Of a stretch of DNA of 44,130 bases, positions 1 to 44,130 are shown in pieces. A model generated the notes under the pieces. It worked only from the letters and a program-made list of their open reading frames with translations. It was not told where the DNA came from and did not search any database. The stretch is taken from the NCBI GenBank assembly GCA_945901765.1, contig CAMDLO010000012.1:1-44130 (forward strand). The letters are read 5' to 3'. Source of the DNA: Cyanobium sp. NIES-981. Its GTDB lineage: Bacteria; Cyanobacteriota; Cyanobacteriia; PCC-6307; Cyanobiaceae. Numbering within the stretch: position 1 is the first letter of the stretch; every line of letters starts with the position of its first letter. The translations under genes and the position numbers were made by a program.

Positions 1-2
1 GC

Positions 3-164
3 CTGCCGCTCGCCAGGGCCTGCTGGTTCCACCCCGCTTTCATTCACGTGGATCTCCCCTGTCGGGATCATCGGAAGGTGCTGCGGAATCAGCCATTGAT
101 CGCCATCTGGCAGCGCGCGATCTGGACCCGGATGCTGGCAGGCGGTGGGGCGCAGCGGCGGTAG
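3..164 (+). CDS. C-terminal tail of an unrecognised protein (5' end outside window)
   Basis: An open frame enters the window at base 3 and stops at TAG 162-164, giving the last 53 residues of a protein that begins upstream. Third codon positions are strongly G/C, as in neighbouring genes, which supports real coding. The tail contains a HPAFIHVDLP stretch and an Arg/Trp-rich end. I do not recognise the family; HVD-type strings occur in some M15-like peptidases, but that is too weak for a call. It ends convergently 58 bp before the TSUP permease stop. Confidence 0.4.
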   Translation: MPLARACWFHPAFIHVDLPCRDHRKVLRNQPLIAIWQRAIWTRMLAGGGAQRR

Positions 165-222
165 CCGGCAGCTGGCTGGAGCACGCCAATGGGGTTTGCA
201 GGGTTACGCCTGCCACTCCTGC

Positions 223-990
223 TCAACCCCTGCTCAGCCCCACGAGCATCCAGGCCACTTCGCTGACGAGCGCGACGATCAGCAGCCGCACGATCCATTG
301 CCTGGCCCTGGGGCCCAGGGCCAGGGAAGCTCCCAGCCAGCCGCCCAGGGCGCTGCCCAGCATCAGGGGCGGGGCGGCAGCCCAGTCCACCTCCCCGCTC
401 CTGACGAACACCGCCAGCGAGACCAGGGAGGCCAGGCCGATCAGCACCGACTTGATGGCGTTGGCTTGTTGCAGGGCCACCCCGCCCACCAGCACCAGGC
501 TCACCAGCAGGTAGGTGGCCGCATCGAGCACGATCAGGCCGGTCCAGAAGCCAACCCCGGCCATCAGCAGGTGCAGCCGGGGCGTGATCGGCAGCGCATC
601 GGCGGATTGCCCGCCCACCAGCAGGCGCTGGGGCTTCAGCAGCACAAGCGCCAGGGCCAGCAGCAGGGCAATGTGCACCAGCAGGCGGATGTGCTCCATC
701 GGCAGCACCCCAGCCAGGGAGGCACCGGCCAGGGCGCTCAGGACAAAGGTCGGAATCAGCTTCAGGGTGAAAGCCCAGGGGATGGCCCCCGCCCGCTGAA
801 AACGCCAGAACGCCGTCGCCAGGCCCACCAGCACCGGCAGGCGGTTGGTGCCGTTGGCCACCGCCGGGGGCAGACCCAGTGCCAGCAGCAGGGGCAGGCT
901 GATGGCCGAACCGCTGGAGGCTGCCGCGTTCAGAAAGCCGCAGACGGTGCCTGCAGCAAGCAAGGCGAGCCAGGTGTGCATGGTGCTCAC
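223..990 (-). CDS. TSUP (TauE/SafE) family membrane permease
   Basis: A 255-residue hydrophobic protein with about eight predicted membrane segments and an internal two-fold pattern. The N-terminal repeat carries GFLNAAASSGSAISLPLLLALGLPP followed by ANGTNR, typical of TauE/SafE (TSUP) exporters. The family moves sulfite, organosulfonates or other small anions across the inner membrane; the substrate cannot be read from sequence. The longest frame starts at GTG 990, with an in-frame ATG at 981 as an alternative. It lies divergent from the Tat-signal aldolase, with 144 bp between them. Confidence 0.85.
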   Translation of the reverse strand: MSTMHTWLALLAAGTVCGFLNAAASSGSAISLPLLLALGLPPAVANGTNRLPVLVGLATAFWRFQRAGAIPWAFTLKLIPTFVLSALAGASLAGVLPMEHIRLLVHIALLLALALVLLKPQRLLVGGQSADALPITPRLHLLMAGVGFWTGLIVLDAATYLLVSLVLVGGVALQQANAIKSVLIGLASLVSLAVFVRSGEVDWAAAPPLMLGSALGGWLGASLALGPRARQWIVRLLIVALVSEVAWMLVGLSRG

Positions 991-1134
991 ACAGCCACTC
1001 CATCGTGGTGGCCTGCCGGGGTCAGGCCATGCTCTGTCTCACACCGTTGTGATTGCGTCGCCGTCTCTGGTGGTGCGCTGGTGGACTGGTCAGGATCGGG
1101 GTACGTCGTCGTCACCAGCGTGGTCTCCCGTCCG

Positions 1135-2175
1135 ATGCACATGCGCCTGTCACGCCGGGAGTTGGTGCAGGGTGCCCTCTCCGGTCTGATCGGGGCCACC
1201 CTTCTGCCTGCCATGGCCCAGCGCGCCATGGGGGGCGGCCGCCTTGTGCTCTCCCGCCGGCCAGCCTTCGCGGTGCCGCTGCCCACCCCCTTCAGCAGCT
1301 CCCTTGAGCTGGATCTGGCGGCCCATCGCCAGCTGCTGCGCTTCTACCGGCAGGCCGGCGCCGACGCGGTGCTGGCGGTCGGCTCCACCGGCGAGATGCT
1401 CTCGATCACCTGGCCGGAAGCCCTGCGGCTGGTGCGCTCCGCCAGTGCGGTGTTCGGACCGTCGCGAACGTGGGCCAGTCTGAGCGTGGGCCGTAGCGTG
1501 GAGTCGTGTCGGCGGGGCGCCGCCGATCTGCACCAGGCGGGAGCCGGTCTGCCGGTGGTGATCCCCGGATTGCTGGCCGGTGCGGGCAGCACGGAGGCGG
1601 AGGCGGAGCGTCTGTTGCTGGAGGTGGGTCGGGGTATCCCGGGCCCGCTGGGTCTGTACGAATCGATCAACCCGTTCCATCGCACCCTGCCCGCGCCGCT
1701 GCTCGCCGCCCTGGCGGCGCAGGGAAGCTTTCAGTTGCTCAAAACCACGCAAGGGGCCCCGCAGCGGATGGCCGCGCTGGTGGCCGCCGTGCCAAGGGGG
1801 TTCTTGATCCTGGAGGCCAATACTGCCGATCTGTTTGCCGTGCTGCAGGCCGGCGCCGCCGGAGTGCTCGATTTCTGCGCCGCCTGTTTCCCGGAGCTGC
1901 TCGCCCATCTCTGCCGCAGTTGGGCTGACCCCAAGCGGCGCTCCTCGCTGCAGCCCCTCTGCCGCTGGATCGGCGACACCGATGCCCTGCTGCTCGGATC
2001 CCTGGCCTTTCCCCGGGGTGTCAAGGCGGTGCTGGCGGCCCGCGGGCTGGCGATTCAGCCGTTCAGCCGCCAGGCCGTGGCCGACCTCACCCGTGACCAG
2101 AACGCCCAGGTGCAGGACCTGGTGCGCCAATTCCGCTCCCTCAGTCGGGACCTGGGCATCACCCCTCTGCTTTAA
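1135..2175 (+). CDS. Dihydrodipicolinate synthase/N-acetylneuraminate lyase family protein with a twin-arginine signal
   Basis: A 346-residue DapA-like class I aldolase. Visible family features are the GSTGE loop (residues 83-87, the GTTGE position), Tyr175 in LYESINPFHR (the YNxP tyrosine) and Lys203 in LLKTTQG (the Schiff-base lysine). The N-terminus is unusual: SRREL (6-10) followed by a hydrophobic stretch to about residue 28 ending AMAQRA, a plausible Tat signal peptide. Start is ATG 1135 or ATG 1141; the same frame stays open far upstream but without homology. Active-site residues look intact, so an enzyme is likely, but the substrate is unknown and it need not be the lysine-pathway DapA. 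It converges on hrcA, 38 bp away. Confidence 0.78.
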   Translation: MHMRLSRRELVQGALSGLIGATLLPAMAQRAMGGGRLVLSRRPAFAVPLPTPFSSSLELDLAAHRQLLRFYRQAGADAVLAVGSTGEMLSITWPEALRLVRSASAVFGPSRTWASLSVGRSVESCRRGAADLHQAGAGLPVVIPGLLAGAGSTEAEAERLLLEVGRGIPGPLGLYESINPFHRTLPAPLLAALAAQGSFQLLKTTQGAPQRMAALVAAVPRGFLILEANTADLFAVLQAGAAGVLDFCAACFPELLAHLCRSWADPKRRSSLQPLCRWIGDTDALLLGSLAFPRGVKAVLAARGLAIQPFSRQAVADLTRDQNAQVQDLVRQFRSLSRDLGITPLL

Positions 2176-2213
2176 AGGGGGGCTGAAGGGGGCTGCCCAG
2201 GTCGGCCGCTCGC

Positions 2214-3242
2214 TCACCCCAGCAGCCGCTCCAGCACGCTCGCCACCGAGCGCACCGCCGCTCGGGCGGTGGCGTAGGCCATGCGCATCGGCCCGATCAG
2301 GGCCACCTGGCCCACGCCGCCGTCACCGCTGCGGTAATCGGCCTGCACCAGCGCACAGGCGTGCAGGGCCCGGTGGGGATGCTCGGCGCCGATCCAGATG
2401 CCGCCCTGCTGCAGCAACTGGCGTGGGTTGTCCTCCACCAGCTCCACCAGTGGCCGCAGGCTCGCGGTCTGACTGAACTCCGGCTGGGCCAGCAGACCGG
2501 CCAGCCCGGAGGCCACGGCCCCCTTGCCAGGGCCGCCCCCCTGCAGACGGCCATGGCTGGCCAGACCCTGGCGCAGCACGGCCCCACAGGCGTTGAGCTG
2601 GGTGGGCAGGCTGGTCCAGTCGATCGGGCCGCGCTCCAGCTGTTCGCGCACCCATTGCTCCAGGGCTTCCACCTCGCCCCGCCCCGGCATGGGCAGACGC
2701 AGGTTCAGGCTGCGGGCCGTGGCTGCGTCTTCCACCAGGAACACCAGCAGCCGATCGCCGCTCGGCACCAGGCGCAGGGCCTGCAGGCGCGGGCGGGGCT
2801 GCACCGGCTGGGGCCTGGTGATCAGGCTGAGCAGGCCGGTGAGGTCAGCCAGGCGCCGGCTGAGATGGAGCAGCAGGTCGTCGAGGGCGGCCCATTGCAG
2901 GCTGAGGCCGGTCAGCTCCCGGTCCAGTTGCAGAGCCACGGCACCGGGGGCCGGCAGCAAGGCATCCACATACACCCGGTAGCCCCGCTGGCTGGGGATG
3001 CGGCCGGCGGAGGTGTGGGGCTGGGTCAGCAGCCCACGCTGCTCCAGGGCGCCCATGGCGGAGCGCACGGTGGCAGGACTGGCAGGCAGGTCGAAGCGCC
3101 GCACCAGGGTCTGGCTGCCCACCGGTTCCATCGTGTCCACGTAGTGACGCACGGCCAACTGCAGCACTTCCTGCTGGCGGCGGGGGAGTGGCGTTGCCGG
3201 GTCGGACCTGGACAGCGGAGGCGGCTGAAGAGTCAGGCGCAA
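2214..3242 (-). CDS. hrcA: Heat-inducible transcription repressor HrcA
   Basis: A 342-residue protein with an N-terminal winged helix (about 20-90; LPRRQQEVLQLAVRHYV, then PASPATVRSAMGALEQRGLL and the HTSAGRIPSQRGYRVYVD signature) and the C-terminal HrcA domain ending RMAYATARAAVRSV. HrcA represses groESL/dnaK-type chaperone operons by binding CIRCE elements. I see no CIRCE inverted repeat in this window, so its targets lie elsewhere. The only start covering the N-terminus is TTG 3242. Short 13-bp repeats lie just upstream (3278-3310). The rhodanese gene precedes it on the same strand. Confidence 0.95.
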   Translation of the reverse strand: MRLTLQPPPLSRSDPATPLPRRQQEVLQLAVRHYVDTMEPVGSQTLVRRFDLPASPATVRSAMGALEQRGLLTQPHTSAGRIPSQRGYRVYVDALLPAPGAVALQLDRELTGLSLQWAALDDLLLHLSRRLADLTGLLSLITRPQPVQPRPRLQALRLVPSGDRLLVFLVEDAATARSLNLRLPMPGRGEVEALEQWVREQLERGPIDWTSLPTQLNACGAVLRQGLASHGRLQGGGPGKGAVASGLAGLLAQPEFSQTASLRPLVELVEDNPRQLLQQGGIWIGAEHPHRALHACALVQADYRSGDGGVGQVALIGPMRMAYATARAAVRSVASVLERLLG

Positions 3243-3277
3243 TGGTACGGAGATCCCCTTGCGCTGGGCGCTGTGCC

Positions 3278-3310
3278 GGTCGGCGCTCTGGGTCGGCGCT
3301 CAGGGTCGGC
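3278..3310. repeat. 13-bp tandem repeat, about 2.5 copies, upstream of hrcA
   Basis: Units GGTCGGCGCTCTG (3278-3290) and GGTCGGCGCTCAG (3291-3303) are followed by a partial GGTCGGC. They sit between the rhodanese stop and the hrcA start, and would fall in the hrcA leader if the two genes are cotranscribed. No function is evident. Confidence 0.6.
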
Positions 3311-3372
3311 CGATCCAGTGCGCCGCAGCCGCTCAATCCCCGATTCGCGCCATCCGGGAGCCCAGCGCCCTG

Positions 3373-3717
3373 TCAGTACCGCGGCACCGTCGGGTCCACC
3401 TCGATACTCCAGGCCTCGATGCCCCCCTGCAGGTTCCACACGTCGCCGTAACCCTGCTGCTCGATCAGCCAGCAGCCGAATTGCCAGCTGCGGATGCCGG
3501 CGTGGCAGAGCACGGCCACAGGGCGGTCGCGGGGCAGGCGCGCGTTGAGAGTCGGGCCCCAGTCTTGAAAACGGCTCAGGGGGAGGTGCACCACCGGATG
3601 GGCTATCCGGGCCAGGGCCAGCTCCCCGTCTTCGCGCACGTCCACCAGCTGGATGGCCTCGCCCGCGAGCAGCCGTTGCTGCAGGGCGGCGGCGCTGATC
3701 TGCCGGGGCGTGTTCAC
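3373..3717 (-). CDS. Rhodanese-like sulfurtransferase domain protein
   Basis: A single rhodanese domain of 114 residues. It carries QLVDVREDGELALARIAHPVVHLPL (the CH2A-like segment) and the active-site loop LCHAGIRS, whose Cys is the expected persulfide carrier, and ends with the NLQGGIEAW motif conserved in single-domain rhodaneses. GTG 3717 places VNTPRQIS at the N-terminus; the frame also has ATG at 3747, which would overlap nothing essential but adds unconserved sequence. It is divergent from the DUF3352 gene (ATG 3762). The sulfur acceptor is unknown. Confidence 0.87.
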   Translation of the reverse strand: MNTPRQISAAALQQRLLAGEAIQLVDVREDGELALARIAHPVVHLPLSRFQDWGPTLNARLPRDRPVAVLCHAGIRSWQFGCWLIEQQGYGDVWNLQGGIEAWSIEVDPTVPRY

Positions 3718-3761
3718 GGGGAGAGGTTCGGTGCAGGATGGGCCCATCCTGCTTGGGGCGC

Positions 3762-5465
3762 ATGAAAGCCCGCCGATTTCTGGCGGTGGTGCTGGCGGTG
3801 ACGGTGCTGTTGTTCGGTCTCGGCGCCGGAGCCTGGTGGCTCGTGTGGCAGCGCTCACCCCTGCAGCTTCAGCACCGGCGGCTCGCCTTGCCCCGGGCCG
3901 CCCGTTTCGTGCCGCGGGACGCTGCCTTCAGCTTCTATCTGCTCAGCGACCCTGAAGCACCGCTGGCCTACGCGCGGGCCGTCGCTCCGGCCTCCAGGCG
4001 ACGCCAGGCCGGCGACACCCTCGCCCGGCTTCGGGATGGGGCCTTCGCAGCGGCGGGCCTCGACTACGATGGTGAGCTGGCCGACTGGCTCGGCTCCGAC
4101 ACGGCTGTCTGGCTGCTGGCGGACGGCCAGGCCGCGCCGGCCGGCTGGGTGCTGGCCCTCGCCAGCCGCGACGGCGACGGCGCCCGGCGCTTCCTGCAGC
4201 GCTTCTGGCAGACCCGCAGCCTGGCGGGCACCGAACTGCAGATCAGCAGTTACCGAGGCATGGGTCTGATCAGCGGCCGCGGCGCCCTGCGCGGCCAGGA
4301 GCCCCTGCCGCTGGCGACAGCCCTGATCGATGACGATCTGGTTCTGCTGGCCTCGGGCCGCGGCGCGCTGGAGCAGGCTCTCGATGTCTCCCAGATCGAT
4401 GAGCTCAACCAGGCAGCCGACCCCCGCCTGGTGGAGCGCCTGAGCCGGCTGGGGGACGGGGTGGCCCTGCTGACCGGTCGCCTCGAGGCGCTGCAGACCT
4501 GGCTGGCCCAGCCGCTGCCTGCCGGCGGTGCGCTGGTGGCGGCACTTCGCCCGGAAGGGCGGGAGCTGGTGTTGGAAGGCTGGCTGCAGACCGTCACGGC
4601 TGCGGCGGAGCCCCTGCCGTCGCTGCCAGGAGCCGCTGACGAGGGGGAGGCTCTGCTGGAGGCCTTGCATGGTGAGGCTGACAGCATCGCTCTCCTGCGG
4701 AATCCAGCGCAGTGGCCCGAGCCCTGGCGCCAGGCCCTGCTCCAGCTTCAGCGGATCGGCGCGGCCGATGCCCCGCTGCCGGCCCTGCTGCTGCAGCAGG
4801 CGCCGGGGGTTCTGCTCTGGCGCGAGGGGGCTGATGGACGGCTGCTCGGCACCAGGCCCGCCCCGGGCGATCCTGCGGGTCTGGCCCCTTCCCTGCTGCA
4901 GCAGGGGCTGGTGGCGGCGCCGCTCGAGTTCGATGGTCACCCGGTGGAGGTCTGGACCCGCCTGCGGGTGGGCGCTGCCGGGGGGCGTCTGGAGGCGACC
5001 CTGGCGGCCGCCCGCAGCGAGCAGGATGGCTGGGCCTGGTGGTCGGATTCGCTGGAGGCCCTGGGCCGCCAGCAACGCGGCCGTGGCCAGCCCCGGGCCC
5101 TGCGGGCCCGTTTCGAAGCCCTGGCCATGCCTGAGGCGGCCCTGCGCTGGGCGGGGGTGGGGGAGCGCGCCCAGGCTCTGCTGCAACGCTGGGCGGGCTG
5201 GCGGCTGCTCTCGGCGCTGGCGGGCCAGCCGCTGGCTGAGACCGTGCAGGCCGTCGCCCTGGCGGTGGAGCCGGAGTCTCTGCCGAAGTCCCTGCAGGAG
5301 TCGCAGCCGCAGCCAGGGCTTCTGTCAGACCTGCAGTCAGACCTGCTGTCAGATCCGCTGTCAGAGCTGCAGTCAGACCCACAGTCAGACCCACAGTCTG
5401 AGCTGCGGTCACCGTTGCGGGCCCAGGCGTTGCGCCTGCGGCTGCGACTGGCTTTCGGAGCCTGA
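3762..5465 (+). CDS. DUF3352 family protein with N-terminal membrane anchor
   Basis: A 567-residue protein beginning MKARRFLAVVLAVTVLLFGLGAGAWWLVW, a single membrane anchor, followed by FVPRDAAFSFYLLSDP, typical of the cyanobacterial DUF3352 family. The large Ala/Leu-rich remainder should be periplasmic or lumenal by the positive-inside rule. No catalytic motif is visible. The C-terminus carries seven tetrapeptide repeats of the form (L/P)(L/Q/R)S(D/E) encoded by 12-bp tandem repeats, then RAQALRLRLRLAFGA. ATG 3762 was chosen because the MGPSCLGR extension from 3738 is not membrane-like. The SixA-like gene follows after 5 bp. Function unknown. Confidence 0.8.
   Translation: MKARRFLAVVLAVTVLLFGLGAGAWWLVWQRSPLQLQHRRLALPRAARFVPRDAAFSFYLLSDPEAPLAYARAVAPASRRRQAGDTLARLRDGAFAAAGLDYDGELADWLGSDTAVWLLADGQAAPAGWVLALASRDGDGARRFLQRFWQTRSLAGTELQISSYRGMGLISGRGALRGQEPLPLATALIDDDLVLLASGRGALEQALDVSQIDELNQAADPRLVERLSRLGDGVALLTGRLEALQTWLAQPLPAGGALVAALRPEGRELVLEGWLQTVTAAAEPLPSLPGAADEGEALLEALHGEADSIALLRNPAQWPEPWRQALLQLQRIGAADAPLPALLLQQAPGVLLWREGADGRLLGTRPAPGDPAGLAPSLLQQGLVAAPLEFDGHPVEVWTRLRVGAAGGRLEATLAAARSEQDGWAWWSDSLEALGRQQRGRGQPRALRARFEALAMPEAALRWAGVGERAQALLQRWAGWRLLSALAGQPLAETVQAVALAVEPESLPKSLQESQPQPGLLSDLQSDLLSDPLSELQSDPQSDPQSELRSPLRAQALRLRLRLAFGA
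5319..5402 (+). repeat. 12-bp tandem repeats encoding (L/P)(L/Q)S(D/E) in the DUF3352 gene
   Basis: Seven in-frame 12-bp units read LLSD, LQSD, LLSD, PLSE, LQSD, PQSD, PQSE (protein residues about 520-547). Each contains a CAGTCAGAC- or CTGTCAGAC-like core. Copy number could vary between strains without shifting the frame. Confidence 0.85.
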
Positions 5466-5470
5466 TCAAC

Positions 5471-5953
5471 GTGGCGGAACTGCTTCTGCTGCGGCATGGG
5501 ATCGCCGAGGAGCGCGGCCCCGACCAGCCCGATGCGGTTCGGGCGCTCACCCCGGCGGGCATCAGCCGCACGGCGGCGGTGCTTGCGCGGTTGCGCCGCC
5601 TCGACCTGGGCTGTGAGCTCCTCATCACCAGCCCGCTGGTGCGTGCCCGCCAGACCGCCGAGCTGGCGGTGGCCGCCGCCCTGGCGCCGGATTTCAGTGT
5701 CTCCGAGGCACTGGCACCGGCTGGGGATCCCTGGCCCCTGCTGCGCTGGCCGCCGGGGGTGCACCGCCTGGGCCTGGTGGGCCACGAGCCCGACCTCGGC
5801 AACCTGGCGGCGGCGTTGATCGGCGCTACCCCAGGCAGCCTGGTGCTGAAAAAAGCGGGCATCGCCCTGCTGCTGATCGAGCCGCAGGCTCCAGGACCCA
5901 GCGGTCAGCTGCGGCTGCTGATCGGTCCTGCCCAGCTTCTCACCGGCAACTAG
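5471..5953 (+). CDS. SixA-like histidine phosphatase
   Basis: A 160-residue protein of the histidine phosphatase superfamily. The N-terminal LLLRHGIAEERG holds the RHG catalytic motif (His9), and GHEPDLGNLAAALIG supplies the second catalytic His; TSPLVRARQTAE is the conserved Arg-containing segment. Its small size and lack of an inserted lid fit SixA-type phosphohistidine phosphatases, though other small phosphoesterases are possible. The start is GTG 5471, 5 bp after the DUF3352 stop, suggesting cotranscription. Confidence 0.88.
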   Translation: MAELLLLRHGIAEERGPDQPDAVRALTPAGISRTAAVLARLRRLDLGCELLITSPLVRARQTAELAVAAALAPDFSVSEALAPAGDPWPLLRWPPGVHRLGLVGHEPDLGNLAAALIGATPGSLVLKKAGIALLLIEPQAPGPSGQLRLLIGPAQLLTGN

Positions 5954-6004
5954 CGCTACGGCGCGGCGGCGGCGGGCAGCCGTAAGTTCAACGCAGAACT
6001 GACC

Positions 6005-7204
6005 GTGGGCATGGTTGAACGTGGTTCCGACAGCAGGCCGGGCCGCAGCGGTTCCGCCGCTGCCGGGCCGGATCAGTCGCTGTACCGTCCCGGGCTGGAG
6101 GGGGTGCCGGCCACCCAGTCGGCCATCTGCGACATCGATGGCCACCTCGGCCAGCTCACCTACCGCGGGTACGACGCCGCCACCCTGGCGGCCCGCAGCT
6201 CCTTTCTCGAGACGGCCTTTCTGCTGGTATGGGGCGAGCTGCCCACCGCTGATCAGCTGGAGCAGTTCGAGCAGGAGGTGCAGATGCACCGGCGGGTGAG
6301 CTTCCGCATTCGCGACATGATGAAAAGCTTCCCCTCCCAGGGGCATCCGATGGATGCGCTGCAGGCCAGCGCCGCTTCGCTCGGGCTCTTCTATTCCCGC
6401 CGCGCCCTGGATAACCCCGAATACATCTACGGGGCGGTGGTGCGCCTGCTGGCCAAGATCCCAACGATGGTGGCGGCCTTCCAGCTGATCCGCAAGGGCC
6501 AGGATCCGATCCAGCCCCGCGACGATCTGCCCTATGCGGCCAACTTCCTCTACATGCTCACCGAGCGGGAGCCCGATCCGCTGGCAGCCCGGATCCTGGA
6601 TGCCTGCCTGATCCTGCATGCCGAGCACAGCCTCAACGCCAGCACCTTCAGCGCCCGCGTCACCGCCAGCACCCTCACCGACCCCTACGCCGTTGTGGCG
6701 TCGGCCGTCGGCACCCTGGCGGGCCCTCTGCATGGCGGTGCCAACGAGGACGTGCTGACCATGCTCGAGGAGATCGGCAGCGAGGATCGGGTGGAGCTGT
6801 GGCTCGACCGGGCGATCGCCAACCGCCAGAAAATCATGGGTTTCGGCCACCGGGAATACAAGGTCAAGGATCCCCGCGCCGTGATCCTGCAGCGCCTGGC
6901 GGAGGAGCTGTTCGAGCGGTTCGGCCACGATCCGATGTACGACCTGGCCCGTCGCCTTGAGGAGATCGCGGCCACCCGGCTCGGTCCGAAGGGCATCTAC
7001 CCGAATGTCGATTTCTATTCGGGCCTGGTGTATCGCAAGCTCGGCATCCCCTGCGACCTGTTCACGCCGATCTTCGCGATCGCCCGCACCGCCGGCTGGC
7101 TGGCCCACTGGAAGGAACAGCTGGGGGCGAACCGGATCTTCCGGCCCTCCCAGATCTATACCGGTTGCGCCCACCGCGACTGGCAGCCGCTCGAGGCCCG
7201 CTAA
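6005..7204 (+). CDS. gltA: Citrate synthase
   Basis: A 399-residue citrate synthase condensing oxaloacetate and acetyl-CoA into citrate. Signature regions are GPLHGGANEDVLTML (substrate-binding His), MGFGHREYKVKDPRA (catalytic His) and YPNVDFYSGLVYRKLGIP (catalytic Asp). It matches the roughly 380-residue type II bacterial/cyanobacterial form with a short N-terminal extension. Start is GTG 6005 or ATG 6011; the first 25 residues are low-complexity and not diagnostic. It lies 24 bp before ndhA and may be cotranscribed with the ndh genes. Citrate leads to 2-oxoglutarate for nitrogen assimilation. Confidence 0.97.
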   Translation: MGMVERGSDSRPGRSGSAAAGPDQSLYRPGLEGVPATQSAICDIDGHLGQLTYRGYDAATLAARSSFLETAFLLVWGELPTADQLEQFEQEVQMHRRVSFRIRDMMKSFPSQGHPMDALQASAASLGLFYSRRALDNPEYIYGAVVRLLAKIPTMVAAFQLIRKGQDPIQPRDDLPYAANFLYMLTEREPDPLAARILDACLILHAEHSLNASTFSARVTASTLTDPYAVVASAVGTLAGPLHGGANEDVLTMLEEIGSEDRVELWLDRAIANRQKIMGFGHREYKVKDPRAVILQRLAEELFERFGHDPMYDLARRLEEIAATRLGPKGIYPNVDFYSGLVYRKLGIPCDLFTPIFAIARTAGWLAHWKEQLGANRIFRPSQIYTGCAHRDWQPLEAR

Positions 7205-7228
7205 GTTTCCCCCATCTGAGATGCCGTC

Positions 7229-8371
7229 ATGCTGAGCACCACGGCCCCCGGGGCCGGTTCAGGCCTGGATCTGCAGGCGAGCGTGGAAACGACCCTGCAG
7301 GGCATGGGCCTGAGCGCCGGGGCGGCCCACCTGGTCTGGCTGCCCCTGCCCATGGTGCTTGTGCTGGTCGCCGCGGTGGTCGGCGTGCTGGTGAATGTGT
7401 GGCTGGAGCGCAAGATCTCCGCCGCCGTGCAGCAGCGCATCGGTCCGGAATATGCCGGCGCCCTCGGCATCCTCCAGCCGATCGCCGACGGCCTGAAGCT
7501 GGTGTTCAAGGAAGACATCATCCCGGCTCGGGCCGATGGTTTGCTATTCACCCTCGGGCCGGTGCTGGTGCTGATCCCGGTGATCCTCAGCTGGCTGGTG
7601 GTGCCCTTCGGCCAGCACCTGCTGATCAGCAACGTGGGCGTGGGCATCTTTCTCTGGATCTCCCTGAGCAGCATCCAGCCGATCGGCCTGCTGATGAGCG
7701 GTTACGCCTCCAACAACAAGTATTCGCTGCTGGGGGGCCTGCGGGCAGCGGCCCAGTCGATCAGCTACGAGATTCCCCTGGCCCTGGCTGTGCTGGCGGT
7801 GGTGATGATGAGCAATTCGCTCAGTACGGTCGACATCGTCGATCAGCAGACCGGCGCTGGCATTCTCAGCTGGAACATCTGGCGCCAGCCGGTGGGCTTC
7901 GTCATCTTCTGGATCTGTGCCCTGGCCGAATGCGAGCGTCTGCCCTTCGACCTGCCCGAGGCCGAGGAAGAGCTGGTGGCCGGCTACCAGACCGAGTATT
8001 CGGGCATGAAGTTCGCCCTCTTCTACCTGGGTAGTTACATAAACCTGGTCCTGTCTGCCCTGCTGGTGTCAGTGCTCTACCTGGGGGGCTGGGGGTTTCC
8101 CTTGCCGGTGGAATGGTTGGCCGGTTGGCTGGGTCAGCCGATCGACGCGCCCTTGGTGCAGGTGATCACCGCCTCCGTGGGCATCGTCATGACCGTGCTC
8201 AAGGCCTACCTGCTGGTGTTTCTGGCGATTCTGCTGCGCTGGACCACACCGCGGGTGCGGATCGACCAGCTGCTCGATCTGGGTTGGAAGTTCCTGCTGC
8301 CGATCGCCCTGGTGAACCTGCTGGTCACCGCGGGGCTGAAACTGGCCTTTCCGGCCTTCTTCGGCGGTTGA
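7229..8371 (+). CDS. ndhA: NDH-1 subunit 1 (NdhA)
   Basis: A 380-residue polytopic subunit of the thylakoid NAD(P)H/ferredoxin:plastoquinone oxidoreductase. Family regions visible are [41 protein letters not shown] (lining the quinone chamber), [12 protein letters not shown] and the acidic loop [36 protein letters not shown]. About eight membrane helices are present. First gene of the conserved ndhA-I-G-E cluster, with ATG 7229 directly after gltA. Confidence 0.98.
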
Positions 8372-8483
8372 TCCTCGGGCGGACACTCGCCTGAGCTACC
8401 CGTCATCATGAACAGGCGTGGGCTCCCTCCGCGCCTCTCCGCCCCGTTTCCCGCTCCTTCCGTCTCTCCACTGAGCCAGTTCC

Positions 8484-9125
8484 ATGTTCGGGTTTCTCAA
8501 GAAAGTAGGCGACTACACCCGCGACGCGGTGGGTGCGGCCAACTACCTCACCCAGGGCCTGGCGGTCACCTTCGACCACCTGCGCCGCCGGCCGGTGACG
8601 GTGCAGTATCCCTATGAAAAGCTGATTCCCTCGGAGCGCTATCGCGGCCGGATCCACTACGAGTTCGATAAGTGCATCGCCTGTGAGGTGTGCGTGCGGG
8701 TTTGCCCGATCAACCTGCCGGTGGTCGACTGGGTGATGAACAAGGCCACCAAGAAGAAGGAGCTGCGCAACTACTCGATCGATTTCGGGGTCTGCATCTT
8801 CTGCGGCAACTGCGTGGAGTACTGCCCCACCAACTGTCTGTCGATGACCGAGGAATACGAGCTGGCGGCCTTTGATCGCCATAGCCTCAACTTCGACAAC
8901 GTCGCCCTTGGCCGTTTGCCCACCAGCGTCACCACCGATCCCTCCGTGGTGCCGCTGCGGGAGCTGGTCTATCTGCCCAAGGGCGTCATGGATCCCCATG
9001 GGGTGCCGGAGTCGGCTCCCCGGGTCGGCAGACTGCCCGAGCAGGTGCTCGAGACCCTGCCGAAAGCCACCGCCGCCGGCAGCTCCGACAGCGCCGCCAG
9101 CCCCAACGCCCAGGAGCAGGTCTGA
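8484..9125 (+). CDS. ndhI: NDH-1 subunit I, two [4Fe-4S] ferredoxin-like subunit (NdhI)
   Basis: A 213-residue peripheral subunit that carries electrons toward plastoquinone. Two cluster motifs are intact: Cys64-x2-67-x2-70-x3-74 ([12 protein letters not shown]) and Cys104-x2-107-x2-110-x3-114 ([12 protein letters not shown]). The Ala/Ser/Pro-rich C-terminal tail is not conserved. The stop codon overlaps the start of ndhG by one base (TGATG), indicating translational coupling. A 112-bp spacer after ndhA holds no convincing gene. Confidence 0.98.
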
Positions 9126-9727
9126 TGACCATCGCCATCACCACCCAGCTGATCTGCTTCGTCGCCCTCGCGGCAGCCCTTGTGCTCGGCGCCCTTGGCG
9201 TGGTGCTGCTGCCCAACATCGTCTATTCCGCCTTCCTGCTCGGGGGGGTGTTCCTGTCGGTGGCGGGTCTCTACCTGTTGCTGAATGCCAGTTTCGTGGC
9301 CGCCGCCCAGGTGCTCGTCTACGTGGGCGCGGTGAACGTGCTCATCCTCTTTGCGATCATGCTGGTCAACAAGCGTGAGGATCTGAGCGCCATTCCCGGC
9401 CTCGGCGTGCGGCGTCTGCTGTCAGGCCTGGTCTGCGGTGGTCTGTTCGCCCTGCTGCTGCGCGTTGCCTTCACCACGCCCTGGGCCCTGCCCGGGCCCC
9501 TGCCCGTTGGGGAGGAGGCGACGATCCGGATCGGTGAGCACCTGTTCTCCGATTATCTGCTGCCTTTCGAGCTGGCCTCAGTGTTGTTGCTGATGGCGAT
9601 GATCGGTGCCATTGTGCTGGCCCGTCGCGACGTTCTCAGCTGTGACATCGGCACCGGCGAAGCGGTGGACCAGGGCTTGATCGAGAAGGCCCGCACACCG
9701 TTGCTGCTCGATCGCTCCACGCCCTGA
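9125..9727 (+). CDS. ndhG: NDH-1 subunit 6 (NdhG)
   Basis: A 200-residue membrane subunit with five predicted helices. Typical sequence includes NIVYSAFLLGGVFLSVAGLYLLLNASFVAAAQVLVYVGAVNVLILFAIMLVNKRED, containing the helix-3 region linked to proton translocation in complex I. ATG 9125 overlaps the ndhI stop. Part of ndhAIGE. Confidence 0.97.
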   Translation: MTIAITTQLICFVALAAALVLGALGVVLLPNIVYSAFLLGGVFLSVAGLYLLLNASFVAAAQVLVYVGAVNVLILFAIMLVNKREDLSAIPGLGVRRLLSGLVCGGLFALLLRVAFTTPWALPGPLPVGEEATIRIGEHLFSDYLLPFELASVLLLMAMIGAIVLARRDVLSCDIGTGEAVDQGLIEKARTPLLLDRSTP

Positions 9728-9790
9728 CCCAGCCGCTCCAGTCGCTCTGCGCCTGCCTGCCGATCCCGAGTCCCCACCCCCTCACCAGCC

Positions 9791-10129
9791 ATGGATCCCG
9801 CCCCGTTCCAGCTCAGCAATGGCGTACCGCTCCAGGCCTACCTGGTGCTGGCGGCCCTGTTGTTCTGCACGGGGGTGTGGGGGTTGATCAACAGCCGCAA
9901 TGCCGTGCGCGTGCTGATGAGCATTGAATTGATGCTCAATGCCGTGAACATCAACCTGATGGCTTTCTCCAGCTATCTCGATGGACAGCTGATCCGCGGC
10001 CAGGTTTTTGCCATCTTCGTGATCACCGTCGCAGCTGCCGAAGCCGCAGTCGGCCTGGCGATCCTTCTGTCGCTCTATCGCAACCGCGATACCGTCGACA
10101 TGGAGCGTTTCAACCTGCTGCGCTGGTAG
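9791..10129 (+). CDS. ndhE: NDH-1 subunit 4L (NdhE)
   Basis: A 112-residue, three-helix membrane subunit. Sequence [26 protein letters not shown] includes the conserved membrane Glu of NuoK/NdhE, and [36 protein letters not shown] is the standard C-terminus with its second key Glu. It closes ndhAIGE; NAD kinase starts 11 bp later. Confidence 0.98.
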
Positions 10130-10140
10130 GGATCTGAGTC

Positions 10141-11076
10141 ATGCGCCTGGAGCGGGTCTGGTTGATCGCACGCTCCGGCAGTCAGGCGGCCCAGCGCCAG
10201 GCCAGACGTTGTGCTGCCGAGCTGCGTGACCAGGGGGTGACGGTGGTCACCGCCACCAGCGGCCTGGCTCGCGATCCCTATCCCGGTCTGCTGGCCAGTG
10301 AACCGGAACTGCCCGATCTGGCCCTGGCCCTGGGCGGCGACGGCACCGTGCTCGGGGCTGCCCGTCATCTGGCCCCCCTGGGCGTGCCCCTGCTCAGCTT
10401 CAACGTGGGGGGGCATCTGGGCTTTCTCACCCACGACCGACGCCTGCTGCAACAGGAGACCACAACGCCAGGACAGGTCAGCCTCTGGCAGCGGCTGCGC
10501 GAGGACCGCTTCGCCCTGGAGAAGCGGATGATGCTCGAGGCGCGCATCGATCGGGGCGACGGTGTGGCGTCTGACCTGGCCGTTGACCCCCACCTGGCAC
10601 TCAACGATTTCTATTTCCGCCCCGGTCTCGATGAGCTCTCCTCCACCTGTGTGCTGGAGCTGGAGATCGATGGTGAGGTGGTGGACCAGTACTCCGGTGA
10701 TGGCCTGATCATGGCCACCCCCACGGGGTCCACCGGCTACGCGATGGCAGCGGGCGGGCCGATCCTGCACCCTGGACTGGAGGGCATCGTCGTCAATCCG
10801 ATCTGTCCGATGAGCCTCTCGAGCCGGGCGGTGGTGGTGCCGCCGCGGGCCCGGCTCACGGTGTGGCCTCTCGGTGAATCGAGCCGCCGCGTCCGTCTCT
10901 GGCAGGACGGCGTCCAGGCCACCAGCCTGGAGCCGGGCGACCGGGCCGTGGTGCAGCGCAGTCGTCACAGCGCCCTGCTGGTGGTGCTCGAGCACAGCCC
11001 CTCGTACTACCGCACGCTCACGCACAAACTGCACTGGGCCGGCAGCCTGGTCGCGGCCGAGCCCTCCCACAATTGA
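10141..11076 (+). CDS. nadK: NAD kinase
   Basis: A 311-residue ATP-dependent NAD kinase producing NADP. It has GGDGT at 65-69 (nucleotide binding/catalysis), [10 protein letters not shown], and the C-terminal domain motifs [31 protein letters not shown] and [16 protein letters not shown]. Family length is normal. Its position directly behind the ndh genes links pyridine-nucleotide supply with NDH-1. Cyanobacteria often carry two NAD kinases; which paralogue this is cannot be told here. Confidence 0.95.
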
Positions 11077-11114
11077 ACCGATAGGTTGACCGAGGTCTCT
11101 GCGGCTCGTCGGCT

Positions 11115-11684
11115 GTGCCCCTGGAAATCGAACGGCGCTTTCTGGTGGCTGGCGAGGCCTGGCGCACCCACGTGCATTCCGAGCAGCAGCTCCAGCAGGG
11201 GTATCTCACCAAGGGGGACGACAGCCTCACCCTGAGGGTACGGATCAGCCGGCAGCAGCAGCAGCCCGCTCGCAGCTGGCTCACGCTCAAGGCCGCGGCG
11301 GCGGGCGATGCATCGGCCTGGCCCGAGGGTCTGGTGCGTCAGGAATTCGAGTACCCCATCCCCCTGGCTGACGCCGAGTCCCTGCTCGCGCTCACGCCGC
11401 GCCACGTGCACAAGTGCCGGTATCTGCTCCGCCTCGCAGGGGGGGACTGGGTGGTCGATGTGTTCAGCGGCGCCAATGCCCCCCTGGTGATCGCCGAGGT
11501 GGAACTGGAACGCGCCGATTGCCCGATCAGCCCGCCCGCTTGGTGCGCGATGGAACTCACCGGCCAGCATGCCTTCAGCAATGCCGCCCTGGCCTCCAGT
11601 CCGTTCAGCGCCTGGCCTGGCCAGCAACGAGAGCCGTTGCTGCGGCTGCTCCACGGCAGCGGCGGTGCCGAATCCCATTCCTGA
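11115..11684 (+). CDS. CYTH domain (triphosphate tunnel) protein
   Basis: A 189-residue CYTH-fold protein. The N-terminal PLEIERRFLV matches the ExExK signature with Arg in place of Lys, and alternating charged strand segments follow (LTLRVRIS, FEYPIPLADAESLL, VIAEVELE). The family hydrolyses inorganic triphosphate or related substrates, or makes cAMP; the tripolyphosphatase activity of bacterial relatives is the best guess. Start is GTG 11115, 38 bp after nadK, probably in the same transcript. Confidence 0.85.
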   Translation: MPLEIERRFLVAGEAWRTHVHSEQQLQQGYLTKGDDSLTLRVRISRQQQQPARSWLTLKAAAAGDASAWPEGLVRQEFEYPIPLADAESLLALTPRHVHKCRYLLRLAGGDWVVDVFSGANAPLVIAEVELERADCPISPPAWCAMELTGQHAFSNAALASSPFSAWPGQQREPLLRLLHGSGGAESHS

Positions 11685-11752
11685 CGAGCCCGTTGCTTGA
11701 ACAGCCCGCCGGCGCCGTCGTAATCTCAGATCGAAAGAATTTCTTCAGGTTT

Positions 11753-11917
11753 GTGGGAGCAGCGTGGGGCGGCCTGGTGGGGCTGTACGACAGCGACGGC
11801 ATGCTCCGTTTCACGGGCCGGGATCCGGTTGATTGTCAGGCCTACGCGGAACTGTTCGGCCTTGAGCAGGCCGAGTACTCCATCGAGTCGATGGAGTCGA
11901 TTGGCCAGGAAGGCTGA
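11753..11917 (+). CDS. Small 54-residue protein of unknown function
   Basis: A short frame from GTG 11753 to TGA 11917 encodes a protein beginning VGAAWGGLVGLYDSDGMLRF and continuing TGRDPVDCQAYAELFGLEQAEYS with a Met/Glu-rich end. Compact mixed strand/helix composition and coding-like third positions support translation. It resembles small proteins I associate with picocyanobacterial genomes, but I cannot name a family. No clear ribosome-binding site precedes the start. It sits between the CYTH gene and the convergent PedR-like gene. Confidence 0.6.
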   Translation: MGAAWGGLVGLYDSDGMLRFTGRDPVDCQAYAELFGLEQAEYSIESMESIGQEG

Positions 11918-11968
11918 GGGGCCAGGCAGGCTGAGGGAACGCTGGCGGGCTGCTGAAGAGGGGTGTGT

Positions 11969-12274
11969 TCAGGCCGGATGACCGGAGTCGTGGCTCGACT
12001 CCAGCGCACAGCAGTTGAAGCCATCGCGGCAAACCTTGCCGTGGTCCATCGCCCAGTTCAGCAATGCAACCCGATTCTTCGCACCTGTTTTGGTGAAGAT
12101 ATTGCTGACGTGGTTATCCACGGTGCGCTTGCTGATCGTGAGCGAGGTGGCAATCTCCTGATTGGTGAGGCCTTCAGCCACAAGGCCGATGATCTCCAGC
12201 TCCCGCTCCGATAGCTCCCGTTCGCGGGCCGGGCTGTAGGGCGGTCTGCTGAGGGGTGAGTCTTGCCTGGTCAT
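11969..12274 (-). CDS. pedR: Small LuxR-type regulator, PedR candidate
   Basis: A 101-residue protein consisting almost only of a GerE/LuxR helix-turn-helix (about 18-80): LSERELEIIGLVAEGLTNQEIATSLTISKRTVDNHVSNIFTKTGAKNR. There is no receiver domain. Cyanobacterial PedR (Synechocystis ssl0564) is a stand-alone LuxR domain that senses photosynthetic electron transport through a cysteine near residue 80; this protein has Cys82, Cys88 and Cys89, so redox sensing is plausible. A perfect 15-bp palindrome lies 15 bp upstream of ATG 12274. Divergent from metF. The PedR name rests on size, architecture and Cys position; other small LuxR paralogues are possible. Confidence 0.8.
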   Translation of the reverse strand: MTRQDSPLSRPPYSPARERELSERELEIIGLVAEGLTNQEIATSLTISKRTVDNHVSNIFTKTGAKNRVALLNWAMDHGKVCRDGFNCCALESSHDSGHPA

Positions 12275-12288
12275 GCCTGCTTCGGGTT

Positions 12289-12303
12289 GTGGTGGTCCAC
12301 CAC
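12289..12303. promoter_or_regulatory. Perfect 7-1-7 palindrome, candidate operator
   Basis: GTGGTGG-T-CCACCAC forms a perfect inverted repeat in the 130-bp divergent promoter region, immediately upstream of the PedR-like gene and about 100 bp before metF. The size and symmetry suit a dimeric LuxR-type factor. The role is inferred. Confidence 0.5.
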
Positions 12304-12404
12304 GAGGGGGTCATCGGAAACGTGGCCAGCGGACCAAACCGCAGCTGCCTGCTGAGGTATCGCTGATCGACAACCCCTGCGTCAAAGTGTAGGCATGCAG
12401 TGGC

Positions 12405-13367
12405 GTGCATGATGGTGGCCCAAAGGGCTCAGGGGACTCGGTTTTGCTGCTTCAGGGAGCACTCGCCAGCGGACGACCCGCCATCACTGCCGAGGTCACG
12501 CCGCCCCGGGGCGGCGATCCGGCCCGCACGCTGGCGGCGGCTCGCAGCCTGAAGGGCTGGGTGCATGCGGTCAATGTCACCGATGGCAGCCGTGCCGTGA
12601 TGCGGATGAGCAGCCTGGCCATGTGCCGGCTGCTGCTCGACGAGGGGCTTGAGCCTGTCCTGCAGATGGCCTGTCGTGATCGCAATCGCATCGCCCTGCA
12701 GGCGGACTTGCTGGGTGCCCATGCCCTGGGCCTGCGCAATGTGCTCTGTCTTACGGGTGATCCGGTGGGGGTCGGCGATCAGCCCTCGGCCCGGCCTGTG
12801 AATGAGCTGGAATCGGTGCGACTGCTGAAGCTGGTGAGCCAGTTCAACCAGGGTCGGGATCCGCTGGGGGGTGACCTTCCTGATGGTGCAACGGCCCTGT
12901 TTGCCGGGGCGGCGGCGGATCCCCAGTCCCCAAGCTGGAGCGGGCTGCGCGCGCGGCTGCGGCGTAAACAGGAAGCCGGTGCTCGCTTCGTGCAGACCCA
13001 GATGGTCTGCGACGCAGCGGCTCTGCGTCGATTCGTGGAGGAGCTGGCCGCCCCCCTCAACCTGCCTGTGCTGGCAGGGGTGTTCCTGCTGAAATCAGCC
13101 CGTAATGCCGCCTTCATCAATCGGGTGGTGCCCGGTGCCCAGATCCCCCAGGCCTTGATCGACCGTCTGGCGCAGGCGCGAGACCCGGCTGCAGAAGGGG
13201 TTGCCATCGCTGCTGAGCAGGTGGCCTGCTACGCCGGCATCGCCCAGGGGGTGCACCTGATGGCGGTGAAGGCGGAGGAGCGGATCCCCCGGGTGCTCGC
13301 CCTTGCGGGTCTGGGTCCGCTCAGTCCGGCAGTGGCGGCGCCCTTCGAGGCGGATCAGGCCGACTGA
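12405..13367 (+). CDS. metF: Methylenetetrahydrofolate reductase
   Basis: A 320-residue MTHFR-fold enzyme reducing 5,10-methylene-THF to 5-methyl-THF for methionine synthesis. Family features are ITAEVTPPRGGDPARTLAAARSLKG, VNVTDGSRAVMRMS, QMACRDRNRIALQADLLGAHALGLRNVLCLTGDPVG, and the late KQEAGARFVQTQMVCDAAAL. The start is GTG 12405; the first dozen residues are not conserved. It converges with the nucleotidyltransferase gene, overlapping by 13 bp. I see no SAM or SAH riboswitch in its leader. Confidence 0.92.
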   Translation: MHDGGPKGSGDSVLLLQGALASGRPAITAEVTPPRGGDPARTLAAARSLKGWVHAVNVTDGSRAVMRMSSLAMCRLLLDEGLEPVLQMACRDRNRIALQADLLGAHALGLRNVLCLTGDPVGVGDQPSARPVNELESVRLLKLVSQFNQGRDPLGGDLPDGATALFAGAAADPQSPSWSGLRARLRRKQEAGARFVQTQMVCDAAALRRFVEELAAPLNLPVLAGVFLLKSARNAAFINRVVPGAQIPQALIDRLAQARDPAAEGVAIAAEQVACYAGIAQGVHLMAVKAEERIPRVLALAGLGPLSPAVAAPFEADQAD

Positions 13368-14536
13368 CTGAGGGCGAGATCGCTGCCGAGCAATTCGGCC
13401 AGCGCTTTCTGCTGGGGCGAAGGTTCGACCACGTCCAGGCGGCGGGCATCGGTGATCAGCCAGTCCAGAGCGGCCTCCTGCAGGTCGAAATGATCACCGT
13501 TGCGATCCACGCAATACCGCCCGAACACCAGTTTCTCGACCAGGCGCACGCCGGGGCCAATGCGTGAGTAATCGAAAATGATGGAGTTGTCGATTGTGGC
13601 GTTTTCGCAGATATGGCAGCTCGGCCCAATCATCGCCGGGCCGATGATGGTGGCGCCATCCTCAATCCGGGTCATGCCACCCACGTAGATGGGGCCTTTG
13701 ACGTTGATTTTGTCCCAGTTGGCGGCAACGTTGAGGCCTGTGAAAATGCCAGGGCGAACTTCTTTGCCGGGGATCTGCACCTGCCGCACCTCGCCTTGCA
13801 GCACGCTGCGGATCGCCTGCCAATAATCGGGAACTTTGCCAATGTCTACCCATTCAAACTCCATCGGCAGGGCGTAGAAGGGCGCGCCGATCTCCACCAG
13901 CTTGGGGAACAGATCGGAGCCGATGTCAAATGGGGTGCCGCTGGGGATGTGGTTCAGCACCTCAGGCTCAAAGATATAGATGCCCGTGTTGATCATGTCG
14001 CTGGCCGCTTCGGCCACGCTGGGTTTCTCCTGGAAGGAGCGCACCAGGCCATCGGGCTCGGTCACGACCACGCCGTAACTGCTCACCTGCTCCATCGGCA
14101 CACGCTTGGTGATCAGGCTGGCCAGGGCTCCCTTCTCGCGGTGGCGACGCACAGCTTCCGTGAGATCCAGGTCGATCAGGGCATCGCCGCACAACACCAC
14201 AAAGGTGTCGTCGAAGAACGACTGAAAGTTCTGTATTTTTTTGAGGCCTCCCGCCGAGCCCAGCGCATCGCCGATCAGCTCTCCATCTTCGATCCGGCCT
14301 TCAAAGCTGTAGGCGATTTCAACGCCGAAGCGCTGGCCATCTCGGAAATAGTTTTCGATCTCTTCGGCAAGGTGCGACACGTTCACCATGATTTCGGTGA
14401 AGCCGTGCTCCCGCAGCAGCTCCAGCAGAAACTCCATCACCGGTTTCTGCAGAATGGGGATCATCGGCTTGGGGATGGTGTGCGTGATCGGTCGCACCCT
14501 TGTTCCCTTGCCGGCCGCCAGGATCATCGCCTTCAT
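13355..14536 (-). CDS. NDP-sugar pyrophosphorylase (nucleotidyltransferase plus left-handed beta-helix domain)
   Basis: A 393-residue two-domain enzyme. The N-terminal MKAMILAAGKGTRVRPITHTIPKPMIP is the classic sugar-1-phosphate nucleotidyltransferase signature, with GTGIYIFEPEVL-like and EFEWVDIGKVPDYW motifs further on. The C-terminal part (about 255-350) has hexapeptide-repeat character (GATIIGPAMIGPSCHICENATIDNSIIFDYSRIG). It activates a hexose-1-phosphate to an NDP-sugar for cell-wall or polysaccharide synthesis; whether the nucleotide is GTP, dTTP or UTP cannot be decided. It is last in a minus-strand series after scpA (45 bp). Confidence 0.88.
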   Translation of the reverse strand: MKAMILAAGKGTRVRPITHTIPKPMIPILQKPVMEFLLELLREHGFTEIMVNVSHLAEEIENYFRDGQRFGVEIAYSFEGRIEDGELIGDALGSAGGLKKIQNFQSFFDDTFVVLCGDALIDLDLTEAVRRHREKGALASLITKRVPMEQVSSYGVVVTEPDGLVRSFQEKPSVAEAASDMINTGIYIFEPEVLNHIPSGTPFDIGSDLFPKLVEIGAPFYALPMEFEWVDIGKVPDYWQAIRSVLQGEVRQVQIPGKEVRPGIFTGLNVAANWDKINVKGPIYVGGMTRIEDGATIIGPAMIGPSCHICENATIDNSIIFDYSRIGPGVRLVEKLVFGRYCVDRNGDHFDLQEAALDWLITDARRLDVVEPSPQQKALAELLGSDLALSQSA

Positions 14537-14581
14537 TGGCGTTTTCTCACATCTGTCGGGCCACCTACCCTACGCGCAAGC

Positions 14582-15475
14582 TCAGGCTGCCAGCGCCTGC
14601 ACGGCCGGCAGATCAGCTGACCCCGGGGTGCTGATCAGGATGTTCAGCCCCTGTTCTCCGTTCTCCTGCGGGCTGGGCCGCCGCAGGGCGAGGGGGCCGA
14701 ACAGTCCGCCCTGTTGGTCCAGTTCCAGGTTGCCCTGGTGGCAGAGGAACAGCAGCGCCCAGAAGACGCCGACCCGGTCACAGTCCAGGTTGTCACTGCC
14801 CTCCCCCAGCAGCACGGTTTCACTCCAGGCGGCCACCAGGGTGTCGAAGCCCACCCAGGCGCCGGCCGGTGGCCAGTCGCGCAGGAAGCGGCTCAGGGCG
14901 GCGGTGGTTTCCGGCAGTTTCTCCCGGTGGGCCAGGTTGGCCACCTGCTCGATCGCGGCCAGCTCACTCAGCCGCCGTGGTCTGGGGCGTCGCCGCGCCT
15001 GCGGTCCCTCCTCCTCCAGCCGGGCGGCGATGTCTTCCAGCTGGCGGATCAGTTCCCCCAGGGTCACCGGTCGTTGCAGTGGCGGCGGGGCCACCGGGCG
15101 GCGCTGCAGCTGACGCTCCGGCCGTCGGGGCAGCGTCGGGCTTTCCTGGTCATACCAGAGTTCCAGTCCATCGTCCTCGCCGTCGCCGTGCGCCTCGCCC
15201 TCGAGCGCCGCCGGCAGGGTGCTGGCCTCCAGCAGTTCAGCCTTCAGGCTCACCAGCACGGCTGCGGCGAGGAAGGCCTCGCTCGTTTCGGCCAGATCCT
15301 GCTCGTAGCTGCCGCCGCCCACAGCCGCCAGCCTCGGCATGGCGATGCGCTGGTGCAGCTGGTCCAGGAAGCCGTCCACCACGGCGATCACATCGACATC
15401 CCACGGGTCGAGTTCGCCCCGCTCTGCCGCATCCTGCAGCAGGCGAATGGCGAGGCGGGCTCCTCCTTGGGTCAA
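14582..15475 (-). CDS. scpA: Segregation and condensation protein A
   Basis: About 297 residues, the kleisin subunit of the SMC-ScpAB condensin. Typical N-terminal sequence ARLAIRLLQDAAERGELDPWDVDVIAVVDGFLDQL is followed by a helix-rich region and a variable acidic/proline-rich linker (about 105-160). The C-terminal winged helix region includes VGVFWALLFLCHQGNLELDQQGGLFGPLAL. No ATG or GTG precedes the conserved N-terminus in frame; TTG 15475 is the best start. Longer readings enter the upstream LapA-like gene and are not conserved. Confidence 0.87.
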   Translation of the reverse strand: MTQGGARLAIRLLQDAAERGELDPWDVDVIAVVDGFLDQLHQRIAMPRLAAVGGGSYEQDLAETSEAFLAAAVLVSLKAELLEASTLPAALEGEAHGDGEDDGLELWYDQESPTLPRRPERQLQRRPVAPPPLQRPVTLGELIRQLEDIAARLEEEGPQARRRPRPRRLSELAAIEQVANLAHREKLPETTAALSRFLRDWPPAGAWVGFDTLVAAWSETVLLGEGSDNLDCDRVGVFWALLFLCHQGNLELDQQGGLFGPLALRRPSPQENGEQGLNILISTPGSADLPAVQALAA

Positions 15476-15545
15476 GGGCGCTGAAGCAGTGATCCTGGTT
15501 CCAGGGTCCGGGTTGCGGGCGCCTCGGTCAAGGGCCGGCGGCAGA

Positions 15546-15908
15546 TCAGCCGGCCTCCAGCGTCGCGGCTGAACTCTCCCCGGCAGCAGGCAGCAGACCA
15601 AGCTGGGCATCCACGGTGGCGCGGTACCGCTGCAGGTCGTTTTCCAGTTCACGGATCCGTACCTGCTGCGCCTCCATCTCTCTGGCGGACTGCAGGGTCT
15701 CCACCTGGCGCACCACACCGCTCCACACGGCGAACACCCAGGCGGCTGTGGCCCCGATGCCACCGACCACCAGCAGGAGCGCTGCCAGAGGCAGGGTGGC
15801 GCTGAGACCCGGCAGGACATGCACGGTGGTGGCGGCGGTGTTCTCCAGGGTGAACATCACCATCGCCAGGCCGAAACTGAAGATCAGCAGGAAGTTGACC
15901 TGTTTCAT
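15546..15908 (-). CDS. LapA-like (DUF1049) membrane protein
   Basis: A 120-residue protein with two N-terminal membrane helices (about 5-25 and 38-62: MKQVNFLLIFSFGLAMVMF, then LPLAALLLVVGGIGATAAWVF) followed by a coiled-coil-like charged helix (ETLQSAREMEAQQVRIRELENDLQRY). This layout matches the lipopolysaccharide-assembly LapA/DUF1049 group. Biochemical role in cyanobacteria is unknown. It lies 67 bp downstream of ndhD and 70 bp upstream of scpA. Confidence 0.75.
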   Translation of the reverse strand: MKQVNFLLIFSFGLAMVMFTLENTAATTVHVLPGLSATLPLAALLLVVGGIGATAAWVFAVWSGVVRQVETLQSAREMEAQQVRIRELENDLQRYRATVDAQLGLLPAAGESSAATLEAG

Positions 15909-15975
15909 CCGATGGATACGCTCTCAGTACGAGCGCACGACCTCAACGCGCAGAGCGTAGGCCTGGTGAGCGGCA

Positions 15976-17559
15976 TCAGCTGCTGAGGGAGGGGGCTTGC
16001 AGCAGAGTTGGCTGGCGGATCAGGCTGCCGTTGGGACTGGAGATCACCCGGTTCATCGCGGCCGTTTCCCGATCGACCAGAGCTTCGATCGAGGCCCGGT
16101 AGGTGTCGGTCATCAGCCGTGGGTAGAGGCCGATGCCGATGATCGGCACCAGCAGGCAGCTGATCACGTAGATCTCCCGCGGTTCGGCGTCCACCAGGTG
16201 GGTATGGGCGGCCAGTTGGCTGTTCACCTTGCCGAAGAAGATCTCGCGCAGCATCGAGAGCAGGTAGATCGGCGTGAGAATCACGCCAACGGCTGCCAGG
16301 ACCGCCATCACCACCCTGAAGCTGAGGGTGTAGGCCTCGCTGGTGGCAAAGCCTGTGAACACCATCAGCTCGCTCACGAAGCCACTCATGCCAGGCAGGG
16401 CGAGGGAGGCCAGCGAGCAGATGGTCCAGAGGGCGAACATCTTGCGCATCTTCTGGCCCACGCCGCCCATCTCGTCGAGCTGCAGGGTGTGGGTCCGGTC
16501 GTAGGTGGCCCCCACCAGGAAGAACAGGCTGGCGCCGATCAGGCCATGGCTGATCATCTGCAGCATCGCGCCGCTGGTGCCGAGGGCGCTGAAGCTGCCG
16601 ATGCCGATCAGCACGAATCCCATGTGACTGATCGAGCTGTAGGCGATCTTGCGTTTGAGGTTGCGCTGGGCAAACGAGGTGAGGGCGGCGTAGATGATGT
16701 TCACCACCCCCAGCACAACCAGCAACGGCGCGAACAGGGCGTGGCCCTCCGGCAGCAGCTGCACGTTGAAGCGGAGCAGGGCGTAACCGCCCATCTTCAG
16801 CAGGATCCCTGCCAGCAGCATGTGCACCGGTGCCGTGGCCTCGCCATGGGCGTCGGGGAGCCAGGTGTGCAGCGGCACGATCGGCAGCTTCACCCCGAAG
16901 GCGATCAACAGGCCGGCGTAAGCGAGCACCTGGAACCGGGTCGGAAAGTCCTTGGCCATCAGGGCCGTGTACTCAAAGGTGGGGGTGCCGCCACCGAAGA
17001 AGGCCATGGCCAGGCCCACCACCAGGATGAACAGGGAGCTGCCGGCGGTATAGAGAATGAATTTGGTGGCGGCGTACTGGCGCTTCTTGCCTCCCCAGAT
17101 GGCCAGGAGCAGGTACACCGGGATCAGCTCCAGTTCCCAGGCCAGGAAGAACAGCAACATGTCCTGCACGGCGAACACCGCGATCTGGCCACCATCCATG
17201 GCCAGCAGCAGGAAGTAGAAGAGCTTGGGCTTGAAGCTCACTGGCCAGGCCGCCAGGGCTGCCAGGGCGGTGATGAAGCTGGTGAGCAGGATCAGGGGCA
17301 TCGAGATCCCGTCCGCTCCCACTGACCAGGCCAGACCCAGGCTTGGCAGCCACTGGACCCGCTCCACCAGCTGCAGCCCCTCCACAGCTGGGTCGTAGCC
17401 GTTGAGGTAACCCCCCACAGTGAGCAGGAAGGTGGTGAGGGCCACGCCCAGGCCATACCAGCGCACCTGTCGGCCGTCGCCCTGATCGGGTACGAACGGG
17501 ATCAGCAGCGCGGCCGCGATCGGGAACAGGATCGAGGCGCTCAGCCAGGGAAAGGCCAC
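15976..17559 (-). CDS. ndhD: NDH-1 subunit 4 (NdhD)
   Basis: A 527-residue antiporter-like proton-pumping subunit with about 14 membrane helices. Diagnostic regions include [47 protein letters not shown] (the conserved Glu), [43 protein letters not shown] and [19 protein letters not shown]. Being next to ndhF suggests the NdhD1/D2 respiratory/cyclic-flow type rather than the CO2-uptake NdhD3/D4. It follows ndhF after 110 bp on the same strand. Confidence 0.95.
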
Positions 17560-17669
17560 AGCAGCAGGCTCAGCGTTGCCCGGAGTGTAGAAATGGCGAT
17601 CTGATCGACCCGCCTGCGGTGCGCGGAGTCACACAGTCCGTAGTAGCTCCATCCGGGCGTGAGGGGGCC

Positions 17670-19694
17670 TCAGCCCAGGGCCCCGAACAGCACCACCAGG
17701 GCGATCACGCCTCCGAACACAATCAGGGCATAGAACTGGGCCCGGCCGGTTTCGAAGTACTTGAGCCCTTCGCCGCTGCCGAGGGTCATCAGGCCGGTGA
17801 GATTCACCACCCCGTCGACCACCTTGGAGTCCACCTCCAGCACCGAGCGGGCCAGCTTGCGGCTGCCCTGCACGAACAACTTGTCGTTGACGGCATCGAG
17901 GTACCACTTGTTGGCCAGGAAGGCGTTGATCGCCGGGAAGCGGTTGGCGAACAGGGCGGCCAGGTCGAGCTTGTGAAGGGCGTAGGCCAGCACGGCCACG
18001 GTGATCCCGGCCACTGAGATCGCCACCGAGGCCCCCGCCAGGGGCAGGAATTCGCTCCAGCTGAAGTGTTCCGCCATCTCGGCTGCCTCATGGGGATCGA
18101 GCAGGGCGGCGAACCGGCTGTTCCAGGGGGTGCCCAGCAGGCCGATGAGCACCGAGGGCACCGCGAGCACCGCCAGCGGCATGGCCATCTGCCAGCCCGA
18201 TTCATGGGGGTGATCGGCATGGACATGGCCGTGGTCGTCGCCGTGGTCGTCACCGTGGCCGCCGCTGCCCTTGCCGGCGGCGGCGAGCAACTGGGCGGCC
18301 ATCGCCTTGTCGTTACCACGGAACTCCCCCTCGAAGGTGAGGAAGTAGAGCCGGAACATGTAGAAGGCGGTCATGCCGGCGGTGATGAAACCCATCGCCC
18401 ACAGCAGGGGGAAGCTGTTGAAGGCCTGGCCCAGGATTTCGTCCTTGCTCCAGAAACCGGCCAGGGGCGGAATACCCGCGATCGCCACACAGCCGATCAG
18501 GAAGGTGGTGGAGGTGATCGGCATGTAGCGGCGCAGGCCGCCCATCAGGCGCATGTCCTGGGCGAGCACGGGCTCATGGCCCACCACCTCCTCCATGGCA
18601 TGGATCACCGAGCCGGAACCCAGGAACAGCATCGCCTTGAAGAAGGCATGGGTCACCAGGTGGAACATGCCGGCCACTGGGGCGCCGCAGCCCATCGCCA
18701 GCATCATGTACCCGAGCTGGCTCACGGTGCTGTAAGCCAGCCCTTTCTTGAGATCCTGCTGGGTGAGGGCGATCGAGGCGCCCAGAAAGAGCGTGATCGT
18801 GCCGATCACGGCGATGGTGAGCTGAACGGCGGCATAGGGCGCGAACAGGGGCTGCAGCCGGGCCACCAGAAACACCCCGGCCGCCACCATCGTTGCGGCA
18901 TGGATCAGGGCCGAGATCGGTGTCGGACCCTCCATGGCGTCGGGCAGCCACACATGCAGCGGGAACTGGGCCGACTTCGCCATCGGGCCCATGAACACCA
19001 GCAGGCAGAGGATCACGGCCACCCCGTTGCTGACGGTGCCAGCCGCCACGGCCTGCTGCAGGCCGACACCGATCTCCTCGAAGCCGAAGCTGCCAGTGGC
19101 CCAGAACAGCCCCAGAATCCCCAGCAGCAGGCCGAAGTCGCCCACCCGGTTGGTCACGAAGGCCTTCTGGGCTGCATTCGCAGCGCCGTCGCGCTCATAC
19201 CAGAAGCCCACCAGCAGGTACGAGCACATGCCCACCAGCTCCCAGAACACGTAGATCTCCAGGAGGTTGGGGCTGATCACCAGCCCCAGCATCGAGCTGC
19301 TGAACAGGGCCAGGTAGGTGAAGAAGCGCACATAGCCCTTGTCGTGGGCCATGTAGCCATCGGAATACACCATCACCAGCAGGGCAATGGTGGTCACCAG
19401 GGCCAGCATCACCGCTCCCAGGGCGTCGACGCGGAACCCCATCTGCAGGTTGAACGTGCCGGCGCTGGCCCAGTTGAACAGCACCTCGGTGGCGCCGGCA
19501 CCTGCCAGCTGCTGAGCCAGGATCGCGTAGCTGAGCACGGCGGCGGCTCCCACGCAGCTGATCAGCAGCCAGGCCACCGGCTTGCGCAGCCGGTTGATCG
19601 TGCGGTTGAAGCTGATCAGACCCAGGCCCACCAGGCAGGCCCCGGCCAGCGGCAACACCGGGATCAACCAGGCAAGTTCGGCGGCTGATGGCAT
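17670..19694 (-). CDS. ndhF: NDH-1 subunit 5 (NdhF)
   Basis: A 674-residue antiporter-like subunit, the distal proton pump of NDH-1. It shows FRVDALGAVMLALVTTIALLVMVYSDGYMAHD, LEIYVFWELVGMCSYLLVGFWYER, KSAQFPLHVWLPDAMEGPTPISALIHAATMVAAGVFLVARL, and the long C-terminal extension with a traversing helix typical of NdhF. A His/Asp-rich loop (about 476-498) is unusual. The N-terminus MPSAAELAWLIPVLPLAGAC fixes ATG 19694. Probably NdhF1 with the adjacent NdhD. Confidence 0.96.
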   Translation of the reverse strand: MPSAAELAWLIPVLPLAGACLVGLGLISFNRTINRLRKPVAWLLISCVGAAAVLSYAILAQQLAGAGATEVLFNWASAGTFNLQMGFRVDALGAVMLALVTTIALLVMVYSDGYMAHDKGYVRFFTYLALFSSSMLGLVISPNLLEIYVFWELVGMCSYLLVGFWYERDGAANAAQKAFVTNRVGDFGLLLGILGLFWATGSFGFEEIGVGLQQAVAAGTVSNGVAVILCLLVFMGPMAKSAQFPLHVWLPDAMEGPTPISALIHAATMVAAGVFLVARLQPLFAPYAAVQLTIAVIGTITLFLGASIALTQQDLKKGLAYSTVSQLGYMMLAMGCGAPVAGMFHLVTHAFFKAMLFLGSGSVIHAMEEVVGHEPVLAQDMRLMGGLRRYMPITSTTFLIGCVAIAGIPPLAGFWSKDEILGQAFNSFPLLWAMGFITAGMTAFYMFRLYFLTFEGEFRGNDKAMAAQLLAAAGKGSGGHGDDHGDDHGHVHADHPHESGWQMAMPLAVLAVPSVLIGLLGTPWNSRFAALLDPHEAAEMAEHFSWSEFLPLAGASVAISVAGITVAVLAYALHKLDLAALFANRFPAINAFLANKWYLDAVNDKLFVQGSRKLARSVLEVDSKVVDGVVNLTGLMTLGSGEGLKYFETGRAQFYALIVFGGVIALVVLFGALG

Positions 19695-19747
19695 CCGGCA
19701 GGGCTCCCTTGGACTGGGCTCCCGTCGAGTCTAGGCAGGTCGCTCTC

Positions 19748-20500
19748 TCAGCCCAGCCAGTGGGCCAGGCTGGTGCGGGAGAAGGTGATCGCCCCCACGC
19801 CGATGTAGCGGTGCGCCCACCAGAAGCCCCCGATGGCGATGGCGATACCCAGCTGGGCCGGCCTGAGGAACTCCGTCAGCACCAGCGGCTGGCGGCCATC
19901 GAGCACGGCGCGGAAGGGGATCACCGAGGTGCTGGCCTTCAGCTCCTCAAAGGCTGGCCCGAAGCGGTTGGCCAGGCGGCGGTCGCCGTTCCACACGGCA
20001 AACAGGTGATGGGCGATCAGGCCGGTGCAGGTGGCCACCATGAAGCTGCTGCCGATCCAGAGCAGGTGGGTGGCGCACCAGAGGATCTGCCCCACCGCCT
20101 GGGGGTGGCGGCTGATGCGGATGATGCCGGTGGCGTAGAGCCGCACCCGGGGCTTGAGCACCGCCGGGATTTCCAGCAGGTTGTAGGTGGCTGGATAGAG
20201 AAACAGAAAGCTGATGGCGGTGCCGGTCCAGACCACCGGCACGATCCAGGGCTGCTCCTGCAGGTTCCACAGACGGATGCCGTCATAGCGGTGGGCCAGG
20301 AAATAGCCGATCACCACAACCGCCGAGGGGATGCTCAGGGCAGCGAACAGCAGCCGCCAGGCCCGCTCGCCGATGCGCTCGGCGCCCCAGACCCGCAGGG
20401 AGGCGCCGCCGCTGTGGACTACGGCGAAAGCCAGCAGCAGGGCGAGCATCACGGCGCTGCTGTGGTGGACCCCGGAGGGCAGGGGGGAGCCGGCTGGCAC
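19748..20500 (-). CDS. NnrU family protein, 15-cis-zeta-carotene isomerase (Z-ISO) candidate
   Basis: About 250 residues with six or seven membrane helices. Family signatures are [24 protein letters not shown] and [33 protein letters not shown], including conserved histidines that bind heme in Z-ISO. Z-ISO isomerises 9,15,9'-tri-cis-zeta-carotene between the CrtP and CrtQ steps. crtP and crtB lie 2.3-4 kb away, which supports a carotenoid role over the denitrification role implied by the NnrU name. ATG 20449 would remove the conserved HHSSAV segment, so GTG 20500 is preferred. Divergent from rbcR. Confidence 0.8.
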
Positions 20501-20510
20501 GGGCAGGATG

Positions 20511-20528
20511 GAACGTTGTGAAGCGTTC
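20511..20528. promoter_or_regulatory. Inverted repeat GAACG-N8-CGTTC in the Z-ISO/rbcR divergent promoter
   Basis: GAACG (20511-20515) and CGTTC (20524-20528) flank TTGTGAAG in the 103-bp spacer. The spacing resembles LysR-type sites, so RbcR binding is possible. It does not match the ATTA-type motif I recall for RbcR, so confidence is low. Confidence 0.25.
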
Positions 20529-20603
20529 GATTCTGGCGACCGCCTGCCCCCCCTAGAGTTTCGTTCCGCTGGCAGTGTCGGGCCGCAGGCCCCGGGTCGA
20601 CCC

Positions 20604-21587
20604 ATGGCAGATCTGCCTTTCACTCTCGACCAGCTGCGCATCCTGCGGGCCATCGCCAGCGAGGGCAGCTTCAAGAAGGCCGCCGACAGCCTGTACGTCA
20701 CCCAGCCGGCGGTGAGCCTGCAGATCCAGAACCTGGAGAAGCAGCTGAGCGTGTCGCTGTTCGACCGGGGCGGCCGCAAGGCCCAGCTCACCGAGGCCGG
20801 CCATCTGCTGCTCAGCTACTGCGACCGGATCCTCAGCCAGTGCCAGGAGGCCTGCCGCGCCCTGGAGGACCTCCACAACCTGCGCGGCGGTTCCCTGATC
20901 GTGGGCGCCAGCCAGACCACCGGCACGTACCTGATGCCCCGGATGATCGGTCTGTTTCGGCAGAAATACCCCGATGTGGCCGTGCAGCTGCAGGTGCACA
21001 GCACCCGCCGCACCGGCTGGAGCGTGGCCAACGGCCAGGTGGACCTGGCGATCATCGGTGGCGAACTGCCCAGCGAACTGAACGAACTGCTGCAGGTGGT
21101 GCCCTATGCGAGCGACGAGCTGGCCCTGGTGCTCCCGGTCAAGCATCCCCTGGCCCGCCTGCCGGAGCTCACCCGGGAAGACCTGTACCGTCTTGGCTTC
21201 GTCTGTCTTGATGCCCAGTCGACCACCCGCAAGATGGTGGATCAGCTGCTGGCCCGCTCCGGCCTCGATCTCACCAAGGTGAAGGTGGAGATGGAGCTCA
21301 ATTCCTTCGAGGCGATCAAGAACGCCGTGCAGAGTGGCCTGGGGGCCGCCTTCCTGCCGGTGGTCTCGATCGAACGGGAGCTTTCGGCCGGCAGCCTGCA
21401 TCGCCCCCAGGTGGCCGATCTGCAGGTGCGCCGCCAGCTCAAGCTGATCACCCATCCGGCCCGCTACTGCTCCCGGGCCGCCGATGCCTTCCGCCGTGAG
21501 GTGCTGCCGGTGTTCGCCAGCGCCGACAGCCCACTCAGGCGACCGCTTCAGCCCCAGAACGGCTCCGACCCCCCGGCGGCTGGCTGA
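20604..21587 (+). CDS. rbcR: LysR-type regulator, RbcR/Ycf30-like
   Basis: A 327-residue LysR-type transcription factor. The N-terminal HTH reads [43 protein letters not shown], very close to RbcR/Ycf30. The effector domain has [56 protein letters not shown]. RbcR activates RuBisCO and CO2-fixation genes and responds to photorespiratory or redox metabolites. ATG 20604 gives the standard [14 protein letters not shown] start. The gene is flanked by ndh and carotenoid genes; neighbours ndhR/cmpR type are excluded by the HTH sequence, in my judgement. Confidence 0.9.
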
Positions 21588-21616
21588 GGGGAGGAACGGA
21601 TCTGCCGGGGGGCCAC

Positions 21617-25171
<3,555 letters not shown>

Positions 25172-26156
25172 GGTCGACGTTCCCATAATCCAGTTTCTCA
25201 GGATCGGATTTACCAGCTGCGGCGCTTCGTCGTGGGGGCAGTGTCCCACGCCCGGCAGCACTTCAAGCGCCTGGATGCAGCTGAACGTGGCGGCCCAGTG
25301 TCGGGCCTCCGCCACCGCTTCCCAGGGATCAGCCTCGCCCCAGATCATGCGCACCGCAATCGCCGCTTCGTCTGGCTCGGCAGGGTTGCTCAGCTCCCTC
25401 AGCAGATCCGGGGCAAGATGGTCGCGAAACAGGTTCACGAACCCCCGGAAGCTTTCCGCAGCGCCAGCTGTGGTGCTCGGACCGTGCAACAGCTCCACCA
25501 GCTCGTCATCGACATTGGCGCCGCTGGGATAGGCCTGGAGCAGCACCCGCCGGATGAATGCCGGCCGGGCCAGCAGGGCGAAGAGGGGGGCGATCAGCCA
25601 GCGCTGGCGCACCATGGTTTTCAGCAGCGGCCGGCCCAGGCGGGCGGTGGGCAGCTGCTCGGCCAGGCGGCGGTCGTCGAGACGGCGCTGGGCACAGTCG
25701 ATCAGGATCACCTGCACCGGCGGTCGGCGCCGTTGGCGCAGCAGGCGGGCTGTGGTGAGGGCCACCATGGCGCCGATCGAGTTTCCCACCAGATGCACCC
25801 GCCGGGCCTGCGCCGAGACAGGGGAGAGTTCGAGCACCAGGTCGGCCACCTGCTCGGCCCACAGATCGAAGCTGTAGCGCACGCTGCCAGTTACGGGGAT
25901 CTCTCCGCTCAGCCACGAGGGGGGCTTGTCGCTGCCCCCGAAGCCCAGCAGGTCGACCGCAACAACGGCAGCGTCGGGGGCCAGGGCCGGCAGGGTGTGG
26001 CGCCAGTGGCGGCCGGAGGCACCAAAGCCGTGAATCAGCACCACCAGATCGGCAGCGGCCGGATTGCCGGCCTGCAGCTCCGCAATCCGGTGGCCCTGCC
26101 AGAGCCGGGTGTGGCTGCTGACGCGGTTCAGCTGGAGGCTTCCGGCGGGTTGGGGG

Positions 26157-26579
26157 TCAGACAGCGGTCTTCTGGTTGTCGAGCAGCTGCTTGAGTTTGG
26201 CCAGTTCGCCGGCCCAGCGGGGGTCGGGGGCTTCGCTGTTCACCTGGTCGGCGTGCACCACCTTGTTCGTCGTCTGGCGCTGAGGCACCCCGCCACCGCC
26301 GCGACGCTCGCCAGGGGCGGCCGTGCGGCTCTCCTTGCGCTCGGAGATCTCGATGCGGAGGGCGTTGCCGCCGAACTCCCGGCCGTGCAGCTGGGCGATC
26401 ACCGCCTCCGCCGTGCTCTGGTCGTCCACATTGGCAAAACCGAAGCCCCGGCAGGCGCCGGTCTCGCGGTCGTTGACCGCCTTGAAGCGAACTCCCTCAC
26501 CCACGCCGGTGAACAGAGCCTCAAGCTCTTTGGCATCAAACGACTGCGGCAGGTTGCCGACGTAGAGACGAACGCTCAT
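26157..26579 (-). CDS. RNA-binding protein with one RRM domain
   Basis: A 140-residue protein with an N-terminal RRM (1-80): RNP2 as LYVGNL (residues 5-10) and RNP1 as CRGFGFANV. The tail has an Arg/Gly-rich segment (ERRGGGG) and a charged end (GELAKLKQLLDNQ). Cyanobacterial Rbp proteins act in cold adaptation and in localising photosystem mRNAs to thylakoids; the conserved C-terminal part fits the type with a Gly-rich linker. It lies between cca and the hydrolase gene on the same strand. Confidence 0.93.
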   Translation of the reverse strand: MSVRLYVGNLPQSFDAKELEALFTGVGEGVRFKAVNDRETGACRGFGFANVDDQSTAEAVIAQLHGREFGGNALRIEISERKESRTAAPGERRGGGGVPQRQTTNKVVHADQVNSEAPDPRWAGELAKLKQLLDNQKTAV

Positions 26580-26655
26580 GGAAGGGATGGGAAAGGGAGG
26601 GGAAAGACTTCAGCTGGCGAGGACAGACCTCAAACTCACGCCTTTGCAGTTGAAG

Positions 26656-27951
26656 TTAACCACGGGGAGTGGCAAGCCAGCGCCGGGCTGCCTCGAGAGT
26701 GCTGCGCTCCAGCAGCGCGCCATGGCCAGGGAGCCGGCCGAAAGCCCGTTCACGGGTGAGGTGCTGCAGCAGTGCTCCAAGCTCCGGACCGGCTGCCAGG
26801 GCCAGGCTGCGGCGCAGCACGTCGCCATTCAGGGGCGGAACCGGATGAAAGAGCGGATCGGCGGGATCGCGCCATCGCGCCATGGCGGCCCGGGCATCGG
26901 CCGGCTCCAGCCGCAGCAGCAGGGCCGGCAGCTCCGCCTCCAGTTCCCGTTGCAGTTGCAGCCGCGGTTCCTCGTCCAGGTGATCCAGGCCACCCAGGCT
27001 GGTCTGTGCCGGCGTGCTGGCGCTGCTCAGGCGCTGCCACCACTGCCGGAGTCGGTTGCAGCGCTGTTCCAGTCTGCGGCTGCCGCGCAGGAGCCGCACC
27101 GCCTCGGGCGGCAGCAGGCTGGCCAGCCGGGCCTGGGGCAGGGCTGTCGCCGTTTCCGCCGGCGTGAGGCCACAGCGCTCAGCTCTGTCGGGATCAAGGC
27201 CCTGCAGGGCCTCGACCGCGTCGGGGTCGGTCTGCCAGAACGCAAGCAGGCCGATGGTCAGGGCCTGGATCAGACCCCGGTGGCCGCCCGGGGCCGCCGC
27301 CAGCCGTTCCAGTTCGTGCAGCACCCGTTCGCCGGCCACGGTCGCCAGGGCTGCGGCATGGAGTCGCAGCCAGCCCTCGCTGCAGCTGTCGAGCTTCAGC
27401 TCCAGTTCCCAGGCCAGCCGCACCCCCCGCAGCAGGCGCAGGGGATCCGCCAGCAGATTCGCTTCGCTCACGGCCACCAGCTGCCCCTGACGCAGCGCCT
27501 CAATCCCGCCGGTGGGGTCCTGAAGCCGAGCCCCGGGATGCAGGGGCAGGGCGATCGCATTGGCGCTGTAGTCGCGTCTGGCGAGGTCGCTGTTCAGATC
27601 GGGCCCCTCCCGCCGCGCCAGATCGATCGTCCAGCCCGCCAGCACCACCCGGGCGATGTCGCGCTCGGCATCGAGCACCACCCAGCTGCCGCCACCGCGT
27701 CGGGCCAGATCCCGCGCCAGGTTGATGGCATCACCGCTCACCACCAGATCGAGGTCGGGGCAGGGCGCCAGCCGACCGAGCAGGGCATCGCGCACGGCGC
27801 CGCCCACCAGGGCGGCATCGGCGGGGAACGCCTGCGGTGGCAGCGGCCAGCGGCCCGGCTCCAACCGTTGCCAGAGCAGGGCCTCCAGGGCACCGCCGGC
27901 CTGATCGGCCGTCACAATGGCGTTCTGGCGCGGCGCAGCCGGCATGTGCAT
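26656..27951 (-). CDS. cca: CCA tRNA nucleotidyltransferase / poly(A) polymerase family
   Basis: A 431-residue class II nucleotidyltransferase. Key motifs are ALVGGAVRDALLGR (nucleotide-binding loop), PDLDLVVSG (metal-binding DxD), LARRDYSANAIALPL and DPLRLLRGVRLAWEL (RNA/NTP selection). It adds or repairs the tRNA 3' CCA; the tRNA-Asn in this window lacks an encoded CCA, consistent with that need. Cyanobacteria may split CC- and A-adding activities and this protein could be either. The start ATG 27951 overlaps the ycf34 start on the opposite strand. Confidence 0.92.
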   Translation of the reverse strand: MHMPAAPRQNAIVTADQAGGALEALLWQRLEPGRWPLPPQAFPADAALVGGAVRDALLGRLAPCPDLDLVVSGDAINLARDLARRGGGSWVVLDAERDIARVVLAGWTIDLARREGPDLNSDLARRDYSANAIALPLHPGARLQDPTGGIEALRQGQLVAVSEANLLADPLRLLRGVRLAWELELKLDSCSEGWLRLHAAALATVAGERVLHELERLAAAPGGHRGLIQALTIGLLAFWQTDPDAVEALQGLDPDRAERCGLTPAETATALPQARLASLLPPEAVRLLRGSRRLEQRCNRLRQWWQRLSSASTPAQTSLGGLDHLDEEPRLQLQRELEAELPALLLRLEPADARAAMARWRDPADPLFHPVPPLNGDVLRRSLALAAGPELGALLQHLTRERAFGRLPGHGALLERSTLEAARRWLATPRG

Positions 27952-28195
27952 CTGTGTGGATTGCCAGTGGGTCGACCGCTGTCAGGCCTACCACGCTGTG
28001 GAACGGCAGCACGGCGTTCCCCACCTCTGCTCTGACCCCGACTTCGCGCCCGACGCGCCTCGGATCCACGTGCAGGTGCTCGATCTGCCGGATGGCGCTG
28101 TGGGGGTGGAATGGGATGTCCGGGCCTGTGCGAGCTTCAGAGCCGACTCCGGCCGCTGGCAGCGCCTGCGGCCGGGCGAGCCCCTGCCTGGATGA
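27944..28195 (+). CDS. ycf34: Ycf34 family iron-sulfur protein
   Basis: An 83-residue protein beginning MCICVDCQWVDRCQAYHAVE, the Ycf34 signature, with Cys2, Cys4, Cys7, Cys13 and a later Cys29. Synechocystis Ycf34 was reported to carry an Fe-S cluster and to affect photosynthetic electron transport. The C-terminal half (HVQVLDLPDGAVGVEWDVRACASFR) is also typical. An upstream in-frame ATG at 27917 exists, but the family starts at MCIC. tsaB follows after a spacer made entirely of 14-bp repeats. Confidence 0.93.
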   Translation: MCICVDCQWVDRCQAYHAVERQHGVPHLCSDPDFAPDAPRIHVQVLDLPDGAVGVEWDVRACASFRADSGRWQRLRPGEPLPG

Positions 28196-28250
28196 CCCAG
28201 CTGTCCCAACCCAGCTGCCCCAACCCAGCTGCTCCTGCCCAGCTGCTCCG
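28196..28250. repeat. 14-bp tandem repeat, four units, filling the ycf34-tsaB spacer
   Basis: Units CCCAGCTGTCCCAA, CCCAGCTGCCCCAA, CCCAGCTGCTCCTG and CCCAGCTGCTCCG occupy every base between the ycf34 stop (28195) and the tsaB ATG (28251). Each holds the palindrome CAGCTG. Confidence 0.85.
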
Positions 28251-28934
28251 ATGCCTGCTCCTTCCATCGATTCCGCCCAGCCGGCTGCCGATCCTCTGCC
28301 CCCGGGCGAGCGGTCGGTCGGGCCCGGGTTGCTGGCTCTGCACAGCAGCGGTGCTGTGCTTGCGGTGGGCTGGCGTCCGCTTGCTGACGCTGCTGCGGAC
28401 CGGATCGCCGTGTTCGATCCCGGCCGCGCCCTGGCCAATCAGCTGCTCAGCTGTGTCGAGATGGTCTGTCCAGCCGCTGCCTGGCCCAGGCTGCAGCGCC
28501 TGGCTGTAGCGGTGGGGCCCGGCGGCTTCACCAGCACCCGGATCACGGTGGTGTTCGCCCGCACCCTGGCCCAGCAGCTGCAGTTGCCCCTCGATGGGGT
28601 GGGCAGCCAGCAGCTGGTGGCACGCCGGCTCGACCTGCCTGGCCCCAGCTGGCTGGTGCAGGAGCTGCCGCGCCGGGGGCTGGTGGCGGGTCTGTACGGC
28701 CCCGATCCCGAAGAGCCTGGCGGCGTCCGGGAGATCCTGGCTCCGCGGCTGTATGCCGATGCCGAGGCCCTGACGGCATGCGATCCGGCTCCCCAGCTGC
28801 CGCTGCCGCAGGATCCTGCGGCCGATGTCGCCGCCCTGCTCGACCTGGCGCAGATGGCTCAGCGGGCTGGCCGGTCGGCTCCCTGGCAGCGGGTGTTGCC
28901 GATCTATGCCTCTTCGCCGGTGGCCGGAGCCTGA
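28251..28934 (+). CDS. tsaB: tRNA threonylcarbamoyladenosine biosynthesis protein TsaB
   Basis: A 227-residue ASKHA-fold partner of TsaD needed for t6A37 in ANN-decoding tRNAs. The conserved segment AVAVGPGGFTSTRITVVFARTLAQQLQLPLDGVGS is characteristic; the N-terminal strand reads LLALHSSGAVLAVGW, where the usual LAIDTS is degenerate. ATG 28251 adds a variable 25-residue leader. The frame stays open upstream through the repeats, so a longer protein cannot be excluded. The YdcF-like gene follows within 5 bp. Confidence 0.87.
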   Translation: MPAPSIDSAQPAADPLPPGERSVGPGLLALHSSGAVLAVGWRPLADAAADRIAVFDPGRALANQLLSCVEMVCPAAAWPRLQRLAVAVGPGGFTSTRITVVFARTLAQQLQLPLDGVGSQQLVARRLDLPGPSWLVQELPRRGLVAGLYGPDPEEPGGVREILAPRLYADAEALTACDPAPQLPLPQDPAADVAALLDLAQMAQRAGRSAPWQRVLPIYASSPVAGA

Positions 28935-28938
28935 TCGC

Positions 28939-29571
28939 ATGCCCCGTCGCCGCCGATCGCGCCCGCTTTCCCCGCCGTTGCTGCTGCTCCTGTTCGCCGC
29001 CGCGGGCCTGACCTGGCTGTCCCGCGGCTGGTGGTGGCCGACGCCGCCACCGCCTCAGCTGATCCTGGTGCTCGGGGGTGATCTCGATCGGGAGCGCCGG
29101 GCGGCGGACCTGGCTCGGCAGTACGGGTTGCCCGTGGTGGTGAGCGGCGGCAGCAATCCCGAATACGCCCACTGGCTGTTTGAACAGCATCAGGGTCTGC
29201 CGCCCGGCCAGGTGCAGCTGGATTACCGAGCCCGGGACACCCTCTCCAATTTCACGTCGCTGGTGGACGATCTGCGCCGTGCGCGCATCCGTCATGCCCT
29301 GCTGGTGACCAGCACCGATCACATGGACCGGGCCTTGCTGGTGGGCCGGATCGTGGCCGGCAGCAGGGGCATCGCCCTCACACCTGTGCCGGTGGATTGC
29401 CGGGATCAGTGCAGGCCGGAGGGGCGGCGCAAGGTCTGGGGCGACGGGGTGCGGGCAGGCCTGTGGGTGGTCACGGGCCGTGATCTGCGGGGGTGGGCGG
29501 CAGAACACCTGCCTGACTGGCTGGGCCCAGACGGGGCCGGCCGATCAGGCCCTGATCCAGCAGAGCGTTGA
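28939..29571 (+). CDS. YdcF-like (DUF218) membrane-anchored protein
   Basis: A 210-residue protein with a basic N-terminus (MPRRRRSR) and one membrane anchor (about 12-25), then the DUF218/YdcF domain: LILVLGGDLDRERRAADLARQYGLPVVVSGGSNPEYA and LDYRARDTLSNFTSLVDDLRRARIRHALLVTSTDHMDRAL. Family members such as SanA and YdcF bind SAM or affect envelope integrity; no specific role can be assigned. Its last 101 bp overlap the convergent plsC gene. Confidence 0.83.
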   Translation: MPRRRRSRPLSPPLLLLLFAAAGLTWLSRGWWWPTPPPPQLILVLGGDLDRERRAADLARQYGLPVVVSGGSNPEYAHWLFEQHQGLPPGQVQLDYRARDTLSNFTSLVDDLRRARIRHALLVTSTDHMDRALLVGRIVAGSRGIALTPVPVDCRDQCRPEGRRKVWGDGVRAGLWVVTGRDLRGWAAEHLPDWLGPDGAGRSGPDPAER

Positions 29572-30217
29572 TCTGCTCCTGACAGGCTCGGGTCGCTGCA
29601 TCGAGATCCGGCCGGCGCCGTGAGGCCGGCGGCGGAATCGGCGTGCCGATGCGGATGTGCACCGGCACCAGGCGCACGCCCGCCTGATCGGGACCCAGGG
29701 CCCGGTGGCTGTTGATGATCGCCACCGGCAGCAGCGGCACCCCGGCCCGCGCCGCCAGCAGGGCCGCCCCGGGCATCGGTGCGTTCACCCGTCCGTCGCG
29801 CTGGCGGGTGCCGTCGATGAACACGCCGGTGGCCCACCCTTCTTCAAGCCGGTCGGTGGCGGTGCGGATCGCCTCCCGGTCGCTGGCACCACGGGCCACC
29901 GGATAGGCCCCGCAGGCTCGGATGATCGCGCCCAGCAGCGGCACCCGGAACAGTTCGGCCTTCGCCATGAAGGCCACAGGTCGCCCCAGCGCATGGCCCA
30001 GGAGCGGCGGGTCGATGTGGGATCCATGGTTGGCCACCACCACCAGGGCACCCTCCATCGGCACATTGGCATTGCCGGCCGTGCGGCCGCGGAACAGCAG
30101 CCGGAACACCGGAAACACCAGCAGATAACTGATCAGCCGATAGGTGAGGCTGGGCCGCGGCGTGCGGATCAGGGCTGGCGGTTCGGCCCGGCGCCTGAGC
30201 CTGAGCACCCGTTTCAT
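29471..30217 (-). CDS. plsC: 1-acyl-sn-glycerol-3-phosphate acyltransferase
   Basis: A 248-residue membrane acyltransferase making phosphatidic acid from lysophosphatidic acid. The catalytic HX4D motif is NHGSHIDPP; FMAKAELFRVPLLGAIIRACGAYPVAR and VFIDGTRQRDGR (the FxEGTR-equivalent, with Asp for Glu) are motifs II and III. ATG 30217, with GTG 30226 as alternative. It ends the rpaB-plsX-fabH-fabD-plsC series. The C-terminal 33 codons overlap the YdcF-like gene. Confidence 0.92.
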   Translation of the reverse strand: MKRVLRLRRRAEPPALIRTPRPSLTYRLISYLLVFPVFRLLFRGRTAGNANVPMEGALVVVANHGSHIDPPLLGHALGRPVAFMAKAELFRVPLLGAIIRACGAYPVARGASDREAIRTATDRLEEGWATGVFIDGTRQRDGRVNAPMPGAALLAARAGVPLLPVAIINSHRALGPDQAGVRLVPVHIRIGTPIPPPASRRRPDLDAATRACQEQINALLDQGLIGRPRLGPASQAGVLPPTPADHGP

Positions 30218-30258
30218 CGCGTTCACCGGTCGGCGGCCGGGTCGCAGGCCGGAGTCGC

Positions 30259-31149
30259 TCACAGGCCCAGATCCGCGGCGCTGCCGATCTGGGCGGTGCC
30301 GACGCCGTCGCAGCTGCGTTTGATCAGGCCGCTCAGCACGCTGCCCGGACCGATCTCCACGGCTGTGTCGATGCCAGCGCCTGCGAGGCAGTCCATGGTT
30401 TCGCGCCAGCGCACGCCGGTGCACATCTGTTTGCTCAGGCGCTCCTTCAGGGCGGCGCCGCTGGTTTCCGGCCTTGGATCGGTGTTGCTCAGCACCGGGA
30501 TGGTGGCATCGGCGAACGGCACGCTCTCCAGGGCGGCGGCGAAGGCGGCGGCCGGTTCCGCCATCCAGGGAGAGTGGAAAGCGCCGCTCACGGCCAGAGG
30601 CACGGCGCGCTTGCAACTGAGCCTGGCGCTCACATCGGCCACGGCCGCCGGCGTGCCGGAGAGCACCACCTGGGCGGCGCTGTTGTCGTTGGCGATCACC
30701 ACCCCATCAGTCTCGGCGACCAGGCGCTCCAGCAGATCGCGATCGAAGCCCATCACGGCGGTCATCGCCCCGCCGCCGGCCCTGGCCATCAGCTCACTGC
30801 GGGTCCGCATCAGCTGCAGGCCGGTCTCAGCATCAAAGACGCCTGCGGCGTACAGCGCCACCAGTTCCCCGAGGCTGTGGCCGGCCACCAGATCAGCCTG
30901 CCTGCCCTGGGCGCGCAGAGCATCCACCAGCAGGCTCTCCACCACGAACAAGGCCGGCTGGGTGTTGCGGGTGTCGTTCAGATCGGCCAGATCACCCGTG
31001 GCCGCCCCGGCGCAGATCGCCAGCAGGTCGCGGCCCAGCAGTGCGGAAGCCTGTTCGAAGCGCGCAGCGGCGCCGGGCAGCTCCAGCACCCCATCCGCCA
31101 TTCCCGCTTTCTGGGAACCCTGGCCAGGAAACACCCAGGCGATTGCCAT
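30259..31149 (-). CDS. fabD: Malonyl-CoA:ACP transacylase
   Basis: A 296-residue FabD transferring malonyl from CoA to ACP for fatty acid elongation. It starts MAIAWVFPGQGSQKAGM and carries the active-site GHSLGE (Ser92), the GAMTAVMGF segment and SGAFHSPWM with the catalytic His. An in-frame start 15 bp upstream exists, but MAIAWVFPGQGSQ is standard. It lies 71 bp after fabH. Confidence 0.97.
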   Translation of the reverse strand: MAIAWVFPGQGSQKAGMADGVLELPGAAARFEQASALLGRDLLAICAGAATGDLADLNDTRNTQPALFVVESLLVDALRAQGRQADLVAGHSLGELVALYAAGVFDAETGLQLMRTRSELMARAGGGAMTAVMGFDRDLLERLVAETDGVVIANDNSAAQVVLSGTPAAVADVSARLSCKRAVPLAVSGAFHSPWMAEPAAAFAAALESVPFADATIPVLSNTDPRPETSGAALKERLSKQMCTGVRWRETMDCLAGAGIDTAVEIGPGSVLSGLIKRSCDGVGTAQIGSAADLGL

Positions 31150-31220
31150 GCCGTTGCAGCGCATCTGTCGGCCAGGAGGCTACGGCGAAGCCACCGCTCC
31201 CTCCCGGGCGGGCCCGCCGT

Positions 31221-32312
31221 TCACCGCCGCGGCCCGCTCCAGCGCAGCAGCGCCGCGCCCCAGCTCAGCCCTGCACCGAATCCACTGCTGGCCAGCAGGT
31301 GCCCCGGCCTGACCCGGCCGTCCCGCACCGCTTCATCGAGCATCAGCGGGATGGTGGCGGCCGAGGTGTTGCCGTAGTGGGCCAGGTTGCTGAGCACCCG
31401 TTCCGGTGCCATCGCAAACCGTTCGGCCACGGCGTCGAGGATGCGCTGGTTGGCCTGATGCAGCAGCAGCCAGTCGAGCTGGCCGGCCTGCGTGTTGGTG
31501 TGCTCCAGCAGGTCCGCCAGGATCTGGGGCACTTCCCGCACAGCGAACTTGTAGACCTCCTGGCCGTTCATCTGGATCGGCGCAAAGCCGCCCTTCTGCG
31601 CGGAGATCCCATCGAGCAGGGGCTCGCGACCTTCGGTCTGCGCCAGGGTCAGACAGGCGTGGCGACTGCCGTCGGATCGCATCCTGAACCCCAGCAACCC
31701 AGACTCCTCCGCCGGGCAGGCCTGCACCGCCACAGCGGCGGCCCCGTCGCCGAACAGCACGCAGGTGCGGCGGTCGTCCCAGTCGACCCAGCGGCTGAGC
31801 TGGTCGGCGCCGATCACCAGGGCGCGGCGCACGGCGCCGGAGGCGACGTACTGGCCGGCGGTGATCAGGGCGAACAGAAAGCCGCTGCAGGCGGCCGTGA
31901 GGTCGAAGGCCACCGCCCCCGTGGCGCCGAGCGCAGCCTGGATGCGGGGGGCCGTGCCGAACAGATCGTCGGGGCTGGAGGTGGCCAGCAGGATCAGGTC
32001 CACATCGGCCGGGTTCCAGCCCGCATGATCCAGGGCGGTCCGGGCAGCCCGGCTGGCGAGCACGGTGAGCGATTCGTCGGCCCCGGCCACCCGGCGGGCG
32101 CCGATGCCCGTGCGGCTGCGGATCCAGTCGTCGCTCGTCTCGACCCGGCGGCTCAGGTCGCTGTTGCTGAGGCTGGTGCTGGGCATCGCACTGCCGCAAC
32201 CCACCAGGGCCAGGCCCAGACCGGGGGAGATGGCGCTCCCGCTGGTCGGAGCGGTGATGCTGAGCGAGACGCCGGGCGGCACGGGGTGGAACCCGCAGGT
32301 TGGCTCAGTCAA
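31221..32312 (-). CDS. fabH: 3-oxoacyl-ACP synthase III (FabH)
   Basis: A 363-residue KAS III that starts fatty acid synthesis by condensing acetyl-CoA with malonyl-ACP. The catalytic triad is intact: Cys142 in DLTAACSGFL, His in LLHQANQRI and Asn in HYGNTSAAT. ETSDDWIRSRTGIGARR is the family N-terminal motif. TTG 32312 overlaps the plsX stop as TTGA; GTG 32282 is an alternative that trims a non-conserved leader. Confidence 0.96.
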   Translation of the reverse strand: MTEPTCGFHPVPPGVSLSITAPTSGSAISPGLGLALVGCGSAMPSTSLSNSDLSRRVETSDDWIRSRTGIGARRVAGADESLTVLASRAARTALDHAGWNPADVDLILLATSSPDDLFGTAPRIQAALGATGAVAFDLTAACSGFLFALITAGQYVASGAVRRALVIGADQLSRWVDWDDRRTCVLFGDGAAAVAVQACPAEESGLLGFRMRSDGSRHACLTLAQTEGREPLLDGISAQKGGFAPIQMNGQEVYKFAVREVPQILADLLEHTNTQAGQLDWLLLHQANQRILDAVAERFAMAPERVLSNLAHYGNTSAATIPLMLDEAVRDGRVRPGHLLASSGFGAGLSWGAALLRWSGPRR

Positions 32313-33631
32313 CCACAGGTGACCGCATCACCCGTCGGCGCGCTGAGGGCATGCAGGTCGTCCATCACGTGATGGTTGGCGGCGGAATGGGCCAGCCGCA
32401 GGGCGCTGAGCACCGACAGCGCCTTGCTGCTGCCATGGCCAATCACGCAGACGCCATCAACGCCCAGCAGCAGCGCCCCGCCGTGTTCGGCATGGTCGAG
32501 TCGCTTCTTGATCCGGCGCAGGTTGTTGATCAGGAAGGCGGAGCCCACCTTGCCGCGCCGACCCCGGGGCAGCTCCACCTTGATCACATCGAGCAGCACG
32601 CTGCCGACGCTCTCGAGAAACTTGAGCAGCACATTGCCGGTGTAGCCGTCGCACACCACCACATCGAAGTCGCCGGAGAGGATGTCGCGCCCTTCGCAGT
32701 TGCCGGCGAAATGGAAGCGCGGCTCGGCGGCCAGCAGCGGGTAGGTGCGCAGGCAAAGGTCGTTGCCCTTGCACTCCTCCTCGCCGATGTTCACCAGGCC
32801 GATCCGCGGCCTGGCCACCTGCAGCACGTCCCGGCTGTAGATGTTGCCGAGCAGGGCGAACTGCAGCAGCCACTCCGGCTTGCAATCCATGTTGGCCCCA
32901 ACATCGAGCACCAGCACCTGCTGCTCGGGATCGCGCGTCGGGAACAGAGCGCCGATGGCCGGGCGGTCGATGCCCTTGAGGCGCCCCAGCCGGAAAATGG
33001 CTGAGGCCATCACGGCGCCGGAGTTCCCGGCGGAGTACACAGCCGTGGCCTGGCCCTGCTTCACCAGATCCATCGCCACGTTGATGCTGGCGTCGCGTTT
33101 GCGGCGCACCACGGTGGCTTCCTCATCCATGCCCACCGATGGCCCACTGGGGACGAGCTGGATCAGCCCGCGGGCCACAGCGGCGTCCAGGTCATCCTGG
33201 AGCTCCAGGTCGGTGATCGCCGCCTGCAGGCGCTCGGCCTCAGCTACGAACCGCACGCGCAGGGGCAGCCGTTCGACCGCCAGCAGGCAGCCCTCAAGGA
33301 TCGGCCCCGGCGCATGGTCGCCTCCCATGCCATCGACCGCCACCCAGAGCCGATCGGCATCGTTGATCGGAGTGTCCTCATCCGGGCCGCCCAGACCCCG
33401 TTGCAGGCGCCGCAGCGGGTCGAACACCAGTGGCTGCAGCACCGTATTGGCGGCGTAGGTGGCGGCTGACGTGGCGGCGCCCGCCACGCTGCCGGCCGTG
33501 CTGGCCGCTGAGGTTGCCGTTCCCACCAGGCTCGTCACGGCCGCATTGCGCCTGTACCAGATCACCAGGCGGCGGATCGCCCGGTTCGGCTTGGTGCGCT
33601 TGTCAGGCTCCTTCGGTTGCAACGGGTTCAA
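32309..33631 (-). CDS. plsX: Phosphate acyltransferase PlsX with N-terminal extension
   Basis: A 440-residue protein against about 330-350 for most PlsX. The core begins near residue 94 (LWVAVDGMGGDHAPGPILEGCLLA) and includes DEEATVVRRKRDASINVAMDLVK, YSAGNSGAVMASAIFRLGRLKG, VLVLDVGANMDCKPEWLLQFALLG and CDGYTGNVLLKFLES. PlsX makes acyl-phosphate from acyl-ACP for PlsY. The extension has a basic segment (RRLVIWYRRN) and an Ala/Thr/Ser-rich stretch of possible amphipathic helix, which could aid membrane association. TTG 33631 overlaps the end of rpaB by 29 bp; GTG 33565 is possible. Confidence 0.93.
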   Translation of the reverse strand: MNPLQPKEPDKRTKPNRAIRRLVIWYRRNAAVTSLVGTATSAASTAGSVAGAATSAATYAANTVLQPLVFDPLRRLQRGLGGPDEDTPINDADRLWVAVDGMGGDHAPGPILEGCLLAVERLPLRVRFVAEAERLQAAITDLELQDDLDAAVARGLIQLVPSGPSVGMDEEATVVRRKRDASINVAMDLVKQGQATAVYSAGNSGAVMASAIFRLGRLKGIDRPAIGALFPTRDPEQQVLVLDVGANMDCKPEWLLQFALLGNIYSRDVLQVARPRIGLVNIGEEECKGNDLCLRTYPLLAAEPRFHFAGNCEGRDILSGDFDVVVCDGYTGNVLLKFLESVGSVLLDVIKVELPRGRRGKVGSAFLINNLRRIKKRLDHAEHGGALLLGVDGVCVIGHGSSKALSVLSALRLAHSAANHHVMDDLHALSAPTGDAVTCG

Positions 33632-34373
33632 CGATGCGTTGGAACAGGTAGCCGGTGCCGCGGGCTGTGAGGATCAGCTCGGGGTTGGCTGGATCATCCT
33701 CCAGTTTGGAGCGCAGACGGGAGATATGGACATCCACCACGCGGGTGTCCACATGACGTTCCGGGGTATAGCCCCATACCTCCTTGAGGATCTCGCCCCG
33801 GCTGAAGGGCTCGCCGCTGCGGCTCACCAGCAGTTCCAGCAGGCTGAATTCCATGCCGGTGAGCCGGATGCGCTCGTCGCCCCGGTAGACCTGCCGTTTG
33901 TTGGTGTCGATGCGGAGCTCGCCGATCGCGATCAGGCCCGAGTTGGGAATCCCGGCCACGGCGTCCTTCTCGACCCGCCGCAGCACACAGCGGATGCGGG
34001 CCTCCAGCTCCTTCGGGCTGAAGGGCTTCACCACGTAGTCGTCGGCCCCCAGTTCCAGGCCTGTGATCCGGTCGGCCACATCCCCCAGGGCTGTGAGCAT
34101 CACGATCGGCACGTCCGACTCCTTGCGCAGCTCCTGGCAGACGCCGTAGCCATCCAGCTTCGGCATCATCACGTCGAGCACCACCAGGTCGGGGTGGTGG
34201 TTGTGGAAGGCTTCGAGCGCTTCCTGACCATCGCAGGCCGTGATCACCCGATAGCCGATCATCGACAGACGGGTCTCGAGGATGCGGCGGATGCTGGCTT
34301 CGTCATCGACGACCAGGATCGTTTCCTTGGCTTTGGCTGGGGTCGGGGTGGCGGAAAGGGTGGAGGCCGTCAT
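33603..34373 (-). CDS. rpaB: OmpR-type response regulator RpaB
   Basis: A 256-residue essential response regulator (Ycf27). The receiver has ILVVDDE, Asp67 phosphoacceptor in VVLDVMMPKLDGYGVCQELR, and ADDYVVKPFSPKELEAR. The winged-helix domain has [54 protein letters not shown]. RpaB, with Hik33, controls high-light and photosystem genes through HLR1 sites. ATG 34373 gives a short Ala/Thr/Pro leader before AKETILVVDDE; longer readings are not conserved. It leads the lipid genes and overlaps plsX. Confidence 0.97.
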   Translation of the reverse strand: MTASTLSATPTPAKAKETILVVDDEASIRRILETRLSMIGYRVITACDGQEALEAFHNHHPDLVVLDVMMPKLDGYGVCQELRKESDVPIVMLTALGDVADRITGLELGADDYVVKPFSPKELEARIRCVLRRVEKDAVAGIPNSGLIAIGELRIDTNKRQVYRGDERIRLTGMEFSLLELLVSRSGEPFSRGEILKEVWGYTPERHVDTRVVDVHISRLRSKLEDDPANPELILTARGTGYLFQRIVEPVATEGA

Positions 34374-34516
34374 CGCCGTGGCAGGGCTCCTACAACAGTT
34401 GGTCCCTACTGAAAAGGTCTGAGGGGCGAACGTTTCATGCAACGCCACCTTTCTTCATAAGTCGGGTCGGGTCGCCGCCCCCCGGCCCCCGTTGTTTTCT
34501 CTCTGCCGTTCTTCAC

Positions 34517-35971
34517 TTGGCCAGGCCTGTCACCCAGTACGTCTGCACCAGCTGCGGCGCCCAGACCCGTCAGTTCTTCGGTCGCTGCAGCAGCTGCGGC
34601 AGCTGGAACACCCTGGTGGAACAGGCTGCCGCAGCCCCTGCCGACAGCCGCCGCCGCCGGCCGGCGGCCGCGGCGATCGCCCCCGCCCCGCGCCGCTCCC
34701 AGCCGATTGCCGCCGTGGGGGAGCGGCCCCTGCAACGCCTGGCCAGTGGCTACGGCGAGCTGGATCGGGTGCTGGGGGGCGGCCTGGTGCCGGGCTCCCT
34801 GGTGCTGCTGGGCGGCGATCCCGGCATCGGCAAGAGCACCTTGCTGCTCCAGAGCGCCCGGGCGATGGCAGGCCGGGCTGCCGTGCTCTACGTAAGCGCC
34901 GAGGAATCGGCCCAGCAGGTGAAGCTGCGCTGGCGTCGGCTGGCCGGCATGGAGGAGCGTGGTGGAGAGGGCGAAGGCGGTGGGGAGTCGGCTGCGACCG
35001 GGGTCGGCGGCGACTTTCAGCTGCTGGCCGAAACGGATCTGGAACTGGTGTTGCAGGAGCTGGAGGCCCTGCGGCCGGCAGTGGCCATCATCGACAGCAT
35101 TCAGGCCCTGCACGACGCCGAGCTGGCCAGCGCCCCAGGCTCGGTGGCCCAGGTGCGCGAGTGTGCCGCCGCTCTCGCCCGCATCGCCAAGCGCCAGGAC
35201 ACGGCTTTGCTGCTGGTCGGCCATGTGACGAAGGAGGGCATGCTCGCCGGTCCGAAGGTGCTGGAGCACCTGGTGGACGCCGTGCTCACCTTCGAGGGCG
35301 ACCGTTTCGCCAGCCACCGCTTGCTGCGGGCCGTGAAGAACCGCTTCGGCGCCACCCACGAGCTGGGGGTGTTCGAGATGCGCGACCGGGGCCTGGCGGA
35401 GGTGAGCAACCCCAGCGAGCTGTTTCTCGGGGCCGGCGAGCCCAGCAGCGGCACCGCCACGATCGTGGCCTGTGAGGGCACCCGGCCCCTGGTGGTGGAG
35501 CTGCAGGCCCTGGTGAGCACCACCAGCTATGCGAGCCCGCGCCGCAGTGCCACCGGCATCGCCGTGAACCGCCTGCATCAGATCCTGGCGGTGCTGGAGA
35601 AGCACCTGGGCCTGCCCCTCTCGCGCTTCGACTGCTACCTGGCGGTGGCTGGCGGCCTGGAGGTGGAGGAGCCGTCGGCTGATCTGGGGGTGGCGGCCGC
35701 TGTTGTGGCCAGCTACCGCGACCTCACCCTGCCGGCGGGCACGGTGCTGATGGGGGAGCTGGGGCTGGGCGGCCAGCTGCGGCCCGTGGGCCAGCTGGAG
35801 CTGCGCCTGCAGGAAGCGGCCCGTCTGGGCTTCACCCGGGCCGTGCTGCCCAGGGGCTCGGGTCTGGCCAAGGCTGCGGCAGGGCTTGGGCTGGAGCTGC
35901 TGGAGGCCGGCACGGTGGCGTCGGCCCTGGTGGCGGCCCTGGGGGTGAATCCGGCGGCAGATCAGCCGTGA
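34517..35971 (+). CDS. radA: DNA repair protein RadA
   Basis: A 484-residue RadA/Sms with a zinc finger (Cys10, Cys13, Cys24, Cys27), Walker A GDPGIGKST at about 100-108, the RadA-specific KNRFGATHELGVFEM and a C-terminal Lon-like domain (EPSADLGVAAAVVASYRDL, GELGLGGQLRPV). It supports branch migration in recombination. A Gly/Glu-rich insertion (about 145-166) is not standard. TTG 34517 is the only start before the zinc finger. Divergent from rpaB, 143 bp apart. Confidence 0.95.
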   Translation: MARPVTQYVCTSCGAQTRQFFGRCSSCGSWNTLVEQAAAAPADSRRRRPAAAAIAPAPRRSQPIAAVGERPLQRLASGYGELDRVLGGGLVPGSLVLLGGDPGIGKSTLLLQSARAMAGRAAVLYVSAEESAQQVKLRWRRLAGMEERGGEGEGGGESAATGVGGDFQLLAETDLELVLQELEALRPAVAIIDSIQALHDAELASAPGSVAQVRECAAALARIAKRQDTALLLVGHVTKEGMLAGPKVLEHLVDAVLTFEGDRFASHRLLRAVKNRFGATHELGVFEMRDRGLAEVSNPSELFLGAGEPSSGTATIVACEGTRPLVVELQALVSTTSYASPRRSATGIAVNRLHQILAVLEKHLGLPLSRFDCYLAVAGGLEVEEPSADLGVAAAVVASYRDLTLPAGTVLMGELGLGGQLRPVGQLELRLQEAARLGFTRAVLPRGSGLAKAAAGLGLELLEAGTVASALVAALGVNPAADQP

Positions 35972-35984
35972 GCCGTGCCCGCGC

Positions 35985-37388
35985 TCAGTGGCGGAAGCTG
36001 GGCTCATCGGCTGCCGGCGGCAGCGGCTGCTGCGCCGTGGCCAGCCAGGCCAGATTGCGTTCCAGATCGGCGAGCAGCTGATCGGCCATGTCGCTGCTGA
36101 AGCCGGCCCGCACCACGATCCGCAGCACGCTGCGGTGCTCCTGATTGGCCGGAAGGGTGTAGGCCGGGACCTGCCAGCCCCGGCTGCGCAGCAGCGCCGA
36201 GAGGTGAAACACGTTCCAGTTGGTCACCTCGGGATCACATTCGATCGCGAACACCGGCAGCTGTCCCCGCGGGTGGCTCACCAACCGCAGGGGCGACATG
36301 GTGGCCAGACGGTCGGCCAGGCGGCAGGCGATCGCCTCCAGGCTGGCCATCCGCTGGCGGTAGCCCTCCCGGCCCAGATGCAGGAAATTGAAGTACTGGG
36401 CCACCACCTGGGCGCCGGGCCGGGAAAAGTTCATGCCGATCGTCGGCATGGTGCCGCCGAGGTAATTCACGTTGAAGCGCAGCTCCTCGGGCAGGACTTC
36501 GCCGCTGCGCCACAGCACCCAGCCCACCCCGGGCAGCACGCCGCCGTACTTGTGGCCGCTGGTGTTGATCGACACCACCCGGGGCAGCCGGAAATCCCAG
36601 GCCCACTCCGGCGCGTTGAAGGGGGCGACGAAACCGCCGGAGGCGCCATCCACGTGGATCGGGATGTCGAGGCCGGTGCGCTGCTGCAGGGCGTCGAGCG
36701 CCCGGGCGATTGCATCGATCGGTTCGTAGCTGCCGTCGAAGGTGCTCCCGACGATGCCCACCACCCCGATTGTGTTGGCATCGCAGCGCTGCAGCGCTTC
36801 CTCGGCGCTCAGGTGCAGACGGTCGGCCTCCAGGGGCACCAGACGCGGTTCCACATCGAAGTAGGTGCAGAACTTGTCCCAGCAGATCTGGGTGTTGGCC
36901 CCCATCACCAGGTTGGGTCGACCGGCATCGAGTCCCTCCGCCAGGCGTCGTTGCCGCCAGCGCCACTTGAGCACCAGGCCGCCGAGCATGCAGCCTTCGC
37001 TCGAGCCGGTGGTGGAGGTTCCCACCGCGGCGAGCGGATCGGGAGCATGCCAGAGGTCGGCCAGGATGCGCAGGCACCGTTCCTCCAGCTCGGCTGTCTG
37101 GGGATATTCGTCCTTGTCGATGATGTTCTTGTCGGCACACTCCTCCATCAGCCGCCTGGCCTCTGGTTCCATCCAGGTCCCCACGAAGGTGGCCAGGTTG
37201 AGGCGGGCGTTGCCATCCAGCATCAGGTGGTCGTGAATCAGCTGATAGGCCAGATCACCAGGCAGCCCCTGATCGTTCAGGCGGTTTCGGGGAATCTCCA
37301 TCGACTCCAGCTGGCGCAGGCGCAGCCTGTGACTGATCGGTCCGCTCAGATCGAGCTGCTCGGCATGATCCGGATGCGGGCGCGTCAT
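35985..37388 (-). CDS. gadB: Glutamate decarboxylase
   Basis: A 467-residue PLP-dependent group II decarboxylase of the GadB type, making GABA from glutamate. PLP site: Asp247 in HVDGASGGFVAPF and Lys280 in SINTSGHKYG. GTSTTGSSEGCMLGGLVLKWRW and NLATFVGTWMEPEARRLM are GAD-specific. The C-terminus lacks a clear calmodulin-like site, as in bacteria. ATG 37388, with GTG 37397 as alternative. Divergent from an amidase gene, 42 bp apart, and convergent with radA, 13 bp apart. Confidence 0.94.
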   Translation of the reverse strand: MTRPHPDHAEQLDLSGPISHRLRLRQLESMEIPRNRLNDQGLPGDLAYQLIHDHLMLDGNARLNLATFVGTWMEPEARRLMEECADKNIIDKDEYPQTAELEERCLRILADLWHAPDPLAAVGTSTTGSSEGCMLGGLVLKWRWRQRRLAEGLDAGRPNLVMGANTQICWDKFCTYFDVEPRLVPLEADRLHLSAEEALQRCDANTIGVVGIVGSTFDGSYEPIDAIARALDALQQRTGLDIPIHVDGASGGFVAPFNAPEWAWDFRLPRVVSINTSGHKYGGVLPGVGWVLWRSGEVLPEELRFNVNYLGGTMPTIGMNFSRPGAQVVAQYFNFLHLGREGYRQRMASLEAIACRLADRLATMSPLRLVSHPRGQLPVFAIECDPEVTNWNVFHLSALLRSRGWQVPAYTLPANQEHRSVLRIVVRAGFSSDMADQLLADLERNLAWLATAQQPLPPAADEPSFRH

Positions 37389-37430
37389 GGGCAGCACGGT
37401 CGAAAGGAGGTTGGCCGCATTTAAATCGCG

Positions 37431-38426
37431 GTGCCGGCCTGTCGTCGTCACGGCCCCGACCTGCTCACTGTTCGTGCATCCCCTGTCGCCGTGCTGCCGC
37501 TCCACCGCCTGCTGAGCTACACCCTGCCTGAGCCCCCGGCTGCCGGTGCCGGTCTGCGTCTGGCCCTCTGGCAGGGCAGCGGCATCGCCGCCACGCCCGC
37601 CGCGGTGAGCGAGAACCTCACGCGTCTGGAGCACGTGGCCGAGCGTGCCGCCGCGTTGCAGGTCCAGCTGCTGGCGTTTCCAGAGCTGTATCTCAGCGGC
37701 TACATCGTCACCCCAGAGCTGGCCCGCGCCCTGGCTGAACCGGTTGACGGCCCCAGCCTGCAGCGCGTCGCTGCCTGTGCCCGCCGCCATGGCGTCGCCA
37801 TGGCCTGCCCCTATCCAGAGCGGGCTGTGGTGGCGGGGGAAGAGCGCTTCTACGACGCCATCGCCCTGTTCGGTGGCGATGGGACGCTGCTGCGCAACTA
37901 TCGCAAGACCCACCTGTGGGGGCCCGACGAGCGGCGCTGCTGGAGCCCTGGCTACAGGGAGCCGGAGGAGGGGCCGCCGTTCACGGTGCAGGCGGTGAAC
38001 GGCATCGGTGTCGGTCTGCTCAACTGCTATGAAGCGGAGTTCCCCGAGCTGAGCCGGCGCCTGGCCCTGGCCGGAGCGAAGCTGGTGCTGATCCCCACCG
38101 CGGCTGATCTCTGGGCCGAGCTGAGCAGCGGCCGCCGCACCAGCCAGGCCTATCCGGATGTCTCCCGCTCCCTGATCCCGGCCAACGCCATCCAGAACAA
38201 CTGCTTCATCGCCTACAGCAACCGCTGCGGCGTGGAAACGGTGGAGGGGGTCGAAAAGGCGGCCTACCTCGGCAACAGCATCATCTGCGGTCCGCATGGC
38301 GACGTGCTGGTGGCGGCCCGGCCCGAACCCACCCTGCTGGTCGCAGACTGCGTACCAGGGCTGTACGGCAGCCTGCACCCGGAGAACACCGACTATCTGG
38401 CTGACCGCAGGCCGGAGCTCTACTGA
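37431..38426 (+). CDS. Carbon-nitrogen hydrolase (nitrilase superfamily amidase)
   Basis: A 331-residue protein with the full catalytic triad: Glu85 in FPELYLSGY, Lys159 in RNYRKTHLWGP and Cys199 in GLLNCYEAEFPE. The CYEAEFPE context resembles aliphatic amidases such as 5-aminopentanamidase or guanidinobutyramide hydrolase more than cyanide-type nitrilases. An in-frame stop lies just upstream of GTG 37431; GTG 37491 is a later option. Its divergent partner, glutamate decarboxylase, makes GABA, so release of GABA or a related omega-amino acid from an amide is possible. This is inference. Confidence 0.86.
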   Translation: MPACRRHGPDLLTVRASPVAVLPLHRLLSYTLPEPPAAGAGLRLALWQGSGIAATPAAVSENLTRLEHVAERAAALQVQLLAFPELYLSGYIVTPELARALAEPVDGPSLQRVAACARRHGVAMACPYPERAVVAGEERFYDAIALFGGDGTLLRNYRKTHLWGPDERRCWSPGYREPEEGPPFTVQAVNGIGVGLLNCYEAEFPELSRRLALAGAKLVLIPTAADLWAELSSGRRTSQAYPDVSRSLIPANAIQNNCFIAYSNRCGVETVEGVEKAAYLGNSIICGPHGDVLVAARPEPTLLVADCVPGLYGSLHPENTDYLADRRPELY

Positions 38427-38451
38427 CTTCCATGGGTGATGGAGCCACCAG

Positions 38452-38469
38452 GGCCTGAATGCTCAGGCC
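38452..38469. terminator. Hairpin GGCCTGA-ATGC-TCAGGCC after the amidase gene
   Basis: A perfect 7-bp stem with a 4-nt loop begins 25 bp after the amidase stop. There is no strong T-tract, so termination is possible but not certain. Confidence 0.4.
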
Positions 38470-38570
38470 GTTCGACTCCCCACTCTTGCCGCTGTGCCCG
38501 CTTTGCTAAGCGTGCTGAGTGTGCCCAGCGTGGGATGGTTCCGCCAGGCCCTGATTCAGAAAAACTCTGA

Positions 38571-38594
38571 TTCCGAAGCGTTTGCTTCGGAATT
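38571..38594 (-). terminator. Strong hairpin plus T-tract, terminator for ycf3
   Basis: ATTCCGAAGC-GTTT-GCTTCGGAAT is a perfect 10-bp stem with a 4-nt loop, between convergent genes. Read on the minus strand it is followed within 5 nt by GTTTTTCT, a good intrinsic terminator for ycf3. An extra copy of TTTGCTTCGGAA lies immediately beside it (38595-38608). Confidence 0.75.
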
Positions 38595-38615
38595 CTTTGC
38601 TTCGGAAGTGTTAAT

Positions 38616-39137
38616 TCAGAAGTAGACGTCCACATTGCCGCGGCCGCTGGTCTTGAGCCAGTTCTGTGCTTCGATGTAGTTGTTCGGGGCGAGGCGGATC
38701 GCCTTGCTCCAGAAGTCGGCAGCCTGGTCGTACTGGCGGTCTGCTTCGTCGGCTTCCCCCTGCTCTTCAGCGATCGAGCCGAGGTGGTGATGGATCACCG
38801 CCATGTTGTTGAGCGCCTGGGGCATCTTGCCGTTGAGATCCAGGGCCTGGCCGTAGTAATCAAGCGCTTTGGCATGCTCGCCGTTGGAGGCGAACACAAG
38901 CGCCATGTTGTAGAGGATGAAGGCTTTGTCGTTCGGGTCGTCCTCCAGTTTGAGGGCTTCCTGATAGTTTTCCAGCGCCTCGGCGTACTCGCCGTCGGCC
39001 TGGGCGCTCATGCCGTCGCGGTAATAGGCAAAGGCCTCCTTGGCGCGCCGGTTGGTGGGCAGCACCTTGAGGATCAGGTCGGCCATCACCGTGAAGCTCT
39101 TGTCGATGAAGTTGTCGTTGCGTTGGGAGCGGGGCAC
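38616..39137 (-). CDS. ycf3: Photosystem I assembly protein Ycf3
   Basis: A 173-residue TPR protein, the usual Ycf3 length. N-terminal [61 protein letters not shown] is diagnostic. Three TPRs follow (about 35-68, 72-105 and 120-153), ending DVYF. Ycf3 chaperones PSI subunits on the thylakoid stromal face. GTG 39137 gives VPRSQRND; the longer upstream reading runs into the tmk promoter and start and is not conserved. Confidence 0.97.
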
Positions 39138-39228
39138 CGGCGGGAGAGGGGGCTTCGGTCTTCCATCCTCGCTGACTCGGGCGTGGGCCTGCTGCTGCAG
39201 GATGGGGGCCTGACGGGATGCGCGAGGC

Positions 39229-39879
39229 GTGGGGTCTGCGAATGCACCGGGCTGTTTCGTCGTGCTGGAGGGCATCGATGGCTGCGGCAAGACCACCCAG
39301 CTCCAGTCCCTGGCTGCCTGGCTGCCCGGCAGTGGGCTGCTTCCGGCCGAGGCGGAACTGGTGGTGACCCGGGAGCCAGGCGGCACCCCCCTGGGCCGGG
39401 CCCTGCGGGAGCTGCTGCTCCATCCCCCCGGTGATGCCGCTCCTGTGAGCACTGCCGAGCTGCTGCTCTACGCCGCCGACCGGGCCCAGCACGTTGAACG
39501 GGTGATCAGGCCGGCTCTGGCAGCCGGCCACTGGGTGCTCAGCGATCGCTTCAGCGGATCCACGGCCGCCTACCAGGGCCATGGTCGGGGGCTTTCGCTC
39601 GACTTGATCCACCAGTTGGAGCAGGTGGCCACCGGTGGCCTGCAGCCCGGGCTCACCCTCTGGCTGGATCTGCCTCTGGCAATCAGTGAAGAGCGCCGCG
39701 GCGGCCGTTCCAAGGATCGGATCGAGGCTGGTGGCGAGGCGTTTCTGGCGGCCGTCGCCAGCGGGTTCGCCTGCCTGGCTGAGCAGCGCGGCTGGGTGCG
39801 GGTGCCGGCCGACGGCCCGCCGGCGCAGGTGGCAGCCGCCTGTCAGGCGGCTCTGCGGGCCTGGCATGGGGAGCGATGA
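39229..39879 (+). CDS. tmk: Thymidylate kinase
   Basis: A 216-residue dTMP kinase. P-loop [13 protein letters not shown] near residues 12-24, DR(Y/F) motif in [15 protein letters not shown], and the LID region [14 protein letters not shown]. Full length. GTG 39229 begins 91 bp upstream of the divergent ycf3 start. It overlaps holB by ATGA. Confidence 0.95.
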
Positions 39880-40841
39880 GCGATCTGTTCGCCGACCTGG
39901 TGGGGCAGCGCCTGGCCCGCACGCTGCTCAGTGCCGCGCTCGATCGGCAACGGCTCGCTCCGGCCTATCTGCTGGCCGGCCCGGAGGGGGTGGGGCGCCG
40001 GCTGACGGCGCTGCGCTTCCTGGAGGGGGTGCTGGCCGGTCCGGCTGGATCCCCGCTGCAACGGCGCCGCCTGGCCGAGGGCAATCATCCCGATCTGCTC
40101 TGGGTTGAGCCGACCTACCTCGACAAGGGGGAACGCGTGCCCCGCTCCCAGGCCGAGGCGCGGGGGCTGAGCCGGCGCAGTCCACCCCAGTTGCGCCTTG
40201 ATCAGATCCGCGAGGTCACGCGCTTTCTCGCCCGCCGGCCGGTCGAGGCCCCCGGCTGCATGGTGGTGCTGGAGAGTGCCGAGGCCATGGCCGAAGGCGC
40301 CGCCAATGCCCTGCTCAAGACCCTGGAAGAGCCGGGCCAGGGGCTGCTGGTGCTGATCTCGGCGGCCCCTCAGCAGTTGCTGACCACCATCCGCTCCCGC
40401 TGCCAGCTGGTTCCCTTCACTCGCCTTGAACCTGCCGAGCTGGCCCTGGTGCTGTCCAGGGTCGAGGCTGAAGGGACACCGCCATCGCCGGATTCTCCCG
40501 AGCTGCTGGAGCTGGCTGCCGGTTCCCCCGGGGCCCTGCTGGAGCACCGGCGCCAGTGGCAGGGGCTGCCGGCAGGGCTGGTCGAGCGGCTCCAGACATT
40601 GCCGGCAGGCGACCCTCTCGCCGTGCTCAGCCTGGCGCGCGACCTCACGGAGAGCCTGGATGCCGAACAGCAGCTCTGGCTGCTGGCTTGGTGGCAGGTG
40701 TGGCTGTGGCGCAAGCTGATGCGGCCCGGGTTGCTGCAGCGATTGGAGCAGTTGCGGCAGCAGTTGCTGGCTTTCGTGCAGCCTCGGCTGGCCTGGGAAG
40801 TAGCCCTGCTCGATCTGGCGGCCCTGCAGAACGCCGGTTAG
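39876..40841 (+). CDS. holB: DNA polymerase III delta' subunit
   Basis: A 321-residue clamp-loader subunit. It has [44 protein letters not shown], where the Walker A is degenerate (no GK[ST]) as expected for delta', plus [34 protein letters not shown], the SRC motif region. No zinc-finger cysteines are obvious in the usual place. ATG 39876 overlaps the tmk stop (ATGA). Its stop overlaps the rpaA stop on the other strand (TTAG at 40838-40841). Confidence 0.92.
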
Positions 40842-41602
40842 CTGGCCTGGGGCTCGCGCGCCTGCTGGACCAGCGGGATCAGATCAGCGAGCTGATCGCC
40901 GCTGGGCAATTCCAGGCAGTAGCCGGCTCCGTACACCGTCTTGATGAAGCGGGGTTTGCGGGGGTCGGGCTCGAGTTTGGTGCGCAGATGACGGACATGC
41001 ACCCGGATGGTCTCGATGTCGTCGTCCGGCTCGTAGCCCCACACCTCCTTGAGGATCAGGGAGGGGGAGACCGTCTGGCCGTGGCGTTGCAACAGGCAGT
41101 GCAGCAGTTCGAACTCCAGGTGGGTCAGGCGCACGGGGGCATCGAACCAGATGGCCTCGAACCGCTCCGGAACCAGGGTGAGCGGCCCGTAGCTGAGGAT
41201 TTCGTTGTGTTTGGTTGAGAGCGGCGCATGGTCGCTGCGGCGCAGCAGCGCCTTCACCCGCACCGTGAGCTCTTCAAGGTCAAAGGGTTTGGTGAGGTAG
41301 TCATCGGCTCCGGAGTTGAAGCCACTCACTTTGTCCTTGGTTCCGCCCAGGGCGGTGAGCATCAGGATCGGGATGCGGGCCGTGCGCTCGTCGCGGCGCA
41401 GCCGCTGGCAGAGGGTGAGGCCATCCACCTTCGGCAGCATCAGATCGAGCAGGATCAGATCGGGGCTGTATTGCAGAGCCAGGGCCTGGCCGCGGATGCC
41501 GTCTTCCGCCTGTTGGACATCGAACCCGCCATGCATGAGGTGGCCCGCAACGAGCTCACGCATGTCGCTGTCGTCTTCGATCAGGAGGATGCAGGGTTTC
41601 AT
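40838..41602 (-). CDS. rpaA: OmpR-type response regulator RpaA
   Basis: A 254-residue master output regulator of the circadian clock. The receiver has ILLIEDD, phosphoacceptor Asp53 in [13 protein letters not shown] and [17 protein letters not shown]. The winged-helix part reads [80 protein letters not shown], nearly canonical. In Synechococcus elongatus RpaA is phosphorylated by SasA and dephosphorylated by CikA. ATG 41602 is followed upstream by an unusually long non-coding region. Confidence 0.97.
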
Positions 41603-42497
41603 GGCGACGGCAGCGGACGGATATGGGGCAAGCGGCGCCAGCGAGGAGCCGGGCATCTCAGGGACTGAGACGGGGCAGCGACGATCAATCGGTGGAGATC
41701 CAACGTCTGGGGAGGAAGCCCGTCTGGACGATCGGACCGGGAATCCGATTCCGAATGAGGCCTGAACGTCTGCATTGTCATGGCTGTGGCTGTGACCTGG
41801 GCCACCATTCGGTGGATTGCGGCCATCCGAGCGGATGTGCGCCTGAGGGGCGAGCGCCTGCAAGTGCGGCTGATCTGAGCTGGTGACAACGATCTGAGCG
41901 GTTCGAGTCAGGTCGGATTGTCGGAAAACTTCAGGAAATCTTCCGAGTTGTCTGTTGTATTTCCGTCGCCGAGCCGGCACTGGGCCAAGCGCCAGCCGAG
42001 ACCTGCAGGAGCCAGCCCCCTGGTTGATCCCGGCAGCGCCAAGCTCAAGCGCCCTCAGGCTGCCTCAGGGCGACTTCTCGGCTGCCTCAGGGCGGCGTCG
42101 AAGCGCAATCTTGACGGAGTCTCGGTGAATCCCATTCGCGCCTGTCTGGATGAAGAGATGGCGCGATCAATGCCCCCTGGCGGCTCTGAGCCCAGATCAA
42201 GATCGCTGCAGCCTGATCGACGGGTCAGGTCAAGAAGGTCATCTCCAGCAGGTGCCGTCCAGCAGTTCAACTCCAGCAGGTGCTGTCCAGCAGGTCAACT
42301 CCAGCAGTTCAGGTTCATAGGTCGGCATGGCGCATGAATCAAGCTGCCGGACCCGTTGAGACCCCCAGCTGCCATCTGGCGACGCCAGGGTGGGAACCAC
42401 TGGCCCGGAAGCGTTGCTCCAGAACGAGGTGTCTCGAGGCCTCCGGCCTGAGCCGTTTGGCTGGAGAGAGCTGATCTGGAACCTGACTTGTCTGAAA
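41603..42497. other. 895-bp gene-poor region between rpaA and tRNA-Asn
   Basis: No frame here has homology or the high G/C third positions of neighbouring genes. It would contain the rpaA promoter and leader on the minus strand. Visible structure: a symmetric element GGAATC-C-GATTCC (41740-41752), an arm pair TCGGAA/TTCCGA (41921-41946), direct repeats of GGCTGCCTCAGGGCG near 42058-42094, 28-bp tandem repeats at 42243-42315, and palindrome CTGGCG-A-CGCCAG (42376-42388). A small RNA or short protein gene cannot be excluded. Confidence 0.6.
42243..42315. repeat. 28-bp tandem repeat, about 2.5 copies
   Basis: Unit 1 (42243-42270) and unit 2 (42271-42298) share CTCCAGCAGGTGC-GTCCAGCAG-TCAA with two mismatches; a third partial unit continues to about 42315. 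Each unit is itself built from CCAGCAG half-repeats. Confidence 0.8.
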
Positions 42498-42569
42498 CTC
42501 CCCGGGCGGGATTCGAACCTGCGACCAATCGGTTAACAGCCGACCGCTCTACCGCTGAGCTACCGAGGA
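42498..42569 (-). tRNA. tRNA-Asn (anticodon GTT)
   Basis: A 72-nt cloverleaf on the minus strand. The acceptor stem pairs TCCTCGG with CCGGGGA (one G-T wobble), the D-arm is GCTCAGCGGTAGAGC, the anticodon arm is GTCGGCTGTTAACCGAT with anticodon GTT, and the T-arm is GCAGGTTCGAATCCCGC. Discriminator G. The 3' CCA is not encoded. Confidence 0.97.
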
Positions 42570-42731
42570 ATGGGGTGACGCGATGGGGTGAACCTATGGG
42601 ATGGCAGGGCGCCCTCCCAGCGTCATGTGCACAGGCCTGTTTGTCCGTGAATGCCACTCATGAATCCGTGAAAACAGACTCATCAGTAGACACAAATGAC
42701 AACCAGTTGCTGGCTGGCATCCAGGATTAAC

Positions 42732-42752
42732 CCGCAGCCTTGACAGCTGCGG
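42732..42752. other. Hairpin CCGCAGC-N7-GCTGCGG between tRNA-Asn and the ABC gene
   Basis: A perfect 7-bp stem with a 7-nt loop lies in the 283-bp spacer 42570-42852, which otherwise shows no gene. No T-tract follows on either strand. It could end the ABC transcript on the minus strand. Confidence 0.35.
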
Positions 42753-42852
42753 CACGGCCCGTGACGGCGTGATCAGGCCTGACGGCGCTGATGGGTTTGA
42801 ACCATACCGGTCCGCTCCCCCCCATCGCAAGCGGCCGCTGAAGCAGATCGGC

Positions 42853-43542
42853 TCAGGCGTTATGCAGGCTGGCCGCCAGGGCTGCCCCGGGTTGCCAGGG
42901 CCCGACCCGCCCGTCTTGCATCAGCGCGGCACCGTCGCACTGCTGCAGCTCCTCCAGGCGGTGGGTGATCCACAGGGCAGTGAGCGGTTGGGTCGGCTGA
43001 TGGGTGAGCCCCCGAATCAGCGCCAGCACCTCCCGCTGGCTTTCCGGATCCAGCAGGGCGGTGGGTTCGTCAAGCAAGAGCAGCGCGCTCTGCCGCGCCA
43101 GGGATGCGGCAATGGCCAGGCGCTGCTTCTGGCCGCCGCTGAGGCTGTGGATCGGTCGCTCTGCCAAACCGGCCAACCCCACCTGCGCCAGGGCGCTCTG
43201 CAGGCACGTTTCCCGCTCCTGCTGGTTCAGGCTGGGATCGATGGACAGCAGCAGCTCGCTGCCGCAGCTGGGCAGCAACAGCTGATGATCGGGATTCTGG
43301 AAAACCATGGCGCAGCGCGCCCGGCGCCTGATCGTGCCCGCTTCGGGCTCAACCAGGCCGGCGATCAGCTTCAGCAGCGAACTCTTGCCGCTGCCGTTCC
43401 GGCCCACGAGCATCCACAACCCCGGCCCTGGAATGAGCAGGTCGCAGCCCTGCAGGGCAACCCCGGCACCGGGCCAGCTGAACCGGATGCCCTCCAGCTC
43501 CAGCACTGGCAGTGGGGGGGGGGGAAAGGCTCCGAGGGACAC
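42853..43542 (-). CDS. ABC transporter ATP-binding protein (CbiO/EcfA-like)
   Basis: A 229-residue ATPase with Walker A VGRNGSGKSS, Q-loop CAMVFQNPDHQLLLPSCGSEL, signature HSLSGGQKQRLAIAASLARQ, Walker B ALLLLDEPTALLD and switch His WITHRLEEL. The QNPDHQLL context resembles EcfA/CbiO energy-coupling ATPases. No membrane or substrate-binding partner is in the window. The coding strand has an 11-base C run at 43514-43524 (codons for PPPP, about residues 7-10). The first start is GTG 43542; GTG 43506 lies just after the run and would leave it outside the gene. Confidence 0.88.
   Translation of the reverse strand: MSLGAFPPPPLPVLELEGIRFSWPGAGVALQGCDLLIPGPGLWMLVGRNGSGKSSLLKLIAGLVEPEAGTIRRRARCAMVFQNPDHQLLLPSCGSELLLSIDPSLNQQERETCLQSALAQVGLAGLAERPIHSLSGGQKQRLAIAASLARQSALLLLDEPTALLDPESQREVLALIRGLTHQPTQPLTALWITHRLEELQQCDGAALMQDGRVGPWQPGAALAASLHNA
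43514..43524. repeat. 11-base G/C homopolymer inside the 5' end of the ABC ATPase gene
   Basis: Eleven consecutive G on the plus strand (C on the coding strand), the longest homopolymer I noticed. Length change by one base would shift the frame if translation starts at GTG 43542. Confidence 0.9.
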
Positions 43543-43577
43543 GGCCTGCTCTGCGGTCTGGAGAGAACAGTTCCGTT

Positions 43578-43841
43578 TCAGCTCTCGAAGCTGAAGCCCG
43601 GCCGCTTGCTGCCGGAGCCGCTCGCGGTTTTCTCGAACAACTGCACGGCCACCACTTCACTGCTGAGCAGGCTCACCCGCTTGTCTGGATCCTTCTCGCA
43701 CGTGAGCTCCAGCACGCGTGGACCGCTGCCCTCCAGGGCCTGCCGAACGCTCTCATAGAGCGACTGGGCATCAGCCAGGTCCTTGCGCTGCACTGCAACC
43801 GGCATGGGGCTGAGCTTGAGGGAGAGCTCGATCACGAACAT
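43578..43841 (-). CDS. UPF0367 family protein
   Basis: An 87-residue cyanobacterial protein. [83 protein letters not shown] matches the UPF0367 consensus along its length. Function unknown. ATG 43841 is divergent from psbD (141 bp). The ABC ATPase follows 35 bp later on the same strand. Confidence 0.92.
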
Positions 43842-43982
43842 CGGAGGGGCCGTGCTGGCGGACGGACGCCACTCTGGCGAATCGGTTCGCTAGGTGGTTG
43901 TACTCAATGCGCCATCGACCCGTCGCGGTTCGGCATTCCGCCCCATAGGATCTGCTTGTAAAGCTTCGTGAAGCTCGCTCTC

Positions 43983-44130
43983 ATGACGATCGCTGCAGGG
44001 CGCCTGCCGCAGCGGGGATGGTTCGACGTCCTCGATGACTGGCTTAAGCGCGACCGCTTTGTCTTTGTGGGCTGGTCCGGCCTGCTGCTGTTCCCCACCG
44101 CCTACCTGGCGCTGGGCGGCTGGCTCACCG
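43983..44130 (+). CDS. psbD: Photosystem II D2 protein, N-terminal fragment (3' end outside window)
   Basis: The first 49 codons: [20 protein letters not shown], then [29 protein letters not shown], almost identical to standard D2. D2 binds QA and, with D1, forms the PSII reaction centre. A possible -10 element TAGGAT lies at 43946-43951. AGCTTC-GT-GAAGCT just before the start could form a small hairpin in the leader. I see no clear HLR1 site in the visible 141-bp upstream region. The gene is cut by the window end, not broken. Confidence 0.97.

Follow-up and report, generated by a model that had tools for sequence, protein, structure and literature searches.

The locus considered here raises the question of whether a small LuxR-type regulator controls, through a shared operator, both its own gene and the metF gene that diverges from it. 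In the window, i.e., the whole 44,130-nt stretch of DNA from Cyanobium sp. NIES-981 that was analyzed, the spacer between the two genes carries a perfect palindrome, and the initial annotation had read this palindrome as the operator through which a redox switch regulates its own gene and perhaps metF as well. The reading favored here, with a probability of roughly 0.8, is a plainer one: an ordinary PedR next to a conserved metF neighbor, a palindrome that is coincidental, and another part of the spacer, termed element A, as the conserved feature, likely containing the -10 of pedR. The palindrome claim itself fails, and the main value of this outcome is the effort saved, as the palindrome is not worth chasing; the useful remainder consists of the family-wide pedR-metF synteny and the conserved spacer element.

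Identity of the regulator and its redox cysteines

The regulator gene and its cysteine codons are located as follows:

11969..12274, minus strand: pedR orthologue coding for 101 aa, stop codon within the coordinates; LuxR/GerE HTH spanning residues 21-75, GKVC-x5-CC motif at the C terminus
12008..12031, minus strand: Cys82-to-Cys89 codons, the conserved three-cysteine cluster; Cys89 equals PCC 6803 Cys80 by alignment

Judged by protein models and alignment, the gene at 11969-12274 is the ordinary pedR of its family, coding for a stand-alone LuxR-type regulator. The 101-aa ORF on the minus strand bears out the earlier description of a stand-alone LuxR-domain protein with cysteines at positions 82, 88, and 89. 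In a Pfam search, its product scored 67.9 bits for GerE, matched at residues 21-75, and all other domain matches were overlapping ones of HTH type; besides these, neither a receiver nor a ligand domain was found by Pfam. Against the NCBIfam PedR equivalog model NF052366, for which the cut-off is 120 bits, the window protein reached 137.2 bits. The passed threshold, the invariance of the three cysteines, and the literature on Synechocystis PCC 6803 together support its identity as PedR. Orthologues are present in 13/13 genomes of the genus and in 131/131 good-quality genomes of the family. Additionally, a phylum-wide sample contained 61 PedR-matching genomes outside the family, all of the same class; those listed without a match (20 of 79 shown) fall into other classes.

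PedR (Ssl0564) of Synechocystis sp. PCC 6803 is likewise a stand-alone LuxR-type HTH protein that passes the NCBIfam PedR model, and it carries the identical three-cysteine C-terminal motif. Under low light, it is present as a disulphide-linked DNA-binding dimer, which thioredoxin reduces once light is high, with Cys80 acting as the sensor cysteine of the disulphide switch; the genes chlL, chlN, and chlB are activated by PedR, while ndhD2, rpe, and its own pedR-sll0296 operon are repressed (PMC13421787; PMC4361706). Its cysteines are found at positions 73, 79, and 80 (PMC13214033). These three align with Cys82, Cys88, and Cys89 of the window protein, and the spacing is equal in the typical PedRs aligned. 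Hence, the counterpart of the published sensor Cys80 is Cys89 and not Cys82. The cysteine numbering also implies an N terminus about nine residues longer than that of PCC 6803 PedR. The motif GK[VI]C-x5-CC was found in all 44 PedR loci examined from outside the family (43 of them distinct) and in 147/149 inside it; one of the two exceptions is a Lys-to-Arg exchange with all cysteines kept, and in the other one the frame was not read through.

The Cys80-equivalent cysteine present in the window PedR, Cys89, is predicted to be redox-active. As regards the redox-cysteine switch proposed earlier, the switch as such is supported by the PedR model, the invariant cysteines, and the PCC 6803 literature, whereas the sensor would be Cys89 instead of Cys82. 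By homology to PCC 6803, the window PedR would be active as a disulphide-linked dimer when conditions are oxidising (low light), and thioredoxin would inactivate it in high light. Since PCC 6803 PedR represses its own operon, autoregulation of the window pedR is plausible by analogy as well; pedR autoregulation as such is already described for Synechocystis. The genomic setting differs between the two: pedR shares an operon with sll0296 in PCC 6803, whereas it lies head-to-head with metF in the family studied here.

The divergent metF neighbor

12444..13367, plus strand: metF-type MTHFR gene, probably starting from TTG 12444, with GTG 12405 as an upstream alternative

The metF product scored 162.6 bits for MTHFR (PF02219) and is the sole PF02219 match in the genome. 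Because its score for the TIGR00676 equivalog (63.8) is well below the cut-off of 293.7, it is regarded as a divergent MTHFR member. Translation probably starts at TTG 12444, as homology to congeners usually begins there, which is codon 14 of the GTG frame.

A divergent metF is located beside pedR in 151 of 155 loci, a set in which some genomes are represented more than once. Of the four loci without an adjoining metF, three end at a contig edge, and only one has a full flank. The latter, the sole such exception seen, is a related MAG (LacPavin). Outside the family, a metF within roughly 1-1.5 kb on either side of pedR was found in 0/44 loci. The head-to-head arrangement of pedR and metF is nearly universal in the sampled family (Cyanobium, Synechococcus, and Prochlorococcus), and it was not seen outside. 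What is conserved is the gene order only; no signs of metF control by PedR were found, and a control of metF through PedR is speculative. In the literature searched, which lacked most subscription journals, no link between pedR and metF was found, and the literature found reports no PedR targets in Cyanobium, Synechococcus, or Prochlorococcus.

Conserved elements of the pedR-metF spacer

Two further features of the spacer have to be considered:

12385..12396, no strand assigned: element A, window copy AAGTGTAGGCAT, consensus CACTNTAGGCAG; minus strand ATGCC-TACACT, -10-like for pedR
12408..12413, plus strand: element B, CATGAT (CATGAT/CATAGT in relatives), putative -10-like hexamer for metF

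On the minus strand, the consensus of element A consists of CTGCC and, directly after it, a -10-like TANNNT oriented toward pedR. In the window's copy, the TAGGCA core is kept and other consensus positions differ. An exact CAYNNTAGGCA is present in 52 of 117 distinct spacers, compared with 0.2 after shuffling, and one with at most one mismatch in 76 of the 117 versus about 6; the consensus was derived from the same spacers that were counted, but the excess far exceeds this bias. Within congener genomes, CACTNTAGGCAG is rare (0-2 copies per strand), and mostly the copy sits in the pedR-metF spacer. Many Prochlorococcus spacers fit element A partly or not at all. The distance from A to B ranges from 19 to 54 nt, with a mode of 22, and due to this variability both are considered separate elements. 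Using a loose pattern, element B was not found in 36 of 111 spacers, and a scan of sequences for sigma-70 and terminator consensus matches gave nothing.

Element A with its TAGGC core is the conserved, probably regulatory feature of the pedR-metF spacer, whose minus strand holds a likely pedR -10. As read from its sequence, it is presumably the pedR promoter; in that case, the palindrome would be part of the pedR leader, about 80 nt into it. PedR, or another factor acting at element A, would govern the expression of pedR and might influence metF, yet binding of PedR itself is speculative. As candidate sites at which to look for PedR in Cyanobium, Synechococcus, and Prochlorococcus, elements A and B (12385-12413) are preferable to the palindrome.

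What element A stands for can be explained in two ways. According to the first, which is given about even odds, it is purely a promoter, i.e., a -10 with a preferred upstream CTGCC, unrelated to PedR, and the adjacency of pedR and metF is a neutral, inherited gene order. Next to the -10-like TANNNT inside A, this explanation draws on a similar sequence, CTGCC-TACAGTG, found ahead of an S1-domain gene in two congeners; such a copy in front of an unrelated gene suggests a kind of promoter and not a site for PedR. The sequence CACTGTAGGCAG is located there just upstream of the S1-domain gene, which diverges from a creatininase-like gene.

The published PedR binding motif, 5'-RWWTRGGYNNYY-3' (review PMC13421787), also speaks for a promoter unrelated to PedR, as it is not enriched in the spacers: one exact match was found across the 117 spacers versus 3.9 in shuffles. 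The window spacer has no exact match; one mismatch is left at 12414-12425 and 12328-12339, both on the minus strand, and two mismatches separate the motif from element A. Upstream of chlL in congeners, neither element A nor the published motif was found, and the rpe upstream regions gave a single A-type match in 1/13 genomes and no match to the published motif in the 13 genomes. On the other hand, the conservation of CTGCC exceeds the needs of a -10, and this stretch is one base off the canonical extended -10 TGN. Likewise, the TAGGC core fits the TRGGY core of the published motif, a weak point insofar as a five-letter degenerate match is often expected by chance.

The second explanation, that element A is a PedR operator overlapping the pedR -10 (autorepression) and close to the metF promoter, with PedR also regulating metF, is possible but clearly less probable. 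It would account for the conserved TAGGC core and for the metF neighbor retained throughout the family, and the overlap with the -10 fits the autorepression known from PCC 6803. It is weakened by the widely varying spacing between A and the metF-side element B, and by the fact that in congeners A was not found at chlL and was found at one rpe region only, both genes being PedR targets in PCC 6803.

pedR leaders outside the family

A different sequence is frequent in the leaders of these more distant pedR genes: RAGTANATATACY is found about 20-35 nt before the ATG in 21 of 43 leaders (at most one mismatch) versus 0.15 in shuffles, a count which is not independent, as the pattern was derived from the very leaders counted, and which therefore serves as a lead only. 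Among the pedR leaders of the family, no match within one mismatch was found. Judging from these sequences, RAGTANATATACY is possibly an operator or a leader element whose place was taken by another one where pedR adjoins metF. As a regulon motif outside the family, RAGTANATATACY was tried and rejected, since its matches give no consistent target set. One genome outside the family contains 14 identical GAGTAAATATACT sites, which are probably copies of a mobile element.

A more far-reaching scenario can be drawn for the picocyanobacteria, in which pedR moved head-to-head with metF, swapped the leader element RAGTANATATACY for CTGCC-TANNNT, and a redox-sensing PedR came to control jointly itself and the methyl-folate supply. 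This scenario is considered a long shot.

The palindrome and other repeats at the locus

12289..12303, no strand assigned: GTGGTGGTCCACCAC, the perfect 7-1-7 palindrome of the initial annotation; lineage-specific, probably chance, within the inferred pedR 5' leader

The perfect palindrome GTGGTGG-T-CCACCAC is found in the divergent spacer exactly at 12289-12303, as had been described; the pedR ATG is 14 nt away, the probable start of metF (TTG 12444) about 140 nt. It is the sole perfect copy in the window as well as in the genome assembly. With a GC content of 67.8%, the window contains 15 perfect 7-1-7 palindromes, and the probability of at least one such palindrome in a simulated 169-nt spacer is about 0.022, rising to 0.06 when gaps of 0-2 are permitted. 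A genome-wide search for GTGGTGG-N-CCACCAC, suggested earlier as a check, yielded no enrichment: nine sites with at most one mismatch were found, compared with nine for a reversed-pattern control. The other eight near matches are all located inside long open frames, which are common by chance in GC-rich DNA.

Conservation in relatives, on which the operator claim had been made to depend, was not observed either. The palindrome occurs in 0/12 congeners, though all of them keep pedR and a divergent metF, and in 1/117 distinct pedR-metF spacers, namely the window's own; the next best spacer has four mismatches, which equals shuffled spacers. When the window spacer DNA was compared with 300 family genomes, only short and weak matches were obtained, none of them in a congener, and three weak matches that were inspected look like unrelated, apparently coding sequence. 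The palindrome is also unrelated to the published PedR motif RWWTRGGYNNYY. An operator shared with metF is therefore unsupported, given its absence from congeners and family, and the sharing concerns position alone.

Hence, nothing convincing sets the palindrome apart from chance, and it is probably a lineage-specific coincidence in GC-rich spacer DNA. That it is a PedR operator forming an autoregulated redox switch with control over metF is not credible: its perfect symmetry near the pedR start codon and the pedR autoregulation known in PCC 6803 are outweighed by its absence from all other distinct spacers, a chance probability of about 0.02 per spacer, the lack of genome-wide enrichment, and its location, some 80 nt past the inferred start of pedR and some 140 nt from metF. 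Equally improbable is the idea that the palindrome adjusts translation as a hairpin in the 5' leader of the pedR transcript: although a 6-bp GC-rich hairpin is predicted there, the leader does not fold better than shuffles (z 0.15) and the element is not conserved.

Another repeat is found at the opposite end of the gene, where a 17-nt tandem duplication, GGCCAGG[A/C]AGGCTGAGG, lies at 11903-11936 just before the pedR stop codon and spans the 3' end of the upstream plus-strand ORF, which ends at 11917.
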